NCBI RefSeq assembly: GCF_038396675.1
Contig: NC_088926.1
Span: 25,210,001-25,274,000 of the forward strand
Reading direction: 5' to 3'
Length of the DNA: 64,000 bases
From: Hydra vulgaris
Lineage: Eukaryota; Cnidaria; Hydrozoa; Anthoathecata; Hydridae
The translations under genes and the position numbers were made by a program. Below, one piece after another: positions 1 through 64,000 of this stretch. The notes under the pieces were generated by a model that saw only the letters and a program-made list of their open reading frames with translations, was not told the DNA's origin and did no database searches. Within the stretch, counting starts at the first letter, position 1; each line of letters opens with the position of its first letter.

Positions 1-104
1 GAGAAACAAGTTGATCGCGGTACTATCAGGGACGTGGTGGGGATCGAACTCCAAATCTCTCGCTTATGAAGCAAGCGCTTTACCACAACACCACTACCGC
101 ATGT
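1..104 (-). repeat. tRNA-derived SINE head (truncated at window edge)
   Basis: Read on the minus strand this segment has a tRNA-like 5' part. The A-box-like stretch is followed by a B-box-like GTTCGATCCCCACCACGTCC stretch and an anticodon-stem-like GCTTCATAAGC region. It matches the better-preserved copy at 41700-41955 almost base for base over this part. The SINE tail would lie outside the window to the left. Transcription of the parent family would be by RNA polymerase III through the internal A and B boxes. This is a repeat copy, not a functional tRNA gene. Confidence 0.7.
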
Positions 105-1035
105 TTATTTTAAAAAATTTAACATATTTTAATTCATTTATACAAATGTTGAGAAAAACAGTTTATTTATATCAGAATTTTAAAAAAAATGTAATATTAA
201 ATTTAATTATTTAATATAAAAAAAAAAATTAAAAAAAAAAAAAAAAGAAAGAAAATAAACATTTCCTAATAGTAATAATAAAAAACGAGCTAAATACTAC
301 TTAACTTGCTTTTCCGTAATTAATACGATTGCAGTAATTTAAAAAAATCAATGTCTTTAAAAATTTAGAAATAAAGAGAATTTTATGACATCAAATTCAC
401 ATTAGGCTAATGCATTAAGCATTTTTATTTAAAATAAGGCCTTAAATCAAGTTCAACTGCTACATTCTTTAAAATATCATTGTCAAACATATGCTCTTAT
501 AAAACAATGCTTTTATATTCAATTAATCATAATCCCTTTTGTAACAGAAAGCAAAAGTTCCAAACAAATTTTTTTGCTGACCTGACATCAGCAGAGTATG
601 GAAATTTTGTGCCAACCTTATCCAATATCTAATTCAAACTCATTACATGTTATTTTAAAATTTATTATAATGTCAATAATTTATACAAAATTTTAAATTT
701 TTTTTTAAACAACAGGTTACTGAACCAACCTTACTTAATATACAGAATGTTTAGTAATGTCGGTTCAATAACTCGGTTCAGCAAAATTGTCCAGAATAAG
801 TTCTTGTTTTTGACTTTGAGTTATAAATAGTTCTGCACCACATATTTGATTTTCAAGACCTAAAATATGGGAGCTAAAAACTAATTTCAACACTCTGTTA
901 TTTGATAATCAAGAGCTGGATTTACCACGGTGAACCTCCTATGTCATGTTGATGTAGAAGCTTATTCCCCCACAAGGATCCTGGGCAGTGACTCCCAGAA
1001 AATTGAAATCAAAATTGCTGCCTGTGAGTTTCGAT

Positions 1036-1107
1036 ACTATTTTTGTAAAGGAGAAATGGTTTATGCGAGTTTTAACACTATTTTTGTAAAGGAAAAATGG
1101 TTTATAG
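1036..1107. repeat. Two-copy direct duplication, 41-bp spacing
   Basis: The block ACTATTTTTGTAAAGGA followed by an A-rich piece and ATGGTTTAT occurs at 1036 and again at 1077 with two substitutions. The rest of 105-1320 shows no recognisable gene. The short open frames there have no coding look. Confidence 0.7.
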
Positions 1108-1324
1108 AAACTTTTTTGAATTTCTCTTTGAAATAACCTAGCAAAGTTCATCTTTTACAAAATTTTTTTGTTCGGATAAGATTTTGTTCTTTCATAGTAC
1201 CTACTATAATCAGGTTGTCAATATTGCTTGTTTGTTTGGTTAATTCATGGTCAACAAAATTTACAAGTTATTGACAAAGAGCCACTCTGTGATAAAAATG
1301 TAGCTTTTTAGATTTTAGCTAAAG

Positions 1325-2040
1325 TGAATACGCCAGAGCAAATAGAGTTCGTATTTGAAATTGTTCTGGTTTGTTGAGTCCACCACATTTTGGGTTAAAG
1401 CATTTCATTTTTTGACAACACGGTTGGTGAGGAAGTTTTTTTTTCTGCGCAGTTTTGTACAAGTTGCGCTTTCAGTTATTTTGTGTGTCCATGCGGTCAA
1501 AGACTGTACTTTAAAGACTCGGTGTTTGGTTGAAGCTGAGGAAATGAGAAGTTAATTTTGTCAATTTTGCTGATGATCCTGTGTTGCTTAATAAAGTCTT
1601 CTCTTTCTCGCCATTCGGTTAGCGTTGTCAAGTTAAGTCTTAAAAGTCTCTAACGCATGTATTTCAAGTTGGCAATATGTTTTGTGGCTTGGTGTTGAAC
1701 TTGCTCAAGTTTGGCTATGTCTTGAGCTAGAAATGGCGATGGCTTGTACTGCATACTCAATGTGTGGGCAAACATATAAAGTATACAGATTGCGCCATAA
1801 TGCTAAACTTCGACCTCAAAAAGCTTTCTTGAGCCTACCAAACATTCGTTAGCCAGCTGATGCAGCTGTAAAGACTTGTTTTTTAACCATCAGATTAATA
1901 GTCAAAACAATGCTTAGGTCTCGCTCAGATGTTGCGCATGACAGCTGGTGCAGTTGGCCTGCCAAATTATTTATAGTGTAAATTGAAGTCGTTTTACTGG
2001 TGTTGCTGCGCCCAGTGTGCATCAAAAAACACAAGTCAAT
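1325..2040 (-). pseudogene. LINE reverse transcriptase, C-terminal remnant
   Basis: The minus-strand translation carries the usual C-terminal landmarks of a non-LTR retrotransposon ORF2, spread over several frames. In order they are ATSERDLSIVLTINLMVKKQ, then a PHIEYAVQA block (from RPHLEYA..W), then AKLEQVQHQATKHI, then LTTLTEWREKEDFI, and finally a terminal FLTNRVVKK..NALTQNVVD block. In this family these follow the polymerase core and lie in the thumb/connection region. Stops and frameshifts break it throughout, and the catalytic YADD part is absent. It is a dead 5'-truncated copy, as expected from incomplete target-primed reverse transcription. A related fragment lies at 13106-13352 on the other strand. 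Confidence 0.8.
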
Positions 2041-2384
2041 TTTTTTATCTTTATTAAAAGATTAGTTGGGGCACCTAATTTTGTGGAGACCCCTGTGTCA
2101 TGGCACACCCTGCTTATGTCTAAACCCGGGCCTTAATAAAAAATCAAAGTCAATTTTGCTTTTAATTGTGGAATAAAGATTGTCTACTAAATGATTTTTT
2201 AACTGCCATACTTGTTGATGGATGTGACAAAATTTAACTAACAGTATTGAACAATATTGGAGCATATGATCAACATAACAATATGAATAACACTACAACA
2301 AGATCAAAAACACCTATTAAAGACAAAAATCTTCAAAATCCACATTGTGGCTGTCCAAGTAACATTGATGGCTCAACTTTTCTA

Positions 2385-2465
2385 GACTTCCCCTTTCCCC
2401 TTGCCAACAATTGTCAAAAATATTTTGACTTCTCCCCACTTTTTATTGAAATAACTAATGGACTT
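2385..2465. repeat. Dispersed repeat fragment shared with 43207-43285
   Basis: A pyrimidine-rich block of CCCCTTGCCAACAAT, TTGACTTCTCCCC and TTATTGAAATAACTAATGGAC reappears in diverged form at 43207-43285. Both ends agree best around the AATGGAC end. It is a short dispersed repeat of unknown class. The remainder of 2050-2820 holds nothing I can identify. Confidence 0.45.
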
Positions 2466-3084
2466 ACCTTGACTATGTTTAAAATTTAATAAGTAGTATT
2501 ATAAAAAGTAACTTTACAAAACATAATTTTTCTTATATTTTTGTTTTTTTAACATTGATGTGTAAATGGTTATAGTTAATATATAGGGTAATAAATATTA
2601 TATTAAATAAAAAAGCATGTAAATTTTAAAGTTTATTTGAAATGGAACTGTTTCAAATTTCATTAATATCTAAAATTTAAAAAATACTAAAAAAAACAAA
2701 AAAAAACCTATACAAAACACGTTTTTCAGAGTGCTCTTTTTTTTTTTGAGTGGCAACTCTAAGCGAGACTAATTAATATTCCGCTATTCAGTCTTCAGAT
2801 CTCAGTGTTAATGGGTATTATCCTTTGATTCCCAAAGACTTTAAAAGTCACATGTTAGGCCTGGGAGTATACATACGCATTAATTCACATATTTGTCATG
2901 AAATCAGGCTCAAATCTTTTGACCATTCTTTTATGTACTTCCGCTTAGCACCTCTTCACTCTTCATCACCTTGTTCTTTATCGTTCTCCTTTTTCCCAAG
3001 AGTTTACTCTTTAAGATTTTTGTAATAAGATATAATTTCTGATCAAATTGACCATGTTCTCTCTCTTTATCCCTCTGCCAACAT

Positions 3085-3404
3085 CAGGGGTGTGGCGTCA
3101 TAAAAAAAAAAGTACCGACTCCAACTTCAGTTGTTGAAATTTTCAGAGTTGGACTTCCACTTTAAAGCAAAAATTTTGAAAAATTCTTTGAATTCTATAA
3201 AAAATATTACGCGATAAGTTAAAAAACTTTTTTTGCCAAATTTATAAAAAGTTCTTTGAGGTTTAGTATGAATATAAGGTTAATTGAATATTTTGTACAT
3301 GCACATGCAATACCGAGAAGTTTTACTATTGGAGTCAAAGTCGCAATTTTATTTAACAACTCCAACGCCGCTAAAAATGTCGCAACTCTGACTCCACAGT
3401 CCTG
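3085..3404. mobile_element. 320-bp non-autonomous hAT-like element (MITE) inserted in the LINE
   Basis: The ends are inverted: CAGGGGTGTGGCGTC on the left and GACTCCACAGTCCTG on the right. Internal CCAACTC/GGAGTCA-type repeats lie near each end. It splits the LINE reading exactly between SANI and VVTGDFN. The flanking octamers are GCCAACAT (3077-3084) and GCCGATGT (3405-3412), which agree at five of eight positions, with transitions at the other three. An 8-bp target duplication that has since drifted is the simplest reading and fits the hAT superfamily. No coding capacity. Confidence 0.75.
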
Positions 3405-3721
3405 GCCGATGTTGTTGTTACTGGTGACTTTAATGCTCATCACTTCAAATAACTTGGCTCTAATGCCACTGACCCTAAAATTTCAGCATCTCTCAAACTC
3501 AGATAGTTAACTTTGTGATTCATTTTCCTGACAAACCTAAACATTTACCTTTACTCCTTGATTTATATCTTGTCTCTGATCCTAGCTTATGTTCAGTCTC
3601 TCCTTTTTCTCTCTTGGGTGGTTCTAACCATGCTATGATCTCTTTTCATCTTGTACTTCCTTTTTGGACGAACCCTATCATCGCACTTACTACTACCCTT
3701 AAGCTAACTGGAACTATATAT

Positions 3722-3767
3722 ATGATTACGATTATATATAGCAGCTGCTATATATAATCGTAATCAT
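3722..3767. repeat. Perfect 46-bp palindrome at a LINE deletion junction
   Basis: The two 23-base arms are exact reverse complements with no spacer, centred on GCAG/CTGC. The right arm reads as LINE protein (AAIYNRNH) and continues in the LINE frame. The left arm is therefore the extra inverted copy, placed where the upstream LINE sequence stops. Confidence 0.9.
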
Positions 3768-4735
3768 TTTTCTTCATCTTTTTCAGAAGAACAACTCTTC
3801 AGAGAACAAACAGCTGCTTATTATCGAAAGAAATCAATGTAAAAAGGTGCTGTCTGATGTTACACTTCGTTATTCTCAGTTCACTAAATCTTGTATCTTA
3901 TCTCAGAAGTTAGGCTCTAGAGACGTTTGGAAAATCTTGAACAGCGTCGTTAACAAAGGTAGGTCTATTATTCTATCTCTCATTTATGGAACTGACCTTA
4001 CTACCTCTCCCATAGATAAGGCAGAACTATTTGCAAAGAACTTTTCTTCTAATTTGACTCTCCGATCTTATGGCCATTCTCTTTCTTTCATTCCAATTAA
4101 ACAGGTTAACCCATTGTTAGACATTCAAATCACTCCAGCTTCTGTTGCTAAAGTCATATCTCAATGAAACTCTTTTATGGATTGTAGTCCAGACAGCATT
4201 CCTATTATAGTCTTACAAAAGTGTTCTCCAGAACTCTCTTCATATCTCTCTGAACATTCTGACTCCTCCAATTATTGTCCAATCAGTCTTCTTTTTGTTA
4301 TTAGTCTTTGAGTCTTTGATAAACAAATTTTTCACATCCCATCTTGAACCAAATAACTTGCTGTTGGGCAACCAATATGGTTTTCAATCCTCTCGCTCTA
4401 CCGCTGACTTGCTAACTCCTGTGACTGAAAGATTTTATCAAGGCTATTGCTCTTGACATATCTAAAGCTTTTGAAAAAGTTTGGCATGCTGGTCTTCTCC
4501 AGAAGTTTGTTTCATATGGTGTATCTGGGAAAGTTTTTAAAATTATCAAATTGTTTCTTTCTGTTTTCTTGACGCCATCCTCGAAGGCCAACACTCTTCT
4601 TTATTTCCAGTTTCTTCTAGGGTACCTCAAGGTTCTATCCTTGGTCCTAATTTGTTTCTTATCTACATTAATGATCTTCCTGACAACCTTACATCTAAAG
4701 TAGCTCTTTTTGCTGATGACTCAGCTTTTAAAAAA

Positions 4736-5107
4736 TTGTTATGCAAATATAAGTTTATTTTGAAAATGACTTTTTCATCTTACTTACAACAATAATGCTT
4801 TTCGTTTATAACAACTTGCGCACTTAACCATAATGACATTAATGCTATAGTGCAATAATGCGATAGTGTAATATAAATCCAAACCGTTTTATAGAAAAAG
4901 AAGAAAAAAAGTTTTTTTTGCTTATTAATAAAATTACCTTTTATTTAGATGACAAAACAAAACCCTTATTTAGCAAATGTATACAAAAATATATAATGTA
5001 TTTTACATCCTGACTAACAACCTCTGCTATTATTGTTATTAGGTTAGGGCTTTGATAAAATATTTTGCCAGGGCTAAGGCTCTGGTTACTAGAATAAAAC
5101 AGTTTAC
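4736..5107. other. Gene-free AT-rich stretch (ERMP1 intron, left visible part)
   Basis: Between the end of the LINE fragment and the ERMP1 exon-4 donor I see no coding signal or structured repeat. It is presumed intronic because the ERMP1 message must continue leftwards. Confidence 0.5.
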
Positions 5108-8100
5108 CTTTTTAATTACAATACTTCCTAAGCAGTGTCCTAAACTAATGCCAAATAATGTAGGCAAACCAAATAATGGAAATGCAAACCACATATGAGT
5201 ATACCAAGTCATCATTGCATTAAATTTTATAAGAATACAGGATACGGCCAAGCTAGATACGATTCCAAATATATTTGAGATATTGATAACACAAAAAGAT
5301 AAAAAAACAGATGTAAACGAAGCAGCCTCAGGATTAGCTAGGAAAAAAATTATTTCAGAAAAATAAAAAAAATTAAAAAAAAAGAAGCAAATCATGGCTT
5401 AAATGAAGTGCAAGACATTGACATCCTGTAATGCTAAAATCCATACTTTAGCAATTAATGATCAAAATCAAACAGGTTTAGTAGACCAGTGAAGTGTCAA
5501 AGTCCGGCACTTACTTCAAATATTGCCAAATTATAATCCAAAAAAAATAAATACTAAAGTTACTAAAAGAAAAAAAGCTGCAAAAAAAAACTGCAAAAAA
5601 AAGAAAACATTTCAAAATACTACTATAGTAAGAATTTTTATTTTCTCTTTGGTTTTATAAAACATAAGAAATCTTATTATATTTAATTTTTTGAATTAAT
5701 AAATAAGTTGAAATGATTTTAAACTAAATTAAATATTTGATTAAGATTTCATAGAAATACTAAGTATGTATGTATCAGGCTTTGTTATGAATAAAATTTA
5801 TTTAACGCATTTGCATAACAGAGTTTTTGACATCATAGAGTTCTTTTTATTTACTTTTTATATTTATCATCATTAAACTTTCTGAACTATGGAAATTACT
5901 AAATTACCGCAAGACTACTTTAATTAAATAATTAACTAACGCAAAATGTAAAAATGTTATTATGTAATAATGTTATTGAATGTTTATTTATATGCTGGTT
6001 TTTAAAAATACTTTGTTTTAAAATGTTTATTTCTAGAGATTTCACCCAATTATATTGTGATTAAATATTATAGCGTTGTTTTTATTTTTAAAAAGTCAGC
6101 AAGTAATAAACTAAAAACTTTAATATAGGAAAAAAAACCGAGCAATCGAGTTAATTTTTAAATCAGACATTTCAAATAAAATAATTTTATTTTTTTATTA
6201 CAAAGTTATTGAAAAACGCTTGTGTTATTAAAATGTGTTAATACTTGTGTTACTTAATTAACTTTAATATACGCTTTATAAATATTTTTTACAAAGAATT
6301 TAATTTCTAGCAAAATAAAATAAAAAGGTGGAGTAAAACCCTTATAGTTTTAAATGATAGATAATTCTGGTGAAAAAGAAAAATTTGCTTATTGAACTAT
6401 ATTTAATAACATTCACACCTTTAGTTTTAATCAAAACTAAGCATTACATGGTTAAATATGAGAAATATATTTTGTATAGGCTAGTTTACTTTAAGTGTAT
6501 ATGCTTTTAATAAAATTGTCTGTCAAGTGATAAAATCAAACATGTAGAAACTACAGAACTAAACTTTTACGTTACATGGTCGAGTTAGTTAAAAGTAAAG
6601 TTTTTTAAAGTAATATTTATTGCTGTTTAGCAATAACCAGCAATAAATATGTATTTCTAATACCTGAATATTTTGATTATTTTGATATTTCAATAAAAAA
6701 TGAGATTTACATTATCATAATATAACTCTCACTTAAAATACTGATTTAAAAAAATCTGTATAGTTATTTTAATATTATCAAACAAAAAAGTTTTTAGCAT
6801 AAAGGATAATTGCTCTAGGCTCGACACTTTAAAACAAGGTCATGTATGTATGTATGTATGTATGTATGTATGTATGTATGTATGTATGTATGTATGTATG
6901 TATGCATGTATGTATGTATGCATGTATGTATGGAGGTCCCCTGTATATATAAATACCCCCTTCCTATATACATAAATACCCCCTTTCTCCCTAAATTGTG
7001 ATTAATTTATTAACGACCCCTATGTAAAAAATTCAAATATAAAAAGATGAAAAATAAAAACAATAAAAAAGTACCTGATAACTTTGCTTGCTTATACAAC
7101 TTTAGCAAAATATACAAAACGACAACAGCGCAGGTCATATAACATAACACCTTGTGTAGACGAAATGGATAGTGTACCATAAATATTCCAAGAACATCGT
7201 AAAAAATACTATTTCCATGCTTATAACCAGCTGGGTCCTTTAAATAGTCTGAATTTGCCATTGACTTTATTAATTCTAGAATATTGTCACCAGATCTTTG
7301 AATGGACCCAATAGGGATAGCATCAGCATTGTCATAACGAGTATGGTAAATATAACCATTACTAACAAAAGCCAGATCGATACCTACAATAAACATAAGC
7401 AAACAAAACTTTATTTAAAGAAAATAGTATAAAAATTGAAATAAAAAATTTTATTTTTTATTTGTTTAATTTTAATATTTGTTAGCACTCTAATATTGCA
7501 GAAACAAAAAAATTATTAATATTAAAATCATTAATTTTTTATAAACATTAAAACTTTGAGGGAAAAAAAGAAGGAAAAGTTGCTATTGATTACAAATATT
7601 TTTAAATTTAATTAAAAAGTAAAAGCTTTTTAAATAAATCGACCAATTTTGTATTTTAGAAAATTTAATTTAAATCAACTTTTTTGTTTTTGTTTGTTTG
7701 ATTATCTTTAATAACAATTTATATTTAATAAATAAAATAGATTATTTCCATAAATATGCGTGCACAGATTTTTAACAAAAAATATTTGCACACAAGAATT
7801 ATTATACATGTATTTTTGAAAAACAAACAAGAACAATATCATAAGTTTTACTTAAGAAAAACTTATGATATTATAAACTTAAGAAATAGCCACCACCGAC
7901 ATTAATTGGTTCAGCATTCTAGACAAAAAAATTGTTTCTTCATTCATTTTTATATAAATAATTGTACCCAACTATAAATAACAAATTAATAAACTTATTT
8001 TCATTACAAAACAACACACTTTCATAACTAACAAGCAACTGAAAAGTATAAAAAACAGCTGAAAATCTCTTAAACGAGAAATAATAAACAATAGCACGTA

Positions 8101-11100
8101 GATAAAAAAGTTTAATCATGAAATAATATTCTTAATTTTGACATAATATTCTTTAATTTTTCTAAAACTATCTTTAATTTAAACGTTCACGCAACATCTC
8201 GAAAGAAGTAATATTTAATCAATCCAAAAACAAACACAAGCAGCCAATAAAAAATAGCTAAAACAAAAACAAACTCCTTAAATATAAATAACATTTAAAT
8301 ATATAACATTTAAATATAATAACATTTAAATATAATAACATATAAATATAATAACATATAAATATATAACATTTAAATATAATAACATTTAAATATATAA
8401 CATTTAAATATAATAACATATAAATATATAACATTTAAATATAATAACATTTAAATATATAACATTTAAATATAATAACATATAAATATATAACATTTAA
8501 ATATAATAACATTTAAATATATAACTTTTAAATATAATAACATTTAAATATATAACATTTAAATATAATAACATTTAAATATATAACATTTAAATATAAT
8601 AACATTTAAATATATAACATTTAAATATAATAACATATAAATATATAACATTTAAATATAATAACATTTAAATATATAACATTTAAATATAATAACATAT
8701 AAATATATAACATTTAAATATAATAACATTTAAATATATAACATTTAAATATAATAACATTTAAATATATAACATTTAAATATAATAACATATAAATATA
8801 TAACATTTAAATATAATAACATTTAAATATATAACATTTAAATATAATAACATTTAAATATATAACATTAAACAACATCTAACAAAAAAAAATCATAGAC
8901 TAAACATTTGATTCAATCAAACAATTTACAAAAACATTTTGGAAAATGTCATTAAAACATTTTCAAAAGTACTACACATAAGCTTTCCTTACCAAATTTA
9001 AATTTTTACCAACTGCTAACTTAATAATAGCATTATTATAATATGAATATTAGCAATTCAGTGGGTAAAAGCAAGTAATATTTAGTAAGTGTAATTTTTA
9101 TTGAAATCTGGCATGTTGGCATTTAAAAATTGATGCCATAATCGTCATTTTTTTAGTCAACAATTGACTTGCTGTGTTTTAGGCTAGACAAGTAGCATGA
9201 GATACCATAGTTAGAACACACAACAAAGAAATGAATTAGGTTGATTGAGAACAATCGTTTACTTTATGTTAAAAAAAGTGTAGCGTTTAGTTATCATTCA
9301 TTCAAAAAATTATTACATTATTTTTTTAATGATGTCAGTTGTTTTTTTTAATATGAAACTAAACAGATGGGCTTCAACTAGAAAGTTTATTATTTTAGGG
9401 GTTCTATTTTTTTAATTTAGTACTAAAAGTATCTTAAAAAATTCTTATGTTTCAGAATAGTAAAAGGGAGAGAAATATTTTTTTAAATAGTACAAAAATT
9501 TCAATATTCAAAAAATTGGGCGCTCAAATTAAATACTTATTTAAACTGCTGTTCTCCATTGTGAATAATGTTTTTTAACTTTATATTATGTTGGGGAAAT
9601 ATATAGTGACAAATTAGTCTTCAAACTCTTGGCAAAATAAGTTTCTTTTTAAAAAGTTACTACGAAAAAGTTTCTTAAGATTTTGGGGCTTCTAGTACTA
9701 GTTTCTTAAATACAAGCTTCTGATATAAAAAAAAATGTGTAAGTTAATAACGATTATTATTATTCAAAATTATTGGTAAACTAAATTTGTTGGTACACCA
9801 AAAATAACAACATAAAGAAAATTAAAAATGAAACTTGCAATAACATGTATTTTCCATGTAAAACATAAGAGAAAGATTATTATATTTAAATTTATTTTTT
9901 TGTTTTTAATTTAAAAGTACAAAATTTACTAGATATTGAATTTTGCTGTTTAAACTTGCTTGCTGCTCTTGTGCAGTGAACGAATCTCATTCTAACCCTT
10001 AAATGTTGTTCTTCCCATATAAAATAATTTTGAAATAGCATATTGCAAAAAAAGCTCTTTACCTAACATTCTATTCAACCGATATTGGCAAACTAAGCAA
10101 GTTGCTTACCTTAAAGCTTTAATTAAGTTTTTTTATTTACTACGCTTTTAAAGAACAATACAAATGTATTGTTTAAACTAGAAATGATGTTTGATATACG
10201 CCATGCACAAGCCAACCAAAAAATAAAAAACAATGAAAATAGACAGTTTCTTGTGCTGCAAAAGCAGGAATGCATTAGTTCACTTGGTGCAGTTGACAGA
10301 AATTAGTAGATAGAAAACACAATAACTAAATTAAAAAATGCAAGAGAAACAACATGCAGCATCAGTCACTTCAACAACTGAAGCAAGTGTTGTATTGCTA
10401 TCACATAGATTCTGCATAAATGAAGAATCAGAATATGATTCAGACATTAATGTGCCAATAACTGTGCCAACAAATGCAAGCAGTAGAAAACAATAGTCTC
10501 TACAAAGGTATCATCAACACTGGATTGTACAAACACAAGCTTTCTTAAATCTGTTATGGCAAACACACTGATTGAGTCTTGAACAGAATTAGTCTTACTG
10601 CTATTGAAAAGCACAACTTATTGCTAGTGCCAGCAGAATTGGATTGAGATATCAAGAGGAATTAGGCTTGCACATAGCCCCATAAAATTAATTGTCTAGT
10701 GGGATTGTAAGCTGCTACCAGATATGCTGCTGATAAAGCAATTAAAAAGGCTGTCTGAAAAGGATGATACCACACTCATAGTGTCTTAGCCAGAAAATAA
10801 TGAGAAAATTCAACTGGTAAAAAATATTATTCTTGATTACGGATCACATTTGTTAAGAAACCTTACAACCAGCAGCATAACTCTCAAATCTTCACATACC
10901 TAAAACATTTTTTAAGATCATTCAAATAGATGAGTTTTTACTTGCTGGTTGATTGATCAGTAACATGAGACACAGAGGCAGTATCTTCGGCAAGCTGTGG
11001 AGAGTCATCTCAAAACTTTCAAAGTGCAATTTGAAGGAACTTAGTTATATCTAGTTTTTGTAGACTGTGTGTTTTAGCTTGTGTGTTGAATAAACTTATT

Positions 11101-12470
11101 TTAGTTTGTGTGATAAATTTGTTGTGTTTGCAAATATTGTGTGATGAATAAACTTATTAAAGACCTGTGAGTTTGAAATTTGAGTCAAGTTTAAAAACTT
11201 TAAATAATCACATATCATACAAGAGCACTGAAACTTTTACTGTAAAGAAAATGGTTATTTTTTAGAGATTTTTTATGACTGTTAGGGGGTCCCAAAAAAC
11301 ATAATTTCAAAATTGTTGAATCTCACTATCCAAAAAGACAATAAACACTACTTTTTTAGGGGTAGTCTATTTTTTGACATGTTTATAACTTACCTAAGCA
11401 AATTTTATTTGTGGGAAAATTAAATTTTGTATCAAAATAAACTATTTATACCAACAAGATTTCCATAACGCACAAAAACACGAAAATCAGTATCAGATGG
11501 AACTAAACCAGCTTCAAATATTTCTTGGGCAACAACTGAAGCAAATGGATATTTTGCTGAAGAAGCATACAACTGTAGTATCCAGGGATGGTCTGGACCA
11601 GTCTGAAACACAAATTCCCTTCCACCTTAAAAAAAAATTAATTGCAATATAAAACAAAAGTAAAGAAGAATAACAAACTTTAAAATAATAAAAGCTGTTA
11701 AACATAATATTAACAGACATACCTGAACCAGCAGCTTCTAAGTTAACAACAGCTTTCACCAAAGGAAACCATTTATGTTCTAAAACAAAGCCATGACTTC
11801 CTGCAAGACCGCCCTCTTCAGCACCATTAAACAAAAAAATTATTCCATACTTCAACTTTTCAGGATCACTTAATGCAATGCATCGCAAAACCTCTAATAA
11901 AACAGCACAACTTACACCATCATCGCTTGCACCTTCTGTGCCCATAACTGTATCAAAATGAGCATTTGCTAATAAATATGTATCAGTAGGATTTGATGAA
12001 ATCTTTACTAAAACATTTGTAATATTTTCATAAGTGCTTGTGAAAGCAACAATCTTTTGTACAAAAGCAAAGGACCCGGATACAGTTTGTAAATCAATCT
12101 CAATATTAAAACCTTTGTTAGCTTCATCTTTGATAGCATTTAATTTTTTTATAAGTAGGTTCACTGCTTCTACATCACTTTCGTAGCTTCCAGCAACACG
12201 ATGACCAATTCTAGTCAAATCATATAAGTGCTTTTGGGCTCGAAATCCGCTAAAAGTATGGTTTTCAGTCGTTAAATTTTTTGGATCAGGAAGAAATAAA
12301 TCAGATACTCTAACACTGTATACGACAGCAGACACTGATAGCACGATTATCAAAAAATGAACTGGGCCATAAAAATGTTTTTGATTGTTCAATTGTTTAT
12401 GATTAGACTTTTTGTCCAAATAGCTATCGCCTCGATTTTGTTCACGAACCTTTCGTTGGCGAACAAACAT
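5108..12470 (-). CDS. ERMP1: Endoplasmic reticulum metallopeptidase 1 (M28 family), 5' half, four exons
   Basis: Exons on the minus strand are 11723-12470, 11452-11625, 7075-7383 and 5108-5337. All have GT-AG borders and join in frame to about 487 residues. Vertebrate ERMP1 is about 900, so the C-terminal half lies left of the window. A basic N-terminus precedes a transmembrane segment at about 33-56. The lumenal zinc peptidase domain follows, with M28 signatures: ANAHFDT (H171), ASDDG (D183), FNGAEEG (catalytic E218, ligand E219), NLEAAGSG (E245) and [10 protein letters not shown] (H321). Exons 3 and 4 add several membrane helices. The family is an ER-membrane metallopeptidase whose domain faces the lumen. 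All expected metal ligands are present, so the enzyme looks active. The start ATG at 12470 has A at -3 and is the first in the exon. Introns are swollen by repeats. Splice positions are inferred from sequence only. Confidence 0.93.
6842..6932. repeat. (TATG)n microsatellite
   Basis: About 22 tetranucleotide units with two TGCA interruptions near the right end. It lies inside the ERMP1 intron between exons 3 and 4. Confidence 0.97.
7836..7871. repeat. Short hairpin in an ERMP1 intron
   Basis: Perfect 14-bp arms (ATATCATAAGTTTT and its complement) around an 8-nt spacer. It lies in the intron between exons 2 and 3. No function is suggested by its surroundings. Confidence 0.8.
8281..8870. repeat. 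AT-rich minisatellite, alternating 15/16-bp units
   Basis: Units of AACATTTAAATATAT (15) and AACATTTAAATATAAT (16) alternate for nearly 600 bp, giving a 31-bp higher-order period. A recurrent variant has AACATATAAATATAT. The array sits in the largest visible ERMP1 intron. The unit holds the palindrome ATTTAAAT, so single strands could fold. Confidence 0.97.
10320..11050 (+). pseudogene. Degenerate transposase-like relic
   Basis: Plus-strand frames hold pieces that look protein-derived although heavily broken. They are [53 protein letters not shown], then [16 protein letters not shown] and [17 protein letters not shown]. The last two resemble the block LHWDGKLLPD..... followed by an RLPI.VSG-like segment in a DDE-type transposase family of invertebrates. 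That family assignment is a weak inference from memory. The relic lies inside the ERMP1 intron, in the antisense direction to the gene. Confidence 0.35.
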
Positions 12471-12720
12471 TTTAACGTACTAATATAAATAAGCTAGATG
12501 CGTCTACCCGATCTAAAAACGTCAATTAAGTCAATTTCTGCTAAGTTACGCAAACCAAAGAAAGTTGAGAAATTTCACCGCTCAAAAGAAAATCTGCTTC
12601 AGCTTCGATAGCAGATAGTATCTTATCTAGATTAGATAGCTAGATAGTATCTAATCTATACTAGATAACTAAATCTGCTTCAGCTATCTATCTAAATAGA
12701 TACCTAAATCAAAGTTACTA
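12471..12720 (-). promoter_or_regulatory. Putative ERMP1 promoter region with clustered AGATA/TATCT motifs
   Basis: Immediately upstream of the ERMP1 start, 12605-12705 holds many copies of AGATAG/CTATCT and two copies of AAATCTGCTTCAGCT. AGATA is the core GATA-factor site, but the cluster could equally be a decayed microsatellite. No clear TATA box is placed. The mRNA start is unknown, and trans-splicing of a leader is possible in Hydra. Confidence 0.25.
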
Positions 12721-13105
12721 TAATAAATTCGAAGAACTATCTTTTAAGAATGGAAAGAGCTTTTAATAAAATGATTTTTCCTCGGCAACAAAGTTTACAC
12801 AAACTTAGGTCAAGACGCGTCATTATAAGATTTTATCACTGTCGATTAATTACATCAACAAAATAGGATTGGGGTCTGAAAATTTTAACAAGGGGGATGA
12901 GGAGGTCTAGAAAATTTGACATCATTGTTACTTTTTAATTTCTAAAATCAGCCAACTCAATGTTCGGAAAGTTTTTGTTGCAGAAAACTAATATTTTTTC
13001 CTTAACTTATTCGGAAAATTTTTAACATCTTTTTTTGTGCGCGTAAAAAGTATATCAAGAGCGCGTAAAAAGTATATTCTAAACAGCTAATATATTATAG
13101 TAAAA

Positions 13106-13352
13106 TTTATCAAATTGCAAAATAACCAAGGCGTATATAAAAGCCTAAGAAGCTCTACTAAAGAGCATGATTTAGAAGTCATTTTTACATCTAACCTTAA
13201 GTGGAGCACACGTATTCAATCAGTGTTTATAAGACCACACCTTGAATGTGCAGTGTCTGTTTGGGCCCGGTATTTAAAAACTGACGTAGCTTTGGTTAAA
13301 TCTGTTCAACGTAAAGCAACAAAATGTTTACAAAAAAAACAAAACAATTTTT
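13106..13352 (+). pseudogene. LINE reverse transcriptase C-terminal fragment with internal deletion
   Basis: The frame reads STKEHDLEVIFTSNLKWS, then skips directly to SVFIRPHLECAVSVWARYL and ALVKSVQRKATKC. In intact members these two blocks are separated by the segment around NKANR.LG. The same blocks occur at 1325-2040 on the opposite strand, so this is the same broad LINE group. Both ends are truncated. Confidence 0.75.
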
Positions 13353-13509
13353 AACTAAAAATTAAAAAGGTTGTTTTTTATGACATTTTGTTTGCAATAT
13401 TTTTTTTTAAAAAAAGTTTCAGTAGAAAAGATTATGAACTTTGAAATCACCATAAAATTCTGTTTCTTTTAAGATCCAGGTTGATATACTTTTAAAGAAA
13501 AAAAGGCTC

Positions 13510-13995
13510 AATGCCAAAAATTAAGGCCTTGGCCTTGAAACTGTTGGCCTTGGCCTTCAAAAAAAATACATAAAATTAAAGAATTTAAAGTTTTTATTTT
13601 TTCATTCAATTCATTCTATATTTTTATGTATTTTTGTTTTTGGTTTTCATATATATCTACAAGTATTGACTTTGTAGAATTTTGCGCATAACCTTGGTTT
13701 ATTTTACAACATGTGGTTTATTGTCACAGCAATTGTTACCTACAGTTTTGTTAACAATTGGCCTTAACGTTAGGCAAAAACTGAAGTCTTTGGTCTTGAA
13801 AATGTTTGCTGAGGCCTAGGCCTTGAAACTCTTATTCTTGGCCTTGACCTTAAAACTCTTGGCTTTGACTTTGTCCTTGGCCTTGTAACTTTTGGCCTTT
13901 GTTTTGGCCTTGACCTTGTAACATGTGGCTTTGGCCTAGCTACTTTTGGCCTCTGGCCTCTCTTTTGCTACTTTTGGCATTTTGACCTCTCTTAC
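13510..13995. repeat. Imperfect GGCCTTGG-rich repeat tract
   Basis: Short runs of GGCCTTGGCCTTGAAAC and TTGGCCTTG recur irregularly, mainly at 13515-13560 and 13755-13990, with AT-rich filler between. It is a low-complexity tract with no coding signal. 14000-14460 holds a 24-bp duplicated block (GGTCCATTCTGCAGGGGTGG region) and nothing else recognisable. Confidence 0.7.
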
Positions 13996-14694
13996 AACTC
14001 TGGTTCTAAGAAACCATTCTTATAAGCAGTAAAACATTGAACACACAGAATAATAATAAAAAAAGCTATAAGTTTTACCCGCACTAAATTGTCCATTCTG
14101 CAGGGGTGGGTGGTCCATTCTGCAGGGGTGGGTGGGGAGAAGTGAATATAAAAATAATTGTAGAATAATTTGAATATTCTTTATATAATGCATGTACTGC
14201 ACCAAACAAGTTTTAACAAATAAAGCATCATTTCAGGCACCAATTCCATTTCCTAAGATTAACAGTTGGTAAAAACAAAGTATATATATAATTTTGATTT
14301 TAAAGAAACCGTGCCGTTGGAGTCAAGTATAACTATTAATAAATTTATAACGTAATCTTCATCAAAATATTTAAGACGTTTCCACATTACACATTTATTT
14401 AATTATTATTGTTTCCACATTACAATTATACAAAAGTTATACAGGAGAAATGAAAGATCATTTAGTTTTCTTTGTCACCCCTAAAATTTGTTTTTGGGGG
14501 TAAAAATGTGGTTTTTATTTTACGCAGGGAGACAAAACGATGCCTGTTCAATAGAGAGGGAAAAATCTCACTGTTTACATTACATAACATAAGTGATCCT
14601 AAACCAAGGGCCGTGCAGAGGATGAGTCGCCCGAGCAAATTGTTCGGGGCCAAAACGAAATTTTTTTTCCTACTCAACTGGAATGGTTTGTCAT

Positions 14695-16115
14695 GGCTGG
14701 TCCCATTCTCTTCCCACTGGAAATGCCAAAAGATACTGAAAATCGCATATTTCCAATGTCAGTTTTGAAAAACAGAATGCCAAATGGGGAATCCTTCTCG
14801 CGAGAATAGCTTGTATTTAGCCAAGTAAAGTCAGCATTATTTTGTTTTCCATGTCTATTATTTTAAATAAGAAATCAAATTCCACACTTGACTTCATCCC
14901 TTGCAGTGATTGGAGGATGGGGATATAGAAAGAAATGAAAAAATCTCTTCAGTCAAAATCCTGAGCATAAACATTCGAATACCCATAAACAATGCTACAT
15001 TCAGTGGCGTAAATTAGAAGCTTAAATAAGAACTGCCAGTTGAACATTTTATGAACTAATTGAACATTTTATGAGTAAATAGAACATTTTATGAATCGTC
15101 AAATCCTCAATGAAGCAGACATCCGGAGCACTAAATAAATTCATTGGCCTTTGTGCAGCTGAGGTTTGCAGGCATTTTATAGAAAAATAAAAGCTTGAAA
15201 ATTTTTTTTTAATTATGTTGGATGCTACTCCTGATGTGAGCCATACTGAACAAACTACGTTTGTCATTATATCTACATGAAAAAGAACCTGGAAAATTTT
15301 TAATTGAAGAGCGGTTTTTGATTAAAACTTTAAAAAAAACTGAGATTAGAGGTACCCTGAAATAAATGAGCTCTTTCAAATGTGTTTTCATGTCTTGAAT
15401 TTGGATGAAAGTCCTCACATTAATTGGCCGCTGCAACCAGGTCATTTAGGCAAGAAAGATAACTATTGATATTGAGGTGGAAAATATTGAGAAGCATTGA
15501 TCAGTCAAATCTATTCGTGAGAAATGGCCAACAATTTTGGAAGAAGCCATATTAGCTGCAGATACTTCAGTTCTGAATTTCCAACCTACAGAAAATTAAC
15601 GTGCCAGAAAATTAAAGTGCCAAAAGAAACAGAATCAGGAGAGTAGGCAACGATTTGGAGAATGGTTTTTTATCACATTCATGATTCTGTAATTGGTGAA
15701 CTTACTGCTTGTTTCACAGCAATTCAAGAAATATTTTCTATATTCTCTTTTTTGTGGGAATATCTAAATGTCTGAAGCAGAAATCAAAAAGTACTTGCTC
15801 CCATTTTTCGCAAAAATATATTTTTGACGTGACTAAAAATGAACTCACTGAAGAATTGCTTCACATAAAACAAATTTATACTGCAAACGTTGGCAAAAAA
15901 TCTCTTGCCCCATTTGACTTATTAAACAAAATTTTTGAAATGAAGCCTGTGGAACTCTTTAGAAATGTAGTGATTGCATTGCGTATTTTTGATTCAATTC
16001 CAGTGACAGTGGCCTCAAGTGAGCATATATTGAAAACTAAGTAAATTTTTTTCAGAAGCTTTTGCAAAACAAAAGATAAGAAAAATAACATTGTAAGAAA
16101 CAAAAGCTGGACTAC
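14695..16115 (+). pseudogene. hAT-derived TTF-finger / DUF4371 protein pseudogene (ZMYM1-like)
   Basis: Landmarks occur in the family order on the plus strand. A TTF-type zinc-finger region gives LKNRMPNGES, FSQ.KSALFCFPCLLF and NSTLDF-like pieces. A DUF4371 (RNase H-like) start gives MLDATPDVSHTEQTTFV, and EEPGKFLIEERFL follows after a frameshift. A long internal deletion comes next. The C-terminal part reads CLKQKSKSTCSHF, NELTEELLHIKQIY, FDLLNKIFEMKPVELFRN and ALRIFDSIPVTVASSEHILK, which is the hAT dimerisation region. Stops and frameshifts are common. Such genes derive from hAT transposases, and this copy is dead. The best-preserved piece is 15709-16044. Confidence 0.8.
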
Positions 16116-16263
16116 TTAATTATACTTATGTACCAGTAATAAAATCAAAAAATTTGAGAAGGCCTTTTTCTTTTTTGGTGTAAGGGGGAGATTGGGCCCT
16201 CAAGCTTAAAGATGCTTGGAGCCCCTTAATACTGTGGCCTTGCCTATACCATTAACAATATAA

Positions 16264-16500
16264 AAACTTATACACTCTAAAAACAATCCGTTAGAAAAAC
16301 CAATGGATTGCTTTCTTCCGTTAAATTAACGAAGTAATTTGTAACCAAAAATCTCAAAATTTACGGAGTAAAATTTACTATTATCGGGTTCTTCGAAATT
16401 TCGTTAATTCAACGGATTTAAATTTTAAAAACAGTTTGGGTAATAAAATTTCCGTTGAAAAGCAACTGAAATTTTATTAGCCAAATTCATTAGACGTGGT
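16264..16500 (-). repeat. Dispersed repeat end, uninterrupted copy (partner of 35318-36050)
   Basis: From ACACTCTAAAAACAATCCGT rightwards this segment is the reverse complement of 35318-35508 over roughly 190 bp with few differences. Shared landmarks include AACGGAGTAAAAT, GGGTTCTTCGAAATTTCGTT and GTTGAAAA.CAACTGAAAT. Here the end reads straight through AGAGTGTA, whereas the other copy is split there by a MITE. The repeat is probably one end of a DNA element. Its other end is not identified. Confidence 0.8.
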
Positions 16501-17943
16501 CCGCACACGATTTTACGATGTAGTGAAAAAAATAAAAGTGGTAGCTTTTCAGTTTGATAAAGTATTAACAAGTGTTCTACATCTTAATATTTATACTTTT
16601 TCTGGCTAGATTTTTAAAACGCTTTAATTGTATTGTGCTTCTACTTTATGCTTTATAAAAAATTTAAATCAAAAGATTCGAATGGTCTGCTCAAATACTA
16701 TCGTTTACCAAGATCAGAAAGTGTACAAAGAACATATATGATGTTGTTTAAAACAAGTTTATAAAAAGAGAGATTTAATACAGACAATTTGCCAGAAATA
16801 CAAACAATTTGCCAGACATTATTATTTCAGTTAAATAATAAGAAAGAAGATGCAAAAAAACTGACTAGCTAAAGTAAAACTTAAATCAATCATAAAAACA
16901 AAGTGATATGAAGAAACAAAAATAAAATTCAGCAAGAGAAAAATATAGTTATAAAATTTTAAAAGGAACCCTTTATATATATAAATAAAATTTATAAAAA
17001 TATATAAAAATAAAATTTTCAAAATGATAAAATTGATTTTATTTCGAAAAAATTACAATGGCAAAAAAAACTTTAAGTTTTTTATAAATTTTCTTAATGA
17101 TTTTAACATAACAAAACCAGATTGTCAAAATTGACTTTTGACATAACAAAGTTAGATTGCAAAACTTGATTTCAAGATAATTTCAGTTTTTCATTTTCTT
17201 TTAATCGTATATTGAATTTACTGTTTCTTCAACAATTACTAATAAGGTATTAATTTCTTTAATTTAAAAATGTTTGATGTATTGCATCTGTACACTCAAT
17301 CTGTAGCTGGCATTGAACATAAAATTGAAGAAAATTTTCTACTTGTTGTTTATGGCCCAACACAATTAACACAATCTTGAGTTTTCTAGTCTAACAAGCT
17401 TCTTGATAGATCTAATTTATCAAGGCTACAACCATATTTATTGTTGATTAGGTTAATAAAGTATAGGTATTTTTCAACTTTTGCTTTAGAAAGAAGTTTT
17501 TCAAATAATTTACCTTTTTGAATATTTTCTAGATGGCTTAGGCCTCATGTAAAAAACATTCTAGAAAACATTCCAATATACCATAACTTTAAAAGATTTC
17601 CAAAAAAACCAAGTAAATTAGATAGTCAAGCAGCTATAACTTTATGTTTTCTGTAATCGTTCTACATTTTTGTATTTTGTTCTATGCTTATGTAATTAAT
17701 ACTATATCATTTTGGAGCCATGCAGTTATTAAGGTCAATATTTACAATGTCAGTATTAAAGAGTTATCTATTAATGAGAAATATGCTATGCCTTTTAAAC
17801 CATCATATGTTCTTTGTACATCAGTATTTTCAGTTTTATTTCGAAAGATATTAGTGACAATTTTGGTATTATTTTTAAAAGTGTTAGAAGAAGTTTCTTT
17901 ATTATTATAAAGTATTATTATAATTTGAATCTTCCATGAGAGT

Positions 17944-20900
17944 AATTCCACGTCAAAACAACCAGGCCATGCAACCCTATGCCCTTGGATTTTCTTTATA
18001 TTTTTACCATAGTTAGTACATTATAAAATAAGATAAATCCCAAAATTTCAAGGTCTAACTTCCAACGGTTCGTGAGTAATGGTTGCTTTAATTTTGGCTA
18101 CTATTAATGTTTTGGTCATTTACCGCTTTTAAATTTTCATTTCTCGTTATAAAATCAAGTCTTTAAACATGTGAAGTCTAAAAATAAGTGACTTAGTTAA
18201 TCTCAAGGTGAGGAATTTGAATATATAAATAAAATATAGATCATTGTATGTTTGAAGAACATTGTGTGAAAAAATCATTTCTGCCAAATACATAGTTTTG
18301 CAAATATTTTACTTTTTGTACTATAAATGTATATATATTGCCATGGTAATTTACGAAAAAAGATAATTCCTATCTAAATCGAAGTGTTTCTTAAGTTTCT
18401 TAAGTTTTTTTAATATATTTTTATATTTCCTTTTTGTTTCCTTGTCTTTCCAAATCATTAAAGTTTAATTGTTGAATTCAGACATATTCATTTAATGTAA
18501 ATATTGCAATTAATCCTACATAATAATGTAATTAGTACTTGTGCATTTTTAAATTTGCAAGTATAACATTTTTTAATTCATTATCAAAATGATTTCATTT
18601 GATATTGGTAAAGAATTGAAGTCAGAATGCCATAAAACCTCATATTCTAGAAATAAGGAAATTTTTTTACTACATGACTTAGACACCGATATTCGTCAAA
18701 ACATTTTATGGAGATCTGAGTTGCGTGCTTGTGAAGAACTATTCAGCATTTGTAATCACCATTTTCACTACTTTGAAAAAAGATTTGAATAAAAAAAGGC
18801 AATTGTTATGATGTTTATAAAGTGCATAAAAAAATAAATAAAAGGTAATTTGATTTCAAATATATGAATACTATCTGTAAAAGTATACAACACGTATCTT
18901 AAATATCCTTTTTTTAAAGGTAAATTTACAATATCTTTAATGTTGGCTAGACACTTTGAGTCATTAGGATTAAGAGTTTTACCTGGGTGGAAGTTATATA
19001 CTAGCTGTAAGTCAAAGGCAGTTTTATCAGTAGAACACCCTAGTGAAAATGGAGTAGATGAAATATTGATAGAAGAAGATGAACCATTTACTCATATTAA
19101 TTTATCCCTGGAAGTTTTAGGAGAACCATCTATTAATTTACATTCTGTTGCTTTACATTAACGTGTTGCATCTGCAAGGAAAAAATATAAAAAACCAATA
19201 AAAAAGATTGGTGAAGATTTAGCAGCTCATTATGGAATAAGTAATTTGCATTTTATAGATAATTCTATTGCGTCTTATTCGAAAAAGATCAAAGTAAAGC
19301 ATCTGATCTGGATAAACTGACACTATTGATGAAAGAAAAGATAAATGCTTCTGACTATAAAAATAAATTAAAAGTTCTCACTTTAACTCCTGAATCTTGG
19401 TCTAGAGACTACGCTTCTAACTACTTTAAAGTTAGTGTGAATGCTATTTGAACAGCACGTTGTATGAAACAGGAGAGTGGCATACTTTTACTCCCACTGG
19501 ACAAAATAGGAGAAAGTGTTGTCTCCATTGTTCAAAGTTTTTATGAAGATGATGAATACTCATGAACAATGTCTAATAAAAAAGATTATGTAAGTGTTGG
19601 AGAAGGAAAAAATAACAGAATACAAGTACAAAAACGATTGCTGTTGTGTAACCTGAAAGAATTGTACACCCAATTTTAAGTTATAAATCCAGGAATTAAT
19701 CTTAGAATTTCTAAACTTTGCAGTCTGCGTCCTAAGTGATGTGTAAGTGTTGGAGCCTCAGCTGCTCACTCAGTGTGGGTATGTGTTTATCATCAAAATG
19801 CAGTTCTTCTTTTATATGCAATGAAATGGGATATAACTTATAAACATTTAATGAAAGAGGTTTGTTTTCAGTTATAAGTGTGTTTAATGTACGCTATAAG
19901 TTAGGAAATCTAAAAAAAGATATCAGTTTATACAAAATTTAAATTTGATATTACTTATACTTTTAATTATTATTATCATGATTTTAGTTATTATTATGAT
20001 TATTTAATGATTATAATAGAAAATTTAATAGTAAATTATAGTAAATAAACTTGTTTTTTAGGTGGTTTGTGACATTTCAAAAAATGAGTGTATGGTTCAT
20101 AGATGTTTGAGTTGCCCAGGAACAGATGTCTTACAACTATTTCTTCTTGAAGAGCTTGAAGAACTTGATTTTGATGACGAGTTAAGTTTTAATCAATGGC
20201 AAGGTACTGACAGGACCCAACTCGTCACACAAACTGAAACTGTTGAAACATATAGAGTTAGTAGTGAAGTGTATTGATGAACTAACAGCTCACTCGTATA
20301 TTTCTAATTGCCAAACAAAGTTTCTTAAAGATTTAAAATTCAAATTGAATGAAAAAGTGTGACTTTTCAAAAAATTATGAATTTGTTGTGCAAGATGAGA
20401 TCCAAAGTTATCATTGGTGTAAATCTGGATGCACCCTTCACCCAGTTGTTTTATCCTATAAAGTAAATGGCATTATTTTACACGAATCATTTTGTTTTAT
20501 GTCTGACGATGCGATACACAATACCTGTTTTGTCTATCAAAATCAGACTATTTTATGTAATTATATCAAAGAAACCCTTCCTTTAATTTTCAAATTGTAT
20601 AACTTTTCTGATAGATGTGGAGGACAGTATAAAAGTTATAAAAATTTTCTAAATCTATGCCATCACTCAGAAGATTTTTTATTGGAAGCTGAATGGATAT
20701 TTTTTGCAACCAGTCACGGCAAATCTTCTTGCGATGCAATAGGCGGTACAGTAAAACGAACAATAGCAAGAGAAAGTCTGCAACGTCCAAAGAAAAATAA
20801 AATACTAACAATCGATGGAATGTTTGAATTTTGCACTCAAAAATGCTCACAATAAAGTTCTTTAAAATTGATAAAGAAACTATGGTTAATGTTAAAGCTA

Positions 20901-21986
20901 CGCAAAATAAATGATTTGAGAAGGGAAAAACAATACCAGGAACTCGAGGATTTCACCATTGCATACCAGTTTCGAAAACATCTATATTATTTAAAAAAAC
21001 TAGTAACGATATAAATCTATTAATATAACTAAATCTATTAATATAACTAAAAAATCAAGTTACCAAAATTTAAGTTTAATAAGTTTTGATCTAATGCAGT
21101 AGTACGAATATTACGCATGTACATATGACTCGTTTTGGTGAATTGCAGTTGTCGAAGAAAAAGATGAAGAATTTAATGATATAAAAATAAAGTTTATGCA
21201 TCCACACGGTCCATCTGAACAGTTTTTCTGGCCGAAAAGGGAGGATAATCGTTGGATACCAATCACTAATGTAATAACATTCATAAGTGCACCAACAATA
21301 ATATCAGACAAGTATGAACTTTTAAAAAAAGATTTTTACAAAATTAATAAGTATATATTTGTAAATCAATAATTTTTTAATGGATATATTATAAAAAATT
21401 GTATATCAATTCAAGTATGCATCATTTTTATTTATTTTGAATACTACGATAAGCAAAATATACTATATTTGCTTTTTTTGTAATATTTTTTATTTAATTT
21501 TTAAACTATGTATTTGGCAGTAATGATTTTTTTACACAATGTTCTTCAAACATACAATGATCTAATTTGAAATTTTAAGCCTAAAAAACTTACCGCACAC
21601 CTAAAAATTTTACTGGGGCAGGTGTCCATTATTCTACCATTTGTAATTGATATTTAGGTACTTTTTAATTATAAAATAAGTTTTTTATTTATATATTCAA
21701 ATTCCTCACCTTGAGATTAACTAAGTCACTTATTTTTAGAATTCACATGTTTAAAGACTTGGTTTTATAAGGAGAAATGTAAATTAAAAAATGGCAGAAA
21801 ATGACCAAAACAATAATAGTAGCCAAAATTAAAGCAACCATTACTCACGAACCGTTGAGAGTCAGACCTTGAAATTTTGGGATTTATCTTATTTTATAAT
21901 GTACTAACTATGGTAAAAATATAAAGAAAATCCAAGAACATAGGGTTGCATTTAAAAAAAAAAATTGGTTGTTTTGACGTGGAATT
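17944..21986 (+). mobile_element. DNA transposon with long terminal inverted repeats
   Basis: The left TIR (17944-18297) and right TIR (21494-21986) are inverted copies, starting from AATTCCACGTCAAAACAACC at each end. The right TIR carries about 125 bp absent from the left (within 21562-21690). Shared blocks include TTACCATAGTTAGTACATTA, CTTTAAACATGTGAA and AACATTGTGTGAAAAAATCA. CATGAG occurs just outside both ends (17935-17940, with three bases AGT between it and the TIR; 21987-21992). It is a candidate target duplication. The interior holds one degraded multi-exon gene on the plus strand. TIR length and gene content do not match Tc1, hAT or PIF. A Sola-like or unnamed DDE group is possible. 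Confidence 0.85.
18589..21372 (+). pseudogene. Transposase-like gene of an uncharacterised invertebrate TE family, degraded
   Basis: Four exon-like blocks lie between the TIRs. Block 1 (18589-18792) reads SFDIGKELKSECHKTSYS and WRSELRACEELFSICNHHFH. Block 2 (about 18920-19860) reads LPGWKLYTSCKSKAVLSVE, EVLGEPSINLHSVALH, then a TAA where CAA (Gln) is expected, RVASARKKY, ESWSRDYASNYFKVS, CSLRPK and HSVWVCVYHQNAVLL. Block 3 (20062-20855) reads NECMVHRCLSCPG, QWQGTDRTQLVTQTETVE, VVQDEIQSYHWCKSGCTLHP, FSDRCGGQYKSYKNFLNLCH and EWIFFATSHGKSSCDAIGG. Block 4 (about 21085-21372) reads KFMHPHGPSEQFFWPKRED. The Asp/Glu residues in SDD, FSD and AEW are candidate DDE acids (inference). I recognise the family as a recurrent uncharacterised protein of invertebrate genomes. 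Several stops and frameshifts make this copy inactive. Confidence 0.75.
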
Positions 21987-21992
21987 CATGAG

Positions 21993-23515
21993 TTTAATAA
22001 TATAGAAGTCAATATTTTCAATTTTAGTGTTATCTATGTGAAGTATAATTGGATCAAATAATGAAGTATTAAAACAAATATAATCTGATAAAACAAAGGC
22101 AGTTCTTTGTGAGTATTTATAACATAAATGTTGGCAGATAAATGATTCACGTTCAAATTTCAAAACAGCCATTTCTTAAAAGTGTTATTTCAATTTTTAA
22201 ATGATACATCTGTTTAAAAATAGTTTAGTTCTGGATATGCTGATATAGCAATTGTCATCTTTTTTAAATAGGACTCAGTTGATTTTAAAAAATGATTACA
22301 CTTTGTTCTGTGAAAGAAAGAGCCTAAATATTTTCTTTTATAGTTTTCATTGTATTTAGTATTTTATCATTATTGTGTTTTAAAAAACACAAAAGTGAAA
22401 GTAAGTAAACATCAAAGTGAAAGTAAACCCAGTACAGAACTAACAGGACAACTTCAATGTTCTATTTTAGGAATAAATCAATCAAAAAGTAAAACAACTG
22501 ATCTCAAATAGTCAATATATAATTTTATACTCATAGATTTAATGCATGTAACATTAAACCAGGTAACTATTTTATTTTGCAACTTTGTAGCATTTTTTAT
22601 ATTTTTTCAGGAAGGCGCAGTTCCCTTCCTTTTTATGGTCACAATATCTCTAAACGATATCTTCACTAATTTTCTTATTGTAAATCATCTTGTTTGATGA
22701 CCATTGAGCTGTAATTTTCGTTATTTTAGGAGATACTTCATTAAAAATACATGATTGCTATTTATTAACAATATTCAATAGCCTATTAGATTGTCTTTCG
22801 CAATTCCTCGAAAGTATCTTTTTAACCTTTTAGGTTTTTAATTATGATAAATTAAGAACTAATAGTAGCAGCGACAGTATTGTTTAGTTGATTTTTTTTA
22901 ATAACAAAGTAACCATCTTTACTTTTTCGCCTACATTGAATTAATTTCGAGACCAGGCCTCTGAAATGAATTTAGCTAATTAAAGTCTTAGAGTGTAACT
23001 TGATCGGGAGAGATTTTTTAGCAAGCTTTAAAAACATTTTAACTTTTAAATTGAAAACTAATTAAATATTTATAATAATTTTATTCAATATAGAAACTTT
23101 CAATTACAAAAAAAATTACAAAAATTTAAACAAAAATATAAAAAGTTTTTTAATATGTATTTTGTAAATACAGCTATTATATTCAAGGTTAAAAGGCATT
23201 TATATAAAAAACACAGACATGTATACAATTGTTACTATACTAGGTTTCAATTTTTAATATTGTTCTAAATTCATATGTTTGCACATTTCAATTCCTGCCC
23301 TTTTGTCAATTATTTAAAGGTAAACAAACCTTAAAACACAATAAAGAAAATATTTAATATTAATGATATGCCATAATACAAAACGGAAATAAACTTTTAC
23401 TAATAACCCTGTAAGAAACATTTGTTGCTAGTTCTTTATTTCTAAATTACTAATAAAAATTATGTTATTTTAACAGTTCTACATTTCAATGTATTAAACA
23501 AAAATTAAATGCACT
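21993..23515. other. Gene-free AT-rich stretch
   Basis: No coding frame, tandem repeat or inverted repeat of note. The minus-strand frame at 21894-22172 runs across the transposon border and has no recognisable motif. Confidence 0.5.
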
Positions 23516-23519
23516 ACAA

Positions 23520-23705
23520 CCCTGTGTTAAGGCCGACGTCGGGCCTAGCTCGGGCCGAGCTAGTAACATCGGTTCAACATCGGCTACACTGTTTTCAACA
23601 AAACAATATCGGCTGAACGTCGGTTACATGTCTGTTCGCCGACGAATAGCCTAACAGACATTCAGCCGAAGTTCAGCCGACGTTCAGTCGATTTGGTTCT
23701 GCTTT
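23520..23705. repeat. GC-rich sub-terminal repeat array (left end)
   Basis: Repeated ATCGGCT, GACGTCGG and CAGCCGA words lie in both orientations, for example ACATCGGTTCAACATCGGCT and TCAGCCGAAGTTCAGCCGAC. It starts with CCCTGTGTTAAGGCC. Sub-terminal arrays of this type are typical transposase-binding ends of large DNA transposons. Confidence 0.7.
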
Positions 23706-25140
23706 TTATTTCATTAATACAAAAAAACACAAAAAGGTTTTTTTTAAGGTTTTTTTTTTATATTACTTGAATAACGAGGGTATATATAACCCCTAGAAAT
23801 ATTGGAATTTATTATAAGAAGTTTAAAAGGATAAGTTTACATACTATACCAGATGTTTCAACTTAATTAAATTTTATAAAAGCTTATCTAAGATGTTAAC
23901 TTTAAAAAAATAAAAAACCGAAAATGTTTCTATTAAATTTTAAAAATGGCAGCATCTAAATATTAATACGCTAATTTAATAGTAGCATTTTTCTACTGCT
24001 TTTCTACACGCGGATCAGTACTCCTCGCGGTCTTTCAAGCAAGGTCTGCAAGCGAATTATTAAGGAGAAATGAGCCAGATCTGTCAGCATTGCTGTGCTT
24101 AAAATTTTCTTGATGAAACACATTTTTTATGTTGCCATAATAGAAATAGGTACGTGACAATTGCGTTTTACGGAACCGAATTTTGTGCTAAATTTTGTGC
24201 CACGATTTTCGCAGTCTCTTCAAAGTTAGCGTGGTTGAGGAAGGCTTTCTGGAATAACTTTTTAGTATTCGTTATCAACATAGAGTATTTTTAGAAAGAA
24301 GAATAGTTGAAGCTTATTATTAATTTAATTTTAATTATACTCAATTGATATATCACCGAGTTTATTGATGTCAAAGTTTTAGCTGTACTTCTGTGGTGAA
24401 ATTAATGTCTAGGATATAGTCTATATTTTATCTATTCAATTTTTATTTTTAGGTTATTCAATTATCTATGCACCTGCCAAATTTCGTTGAAAAATATTAT
24501 GTAGCAGTCACCCTATTTCTTGCTGCACTTTTGTTACCTAATTTACATTTTCCCTGTTGTTAGTGCGGGAGACAGAGGGGTCCATTGATTATTTGTATAT
24601 ATATATTTTTTTTATATATAACATTCATATTAATAATATTATTAGCAATATTTAACTTATTTCATAAATTGATATTATAAACCTAGATACTTTATAGTGA
24701 AAATATGATTTAAAAATATGTAAATTTAAACAAAATTGTTTTATTAAAAGGATTTTTAGTCAATAATAAAATAAGACTTAAATTTTATTTAGAAACAAAA
24801 TGGAGAAAGAAAATAAAGGTTTCACATAGTATTTTGTATCATATTCATAATATAGTTTATATATGAATCAAATTAGTTATGAATCATATCTAATTTGAAG
24901 TTTGAACGTTGTCTTTATTTAACAAGGAAAGCCTTTAGATTATAATTTATAACTAATAAATAAGTTATTTTTATATAAATTTATTAAATTAATTTTAAAT
25001 TATTATTTGGCCACTATCTAAACCTTTATGTATAACTTAAATATTTCTTTCGCTGTTTAAGATGCTCTAAGTTGTGAAATGGCGTCAGCCAACAACATCA
25101 GTTAGTTACTTTCTTTTTTCAATAGCTCTGTAGTTATTTT

Positions 25141-25143
<3 letters not shown>

Positions 25144-25214
<71 letters not shown>

Positions 25215-25290
25215 TAGTAAAAAACACTTATCTAACTTTTATCTTTGACTTGAAGTTTCACCATTGCTGGATCATCAGGAAGAGTACATT

Positions 25291-25372
<82 letters not shown>
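25144..25372. repeat. Two (TA)n tracts separated by ~80 bp
   Basis: Tracts at 25144-25212 and 25293-25372 flank a short unique segment. The YIYIYI open frame across them is an artefact of the repeat. Confidence 0.97.
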
Positions 25373-25374
<2 letters not shown>

Positions 25375-25559
25375 AATGACTTACTATATGCAAATTTTTA
25401 TATTACTTTGTAAAAATAAAGTTAATTTAATTTGTTTAGATGAACTTGCTTTACAGAGGATCAGTCAGTTATATCCCTATTATTTGAATTAATTTAGTAT
25501 TTAGTCATTTACTATTAGTTATCAAATACAGTTCTTTATCAAATACAGTTCTTAGATCA

Positions 25560-26058
25560 AAAAAGAATAGGACTGTCGACTATCTAGACACTCTAGATTT
25601 AAGTTTAAGAGAAAAGATTGTTAAATGGTCAATTAATGTAGCACGTAAAAACAGATTTACAAATCAACTCTATCGATGCAAAGTAGGAGATGAGATTTGC
25701 AAAAGACAAAAAATCAAGCGCCAAAAAATGGATGAAAAAGAAAAAAGAAAGTTAGAGCGTGACCTATCTAAATTAAATTTTGAAGAGATTATTAATTCAT
25801 ATAAGCACTTATCCAATGACCAACTATTTGATTTAGAAGATGTCATGTCAGATAGAATTGTTGGGAAGAAACTAGAACATGAATGGTACGATCCAAAGAC
25901 ATGCAAAAGTGTTTTATATCGCGGCAGAGTAAAAAAAGTTAATAAAAGAAAAAATGACTTCATTTACACCATTTCTTACTGGAAAGATGATGAAACTGAT
26001 AATGAAGCTGTTGACTATTGCATGAAAAAGATCCAGCTTGCTGCTGATGTTGTTTCCG
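25560..26058 (+). CDS. Element-type protein exon with Tudor/SH3-like fold candidate
   Basis: This is an open frame of about 165 codons beginning near NRTVDYLDTLDLSLREKIVK (25579). Pieces include KWSINVARKNRFTNQLYRCK, a lysine/glutamate-rich helix RQKMDEKEKRKLERDLSK and GKKLEHEWYDPKTCKSVLYR. It closes with GRVKKVNK, then YTISYWKDDETDNEA and MKKIQLAADV. The last 60 residues have the pattern of a Tudor/chromo-barrel module: a hydrophobic strand, GxV, Y.I.YW and an acidic turn. That is inference from pattern. An ideal donor CCG|GTGAGT ends the exon at 26058, so the protein continues after an intron holding a minisatellite. The frame is intact and coding-like. I know similar sequences only as uncharacterised cnidarian repeat-associated proteins, and no function is known. 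Confidence 0.55.
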
Positions 26059-26088
26059 GTGAGTTACAATTTAATTAATTTAATAACA

Positions 26089-26468
26089 CTGCAAGTGTTG
26101 TGACTTGCCAAAAATGTATTGCAAATGTTGTGACTTGCATAAATAATACAGCAAGTGTTGTGACTTGTATAGATTATATAGCAAGTGTTGTGACTTGCCT
26201 AAATAATACAGCAAGTGTTGTGACTTGCCTAAATAATACAGCAAGTGTTGTGACTTGCATAAATTATATAGCAAGTGTTGTGACTTGCCAAAATAATATA
26301 GCAAGTGTTGTGACTTGCCTAAGTTATATAGCAAGTGTTGTGACTTGCCTAAATAATACAGCAAGTGTTGTACTTGCATAAATTATATAGCAAGTGTTGT
26401 GACTTGCCTAAATAATACAGCAAGTGTTGTGACTTGCCTAAATAATACAGCAAGTGTTGTGACTTGTT
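26089..26468. repeat. 30-bp minisatellite, 13 units, each with an internal palindrome
   Basis: Unit pattern is GCAAGTGTTGTGACTTGC followed by a 12-base spacer such as CTAAATAATACA. In each unit GCAAGT and ACTTGC are reverse complements around a 6-nt loop. Starts fall at 26091, 26121, 26151 and so on to 26361. That unit lost two bases, after which the register is 26390, 26420 and 26450. Because 30 is divisible by three, both strands stay open and give long spurious frames (26080-26379 minus, 26100-26381 plus). Confidence 0.97.
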
Positions 26469-26469
26469 A

Positions 26470-28260
26470 AATTTTTTGATAGACGGCTCTGGCTTACCTT
26501 CACGTGGTGTCTATCGTTAAAAATGGTTAAAACAGTTTCATTTTTGGAATTAATTATTTTAATCATTCACTAAAAGCCAAGACAAAAATATATTGTATTT
26601 TCTTTAAAACAGTTTTATATTATTATTATTTTTTAATATTTTATTTATTTTTTATTTTGAAACAGAAAATTTGTTTGTTAACCAAACAAAATGGCTAGCT
26701 CGTTAACTATACTGTATGGTCCTTACTTCTGTTAATGTAATAATCACATGAAAGACTTTATTATAGGTTTTTGCTATACTTGGTTAGAAAGATGACATGT
26801 TTTTTACAGCCAATTGACTTATAGCCCCACATTAGTAGTTGTATAATTTTTTTTGTAATATATATCCAATTAAATAATAATTTTTGGTAAGAAGTGGAAA
26901 GGGCATTAGAATGCCTCTTTCTTATGACATATTTGGATACGCCCTCTTTTAAACTCCACTCTCTTATGATCATGGATGCACCACTAATGTATCTTTTAAT
27001 CTAGTGGAATATGTTTTTTACTTCTTTGTTGTTGTACTTTAAATATTCAATCAGATATTTCAAGAATTGAAACATTTTTTGATATTATAGTACTAAAACA
27101 TCATCAACATATCTACTGTGAGTTTTACATTAACCTCCCATATTTGGTGGTTGTCTGGTATGAATTTATTTTTTAATTTATTTCCAATTTTTTAATTTTT
27201 TTTTTAAATTTGTTGTTCAAATTTTGAAAAAAATATTATTTTTTTTAGGTTGGGTGGAGAATGGGGGGGGGGGGGTAGGCAGGTGGTGGGCATATGCCCC
27301 TTTTTAATATAAAAACCAATTTTATAAGTAAGATTTTATAACATAATTTTATATTGTGTACTAATTTTACTCATTATAGTAAAGATATAAATATTTATAA
27401 AATCAAGTCGTTTTTTATCCAAGGGTGTGATACACCAATCGCCACCACACCCACCTTTATTGCTAACATTCACCTCTCGTATATTTTGGTGGTTTACTAT
27501 AAATTTAAAATAACTTTTTTGTGTATTTATATTGCTTATGTAATTTTAAAAAAAAAAATTTCTGAAAAAAGTGTCCAGTTTTATACGGGCGAGGTGGTGG
27601 TTTGGTGCCCCCTCTCTCCATCCGATACACCCGGTGGTTAGAGTTTAACATAAAGTTGTAACCCACTCTTACACCTATCTTTTGACACCAAGATATTTGT
27701 ATTTCGATAAGAATTGGCAAAGTTATGACAATTTAAGTGAAGAAAAACATTATTTTGACCACAGTTTCTTCAACAAATCCATATATAGAAAAAATCGCTA
27801 CTTAAACCGTCATAACTTTTGAACCAATTGTTCGATTTTGATAATTTTTTCACCTTTAAAATACTGTAATAATCCTCTTTCTAATGATATATAACATTAT
27901 AGTATTCAAACAATTTGAAATTTTTTACTCACGTACCTAATAGAAAGGTAGTTTTGCTTCCATTTTCACTATTTCTGCAAGATTTACAGGAAGTTATATA
28001 TAATTCCAATATCAATTTTTTAAAATATATTAAAATTTATTATGCCTGTCTTTTATTTGCTTTATTTACTGATGTCTTTTAATCTATAAATCATAGGCCG
28101 CCATGTTTTAAAATGTGTGTCAAGTTTTTCATTGTGTAGGTAATCTTAGTAATCAAGATATTCCGCCAACATTATTAACTGTATATCTCTGACCCACTTG
28201 CAGCAGTTAATTTTAGAAAGCAATAACATTGCAATCAACTTTGCTTACATAATTTAATGT
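26470..28260. other. Non-coding stretch with a G-run
   Basis: AT-rich sequence with a G-rich run (27258-27276) and a GGTGGTG-rich patch near 27590-27640. No gene or mobile element is recognised. It is presumed intron or interior of the larger candidate element. Confidence 0.45.
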
Positions 28261-28265
28261 TTCAG

Positions 28266-28412
28266 TTGCAAACTATAGTTAGTGAAGTTGCTGTTGTACT
28301 CGTTGGAGATGGTTCACCTGCTTCCAGAGAGGTTATTTACCCAAAAAGTCATATAAAAGTTTTATTGAGAATGTCAGCTAATTTAGATCTTATGGTTTAT
28401 AATAAATTTTAA
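28266..28412 (+). CDS. Candidate exon, unidentified
   Basis: Preceded by a good acceptor (TGTTTCAG) the frame reads LQTIVSEVAVVLVGDGSPAS, then REVIYPKSHIKVLLRMSANL to a stop. The composition is protein-like and on the same strand as the exon at 25560-26058, so it may belong to the same gene. No family is recognised and the 3' border is uncertain. Confidence 0.35.
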   Translation: MQTIVSEVAVVLVGDGSPASREVIYPKSHIKVLLRMSANLDLMVYNKF

Positions 28413-30555
28413 GTTGAAATATAGTCTTTGATTAGAAAAGATTGCAATTTTTATGATTGTTTTATGTTTATTTATTATTCAGTTGTAACAATAGTAATGT
28501 TATTGGTAATATGTTTAATGATAGTAATGAAATTGAAATGGATAATATGAATGTAATATTGACTAAATTCTATTTAACATTCATTTATGTTCATTTAGAC
28601 TCGACGTTATTAGTGTAAATGGTAATAGATAACATAAAAATAGTTGTTGTCAAATAAAAGAGATAGATCTAGGTAGGATAAAATTAATCGTTGTTGAAAT
28701 GCAAGAAATGCTGCTCAGCAAGGAGATAACTTACTTGCGAGAATTCAGTGTCAAGCAGTGTTAATGTCTCTTAATTCCATTTTACTTTAGACATTTGAGA
28801 ACAAAGCAAAGTATGAATTTTTCTATTTGTAGTAATATTATTTATATATTTATAGTAATATATTGAGTGATTTATAGTATATATATTTATAATAATATTT
28901 AGATTAATAACAGTTCATAACAACAATTTATAAACAAACAGTTAATAAAATAAATGGTTTTAATTTTTCTTTATAATTTCAAACATAATTGTTCTTTTTT
29001 TTTATAGTTTTTTTTATAGTATTTTTTTTTAAACATCTTCGCTTCCAACAAGGGTACAAGCAACCACTAATTAGAGTTGGAAGTTGTCTTTGTCATTACT
29101 TGATTAGTTTGCTTACTGTTAAAACATAGTTTTAATTTTGTAAATTTAATATGATGTTAAGTTTACTCTATTAATCATTAATCAACAGTCAGAGAGAAGC
29201 CGCAACTTAATTAAGAAATGCTGGGAGTTTATCTTTTAATCAAGGTAAAAATAATTTTGTTTACTGGTAACATAATAAACCAGTTACTATTATCTATTGT
29301 GTGTTTTTTTACTTTTTTTAACATTCTGCTTCGAAAACATTTTCTTTCTCTCCCTCTTTCTCTTAGATTAGAGGCATAATTAATAAAACTTATTACATAT
29401 TTCTTAATATCACAATTGATAATGACCATTTGTAAGAAATATCTTACAAGTTGGTTGCTATTTTCTGATATAATTGATAACAAATTAATAACTAAAATTG
29501 TCCCTTGATTGTTCAAATATTATAGGAAATGAAATCCTTTTAGTTCAAGTATTTTAGTTAATAAAATATCTTTAATAAGTTGTGGCGTTATTATATTGTA
29601 TTGCCTATTCTTTACATAATATTTTCTTTTTTAATTATTCTGGAGACACAGTAATGTGTGCTTACAAATATCTTATGCTATGCGCTATTGTTACTGTGTT
29701 TTGTGTTGATAGAACTGTTATAGCTATTTTTTTAGTTATTTATATTTTCTGTAATATTATCCTAATTCTACTAACTATAAAATGCAAATAATACTTTTGT
29801 AATTAAAAATTGTAATTTTTTTTGCATTTCTTTTTTTAGGTATTTGCAGGCTTTACTTGACATTCCTTTACTGGTACCTGCTGTGTTGTGACATATTTTA
29901 AAAAGAACTTAACTGATGTTAATGCAGTTTTTATGTCGTTAACTATAAACAATGACATTGCTGATCAGGAGTCAAACTTAAGATATTATTTATAGATAAA
30001 TTTGTATTTAATTTTTTATATCAAGTTATTAATGTGTTTTTATTGTTATAAATGATTTAATTATTAATATCCCGTATTACGGGTTGCTTACTGCTAGTGC
30101 CTCAATAAATGGCAAAGTTCTGAATGGCAAAATTCTGAAATAACAAAATTTTTTTATGCATAGAAAAGTTGATACTTTTACTTTGTAAAATAATTTTATT
30201 TGATAATATCAGTTAGTATTTATAAGTAATAATTTTTTTTTTCTTTATTTATAAATAGATGTTTAAATCAAAGTTTATATACCATTAATTTGATGGTAAA
30301 TAAATCAAGATTATTTATAACATTCTTAAATTTTAATGATTAAAATTAAAGAGTGTTATCTTGATTTTATTAATACTATTAATATGAAGAATTGTTGTCA
30401 AAATAAATCTAAGTATGTTGATAATGCAGACATGCAGTTAAAGTTAAAAAGTTTGGTGCACAGAGATTAATGAAGTACATAAAGTTCAGGTATTTATAAA
30501 ATCTGATTTTTTAAAATTATTTTTAAAAAAATTTAATAATAAATTCTGTTAATAG

Positions 30556-30879
30556 TTTATTTAGAGTTCGTCCTAATAAATGCACACCTTTGCAGCTGTT
30601 GGAAAACCTAACCAGTGGAACTGACTCTGATGCTTTTACAGCACTGTTTCTTAAACCGCTGAATGTTAAAAGTAGTGAGCCACTATTGCCACTTTGTTCT
30701 CCACCATTAGTTCCAATCCATATATTTACCCCAGTTTCTTCTAAACAACATGTTGATAAAAACCAATCACAAATTTCATCTCCTAACATTTCAAATTTTT
30801 GTAAACCTTTGAAAGGCAAAGTGTCCGCATCAGCTTCAGTTGGTCCAAAAAAAGCACAAGCAAATAGTAATTGCATTTA
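30556..30879 (+). CDS. Candidate exon, Ser/Pro-rich protein
   Basis: After a TTAATAG acceptor the frame reads FRVRPNKCTPLQLLENLTSG, then TDSDAFTALFLKPLNVKSSE, followed by a Pro/Ser-rich stretch with LCSPPLVPIHIFTPVSS and ending KAQANSNCI. Length is 107 codons without a stop. AACAG|GTG lies just after the stop codon, so an earlier splice or a mutated donor is possible. The opposite-strand frame (30523-30876) is a shadow. This is probably another exon of the element-type gene around 25560. Function is unknown. Confidence 0.4.
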
Positions 30880-30972
30880 ACAGGTGTTAAGCAATGCCAA
30901 GGAGGCAAATGCTTATGACAGTGCACATTCTGATCCAAAATGCTAAAGTAACTTTTTATTTAATTTGTGATA

Positions 30973-31220
<248 letters not shown>

Positions 31221-31754
31221 AGGGGCTGTTGAATACAAGAAGTTTAATAATGCTATGAATACAAATGATTGTGACAGTGCACATCCTGATCCAAAATGCC
31301 AAAGTATTTTTTTATTTAATTAGTAATTATATAATAAGGTATAATCTTCCGGCTGGAAATCTATATCGGCTGGAGGTTCATACGCTTCATTAATTGCACC
31401 ATCAATAACAATGTCACCAATAAAAGTTGTTCATCAGTAACCTAACTACGCTATGATTCATATGTCAAAATTTAATTTTATGCTATTTTTTAGATGCTGC
31501 ACGTGAATTATGAAGACCAATGCCCAGAAAACATCGGATGTTTAGCCAATCTAATTTATTTGATGATTCAACAGATTCAAATTAATTTATTTTAAAAATA
31601 TATTTAATTTTGATTTATATGTGTATATTTTAATTGCCTAATCCTTTTTTCGTATCTTACATGGTAACGTTTATACATCGAAATTTAACTTAAGTTTAAC
31701 TTTCAACTTACAAACAAATTTTTGACAAACTGATTTCAGTTGCTTACATATGTT

Positions 31755-31966
31755 ACTATTTATAAATAAAAAATTAACATTACCTATTATAAAAAATAAT
31801 TTCAAAATGTTATTACTTAAGTAATAAGTTTTAAAATTGATTTTTATAACAGAAAACCATGGAAATATTCATACTTAAGTAATAATATTTTATATTACTA
31901 AAGTAATAATATTTTTAAATTATTTTTTATAATAGGTAATATGTTAATTTTTTATTTATAAATAGT
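31755..31966. mobile_element. 212-bp foldback MITE
   Basis: Left arm 31755-31802 and right arm 31917-31966 are inverted copies of about 48-50 bp (ACTATTTATAAATAAAAAAT and its complement) with one 2-bp indel. The centre has nested TTACTTAAGTAATAA palindromes. The right arm recurs at 32332-32375 as part of the local duplication. Confidence 0.8.
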
Positions 31967-32770
31967 TATTAATAAAAATGCCTAAGTTTAGGAATTGAAA
32001 TATAAAAGGGAAGAGACAGGACTGCAAGGCGAAATTCTAAAGATCCTAAAGGTAGAAGTATTTTGTGAAATGTTGTTTTGTTATTTGAAGTCATTACTAT
32101 TTTTTAAAATGCTTTATATAACAATGTCCCTATGTAGTTATGTAGGAATCCTTGGTATGAATATTTCTAATATTTTATGTAAATTCTTGATGGGTGCATT
32201 TAGCAATTAAGGATGCATTAGGCCAATTTATTTAGGTGCTTTTGAGCATGATAATTCAAAACAATTGTAAGTATTATATTTCTAAGTAAAACAATTTTTG
32301 TTAATAAAGTAATAATGTTTTAAAACTATTTTTTTATAATAGATTATATGCTAATTTTTTATTTATAAATAGTTATTAATTTAGATGTTAAAAAACTTAA
32401 GGATTTGAATAAAAGAGAAGAGGCAGGGTTGCAAGGCGAATTTCTAAAGATCCTAAAGGTATAATTATTTTGTGAAATGTTGTTTCAATTGTTTATTTGA
32501 AATCATTATTATTTAAAAAAATGCTATATATAACAATATCTCTATGTATTTATGTATTTGTATTTAAGAATCCTTGGTAATAATATTTCCAATGTTTTCT
32601 ATAAATTCTTGATGGTGCATTTAGCCATTAAAGCTGCATAAAGTCAACTTATTTAGGTGTTTTGAATGTGATAATTCAAAACACAAATCCATGGAAAAAA
32701 AAGGATGCAACCTGATACAACACATTTTAAAAGCTTTTTTTTTTTACATAATAAATAAAATTGTGAATGC

Positions 32771-32777
32771 ATATATA

Positions 32778-32871
<94 letters not shown>

Positions 32872-32887
32872 TATACATAGATATATA
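32771..32887. repeat. (TA)n microsatellite
   Basis: Long TA tract with a few TACATA interruptions at the right end. It lies directly before the second GAVE cassette. Confidence 0.97.
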
Positions 32888-33458
32888 TTTAATTTTTATA
32901 GGGGCTGTTGAATGCAATAAATTAAACAATGCCAAAGATATATTTTGGACGGTGCACATCCTGATCCAAAAATCCCAAGTAACTTTTTAATTAATTAGAA
33001 ATGTATTAATTTTTATATTAGAAATATAAAATAATTGCTTTGTTCTCTGAAATCGAAAGTAGAAACTACGTTGATTTCTACGTTTCTAAGTTGAAATCTA
33101 CTTTGTGAATTGTATTATTTTACTATAACACATATCAATAATACATTTACATATATTATTGATATGTGAAAATTTAATTTTATACCATTTTTTAGATGCA
33201 AACAGTGAATTGTCAGCAAACAAAAAATGTTGGAAGTTCACCCGATCAAATTTATTTGATGATTCAACTGATCCAGATTTATTTATTTAAATAGAATATA
33301 TAATTTTATTTTATATTTGTGCTTTAAATATACTTCAGTTGGTTTATCCTTTTTTCCGTAGTTATCTTACATGATATATTAACTCTTACATTAAACTGAT
33401 TTTGGTTGCTGATATTATTCCGATTTATGTTTTTGTGTAAAGATTTGTTTACGATAGT

Positions 33459-33700
33459 TCATCGTCTGGTCGAGTATTTGTGGCTTTTTTTAATCCTCGG
33501 GCCTAGATCAGCTGCTGACATTAGACCGCCATCCTTCGTTTCCTTACAGAATCGCGTTGGGGCGAGATCGGCCAGCCGATAATATAAGCGGTATCGCGTC
33601 GGCTTAATATCGGCTAGCCTATGCATCGTGATAGTTCGGGGGGCTAGCCGATGTCGGACCGACATCGATCCGTACGGACAAAAACGGCTTTAACACAGGG
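33459..33700. repeat. GC-rich sub-terminal repeat array (right end)
   Basis: ATCGGCTAGCC, GGCTAGCCGATGTCGG and related words lie in both orientations, ending in GGCTTTAACACAGGG. It is the counterpart of 23520-23705. The minus-strand frame at 33459-33665 is a repeat artefact. Confidence 0.7.
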
Positions 33701-33869
33701 AAAAGATAACCTTACCTGCTAAGTGAAAGGTTCTAAAATTTTTACACAATCATTAGTTGTAAAATTTTTACATACATTAAGAATAAAAGAAAAAAAAGTC
33801 TCTCGCTTTTTTATCTAATAAAAATAAACAAGTTAAAAGTGTTAATACTAGAATTTAAATTTGATACCT

Positions 33870-34810
33870 CATGCCTGAATGCCACATGTCTAAAGTAGCA
33901 AGTTCTTTACAAATATAAACAAGCAATACATAAACTTAGTTGTAACTAACATAAAAAAATTGCAAGTAAAAAAAAAAAAGTTTTACAACTAATTTAAACT
34001 TACAATGTGATACAGCATGACACGTTTCTAAAATTGCAAATTATAAAAGCATATACAAACTTAAATAAACAAATTATAACAATCTATATATAAACTTAGC
34101 TGCAACTAGCCTAAATAAATACCCATAAAAAAAATGCAAGTAAACATTTAACAACTGGTTTATTTTACAACTGATGAAATTTACAGTGTAATATTGCATG
34201 CCACGTGCCTAAAATAGTCAATTATAAAAGCATATAAACAAATTATATGTAAACTTAGCTGCAACTAGCCTAAATAAATATACCCATTAAAATAAAAATG
34301 CCTGAATGCCACATGTCTAGTTTTATACAAATATAAACAAGCAATATATATTGCTTAGCAATATATATAAACTTAGTTGCAACTAACATAAAGAAATTGC
34401 AAGTAGAAAATAGAAAAATAGTTTCACAACTAATTTAAACTTACAGTGTGATATAGCATGACACGTGTCTAAAATAGCAAATCATAAAAGAATATACAAA
34501 CTTAAATATACAAATTAAAACAATCCATATAAAAACTTTGCTGTAACTAGCCTCAGTAAATACCCATGAAAAAAAATGCAAGTAAACATTTTACAACAGA
34601 TTTATTTTACAACTGATGAAACTTACAGTGTGATAATGCATGTCACGTGTCTAAAATTGCAAATTATTAAAAGCATATAAACTAGTTCTATGTAAACATA
34701 GCTGCAACCTAAAAAATGATACCCATCAAAAGAAATGTTAACATTTTTAATTTTACAACTGGTTTAAATTTATATCATAAGTTAGCACATGTCACGTCTA
34801 AAATAGAAAA
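33870..34810. repeat. Diverged satellite with CACGTG-type boxes
   Basis: About seven partial units share GCATGNCACGTGTCTAAAAT, followed by a CATATACAAACTTAAATA-like stretch, GCTGCAACTAGCCTAAATAA, a TGCAAGTAAACATTTTACAA-like block and TTACAGTGTGATA. Core boxes lie near 33886, 34018, 34197, 34307, 34458, 34640 and 34789. Unequal spacing suggests two unit types and deletions. Confidence 0.85.
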
Positions 34811-34973
34811 TTATACAAGAATATATACAAGTCATATAGTCTATATTATAGAAATAGTTGTTCAACTAACTCTTCAGTTTATCATATAAAAAAAATTAAA
34901 AATATATATAAATGCTTTACATAGAAAATTTAAAATAAGTTTAACAACCTTTGAAATTTCAAATAACAGAGTG

Positions 34974-35053
34974 TAATTTAAACTTTGTTTGTCCATTTGC
35001 TTTCTCTACTGAAATTTAGTAGAAAAGCAAATGGATAAACACAATTTAAATTA
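34974..35053. repeat. 80-bp foldback
   Basis: Arms of about 36 bases (TAATTTAAACTTTGTTTGTC... and its imperfect complement) surround an 8-nt centre GAAATTTA. The CCATTTGCTTT core is perfect. Probably a very short MITE. Confidence 0.8.
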
Positions 35054-35317
35054 CTCTTTTTTTAAATAGTTTCACATTTAGTCGAAATGCGAGGCTATTT
35101 CAAAAATGGCAAATTAAACTTACTGCAACAAACCTTTTATATTAACCTTTTTACGATTTAAATATGGTTTAAGAAAAACGCCTTTTAAAACTTTATCATT
35201 TATAAATAAACAACTATAATATATTGACAAACCTAAATGAAACAAACAAGATTTTAAAATATAATCTACAGAGGAAGCACTTGATAATTTCTTATGGAAA
35301 CCCTTTTTAATAAAATT

Positions 35318-36050
35318 TCAAATTTCAAAAACAATTTCAGTTGTTTTTCAACGGATTGAATATTTAATCCGTTGAATTAACGAAATTTCGAAGAACCCGT
35401 TAATAGTTAATTTTACTCCGTTAATTTTGAGATTTTTGGTTACGAATTACTTTGTTAATTTAACGGAAAAAAGCAATCGTTGGTTTTTCAAACGGATTGT
35501 TTTTAGAGTAGTAACCAGACTAGTCTATGGATAGACTTACAACACAGACATAGACAATTCTGTATGTTGTAATGGACACAACAAATGTTTAATTTTTTGT
35601 CCTTGTTGTGTCTATCAAATTTTTGATGGTGTCCTAAGATTGCTCAGTTAAAAAATAATTTTCACTTCATAAGTCTACAAAGCATAATTTTTTGTCTATT
35701 TGGTGTCTACAAAAAATTAAAAAATGAACTTCTGTTAGAAAAATTGTATTTTTAATTTTGTGCTCGTTTTCAGTTTTTGAAACGATGCTGCAGTGAAAAT
35801 TTAATTACTTGTTATAAGTCCAAATTATATATTAAATAGATCTTCTATACCTCATTAAAAAATCGAGATTGTTCATTTAGTGTCCGTTTTTAAAATGATT
35901 GTCTAGAAAGACAAACATTTTTTATAGACAATTCATTTTTGATAGTTGTAATTAAAATTGTTGCAATTAGTGCTTTGTCGAAGTCTATTTTTGTCCTTTT
36001 ATAATAAGTCCATTAGAGATTGTCTGGTTGCTATTTTAGAGTGTAGTTTG
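35318..36050 (+). repeat. Dispersed repeat end split by a MITE
   Basis: 35318-35508 is the inverted partner of 16264-16500. Its terminal AGAGTGTA is restored when the insertion at 35509-36033 and one copy of the duplicated octamer are left out. A second similar terminus in the same orientation (AACGAATTTTTTCCTAGAGT) lies at 36298-36320. Confidence 0.8.
35509..36033. mobile_element. 525-bp hAT-type MITE with perfect 8-bp target duplication
   Basis: TIRs are TAGTAACCAGAC (left) and GTCTGGTTGCTA (right), with similarity continuing inward through a GGACTTA-like block. Flanks are TTTTAGAG at 35501-35508 and TTTTAGAG at 36034-36041. Eight-base duplication and a TAG-initial TIR fit the hAT superfamily. 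The interior is rich in GTCTA/TAGAC words such as GTGTCTA and TTGTCTA and has no coding capacity. Confidence 0.9.
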
Positions 36051-36959
36051 TAAAAGTAGTCCTGCTTGTATCAGATGTTAAATACCATAATAAAATAATC
36101 TATATATTAAAAATAAGGACTATTTTGTAGTGAAATCTCAATTCTATCTGACTTAATTCTTTTCTAATTTTGATAAAGAGAATAATAAATTATTTAATAC
36201 GTAGTATATCGACGAACTTCAATCCTTTAAAATTTTAATCCGTTAACATAACGGAAAACCCGTTGGTGCAATAGCGACAGATGCAGTTCGTTCTATAAAA
36301 CGAATTTTTTCCTAGAGTGTACTAGTTTAAAAATTTAAAACAGTTTTAACTAAATTTATGCCATAAGTTGGTATATCTTTAAACCATAAGTTGGTATATC
36401 TTTAATTCTATGTGAAGTGCTGAAAATGTTTTTTATAGTTAAGCCCCTAGCAACGGCATTTTTAAAAACAAAAAATTTTATATTATCTTTTTAACCCAAT
36501 GCTAAAACGAATGTTTGAAAATGTTATAATGGCATTTTTAAAGTATAATTTGCCATTTTTCAAGCTCATTTTTTGGCTATAATTTGCAAGAACAAAACAA
36601 TATTAAACTCGTGCTTCATTTAATTTGTTTGAGTTTAGTAAATCGGTACTACTGTTAAAATTTTGTCATAGGTTGAAGAAAGTCAGGTTATAAACCTTTA
36701 TAAAGAGTATTTTATGGAAACTGATTTGTAGTTATACCACCAGAAGTCATAAAGAATCCAATTTCTACTTCAGAAATCATTATTAATATGTGATGACGTT
36801 TAGAGAAATAACCAAACGTCATGTATTAGTTTGATATAGGATTTGAAAGAGACTTTTTCACGTATACTAAAATCTTATAAATCTTAAAGCTTATACCGAA
36901 ACTATGAATAAATTGTTGAAGTCATAAATGACTGCTGATAATGCAAGTATAATCAATCC

Positions 36960-37690
36960 AGTTCAGAATGATCAGTCCAGAGAATGCAAAGCCAATGAAG
37001 ATGAAGTTGTTGAATGTATTTCTTGATGGGAAATGGCAAAAAAGAGGTTATAAATCTCTTAATGGTGTTGTTGCAGCAATACCTCGTACTAACAATAAAG
37101 TTATTGGATTTAAAGTGCAATCAAAAAAGTGTCCAATTTGTCATTCATAGCGTAAAAAGAAAAGTTAGATAAATACTAGATAAGGAGCAGTAGCCATAAC
37201 TAGTTAATAGACCATAAGAGACACAAGGAGCTAGAGAGCTCTCCAAGAACCAATAATAGTTGGTGCAAATGATACAAACATTTTAGGTAAATTAAAAAGG
37301 TTAAACTATGAAGCTAAATTATCATTATCTGGGGCTATTAGAGATGTTTTAAAACCAATTTTTATGGAGCTAAGCACTGATAGTTTATTGATTAAATGCT
37401 TGCGTGAAATGACCCAAAATGTCAATTAGTTAATGCAATAATATGATCTTCATTATCTAAAAGTCAATATTGCAATCAAAAAGTAATTAAAATTCGTGTT
37501 TCTTCAGCAATTATTCATTTTAATGATGGTTTTTAATGGGCTTAATAATGTATTTAAATACTTACGCATTACTCTTAGCATAAATGGTCTAAAACTAGAC
37601 TTAGAACTTAGTAGAATTAAAAAAAGCAAGAGATCAGGTAAAAGTATTACTCAATCAAAGCAAAAAAAGTATTAAGAGCTTAAAGAAAAA
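36960..37690 (+). pseudogene. Mutator-like transposase domain protein, remnant
   Basis: Pieces follow the order seen in the cnidarian Mutator-like transposase domain family. These are MKLLNVFLDGKWQKRGYKSL, NGVVAAIPRTNNKVIGFKVQ and SKKCPICHS. After a deletion come ANDTNI, IFMELSTDSLLIKCL and FNDGF. The C-terminal LNNVFKYLRITLSINGLK, then DLELSRIKKSKRSGKSI and YYIFYGVHHV-like residues, follow. The D of LDGKW is the expected first acidic residue. Stops and a large internal deletion make it non-functional. Confidence 0.7.
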
Positions 37691-37799
37691 GTTTACATTA
37701 TTTCCACTATTTTTTACGGTGTGCATCATGTGCACTTGTGCATACTCTATGTGCCCAACACATGTGCTCAGCTGGCACTCTGTATGCATTAGTACTGCA

Positions 37800-38215
37800 G
37801 TTCATTGTTTCGATCAAATTGTTCATATATTGCATTAAAGTCATTGTCTGATATAACACCTCTATACCTGTTTAAATATTCTTTAGCACTATTATCGTTT
37901 CTTTTAACATTGATATTACTAGTGTAGGTTTCGTGATCAAGCGTTAGTAATGGAGACTTAAATTTTGAACTTTTTACTTTTAGATTTTATTTGATGTTTT
38001 TCGTCAAAAATTTATCTTTCAGTTTTTGGGATAGGTTTTTTTTTTTTTACTTCTGTTAAAGTTGTTGGTTTCAAAGAACCTCTTTAACTGGAATACCGCT
38101 TAGAATGGAAGAAACTTTAAAGGAGCTTTTACAGTAGGATATGGACGCATAGTTTCTACCTCCATAAAAAGGCCTGCACTTCTGTTAAATTCGCAATATT
38201 TTTTTCCTAATAAAA
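37800..38215 (-). other. Unidentified coding-like remnants
   Basis: The minus strand has two readable pieces in different frames: NRSAGLFMEVETMRPYPTVK near 38085-38215, and SPLLTLDHETYTSNINVKRN with YLNRYRGVISDNDF near 37800-37985. They look like a decayed protein but I recognise no family. Confidence 0.25.
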
Positions 38216-38721
38216 CTAGAATGATATTGAGTGCCACAAATTTAAGTCTTTTTATTACAACTGAAACAGAACTGATATTGAGTGTCTTAGGATTGAGTTT
38301 GGTTGTAGTGTGGTATAAATAAAAATCTTCATCCTTGCATTAATCTAGTTAAAATGGACTAATGCTTTATGCTAAAAAACCACTGTTTCTGTTATGTCAT
38401 AAACTGATACAGTTTACCTGGATGTGACGCTAACCAGCTATCTATTTTACGGTTTTAATAAGGTTTGAAAGGTTCATAAGCTTTTATATTAGGTGGTTAC
38501 AGTTTGTGTGATGTATGGGGTAGGAATGTTAAAACAATGACACCTCTGATGCTAAGATAATGAATTCAATTGACATATCTGTCATATGATTATTTACTAT
38601 TAGTAACACAGAGTTATAAGGAAATGGTTTAAATTGTTTGAACCACTATTCAAACATTGGTTCTACGATCCATTCAGATTTATTCTCAGTGCTAACTAAA
38701 CCAGAAATTGAATTTCGTAAA

Positions 38722-38890
38722 AAAAAATTAGCGGTCGTGGTGCAGTGTTTGCTTCAAAACCAAAAGCTTCAAGATTCACAACCAAACTTGACCATATTTG
38801 CAACATTTTAAGGAAGAAGGCGTTAACTTTTTAGTTAAATGCTCTTTCGCTGTGATCTGTAATAAGATTGTAAAGACATATTACAGAGCA
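38722..38890 (+). repeat. Degenerate tRNA-derived SINE
   Basis: It aligns along its length to the better copy at 48806-49000: GTCGTGGTGCAGTGTTT for the A box region, GATTCACAACC for the B box, then GAAGGCGTTAAC and TTAGTTAAATGCTCT. The RNA polymerase III boxes are mutated. Confidence 0.7.
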
Positions 38891-39152
38891 TTTTATTTTG
38901 GTGCACTCGTAACAGAAACAATTTGACGCGCTCTTGCAAAAACATGTTCTGGCAAATGAAGAGTAACATCATACTAGTTTCACCTGCATTCCAAACATCA
39001 TTTGAAGCAAACATGTATTTGGTCAAATAATTGCGCAGGTTATTATAGAATATATCAACATTATATTTGTTAAATGCTGACATTTGAAAAATGAATACTG
39101 CCTCTAGTTTTCTTATTACACATTCTGGATGGAACAAAAAGCCTACTTTAAC

Positions 39153-40047
39153 CAGGGTTGTAGAGTCGAAAGTTTTTTTTACAGCTCGGCTCCGGCTCCT
39201 AAGAAATGTCCGGCTCTGGCTGGGCTCTGGCTCCTGTACTGAACAAAGTTCGCAAATTTTTGAATTTTTTTTTAATCATATTTTCCAACCCAAATCCAAA
39301 CCAAATACAGCAATTAATTTTTAACCAACTTTCATAATTACAAGGTTAATGTATTACTATCACTACTCTACTAACGCATGTTACATTTGAAAAGAAAAAT
39401 GTTTTAGGTAAATATACATTTTTTTCTATATATTTTAATCCAAAACTAAAGTTTTTAGTTCTAATTCTACCCAGTGAGCAGGGTACCTAAAAAAGACGTC
39501 TTTTGAATTTTTCAAAGACGTTCGAAATGTTTAAAAGACGTTTTAAAGACGTCTTTTGTACGTTCTGTGCCGACTGAGTAGTATAATTTTTAAGATATGA
39601 ATAACCTTTGGTCATTAAACCACGTATCAAATAATTAACAGTATAGTATCAATATAAAAATATAATATAAAACAGTATATGTAATACTGTAAGAATGTTA
39701 CCATGTATAATTTACTTGTTTTTTTTCTTAATAAAACATAATAAGAAATGCTATTAAAAGTATTTTGTTGAGTTCTAAATCATAATATATTTATTTTTAT
39801 TACGTTTTGGCAAGACTGTAACTGTTAGAAAAAATATTTTTAAAAAAGTTCGATAAATAATTCATTCAACAAATTAATTAAACAATAAAGGAATAAAAAT
39901 TGTCTACAATAAAAAAAAAAACATACATTCTATTCCTTTAAAAAAACACTATAGTCGAGATCTGCTCAATTTTTACGGCTTCGGCTACGGCTCCACCAAA
40001 AAACAGCGGCTCCCCGGTTCCGACTTGGACAAAGCTCCACAAGCCTG
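39153..40047. mobile_element. ~895-bp non-autonomous hAT-like element
   Basis: Ends are CAGGGTTGTAGAGTCG (left) and, inverted at the right, CAGGCTTGTGGAGCTTTG. Inside both ends lie GGCTCCGGCTCC/GGCTACGGCTCC-type repeats. Flanking octamers ACTTTAAC and ACACCAAC match at five of eight positions. The terminus resembles the MITE at 3085-3404. An AAAGACGT-rich patch lies inside at 39495-39570. Confidence 0.6.
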
Positions 40048-40354
40048 ACACCAACATGTTTATTTGTTTCTCTAGGTTTTGTTTCGTATTATTAGGATTC
40101 CAACCACTTTTTACTTCTGTCGCTCACAATGTCTGACAATGCTTCTGAAATAAAGTATTAATAAAATATGAATATAAGCATATTTAAAAAATTACTTTTT
40201 ACATGTTATTTCTGATAAATATAAAAAAAAAAATGCTCCCCAGCAAATATTTTTGTAGTGGATTTGACGTGTACCTATATGGGAACTTAACAAGCGTTTT
40301 GAGCGGTTTGAGTAGTTTTGTTCATCGGTTTCTTAGCGAACCATAAATGGAATT

Positions 40355-40399
40355 AGTCGTAAAAAATGGCTAGTCATCGGCTAGCCATTTTTTACGACT
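40355..40399. repeat. Perfect 19-bp stem-loop
   Basis: AGTCGTAAAAAATGGCTAG is followed after TCATCGG by its exact reverse complement. Confidence 0.95.
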
Positions 40400-40539
40400 G
40401 TCACTAAATGAAAATTAAACTGATCTACAAAAAATTATGATAATATAAAACTAACGATAAAATTAAGAATTTATGAACTTATTTCAAATAATATGAATAA
40501 TAATAATAATGAAAAATTGCGATGATTGATGCCTTGGAA

Positions 40540-40670
40540 CAAAAAAGCCTAAAAATTAGCCCTTTCCCTAATGCCCCAAATTTGAGAGTATCAAGTTGAT
40601 AAAATATTTTTTTACTATTATCAAATAGGCTTATATTCATTGATAAATTTTAAGTTTCATGGGATAATCT
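40540..40670. repeat. Dispersed repeat copy adjoining a TA tract
   Basis: CCCCAAATTTGAGAGTATCA, AGTTGATAAAATATTTTTTT and TTATATTCATTGATAAATTT recur at 42960-43110. Both copies sit beside a (TA)n tract, which suggests a unit that carries or seeds the microsatellite. Confidence 0.75.
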
Positions 40671-40852
<182 letters not shown>

Positions 40853-41389
40853 GTAAATGTATATATATGAATAAAGAAAATATCTTTATATTATCATGTA
40901 TAATATTAATATTATACTATATTTATACTTTATTTATAATTATTATATATTATATATTATTTATACTTTATTTATAATTATTATAAACTATAGCTATATA
41001 GTATTTATGTTACAGTTACCCGCAGTACCAGGAATTAGCTAGATGCTAATGTTTATAATATATAATTTAAATTGCAACTCTGAGTTTCATGTGTTACCAC
41101 AATCTTCAGGCAAGTAGTTATAATTTAATTTTGCTACAATATGTTTATTGGACGTTACGGTTTATATTTATATTTAGATCTTTACTGCACGGAAATTGTT
41201 TAAAAGTTAGGTTAATGTTACTATTAATTCGTTTTTAGTAAGCTAATAGGCGTGAAATAGTTAAATGTTTTAATGGTTGTTTAAAAATATTCGTTTATGT
41301 GATAATGTGCATTATTTATATATTAAATAAATATAACATTAAAAATTAATATAAAAATATCAATAATATCATGAAGTATATTACAATAG

Positions 41390-41510
<121 letters not shown>

Positions 41511-41689
41511 TAACTTATTGGTATATGAGGTAGAGTAATATAGTTATTGTTAGTTGTTAGTTGGGTTTGTACCGAGCTTTGTAATTTTTTGATAAGAATT
41601 TATTTTCTTTTTTGATATAATTTCTGTCCTTTTATTTAGCAGTTCCTCAGGTTTTGGATACAATGTAATAACAAATTTCTTATACATAT

Positions 41690-41956
41690 ATATATTTTTT
41701 GTTTTTTGTTTTGTTTTTTTTCTTTGTTTATTTATTCACCTTCCCAAGGCCGAGAAAGCCACTACAGACAAGGAGGTTACTTAATTGTGGTTATAACCCT
41801 CTCTCAACTCTATAACTCCGAAACGCGAATCTTGACGAACAAGGCCGTTGCGCGGAGAAATAAGTTGAGCGCGGTACTACCAGGGACGTGGTGGGGATCG
41901 AACTCGGAACCTCTCGCTTATAAAGCGAGCGCCCTACCACGACACCACTACCGCAT
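41690..41956 (-). repeat. tRNA-derived SINE, near full length
   Basis: On the minus strand the tRNA-like head reads GCGGTAGTGGTGTCGTGGTA, then GGGCGCTCGCTTTATAAGCG, AGAGGTTCCGAGTTCGATCC and CCACCACGTCCC. The anticodon stem CTCGC/GCGAG and a B box are clear. A tRNA-unrelated body follows (CGGAGTTATAGAGTTGAGAG), then CTTGGGAAGGTGAATAAATA and an A-rich tail. Other copies lie at 1-104, 58382-58562 and 63690-63770. Confidence 0.85.
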
Positions 41957-42039
41957 AAAGACTCAGTGGGCACCTTTTGGAAATATTTGAGTTGGGGGGG
42001 GGGGTACAGAATTCAGAAAAGACCATGTTAATATAAGGA

Positions 42040-42785
42040 TTCGTTAAATTAATTTTCAAATCCCAGACGTAATTTGATAGGGCGGTGAACTTTTTGTATT
42101 TAACATTACTGAATGATGATTTGTGGTTGTTTTATCTGGTTTTCCTTTCACCTTCCGATAATTCAATATAAAATTTGCTGGGTTGGTTTTTAGGTGCGAT
42201 GATGCAATTATATATAATGTTTGTGGATTTTCACTTACCATTCAAGAGACATTCTGTTTTATTTCGACAATTGCATTTTTTTCAATTTCTGGAAAGATAT
42301 TTTTTGTTCTGGTTTTTTATAACTTTTTTGATATTTTCAGTGTAGCTGTAGCTTACCTATACAGTGTTTCTGTTTAAGATTTTGTGAAGTTTGTGTGTTT
42401 TAGGGAAGTTTTTTTCTGGTAAAATTAAAAACATTTTAGCAGCATTTTTTGGAGACGTTTATATTAAATGGGGGGTTGAACCATATGATATTGTGTTTAA
42501 GATTTTTTTACTTAAGGGAGCTGATACTTAAGGGAGTATATTTTGTATCCGCTATTTTTTAGAGCTTATTCATATTCGTTTTTAGACTGGTTAAATATAA
42601 CTTCGTTTGAGGAATTTTGCGAAAGTTTGTTGCATATTGAAGTGGGTAAGTGTTTGATAATTTGTTGTGGGTGATTAGAAGATGTGTGAATGTATTGAAG
42701 ATTATCGTTGGGCTTTTTGAAAGACTTATAAGTGTTTTGGACTATATTAAAGGCGACATCAAGGAAGTTAACTGATTTAAGATTT
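42040..42785 (-). pseudogene. Retroelement relic with RT tail and GIY-YIG-like region (Penelope-type candidate)
   Basis: The minus strand reads VNFLDVAFNIVQNTYKSFKK, then PNDNLQYIHTSSNHPQQIIK, LPTSICNKLSQNSSNEVIFN and SKNEYE.ALKNSGY. This order (VNFLDV, KPN..YIH..SNHP, I..LP.SI..RLS..S..E..FN) is a hallmark of a retroelement group in invertebrates whose RT is followed by a GIY-YIG endonuclease. Further down, NFILNYRKVKGKPDKTTTNH and SSPPYQITSGI keep the position of the G..+..W+.R+.NH...F region. Frameshifts and stops disable it. The group name is from memory. Confidence 0.55.
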
Positions 42786-42843
42786 GTTTTTTTATATCTA
42801 TTTGAAATCCTATATCTTTAAACTTTTGGATATATGTTTTTTG

Positions 42844-42844
<1 letters not shown>

Positions 42845-42936
<92 letters not shown>
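42845..42936. repeat. (TA)n microsatellite
   Basis: About 45 TA units, directly left of the dispersed repeat at 42960-43110. Confidence 0.97.
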
Positions 42937-42940
<4 letters not shown>

Positions 42941-42959
42941 TTGCAAAAAATACATTATT

Positions 42960-43285
42960 GGAGCAACAAAAAAGCCCCAAAATGCCCCCCCCCCCCCATC
43001 CTTGCCTTAAATTTGAGAGCAACAAGTTGATAAAATATTTTTTTTACTATTCTTGACTAGACTTATATTCATCAATAAATTTTTAGTTTTGTAGTATATT
43101 CTCTCAGCGTTCGAAAATTATGACCATATAAATTTGTAACCTCCTCAAATTGGGGGGTTTAATCTATGCGAGGTCATACATTGTTGACTTTAACTTGTCT
43201 TAACCGCTCCCCCTCCCCCTTGTCAACATTTCTCAAAAGCATTTAGACCTCCTCCTTCTTATTTTATTGACATAATTAATGGACA
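42960..43285. repeat. Dispersed repeat copies
   Basis: 42960-43110 matches 40540-40670. 43207-43285 matches 2385-2465. A 14-base C run lies between. Confidence 0.65.
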
Positions 43286-43289
43286 GGCC

Positions 43290-46200
43290 CTTTCTAATAT
43301 GGTCATTCTATTCTTATGTTTTACGTTTATTTGCAATTAGATTTATAATTTTATTTTCCGAATTATCCCAACTTTACAAACCATTTTTCAAATTGTTAAT
43401 TATACCTTACTTGAAAATCTTTCAGTTATCGTACTTTTTTATTCTATCATCACCTATACATCTTTTAGAACCTTTTCGTAATTCAGCAACTAATTGTTTG
43501 TTTTTATCAGTTCCTCTTTTCTATTTTCGTTTTCTTTTTTAATAATTCGCAAGTGATTTAAAAAAATAAAAACTCATTTAGTAACCTGTCGGTTTTTTAA
43601 ATTTATTAATGTTATGTTTCCGTTTATCGATTTAAAAATATAATTGTGTTATTTTTGAAACATCTATATAAAAATTTGTTTTACCAACTTTATTAGGATT
43701 CAGAATCTGGGCACAAATTCCAGGACTGGGCAATTCCAAAATAATAATTTTAAAGATGAATAAGTTTTTTATTTAAAGTACTAAGTAATTTAAAGTGATT
43801 TTACTTGAAGTACAAAGCAGTTTTAATTAAATTACTAGAAATCCTATTGGTCTATTCAAAATGTTAACTTTTGTTTATCAACTTAATTTAGTACCTGTTT
43901 TATAAAACGCACCTGTTTTGTACTATGTGTGCGTTATCCAATTATAACTATTGTTCTATTGTTATTAATAGAAAATATCAATTTTTTAACCAATCGATTG
44001 GCGGTTTCTGAAGGATTGCAATACTTTTGACTAAAAAGATTGTAATCTTCTTAAAGAAAACAGATTTGAGATATTTCAACTAACTTGGTTATATAATCTA
44101 ATATAACCATAATATAACTTGGTTGGGTGTACCAACCCAAACTTGTTTGTACGCCCATAACCTGGTACAATCTACTATTTGTATATAAGGTGATTTTAAA
44201 AATTTTGCTCATTTTTTTAAAGTAACAATAAAATTATTACAAAGGTATCAATTAACAAACGTATCAATTAAAAACGCATAAAAATAAAAAGAAATGGTTT
44301 TTACTACCTAATATTATAAAGCTATATTTATTTAAATCATTCAATTATAAAGATTGATTTTGATTAAATAAATAAAGTGGACAACTAAGTTGATAACAAA
44401 GTAGATAAAAGGTCTAAATAAAGTAGGCAACTAAGTAGATAATAAACGTTCGTAGATTTCTTGAGCTTTCTAAACAAAATAAATGAAATTAAGTATCGGT
44501 TACCAGCAATATAAAATCAAACACTATTTAAACAAAAAGCGTACCAAAGGATCAGTAAAAATAAATGATCTTGCAGTGTATAATTTCTTTTCTTTTGTAC
44601 TGTGTCTCATGAAGTTTAATGCAACACCTAAAGAAAAAAACGTTTTACATTTTAATTTTTATAATAATTTTAATTTTGTTCTTATAATTCAACTATATAA
44701 GGCAATTCATTTTGGTTTTACGTTATTTTTGTTATGTCTAGTTTTTGTATTTTGTTTATTTTGTTACTTTTTTATTATGTTTCTATATCAAGTTAGGTGT
44801 TTTTTTTTTTTATAATGTCATGAAACTAAAAGTCTTGTTTTGTTTACTGTTAGAAAAACTATATAAAAGTTATATACTCCCTTCACTTAAACATTTTTCA
44901 CCAATTATAATTGCCTTCACTTTAATAATTACCTCATATCTGCCAAAGGTTGAATTAACTGGAACTTTGTTTAATTCAAACATTTGTGAAGTCAAATTGT
45001 TTTTCGAAGACCTTTAGTAATACCTATATTATACGTTTTTTTATATTTTATATTTTATTGATGTCATATCAAACATCTAATTTTGGCGGTATTCATTCTT
45101 ACGTTCTTTATGTCAAGGATAAATCCAAGCATTTCCAGTTTCAAGCTAATTAGTTAAAATTTTACCCTAGGCTACGACTGTATAAGACTGACCACAATAC
45201 GTTCATTAATTTATTATAAAAATTAGAGTTTACAAATCTGAATAAAGTTTTAAACAAATTTAAAAAACGTTGACATTTTGAAAAAACTCAGTTACCATCT
45301 TATTGTAAGGTAACATTAATGGAGGCATTAGAAAAAAAAACTATTTAAATCAAAATCATAATGAAAATAAGAACTATCAAAGTGATAATGAAGTGCGTGA
45401 ATATAATAGTTATTAGTCTTGTATATTTTTCGCGCCAAAGTTTGAAAAAGAGCTTAGAGTCTAAAAAGTTCTGGAACTATTTGAAAAGAGTTACTGCTCG
45501 CTCATTCATATGAGTTACTGCTCGCTTATTCATATAAAGTTTTAAGACAAAACAAATATTTTTTAAACAGATCTTTAAAATTAATTGTTTTTAAATAAGG
45601 CCTGCTTTTCAGAATGAGTTTTTCAAATTTTTTTTTTTAGTATTTAGAGAAACCGGTAGAAAAAAAGACTAGTTTTACTTCAAGCATATTTGTTAGTGGA
45701 AGAAAAAATAGACACATAAAAGGTTTCTTTTTTTATAAAAACTGTCTGAAATGAAGCAAAAGTTTACTTCTGAACTAACAAAAAATGTTATATTATCTAT
45801 ACCAATATAAACGTTCATAGAGTTTATGCATACACAGTTGTGCATATAACGATGCCTTAATATATGTTGTGCTAATCAAGTTTTCCATCTGCAGTATTGA
45901 TTGTATAGATATCTTACAGCAAGTGCAAAAACTTTGTTAATTTTATTTTGCCTTTTAAGAGTATATACAATGTACAAATATAAAAGAATATAAAAGTGTG
46001 GATAATAAAAAAATAAAGATATTTAAAAAATAGAAAAATCATCTACTTTTCGCAACACCTTATAACAATGGACCATCTGAAACATATATTACTAATCCGC
46101 AACAAGTAAGAAATATACAAAAGAGTTTATAAAGTATGATATTTGGTATTAAAATAATAAACTATGTTTAATATTTTAACTGCCCCCGTTCCCCTCTAGC

Positions 46201-46400
46201 GTAGAAAAAGGCAAATCTCTTCACATATAAGTCTCTAGCCCCATAATTTTTCAATAATTTTTTAAATATTTAAAAAAAAAAGATTTCTTCTGGTTTCAAA
46301 ATTTATTTATTTTGATTTATTAAGTCAAGATTATATAAATTCAATCTGGATAAAAATTCATATAAAAGAAAAGATATTTAAGATACCTTGGTACTTTATG
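43290..46400. other. Gene-free AT-rich stretch
   Basis: No recognised protein or mobile element. Hydrophobic Phe/Leu frames near 43279 and 44483-45017 reflect T-rich composition. A 26-bp direct duplication (GAGTTACTGCTCGCT...) lies at 45488-45536. This stretch may be intron of the gene at 46430-46903. Confidence 0.45.
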
Positions 46401-46429
46401 CTAAATAAATTTTGAATATTGTGACTTAC

Positions 46430-46903
46430 CTGCGCTTGTACTCACATAAACTCCTCGGTCATCTCCGAAAAAGAAATTTCCACTATGAATACTTATTTCA
46501 TCGTAGCTAGTCAAGTTAATAAATACACAAGATTTTAATGGAAGGTAAATTGTATCTTCTTGTCTATGATTAAAATTGTGCGGGGAAAGATTTGTATTTT
46601 CCGCGTGATATATTCCGTCTTCACTTGTAAAGTTTAAAAAATTTTTTTTTGGTTTGTTTGATTTTTTATTTACGCACTCGTTGAAGTCTATTCTTTTTCG
46701 TTTCGAACCTTTTTCTAACAGTGCAGTACCCCAGTTTGTATTAGTGCCAACTGGATTGTGTGGTCCGTTTGAATAATCCATGCAAAAGTCTATAAATATT
46801 ATAAAAGTAATATATGCAGCAACTAAAAAGTTACTTATTAATTAAAGCTTACTCCATATTTTCGTTTTATAACAAAAGTGTAGAAAACCCTACCTTGACT
46901 CAT
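46430..46903 (-). CDS. Unidentified host gene, first two coding exons
   Basis: Exon 1 is 46894-46903 (MSQ plus one base, donor AAG|GTAGGG). Exon 2 is 46430-46789 (acceptor TTTATAG, donor GCAG|GTAAGTC, near consensus). They join in frame as MSQDFCMDYSNGPHNPVG and run for about 123 residues before the next intron. Starting at the internal Met of MDYS, without exon 1, is the alternative. The protein is hydrophilic with a basic cluster KGSKRKRIDF and KKSNKPKKNF, which could act as a nuclear localisation signal. It then has an ordered-looking segment with TIYLPLKSCVFINLTSYDEI and GNFFFGDDRGVYVSTSAG. No frameshift or stop occurs and codon choice is gene-like. I do not recognise the family. Later exons lie to the left and I could not find them. 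Confidence 0.6.
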
Positions 46904-47825
46904 GCTACTCACGTCGAATATGAAACACAGTTGGAGTTAAAATAAGTCGTGGTTGTATTGAATAAATCTCCCACAAAATTGTAAAATAAGTGTTAATAAT
47001 TAATTCTTTTTATTTAATTGATATGTATATTTAATACGAACAATCATTATTATATATTTATGAATGTTTCATTTCTATGACGGATTTAATTTATTATTTT
47101 TGTTATCATTATATTACTTTGTTATTTTTATATTACTATAACTTTAATCATAGATCATCTTATATAACGAAAAAAAAAATTTTTTTATCATTAAAAAATA
47201 AATAAAAACAAGTCTATTCTAAAATTCAGTGTTGTTGTGAAATTTAGTAATTCAACTCAATTTGTAATAAATATAATTCTGGTTTTTAACATTTCTATTA
47301 AATATTTTATTCTGTATCCTTTGGAAGTTGAACTAATTTTATAAACTTGTTATTTTAATTTTCAATTTTGTAGAAATATTACTTTTTGCAAACCGTTGAT
47401 TAACCTCATCATTGTCATTAAGTTTACTTCTTACGACTGATTAACCAATCAAAACAGAGGGATTGTAGATACCCGGCGAGGTAGCAAGTGTCGGTTTTGT
47501 AATCAATTAAAGAAGTATGGAGTCTGAATTTCGTAATTAACCATTTTAAAATTTATACTATCTTCCACATTTTTTGGAATTAGAACATAAGAACCAAAAT
47601 TTAATAGTTGTGTTCAATGTATAATCTTACTTTGTTTTATCTTCATTTCATATTAAATAAATTTAAACACTATATTTACATACACGTTTTTTACAAAGTT
47701 AGTCGAGTAGAAAGAACTGAGTATGTTCATGAGAATGTCAAATGAGATTATACAAAAATATCCTAAAAATGTTTGCCTCACATACTCCAAATGTGGAGGC
47801 AATGAGTTTTTTGGAATTCTCAATC

Positions 47826-48056
47826 TAATTCAGAAACCGTAAAATTATCATTTATGATGAATCTTATTTTAAATTTAAACTAACAAATAAAAAATGTAAT
47901 GCTGAACTTTACTTAGATGAACCAGAAACAGCAATCAAAGATGTTAATATAAGCGCAAAATCAATTCTATATTTCATAACTGCTCAACCATTTATTGTTC
48001 CTGCGGGACAAGCTATTCACCAAATAGCGTATAAAAACGATTGCATCATCAAATGA
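47826..48056 (+). pseudogene. Tc/mariner-superfamily (Tc3-like) transposase fragment
   Basis: The frame FRNRKIIIYDESYFKFKL, then NAELYLDEPETAIKDVNI and PFIVPAGQAIHQIAYKNDCI matches the pattern of DDE transposases in this superfamily: a catalytic D in the xDExYF block, then F/YFVPSG.AIN...Y...C. It stops at a TGA and then continues LIPFFK. Both ends are missing. Confidence 0.6.
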
Positions 48057-48084
48057 TTGATTCCTTTTTTCAAGTGTCCTCTTA

Positions 48085-48185
48085 ATATTAATGCTCTAAC
48101 CACTGTGCCATGACTGCTTAACTGAACCTCTTGATACTGAGGCAAGTACTCTGACCATTGTATCACGGTTGCAGTTTGAACATGA
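48085..48185 (-). repeat. Two degenerate tRNA-like SINE heads in tandem
   Basis: The minus strand reads CAACCGTGATACAATGGTCA, then GAGTACTTGCCTCAG and AGGTTCAGTTAAGC, followed by GCAGTCATGGCACAGTGGTT AGAGCA as a second A-box half. Confidence 0.5.
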
Positions 48186-48373
48186 TAACGTTTTTTTTCC
48201 TTTTAAATTATAATTTAAGATGGCCGCCATTAAAAATTAAAATTCCAAAAAAAATGAAAACAGAAAACACTTTTAAAAAAATTATTTTTTATATTAATTC
48301 AAAAAATAACTTCACAGGGATAGATGTATTTGGTCTGACTCATGCCAGAAGAGTATCTTATCTCCGAAGAAGA

Positions 48374-48435
48374 TCATAAAAAGATAAAAAAAAAAGATCA
48401 AGAAAAAAAAAAGATCAAAAAAAAAAAAGATCAAG
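48374..48435. repeat. (AAAAAAGATC)n-like tract
   Basis: Irregular AAAAAGATCA units in an A-rich run. Confidence 0.8.
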
Positions 48436-48805
48436 TTACAATCTTTTACAAAATTTTTTCTAAGAATATAAAGTACAAATTAGGAATAATATAGATGTTT
48501 AAAAAAGTATGGATATTAAAATAAGATCGTCTCAATTATTAGATAATACATATTTAACAGAGAATGCTGTTTGAATATTGGAGTCAATTAGGAAAACTGT
48601 TCAAAAATAACATGAAATTTTAATAAAATTGTATATTTTCGGGCTTTCCTGCTCACAAATCGTAAAAACCAAAAATTCGTACCAAAATAAATACTTCTTG
48701 CAATGAAAAAGTTTATTATTTCTATTTAGTGCTTCAAAGGGCATTAACAACAATTTACATCAAATTAAGTTAAATTTGCTTACAAATCTGCTTCAACAAC
48801 ATAAA

Positions 48806-49003
48806 ATAGAGCAGCCGTGGCGCAGTGGTTAGAGTTCTGGCTCAGAACCCAGAGGTCCGCGGTTCGACGCCGGCTCTAGCTCAATAAGCGACATTGGTAA
48901 GGAAGGAGGCATGAACCTCTAGTTAAATGCTCTGCCGCGGTGCTCCGTGATAAGACCGCAAGGACTTCTGGGAGTACCTAAATAACCTAAAAAAAAAAAA
49001 AAT
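48806..49003 (+). repeat. tRNA-derived SINE, well preserved
   Basis: Head: CAGCCGTGGCGCAGTGGTTA (A box TGGCGCAGTGG), then GGTCCGCGGTTCGACGCCGG (B box GGTTCGACGCC). A body follows with GCATGAACCTCTAGTTAAAT and GATAAGACCGCAAGGACTTC, then an A tail. AAAATAGAG occurs on both sides (before the head and after the tail) and is a likely target duplication. Intact boxes make it the youngest-looking SINE here. Confidence 0.85.
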
Positions 49004-49699
49004 AGAGACGTGTTGTTTTTGTAAAAAAGTACAGCTTTTGCCACTAAAAACAGAAAAAATATACACTTTTTTTTAAAAAATAGCACAATTTACAATATTT
49101 CATCAAAAATAAAACTTTATTTTCCTAATAAAAATTTTCTTATTAAAAATCAAATTTTTTTTTATTAAAACAAAAGCATGTGGTTTTAAATAAACAAGCT
49201 AGTTTTATTTATGACTTTAATGTGCCATTTATAAAAGACTTAAACCGTTACAAACTGTCAATTCTATATAAAAACAGTTTTATATATGAACCACTAAAAT
49301 AGACCAAAAGAGACATTATATATTAGTTAATAATTGTGATTAATAATATTTATATGAAACAAAGTTATTATGCTAGATAATAATCATCATTATAGTGTTG
49401 TTTAGCTCCTTGTTTAAATTTCATACCGAAAAATTTGCCTTGAGTAATTTAGTTGTTAAAACATGGTGAATTTGCAGTTAAGTACATATAAATTTTTACT
49501 TAAACACTTATTTTTTATAATTTTATTATAGTTGTTAAATAAATAAGAGTTATGTAAGTTCAAAAAAGCATTACATTACACAAAAACTAGCAAATGTAGG
49601 TTTAAAGAGAAAATCCGTCTAATCCTATACATTTATACGTTTAGTTAAAAAATTAAAAATAAAAATAAAAAGAAAAACGTTGGGTAAAGTTTTGTGTTT

Positions 49700-49975
49700 T
49701 TTAGTACTTGCTCAAGGCGGATGTTCAAGAGCTATCAAAAGAACGTATGAAGTGAACATTAAGTAAACGTTCTCTGTTTTTTATTTGAAGGTTTGTATTG
49801 AACATTCAAGCATGTAAATCGGAGTTCACAAAAGTTGGTTCATGTAACGTTTGCAGCGAACGTTACGCGAACCTAAAAGAATTTTGAGGGAACGTTTCCT
49901 GAACGTTAATTTTTAAGTTTCCTGAACATTCACAGAACGTTCATAAAACGTGTTTGAACATTCGCAACGTTTGTC
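49700..49975. repeat. GAACGTT/AACGTTC-rich tract
   Basis: More than ten GAACGTT, AACGTT or GAACATT words lie in both orientations within 280 bp, densest at 49840-49970. It resembles a sub-terminal array of a DNA element, but no terminus was found. Confidence 0.5.
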
Positions 49976-50839
49976 GAGAAAAAGAAAGAACCAAAAAGTT
50001 AAAAAAAATGCAGTTAATGATAATGTTTAATGTCAGTAATTATTTAATTTTGTTATTTGAATTACGTTACAAAAGTTGATAATCCGATAGTTTTTTGTTC
50101 GTTAATTTTTTCTTGTTACTATTAATTCTGCCAAACTTTGTCACTAGGAATTAATAAATTCAAATTAAAGTTGAAGCAGAAGCTATTTGTTAACAACGAA
50201 GGGCGTAGCTTTTCGTGAGTTTTATGGGTTGGCATTACCAAAACATTTTGGATTTTGTTATTGCAAGCATGAGGAAGCTGCTTTTTTTATTCGGTTATAT
50301 TATAGTGATTTTAGTCGTTTGTACTATTTAAAACGTAATTTAAATAATATTTGTTATCAATTTTTTAATAATGGTATATTTAATTTATGATATTTTTTTT
50401 TATATTTATAATATATAATTTTTTTTTTTTTTTAGAATATTAAATATATAAAATTGTTTTTTATAAAGTATGTATTACATATTTTGAAAGAATAAATTTT
50501 ATTTTAATGAAAATGTTAAACATTAAATATACAATGAGCAACTCAAATCCTGGCGCTCCCCACCCCCAACCTTAGAGCCTTTTCCGTGCCACAATATTAT
50601 CACCATAGGTTATATAGTATCTATAAAACCATTTGTTGTTATCGCTTCATTTGCAAATTCATGATCAATTTCTAAAAATGCAATTAAAGCATCACGTAGA
50701 TCACAAACTTGATAGCAAAAGGTTTTGACACTTTATATTTTTGCTACCAAAAGCGTGTCACAGAGTGTTTTTTTCGTTCAATCAATTTTTTTAAATATAC
50801 GATTACAAAGTTACAACTTGTGAAATAACAAAATTACAG

Positions 50840-51595
<756 letters not shown>

Positions 51596-52229
51596 AACCT
51601 CCCTTAAAATTGATAATAAAATTCTCCCTGTTTATTGTACACTTAGCACTGCTTTTTTACTCATTTTTCTTCAATCAAAACATAAAATATGTATTTGTAA
51701 TTTCAAATTTTAAAACTAGGACAAAATACTTTAAATTAATCCTCGTTCATAATAATTATACTATGAACGTTACAATATTGAACAAAAACAATGTTTTGAT
51801 TAATTTTTTGTATAAAAAAACTATATACAACAAAGTTAATTAAGTTAGTTTTACAGCAAAATATATCAAGTTGTTACAGCAAAATATACCCAATTATTAC
51901 AGTAAAATATATCCACAGTATTCATTATTGTAATGATGATACCCCTACACTCTGTGCACACAAATAGGTGTGTAGTCTCTCTATAAACAAAATGGCAAAA
52001 AAAAATACTTCAAGTTAATGTGACGCTAGTTTTGAGTGGAAGGAGCTTCAATTTTTAACGAAAGTTATTTAGAATTGAAAAATAAAGTATGTAAACCCAA
52101 ACTTTTGTAAATGATATTTTTTTTTATTCTTTTTATTACATTTTAAATAAGCATTTCGTTACAATATTTAAAATACAAATATATAATAATAATAAAAAAA
52201 TATATATATATAATGATCGTTGTTAAATA

Positions 52230-53398
52230 ATAAATGAATGCGGGGACTCGTAGAAGACCATACGGTCTTGTCGTCGAGTACCGCTAAGAAATGTTCGTGT
52301 TAAAATTTATAAGATATTTAGAAGATAAAAAATAAGTTAACGAAGTAAGAAACCTAAAATATTCCGTAACAAATACAAAATACATTATTACATATTACAG
52401 TTGTTAATGATACGTATATAATTTTTATAAATTCATGTTTAAATAGAGGGTAAAAAGAAAGATCACTAAAAAATATCAAAAGTATATTGTTAAATCTTCG
52501 ATTATAAAAATGAGTTTTTTAAGCTTTCGTTTAAAAGAAAAATGGTTACTTTGATGAATAAAATCCTCAGTAAAATTTTTTTAAACTAATTTATTCCATA
52601 AGAATGGCGATAATCAATGCAAAATTTAAAAAGGTTTGTTTGAAAAATGGGCTGCTTTATAAAATTATCATTGCGTAAAATGTATTTATTTTTATCTTTT
52701 GATGAATACAAATTATGGAAAGAAATCGGGGGTGGATTGGTTTTACATTTAAACATAAAATAAAGAATATTAAAAATCTCATTAAATTAAAAATCTCATT
52801 AAATTAAAAATCTTATTAAATTAAAAAGCTCATATATATTAAAAACTTTTATTTCAAATAATAAAGACTTGGCTTGAGTATAACGGTCTTTAACATATAT
52901 AAGACGTGTTACATGCTTCTGCTGACAATAAAGAGGTTTAAGTTTATTTTTATTTGTACTACCCCAAGCAATGTTTGCATAGTTTATGTGATAATAAATA
53001 AATTAGTGATATAATTGTACTAAAGTATGTTTATTTAAAACATTTCTTGCTTTGTACTATATTCCTATACTTTTTGAAATTTTAGTTGATTTTTAAGTTT
53101 TTAATGTGATTTTTCCATGTAAGATTTTCATCTATACAAACACCAAGAAAGTTGGTACTGATACTTGTTTAATTTGTATATTGTCAATAACAAGATGAGG
53201 CATGTTAATTGGCAGTTTATATTTTTTGATAAGAGGATGGAAAAGAATCCATTTAGTTTTATCAACGTTAAGAGATAATTTGTTAGTCTTAAACCAATCA
53301 GATATTTTGATTAACTCTATGTTTAAGTAATGAAATAGAGTAGGAATGCTTTTGTGTGACATAAATAAATTAGTGTTATCAGCAAACATATATAACAT
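52230..53398 (-). pseudogene. LINE 3' part: reverse transcriptase tail and 3' UTR
   Basis: From the right: FADNTNLFMSHKSIPTLF (YADDT active site with N for D), LIKISDWFKTNKLSLNVDKT, PHLVIDNIQIKQVSVPTFL, ENLTWKNHI, a VQLYHYFIYYHINYANI..W block, then degraded C-terminal pieces. At 52230-52300 a GC-richer block with GGGGACTCGTAGAAGACC and GTCGTCGAGTACCGCT follows at the expected 3' end. It contains the hairpin GACCATACGGTC and sits beside a short TA tail. The same block recurs at 63868-63935. Several frameshifts; dead copy. Confidence 0.75.
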
Positions 53399-53460
53399 AT
53401 ATCATCATCAGCAAACATATGTAACATATGTCATCATCAGCAAACATATGTTACATACAG
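53380..53460. repeat. ~29-33-bp tandem repeat, three units
   Basis: Units of TCAGCAAACATATGTAACAT followed by ATGTCATCA. It starts inside the LINE active-site region (SANI-like codons), so the array grew from element sequence. Confidence 0.85.
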
Positions 53461-54670
53461 ATGTAAAGCATTTACCATTTGATCCAAAAAGAGCGTACCA
53501 ACGATTGATATCATATAATAATGTCCAAAGACCCTAGAGAACCGCAAGAGTTAAAGATAATCAATTCGTGCTACTTTACTGTAATGCTTGCGTGGCATTT
53601 TTAAAAGAAGATTCTAGCTTTTAAATTTTTATGGATCTTATTAAATTGCATTTAACATTGACATTTAAATACACCATAATGTTAAGTGTTTATTTAAGAA
53701 AAAATTTATAGCTTTTACTTTTTTTAATTTAAAAGTTTTCAACCTGAATAAAATACCTGTTTTATGAGTTAAATATATTTTTATAACAAGAGAACAGATA
53801 ATGTTTCATTTGACTTGTATTTTGCCAGTATGTAGAGAGTTGTAAACTTTATAATACTGCACCATTTAGTCAAAACTGCCAATTATTGACATCTTTTTCC
53901 AATTTACCTTCGGTAAAAGCTTTTTCTTCATCAAAGTTTTCATTTGGAGGCAAAATCTTTCTTAATGATGTAGTTGGAGTGAATCTTTGCACAAATAATG
54001 CATTGATTACGGGTACTTCTTGGAGCTAATATTGTTTATAGCAGAGTTCAATGTACAACTTAATGATCATGTAGAAAAAGCAGTTCATTCCACTCAAAAG
54101 AGAAAAGAATGTTTGATACGCAAAGGAAAAGGAAACTCACGTTGACGCGGAGGTTTGGTAACAATGTTGTCAAAGACCGCAGTTCACAATATTCTTGCTA
54201 CTAATTCAAACTTGATGAAAAATTATATAGTCAAGAAAAATGGTGATCAGGAATTCAGTGTACCAAATGGATGGTAGTCAAGTTACGTCGGCGAATGATC
54301 TGGAAACGATATATATGGATGTAAATGAGAGGATTTGAAAGAGCAGTTGTTGGCTACAAAAAAAAATTATGGATGAACAGGTGCAGGACTATACCAAATA
54401 TTAAAATCAGAGTTTGAACGCAACGGTTTAAAAAAAGGAAAAAATTGTGGGTGAATTCTTTGATGGAGCAGCAAAAATGCGTGGTGAATATTATGGAGTT
54501 TAACGTTACATAAACGACGTTTCACCAAATACTGTATACATATGGTGCTACGTCCTAAATTTTTCCGCAACGGATTTTGTGGAAAACATACAAGCTGTCA
54601 AAAACTTAATTGGTCTCGAAATTGCCAAAGTTGCTGTTTAGAGTACAGCAACTTACTTTGGCAATTCTTG
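53430..54670 (+). pseudogene. hAT-derived DUF4371 protein, degraded
   Basis: Plus-strand pieces in family order are LPFDPKRAYQRLISYN, YCNACVAFLKEDSSF, VEKAVHSTQKRKECLIRKGK, NILATNSNLMKNYI and KKNGDQEFSVPN. They are followed by GEFFDGAAKMRGEYYGV, DVSPNTVYIWCY.LNFSATDF and IQAVKNLIGL. The G..FDGAA.M.G.Y.GVQ and W/HCYAH.LNL positions are typical of this RNase H-like domain. Many stops. It ends in a foldback at 54620-54666. Confidence 0.7.
54620..54666. repeat. Foldback at the end of the DUF4371 relic
   Basis: Left arm AATTGCCAAAGTTGCTGT and right arm ACAGCAACTTACTTTGGCAA TT are inverted copies, except for four bases (TAAG) missing from the left arm. Spacer is 7 nt. Confidence 0.85.
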
Positions 54671-55014
54671 CAAACAAATAAATATTTGAACGGATGTTCA
54701 ATATTTTAAACTTTTGAAGTTATTTTACCTATTAATATTCAAATTGAAAAAAATCTTTATACTAATGATTGTAGTAACTTATAATAGTTAAATACCCCCA
54801 CCCTAACCCATTTTCTACCCATTTCCCATCTTTATAGTGCCCCTCGCTTTTCACTTTCCAGTAGGATTTGCAACCCCAGTCGGCGCCTGCTCAAATCATA
54901 AATTTTATGATGTGAGTTTCTTATTGTACAGGTGAGTTTCTATTTATGTGTTTTTCTACGGGAACGGGAAAGAGTTGGGAAAAGAAATTGTGAGCATGCG
55001 TATTTTTCCTTCGG

Positions 55015-55250
55015 ACTAAGGGTCTGCGTCTCGAAACTTTTCTTATTACGATACAATACGATAAGATATCGGAATGTGCGTATCGTAAGTTTTTTAATAT
55101 TACGATAATATCGTTACCAAAAAATTTGCACGATAAAGTTACAATATTTATCGATTCATTACGATATTTATCGTTCAGTTACCATAAATATCGTAACTCA
55201 TATCGTAACTCAAACGATAACGATACTTATCGGTTCATTATGATATTACT
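55015..55250. repeat. CGAT-rich array, left of the hAT gene
   Basis: Dense TATCG/CGATA words such as TACGATACAATACGATAAGA and TATCGTAACTCATATCGTAA in both orientations. Paired with a similar array at 60645-60900. Probably sub-terminal ends of the hAT element. Confidence 0.7.
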
Positions 55251-55628
55251 TTTTCCGACTAAAAAAATAATTTTTTTAAAAACCTAAATAACTTTAATAG
55301 AATTACTGACAAGTGCACTATTTAATGTGAAAAAAGAAACAAACAAAAAAAAACAAAACTTTATTTGTAATTTTGATTTTTTAATTTATTTAAGACTTAA
55401 GCTGAAGCAAAAAACAAATAAAAACAAAAAATAGCAATGTTTTACTTGATAAATTGTTGGCTTGAAATGTTAAACATGTTAAGGTTTGTGCTTGTGACTT
55501 TATATAAGAAAAATATTAAAATTTAATCTCAAAGACAAGGTTTATTGAAATCACTATATTGCAAATTTTATAAACTCTAAGCAGTGAAATAGACCAATGA
55601 CGCCAATTAGGCAGTGAACCAATTTAAG

Positions 55629-58273
55629 TTAGTCATCCATTTCAACTGCTGATATAAGAGTTGAAGTAGAAGGTCCCTGACTTGAAGCAGCTGAATTCTC
55701 AGAGCCATTGGTAGAAACCTCTTCAAACAATTCTTCTTTTTTATCCTGACTGGTTAGAAACCATCTTTTGATCTGGATCTTAGGGTAGTTTTACTTAATG
55801 TACAACAATTTTTCAACTTGTTCAGGCTGCAATTTTGTTCTTTTATAAGAGACGATTCCACCACCGGCACTAAAGGCTCTTTCTGAAGATGCTGAGGAAG
55901 CAGGTACACATAGCCATTTTTTAGCAGCTTGAGCAAGCAGAGGAAATTTGTACATATTTGCTCTCCAAAATTCCACCACGTCCACACCAACAACCCCTGG
56001 GAGGTTTTTGAAATATTTCCCATTCAGTGACAATGTCCAAATTTGCAGGTGGAGCCGGATCAGAATAGGAAGTCATAAGTGCAGGAGCTTCTTCCATTCC
56101 AACATTATAAAAAGGATCATCTTCTGAAACATGACCTTGGATTTCAACATGAAACCGTTCATTAAATAATCTTGTTGCAGCTATCCATTCCTGATAAGCA
56201 TTGGGTTGAGTAATCAGTGCCTCATAGGCTTCATCAAATCCACCCAGTTTTTTCAGAGCTCTTTACTTGTACAAGGGGTAAGCAAGTTGGCGACAGAGTA
56301 AAAAAGGTTTTGACAACCAGTGTCCGGAAAACGAACATCCAAGTTTTCCACCAATTTTTGGTGAAACATTTGTGCTGTTGGTGATGCCCCACCAGCCTTG
56401 ATGAAATCCAGGCATTTGTGCCTCAGTGTATAAATGTTTGAGATTACGAGGGGAATGCTTACTTCTCTGTCAGCAGAGAAACATTCTGAAATCTCAGCAA
56501 CTCTCCTCAGAAAAGGCAAAATTTCATCATAAAGATTGAACTCATTTTCTGAAGTAATGACTGGAGCTAGTTTGGTGTTATCTTTTCCAGGAATGTCTCT
56601 AATTAAGCTAAGGATGCGACGCATTTTTACAATGCTTTCCAACATCATAAAAGTTGAATTCTAGCGTGTTTTCACGGGAGTGATGATTTTCACAAATTTC
56701 AACTTATCCTTGCCAACAACATCACTGTCATCAAGCAACACCTTTAACTAAAAATTAAATTAGAATTATAAGAAACATAACATAAAAGGTGATTAGTACT
56801 ATTTACTATTATTAAAAACTGATATTAGCTATGTTATATGTGTTTACTTTTTAAGTGTTAACATTTTATCAGTTATTAATGATAGCTATCATTATAAAAA
56901 TTTTGTCACACAAAGTGTACTGTGAAGTTTAAATTGCGCTTGTATTGTATTAAACTTTAAACTAAAAAGGATGTTAAACTAAAAACTAGTTACCTCTTTT
57001 TTAATTCTTTGCTCAGACAAAGATGACTTGTGGCATTTGAACTTAATTCAGTTGCTCTTTGGATTGCTTTGTGAAGATCCAAACTGTCAAAACCTTTTGT
57101 TTCTTTGACAGTTGCTTCAACTGCCAAATTCAAAAGATGATCAGCACACAAAAGAGATGCATCTACAAAATTACACTTTTTAATTGCCGCCTTTATATCA
57201 GCGGCTGAATGTTGTCCGGAAAACGGAAAAACTCCAATCACAAACATCTTTAACCGGAAGTCTTCACTCACATAATGCAATTTACTGGCTCGGTATGCAT
57301 CATTGTTTCTGCTTTGCCAGAGGTCAGTTGAGATTGCAAATTCAGCGGTCTTTGGCATTTCATCCTTTAGAATGTCATCCACACAGCTTTTCACATTTTT
57401 GTACAACAACGGCAACCTAAAATTGAAATAAAAAATTAGTTATTATTGGTATTTCTCGTTACATATTAATTTGGTTACTTACTAAAAACACCAAAAAAAA
57501 ATTTAGTTCTCTTGGAACTCCCATTTAATTGACTCCCCACCCCAAAATAAAATTTATTTAAAACAATTAAAATTTTGCATACTTGAACCGGGAGTATGTT
57601 GTTGCAGCCTTCACATTCATTTTTGGGTTCCAGTAGGAACAAAATCTTTAAAAGCTTCATGTTCAACCAAAGAGAATGAAAAATTTAAACGAGCCAAAAA
57701 CTTGACAATTTCAATGTCTCCTCTAAGCTGTTCACGGTCTTGTGGCTTGTATTGACCCAATGCTTTAGATTTTGGACCTTTTCTGCTGATGGTCCTGAAA
57801 GTCTTCCTTGTTTAACTTTACTGCCCAACACTAATGGCGTCTTTTCATCTCGGACCTGGTCATAAGCCTCGTCTTCATTGTAGGTCTAAAAATTAATATG
57901 AAACCTGTTAAAATACCTAATATTGAATTCATCAGCATTTATTGAAAGTTATTGATATTTATCGTTAAATCTTGTTAAACCTTGGTATTGTAATAGTAAT
58001 AATAACTAACACATATGAAAATAAAAGTTAATATTTAAATTAAAAAAGTAAAAACGTTTCTAAACTTTATTGCACCTGTTCTAACTCATCAAAAGGGACA
58101 TGGCGTTTTTTATCCAGGGCTGCAAACTAAGCAGGATGCTTCCTTGTCAATTGTGATCTCATGCCAGATGTGTTTCTGTTCGTCAACTTGCAAATTGCAA
58201 AACAATACTTGCATTTTGCAGTAAAAAGTCGCTCATCAAAGTGATTCCAAATTTCGGTCCCTGGCCTTGGCAT
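55629..58273 (-). pseudogene. BED-finger hAT transposase gene, near full length but disabled
   Basis: Exons are 58076-58273, about 57592-57885, 56994-57416 and 55629-56747. All have GT-AG borders and compatible phases. Exon 1 encodes a BED zinc finger (MPRPGTEIWNHFDE, C21/C24, SQLTRKH) with a stop at codon 49. Exon 2 has frameshifts around LARLNFSFSLVEHEAFKDFV. Exon 3 is the RNase H-like core start, AEFAISTDLWQSRNNDAY (catalytic D in TDLW), and ends near LCADHLLNLAVE. Exon 4 carries TPVKTR.NSTFMMLES, with TAG in place of the usual Trp codon. It then runs through EFWRANMYKFPLLAQAAKKW and VPASSASSERAFSAGGGIVS, the hAT dimerisation region, to an acidic C-terminus ending MDD. At least two stops and a few frameshifts mark a recently silenced autonomous element. 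Confidence 0.85.
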
Positions 58274-58381
58274 TCTTTAAAATGTTGTTCAATTACAATT
58301 TTAATACTAATTCAAACTAAAATTTTAACATCTATCCTTATATAAAAAAATTTATTTTAAGAGCCTTATAATGTTAAACTT

Positions 58382-58562
58382 AGTTTCTCCGCGCAGCGGT
58401 CTTGCTCGGCAAGGTTCGTGTTTCGGAGTTAAAGAGTTGAGAGAGGGTTGCACCACGAATAATAACTAAAAAAGTAAAAAAAAAAAAAAAAAAAAAATGA
58501 GTAGCCTCCTCGACTGTAGTGGCCCCCTTCGGACCTTGGGGAGGTGAATAATCTAAAAAAAA
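58382..58562 (+). repeat. SINE 3' body with internal poly(A)
   Basis: CGCGCAGCGGTCTTGCTCGG, then GTTTCGGAGTTAAAGAGTTG and GAGGTGAATAATCTAAAAAA match the body of the copy at 41690-41956. The tRNA head is missing. A 23-base A run sits in the middle. Confidence 0.75.
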
Positions 58563-58737
58563 AAAATGTATATCTAAGTAATTTAAAAAGTACTCAAAAA
58601 CTTTTTCCCAGAGAGTTTTTAAAAACGTTTTTATTACAATTAGCTAGTTAATTTCGGTTCAGTAGAACCGTAATTGAAACCGTAACCAAAACCAAAAAAA
58701 AGTTATTTTTAAAAAAAGTAACCACGAAAAGAAATTA

Positions 58738-59717
58738 AACTATTTAATTGGTGATTTTAATTTTGATTGTTTACAGTATCACGTCAAAAACCACATTAAA
58801 GAGTTTTACAATGACTTATTTAAAAACGGAGCGTTTCTCTTAAAAAAGGAATCATTAAATGCGATATCATAGATCATTTTCCGATTTTTTTCTCCATAAA
58901 TACAGATACTAAATTAACACCAGATAAAAAAAATAGCTTTTGTAAACGCATTTATAGCAAAGCAAATTTAGCATCATTTAATGACCAATTTTGCTTTATT
59001 GGCACCATATTGATCATTTTCAGGACGCCAACTTAGCATATAGCATATTTTCTTAAAACATTCTATGATATTTATGACGTAAATTTTCCTAAAATTGAAA
59101 TAAACCAAAAGCTTAAAGAAATAACATCCCCATGGATAACCGATGTACTAAGAAAATCTTCCGCAATTAAACAAAAATTATATATTAAGTACATGAAATC
59201 CAAATCAGTTGAAAATAAAACCATTTACAAAAATTATGCTAGAGACTTCGAAAGACAAAAAAAAATAAATCTTGACTTACTTGAAACTAAAAAAAAAAAG
59301 AACTCAAAACGCACTTGGTGAGTTTTAAGAGAAATCACTGGTAAAGCTAAAACTAAATCAGGCGCTTTGCCTAACGGTATTAAAGTTAATGATAAAATTT
59401 TATATGCTTCAAGCGATATTGCAGTTGAATTAAATAAGCATTTTATTTTAGCAGAGCCTAACTTAGCAAAAACTATTCCATATACTGGTAATTCTTTTGA
59501 ATTTTTACCTCAAAAAACAACAAATCCTAATTGCATTGAAATATCCTATAAGAAATTTGAAGCTACTTTCAAAACGATTAAACCAAATAAAGCGATAGGA
59601 TTCGATGGTATCAACGGAAATGTTTACATAAATTCATACAATATTCAATTTAAAATCTTTTCGTCTTGCGTTAGCCAAGGAGTTTTCCTTGATCAACTTA
59701 AAATTGCCAAAGTAACG
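58738..59717 (+). pseudogene. LINE ORF2 fragment (endonuclease end and RT start)
   Basis: Plus-strand pieces are YLIGDFNFDCLQYHVKNHIK (GDFN endonuclease motif), IIKCDIIDHFPIFFSINTDT (DHFP), FCKRIYSKANLASFNDQFCF, SPWITDVLRKSS, ETKKKKNSKRTWW-like residues and KVNDKILYASSDIAVELNKH. They run to YKKFEATFKTIKPNKAIGFD, GINGNV and [18 protein letters not shown], the RT fingers. The element breaks off there at a foldback. A 122-codon intact frame remains at 59367-59735. It differs in sequence from the LINE at 2823-4735, so at least two jockey/CR1-like lineages are present. Confidence 0.8.
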
Positions 59718-59719
59718 GT

Positions 59720-59769
59720 AAAATTGCCAAAGTAAACAAATTTTGATAGTTGTTTACTTTGGCAATTTT
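59720..59769. repeat. Perfect 20-bp-arm foldback at LINE breakpoint
   Basis: AAAATTGCCAAAGTAAACAA (59720-59739), a 10-nt spacer, then its exact complement at 59750-59769. A third direct copy of AAAATTGCCAAAGTAA lies just upstream inside the LINE (59699-59714). A second overlapping inverted pair (ATTTTGATAG / CTATCAAAAT) extends to about 59791. Confidence 0.93.
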
Positions 59770-59796
59770 GGCAAAACAGCTATCAAAATTGTTAAC

Positions 59797-59971
<175 letters not shown>

Positions 59972-61440
59972 TCATTCAAATTTGTTTGAATAAAAAAATA
60001 CTTGAAAAATAAAGTAGATTTGTTTTTGTACTGATTTATGGGATATAAGGCATTTAAACGATCAGTATGTAACATGATTTGATAAAAAATAGAGCATGTG
60101 AAAATATTTTAATATTTGATGATCGCTTAAACAATGATTTGAGAATAGTAACTTGATTCAATTGTCACGTGATTTCAATTAAAAATTGTTACAACTGTTG
60201 TAATTAAAAATTGATTTACCCACAAACGATTAAAACATCAGTATAATTAGGAAATCATCATAACCCCATATATCAAGTTAAAACAACAAAATTATTTTCC
60301 GCAAATGTTTCTTTTATATATACGAAACTTGTCATTTCTTAAATTAGGACTTTCTTAAAGCATAGGACTTTGTTAGGTCACACCTCGGTATGTTTTTATT
60401 TAAAAAACTAAACAGTTGGATTGTTCTCCTAACCGCCTGTGCCGTTTTTAACAATTTAATCTAAAAAATGGCATTCAAAATTAGGCGATTATTAATTTTT
60501 ATCAATATTTTAATCAATAAATCGAGAAAATATATTGCAAAATAACTTAACTTAACATTTAGTTATATCTAATACAAAATATTGAAAAATATCTAATATA
60601 AAACAACTTAACATTTAGTTATATCTTATACAAAATATTTTAAAATATCGAAACCAAACGATATTTTATCGGAACGTATCGAATCATATTGACACTCAAA
60701 AAATATCGTTATACATTTTTTAGCGATAAACTATGCGATATTTATCGCTAAAAGCAATGCTGATATCGTGCATATCGAAACTCAAACGATATTTCATCGG
60801 AATCATATCAAACATATCGGATCATAGCAATTCATATCGAAACCCATTATCGTAAAAAATATCGGTTAGTTTCGATATTTCGATAACGATACGATCCAAG
60901 AATTTTTGAATTCTTAAATTAAATCATTTTAAATTTCTTTTTTAAATTTTTTGAGTTTAAACTAGGTAAGTTCTTAAATCCGAGGTTAAGTAATTTTGCC
61001 CAAAAATTCGCTGATTAAGTCCTGGGAACAAAAAAACCATCTTTCAGTTATATATCTAGCTTCAAAATCATACAAATTTAATACTCATTATTTTTTACAT
61101 AATTAGTAATTATAAGAATAAAAAAAAAACGTCTTCAAAATTGATTTGTATCAATCTATGGCTGAGGCGAATGTTTTGCCGTTTTGAATACCAAACAAAT
61201 AAAAAATGCAAAAAAGTATTTTTAAATCATTCTCATCAAATGAAAAAAGCTTTAAATTCTACTCCACGACTGTTTTAAATATCTTTTGCTTTTTTTATGG
61301 GTTAAAGTTAATTTTCTTATTTATTAATTGATAATTTTACTAAAGTGACTATTTAATATATTTAAAAAACTCGTTTCAAATATGGCAAGAAAAACAAGTT
61401 ATACTTACAAATAAATAGTTAATAAGAATGTTGTTTTTGA
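59972..61440. other. Non-coding stretch including the right CGAT-rich array
   Basis: No gene seen. 60645-60900 is dense in ATATCG/CGATAT words (GTTTCGATATTTCGATAACG near its right end) and is the counterpart of 55015-55250. The part at 60530-60630 has a two-copy AACTTAACATTTAGTTATAT duplication. Confidence 0.6.
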
Positions 61441-62493
61441 TTAATAATGTTTTTTATGTTTTGGAGCATTATAAAGTTTGTTTTCATTCATATTAATCAT
61501 GCGGGTAAACATTTTGGTAAACTCTCTCACCCAAAGAGCGTTATCGCGTGCATACTGTTTTGCATATTTATGAGCTGTCGAATGTTGGCAACGTGTTTTT
61601 GAAGAAGTAGGTGTGCAGGAAACAGAACCGTTATCGTCAGTTGGTTTAATAATCCATGAATTAGCCATATCAACGTTTAGAAGTATTGGTACTCTGTTTG
61701 GTTTAGGAAGCTTATCGTTTGGTGTTGTATGAGTTATTTCCTGCCATTGTTTATTTTTATCATTAATGGTTACTTGCAACCAAGGCACTATATCAATAAA
61801 CATTCTGTAATACGCGTTGTCAAGCACACTTGTTGGAGCTAAAGAACCATTTGGTACTGTCGAAAACCGCTCATCAACCCAAGATCCAACAAAACCCACA
61901 TTTTCTAAATGACAACCACCTAAGGTATGTGCTCCTAAAAGAGTTACCGCTTCTCTTGTATTGAATCCAAACTCTTCTTTAAAAAATTTAAATGTGTCTT
62001 GTGTACTTTCTGTTCCCTTAATAAATCTATATGGTCCAGAATCATCTTCTATTGGCGAAGTAGCGCAATCTTTTCTACCAACTTTAAAATGGTTTAACCC
62101 ATTGTATTTAACCGGAGCTTCAACAGTAGATCTAGTGAGAGCAACGGATGCAGCTAAAGCATAAAAATCTGCTCTTGACATTTTCCCTTTAAATGATGTA
62201 TCGTACAAAGGATCGAGTCGATCTGTAACTTTTTTTAAACCTGCATTTAATGGTCTCGAATGATTAATGCAACCATCACATTTTCCTTGTCCCATACAAT
62301 CATGAAACAGAAGGCGAACGGTTCCAGCAATCATTGGTAAATCTTTATTGTTTTTAACAGACTCTATCAGAGTGAGAATACTAGCTTTTGCTTTTTCTAG
62401 GGTGTCGAATGTTAATAAGTCTTTTCTTCCGAAACTTTGTTTAAAACATACAATCGCAATGCAAACTTTTAGAAGTGTTGTTAAACGAACCAT
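61441..62493 (-). CDS. Secreted plant-type haem peroxidase, intronless
   Basis: One uninterrupted 350-codon frame. Residues 1-22 form a signal peptide (hydrophobic core [11 protein letters not shown]). The distal haem site is [16 protein letters not shown] with R60, F63, H64 and D65. [11 protein letters not shown] follows at 106-116. The proximal site is [21 protein letters not shown] with ligand H189 and W205 sixteen residues on. D275 in LLNVDMA is the likely partner of H189. A conserved C-terminal helix is [16 protein letters not shown]. The family reduces H2O2 while oxidising a donor. The position that carries ascorbate-binding Arg in APX is Asn198 here, as in cytochrome c peroxidase, so ascorbate is not an obvious donor. 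F63 and FHDC resemble secreted class II/III enzymes. Start ATG has A at -3 and G at +4. No close neighbours; possible horizontal acquisition. Confidence 0.92.
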
Positions 62494-62610
62494 TTTAGTT
62501 GTATTTTACACTTTTTATTTTACTTGTTAATATAAAAAATATTATTTTTTATATTATAAACAATATTTTTAAAAAACGATATATATATATATATATATCT
62601 CGTTTTTTTT
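62494..62610 (-). promoter_or_regulatory. Upstream region of the peroxidase gene
   Basis: On the minus strand the 110 bases before the ATG hold a TA tract (62579-62600), TATA-like TATAAT words and an AAAAAG at about -20 that could accept a spliced leader. No element can be assigned firmly. 62745-62805 holds a 31-bp direct duplication. Confidence 0.25.
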
Positions 62611-63680
62611 TTAATTTTTACTTATTTTTTTGTTTGCTTCTACTTATTTATGAAACATTATAGAATATATTAAAGTATTATAAAAATAACGCGCCTACAA
62701 TAGAAACTTCTTTTTTTTAAACTTTAAATCTTTTTTTCTTCCAATTAGCAATATTATTCCAATAATTATTTCCAATTAGCAATATTATTCCAATAATTAT
62801 TCCAATAGCAACAAAAGAAGCTAATAATTCTTACTAATACAATTTTATTATAATATTGTATTTTATTTTGTCCTGGTAGTTGCCATACTGACGCTCTTAT
62901 AATTTTACAAGGGTATGTAAAACGCCATTAAATTATAAAGTGTTTTGTAAAAATGTCCTTCGACTTCATATACAAAAAATAAACAAAAATAAAACCTAAA
63001 ATATCAAATCAAAAAAATATATATAAATAAATAAACAAGCGAAAAAAACATAATGAACGAAAAAACAAACTTTCAAGCTCTAGTTAAAATTATTAGATAT
63101 ATTTACCAAGATTTCTACCTTTTACTTATTTTAATATGAGGTATTGTGGTTTATCCTCCTCCGGCTAATTGCCATATAGAGGCTTATTTTAATATGATAT
63201 TATTATATACTATTATTACATGACCGTTTTTTAACTGATTTATTTATAGAGTTTAGTTAAAATAGATGAACGTCATGTTTGGATTAAATTTGAGCAATTA
63301 GAAATAAATTAAAATGGTTTGAAAAAACCCCATAATTATAGTCAAAGAAGGAAGTTATACCAAAGTCACAAAATTAAATGATTATTACCAATTGTTATTA
63401 CTCATCAATTATGTAATTAAAAATACTAAACGTCATCAATGCCATCAATCTGGTGTGAATTCTTTCACAGTTCGGCTGCAACTGCTCTAAGTTATGCCAA
63501 AGCCAACAAAGTTTTAAAAAGATGTTAAAACAAAATCTGTTTAAATAAGTTCATTATGCTGTTATTTAAAAATGTTCCTGATTAATAAAGTCTGAATAAT
63601 ATTCCTAATTTTCCACATTGCTTTGCAAATCTAATTTTTATGAGAGGGTCTTCAACAAAAAAAATGTAGTAAAAGTGTAG
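62611..63680. other. Gene-free AT-rich stretch
   Basis: Apart from the CCAATTAGCAATATTATTCC duplication at 62740-62800 I see nothing recognisable. Confidence 0.5.
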
Positions 63681-63689
63681 TGGATGAGC

Positions 63690-63770
63690 GCATGCTTTGT
63701 AAAAAAGAACTTTTTAGTTTGTTCAGGGTTGTGTTTTGGAGTTAAAAGCTTGAACGAGGGTTTTAGCAAC
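63690..63770 (+). repeat. SINE body remnant
   Basis: GGGTTGTGTTTTGGAGTTAA and GAACGAGGGTTTTAGCAAC match the middle of the SINE at 41690-41956 with moderate divergence. Confidence 0.5.
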
Positions 63771-63867
63771 ATTTTAAACAAAATTTAGTTATAAAATATA
63801 AAGTTTATATAAATGTAAAAAAATTAAAATAATAAAATTACCAAATTAAATTGTTAATAAGAAAAAA

Positions 63868-63935
63868 AAAGAACGCGGGACTCGTAAGAAGACCGTCAGG
63901 TCATGTCGTCGAGAACCGCTAGCATAAACGTGATA
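63868..63935 (-). repeat. LINE 3'-end block (second copy)
   Basis: GCGGGACTCGTAAGAAGACC, then GTCGTCGAGAACCGCT matches 52230-52300, where the same block ends a minus-strand LINE. No RT sequence adjoins it within the window, so it is a severely 5'-truncated copy. Confidence 0.7.
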
Positions 63936-64000
63936 AAATTTCTCCTGGTAAATAGCGGTTAAAGATAAACAAGATATTTACAATTATTTTTCTTTTCTTA

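Follow-up and report, generated by a model that had tools for sequence, protein, structure and literature searches.

A decayed Hydra vulgaris transposon with long terminal inverted repeats and 4-bp target-site duplications, probably a member of the Sola superfamily

Introduction

Among the named superfamilies of DNA transposons, 4-bp target-site duplications (TSDs) occur in Ginger, Chapaev (CMC) and Academ, and Academ elements encode a transposase of their own with further domains; hAT and P elements duplicate 8 bp of target, and piggyBac and Kolobok always duplicate TTAA. Sola2 elements have tips of the form GRG...CYC. The Sola superfamily as a whole is described, in the relevant part of PMC10741241, as encoding a DDD transposase, duplicating 4 bp of target, measuring mostly 2-9 kb and having very variable ends, with terminal inverted repeats (TIRs) of 11-1124 bp. 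Amoebozoan Sola2 elements are characterized in an excerpt of PMC3627910 by 4-bp TSDs and AT-rich target sites, and in Hydra vulgaris AEP, according to a passage of PMC12220107, 14 families are putatively active, Sola-2 being one of them.

Here we analyse an element in a 64,000-nucleotide stretch of the Hydra vulgaris genome (assembly GCF_038396675.1, contig NC_088926.1, positions 25,210,001 to 25,274,000 of the forward strand), hereafter the window, in whose coordinates all features are given (Table 1). The element belongs to a highly repeated transposon family, of which it is a dead, decayed copy, and its broken gene most likely once specified the enzyme that moved it. We consider the family to be cut-and-paste DNA transposons, most likely of the Sola superfamily, with one spliced DDD transposase and a 4-bp stagger at insertion.

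Results and Discussion

Ends of the element and target-site duplication

By alignment with the ends of other copies the element was found to extend from 17940 to 21987. Most of these copies end in GAGT followed by AATTCCAYGTC on the left and in GACRTGGAATT followed by ACTC on the right, and the true tips are thus GAGT...ACTC, with the left boundary lying four bases outward of the initial annotation's call and the right tip of the window copy lacking the ACT of its outermost ATTACTC. The inverted ends themselves are real: the arms match at 21 of 21 nucleotides at the tips and then at 95% over 158 nt, 86% over 137 nt and 77% over 114 nt. The two arms had been reported as unequal (354 versus 493 nt), and they are so because about 115 bp is absent from the left arm of the window copy, where a right-arm query aligns at its positions 1-304 and then at 419-484. 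This stretch is retained elsewhere, for instance in L006 (query 1-291 at 1501-1794, then 289-357 at 1909-1976), and the L034 copy measures 4182 bp with arms of 478 and 487 bp.

Table 1. Features of the Hydra vulgaris element, in window coordinates
Feature	Position	Strand	Remarks
Left TSD copy	17936..17939	.	ATGA; from sequence and ends in other copies
Left TIR	17940..18300	+	begins GAGTAATTCCACGTC; about 115 bp of inner part absent in window copy
Exon 1	18589..18844	+	N-terminal Cys/His-rich segment; 3' edge predicted from GT donor
Intron 1 (GT...AG)	18845..18919	+	predicted from homologous junctions
Exon 2	18920..19859	+	remainder of N-terminal region; tblastn 18910-19865; stops and frameshift in window copy
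Intron 2 (GT...AG)	19860..20061	+	from sequence and tblastn
Exon 3	20062..21372	+	candidate catalytic region and C-terminal domain; frameshifted in window copy
Longest open piece, 168 aa	20349..20855	+	acidic blocks CDFSKNYEF, FSDRCGGQYK and SHGKSSCDAIGG
Right TIR	21503..21987	-	near full length, 485 bp; outermost ...ATTACTC minus ACT
Right TSD copy	21988..21991	.	ATGA; from sequence and ends in other copies

The TSD is 4 bp long. Both ends were found in 16 gene-bearing copies, 11 of which are flanked by perfect 4-mers (AACT, ATTT, AGAC, ATAT, TAAT, TTAA, TTCG, TGTA, TGTA, ATAT and ACGA; the tips of the copy with ATTT are decayed). The window copy provides a twelfth match (ATGA) if the three lost bases are taken into account; the TSDs of the other four (m7, m15, m28 and m50) do not match, their left ends being decayed or weakly alike. 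For this count 11 copies were extended in search of a second end, and m5, m16, m19, m30 and m32, which remained one-ended, were excluded. A deletion derivative of the family, considered further below, shows the same pattern, with perfect 4-mers in 14 of 16 copies; the exceptions are L005, in which three of four bases agree, and L010, in which the TSD does not match. L011 and L017 have flanks in common and are probably one insertion. Altogether 25 of the 32 copies with both ends found carry a perfect 4-bp TSD.

The initial annotation had suggested a duplication of CATGAG (6 bp), or a shorter one such as TGAG, with the left copy offset by three bases. The offset is explained by the three bases (ACT) missing from the right tip; both candidates fell away once GAGT and ACTC proved to be element tips in other copies, leaving ATGA as the duplicated 4-mer. 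A 9-bp duplication, which would match at 7 of 9 positions if the element began at AATTCC, was rejected by the same tips.

As to sequence, TTAA was seen in one of the 25 perfect TSDs, as opposed to the invariable TTAA of piggyBac and Kolobok, and the length of 4 bp also departs from the 8 bp of hAT and P. A or T makes up 76 of the 100 letters in these TSDs, close to the A+T content of the window itself (roughly 72%), and we therefore claim no target preference.

Copy number and linkage of the inverted repeats to the gene

The genome to which the window belongs (911,502,276 bases in 15 contigs) was searched with the left TIR and with the 168-aa catalytic piece. The TIR gave, from 545 first-look candidates, at least 40 scored matches of no less than 94% identity, and the peptide at least 150 scored matches, from 4551 candidates; both figures are lower bounds. 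A search of this kind had been proposed in the initial annotation, and it is from the copies so collected that the TSDs were read as 4 bp.

Gene sequence was present at every one of the 30 TIR loci that ranked best among the 40 scored (545 candidates): 22 of 22 were tblastn-positive for the gene and the other eight overlap gene-hit loci. Conversely, at least part of the TIR was found in 27 of the 30 best gene-hit loci, and it was not found within the stretch examined at the other three (L050, L058 and L060). With TIR and gene linked in so many copies, the original description holds: this is a DNA transposon whose long TIRs enclose a spliced, transposase-like gene. The initial annotation also named a condition that would refute it, the TIR being a separate repeat that occurs without the gene, and this was not seen at the 30 best TIR loci. 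Nothing that we found supports a reading in which the TIRs are an unrelated repeat flanking a host gene, and we give it practically no credence, as the gene occurs in all 30 of those best TIR loci, the TSDs abut the TIRs, and empty sites exist.

Gene structure and decay

The gene comprises three exons separated by two GT...AG introns, and stops and frameshifts break it in the window copy, where the exon 1 frame closes at 18790-18792. Counterparts of exon 1 were found in all six other elements searched (L034, L062, L063, L064, L065 and L067). Intron 2 is a feature of the window subfamily, whereas in the other Hydra subfamilies examined (L061-L067) it is absent and the frame runs continuously across the point. 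Six copies of the window subfamily were translated: in L035 the exon 2 frame and the 441-aa exon 3 frame are both open, in L034 the 441-aa frame is open and exon 2 is stopped early, and each of the remaining copies has at least one break.

Related Hydra subfamilies

Seven divergent loci (L061-L067) were fetched and five of them extended outward. Four of the five have inverted repeats of 664, 748, 777 and 829 bp (the latter two including a few flanking bases), tips of GGGC or GGGT, and TSDs of AACA, TAAG, TATA and TAAT, all 4 bp. In L064 the arms of the inverted repeat measure 1263 and 1243 bp and the right tip ends ...GGAATTACCC; the left tip is lost, leaving the TSD unreadable. L065 and L067 are closely related, L066 is rearranged, and for L061 no TIR was found within the stretch examined. 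Open frames in these relatives (L062, L063, L064, L065 and L067) are 732-776 aa long, and tips of the form GRGY persist between subfamilies whose proteins are about 50% identical.

The putative transposase

In an alignment of four long frames (A2, L063 numbering) the aspartates D446 (in GDF), D529 (in SDGC or TDGC) and D570 (in SHGKSxCDGIGG) are invariant, and their spacing, 83-85 residues and then 41, is kept in all seven sequences that span the region. Many residues besides these three are invariant among the four proteins, and the triad is thus a reading of the alignment and not a test. FSDRCGGQYK and SHGKSSCDAIGG, put forward earlier as candidate catalytic blocks, correspond to the second and third acidic blocks of the likely core; the first block, CDFSKNYEF, had been overlooked. 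Read by eye, the alignment suggests that probable strands and helices succeed one another around the aspartates as they would in the RNase H fold, the first aspartate lying on strand one, the second past strand four and the third on a helix that follows strand five. A single-sequence structure model of the catalytic piece had a mean pLDDT of 32.9, too poor for a fold search.

Pfam returned nothing at cut-off for seven pieces from the window or for six relatives, the weak matches being short and mutually unrelated; as a control, the same library identified both a peptidase and a peroxidase in other parts of the window. NCBIfam likewise gave nothing at cut-off for four relatives, and profiles of PDB chains gave weak matches only (6ynx_d at E 0.17 and 0.047, 8bdk_A at E 1). 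In the N-terminal region 15 residues matched the VAL1 zinc finger at E 0.00029, with 21.1 bits against a cut-off of 27. Relatives were not found in viral contigs, GTDB genomes or plasmids by scans that were seeded with short peptide patterns and may miss distant ones; these collections outside Hydra cover viruses, bacteria and archaea and are silent on animal relatives. Our literature search found no publication with the peptides ATSHGK or FATSHG, and a search on Sola transposons together with Hydra likewise gave none.

Might the family then be a superfamily of its own, formally undescribed and distinct from Sola, with a DDD transposase, 4-bp TSDs, long GRGY-tipped TIRs and a Cys/His-rich N-terminus? 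The lack of anything above threshold in Pfam (six proteins) and NCBIfam (four), the unconvincing PDB chains and the absence of relatives from the viral contigs, GTDB genomes and plasmids all lean that way. However, the collections were viral and prokaryotic, and Pfam has, to our knowledge, no Sola model, so that silence there cannot separate Sola from a new superfamily. The traits that could be measured moreover match those given for Sola in the relevant part of PMC10741241, and Sola-2 is, according to the passage in PMC12220107, putatively active in Hydra vulgaris AEP. We therefore regard a separate superfamily as unlikely.

Such a superfamily, if it existed, would have its catalytic layout in common with DUF7869 (PF25273), itself repeated in this genome (at least 150 scored matches of 865 candidates). 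The blocks D-[FY]-A, [DE]-N-C-x-G and H-T-K-F-x-P-D of DUF7869 stand in the same order as D-F-[AST]-E-N, D-G-C and S-H-G-K-x-x-C-D of the transposon. The first two aspartates are 79-80 residues apart in DUF7869 (three of five rows; the first block was not found in the other two) as against 83-85 in the transposon (seven of seven), and the second and third are 42 apart (five of five) as against 41 (seven of seven). Two highly repeated, functionally unnamed Hydra protein families would then be branches of one transposase lineage. Kinship with DUF7869 was also sought by profile comparison, which was non-significant (E 0.1), 61 of 150 column shuffles scoring as high.

Alternatively, the family might belong elsewhere among the named superfamilies in which 4-bp TSDs occur, for example to Ginger, Chapaev (CMC) or Academ. 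No integrase domain was found by Pfam in six proteins at E up to 1, and Ginger bears a Gypsy-like integrase as described in part of PMC10741241; DUF1280, given in an excerpt of PMC3985635 as the Chapaev transposase model, was also unmatched in six proteins. These alternatives strike us as very improbable. MULEs have long TIRs in common with the Hydra elements, but their TSDs of 7-12 bp (from the same part of PMC10741241) contrast with the 4 bp found here, and the MULE domain was not found by Pfam in six proteins.

Comparison with Sola

We return to Sola, the probable home of the family as judged by its described traits. The TSD of 4 bp is seen in 25 of 32 copies and in four of the five extended loci of other subfamilies, and three invariant aspartates occur, on our reading of the alignment, in a plausible order and spacing. 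The lengths of the Hydra elements (4.0-4.2 kb) compare with the 2-9 kb of most Sola elements in the relevant part of PMC10741241, and the TIRs (478 and 487 bp in the 4182-bp L034, 664-829 bp in four other loci) lie within the described range; those of L064, in contrast, exceed the upper end of 1124 bp given there. The closest group is probably Sola-2, with the difference that targets here include TTCG, CGGG and CGAG and are less AT-rich than the amoebozoan Sola2 sites in the excerpt of PMC3627910. The description of the protein as unnamed thus stands in that nothing in Pfam or NCBIfam reached cut-off, and it does not in that the 4-bp TSD, the putative DDD triad and the long TIRs fit a superfamily that has a name.

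The element probably does not represent a new kind, and if membership in Sola is confirmed a little-studied superfamily would be better defined and none added. The annotation is worthwhile all the same: for a group of Hydra transposons present in many copies it supplies the exact ends, the length of the TSD, the structure of the gene and candidate catalytic residues.

Taken together, we envisage that an intact element gives rise to one spliced transposase, whose Cys/His-rich N-terminus would probably bind DNA and whose central, presumably RNase-H-like domain (D...83-85...D...41...D) would probably carry out cutting and joining. With this enzyme bound to the long inverted ends (GRGY...), the element would be excised and reinserted, presumably by cut-and-paste, and a 4-bp stagger at insertion would yield the 4-bp duplication, with no evident target preference.

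A deletion derivative and its empty sites

Measured against the 4182-bp L034, 18 of the 30 best TIR loci lack the same 711 bp, a deletion that takes most of intron 2 and roughly the initial 179 residues of exon 3, including the first conserved aspartate. Over about 1.8 kb the median pairwise identity among 17 copies is 98.9% (range 95.4-100%; L022, which carries a further deletion, was left out), and a second end, sought in 17 copies, was found in 16. A derivative without the first aspartate has thus spread recently. It cannot make a complete enzyme, and its most likely mode of spread is therefore mobilization in trans by intact relatives; a derivative that lost a presumed catalytic residue and recently spread amounts to a natural experiment on such mobilization.

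Two derivative insertions, L008 and L027, lie inside other repeats, and their flanks were joined and matched to the genome as an empty-site test. The joined flanks of L008 matched 40 scored places, 38 of which span the junction, the other two being the occupied site; in four empty copies that were aligned, a single 4-mer stands at the junction without a gap, length differences occurring elsewhere, and this 4-mer is AACT in the empty copies as compared to GACT at the occupied site. For L027, the junction is spanned at 39 of 40 places, the remaining one being the occupied site; this result is at the level of matches, as the bases were read for L008 only. The sequence into which L008 is inserted looks, as judged by eye, like a reverse-transcriptase gene.

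Possibly rearranged copies and a nested repeat

In L066, a divergent locus, the transposase frame is crossed by an inverted duplication with perfectly matching arms, at least 1106 bp long and extending to the edge of the sequence examined; either the locus was rearranged recently or the duplication is an artefact of the assembly. Two copies of the 711-bp deletion derivative, L009 and L010, share their right flank but differ in their left flanks, with no differences across the 1.8 kb compared; either copies of the derivative have recombined with each other or one of these loci was rearranged afterwards. Loci L064, L107 and L108 together reveal a further repeat, GGGGCAYRKGCCCCAC, which lies in both orientations inside the long inverted repeat of the L064 subfamily.

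Other features of the window

A region at about 14600-16200 has, by eye, the appearance of another transposon's remains, perhaps of hAT type. A Pfam search at E up to 0.01 returned no match for the 196-aa open frame, and matched two other frames. One of these, which lies here in an animal genome, matches PF00141, the plant-type haem peroxidase family.

Additional features of the window, with Pfam matches
Feature	Position	Strand	Pfam match (E)
Exon-like frame, 321 aa	11514-12479	-	Peptidase_M28 (3.8e-26)
Apparent transposon remnant	about 14600-16200		
Open frame, 196 aa	25488-26078	+	none
Uninterrupted frame, 354 aa	61441-62505	-	PF00141, peroxidase (4.7e-24)
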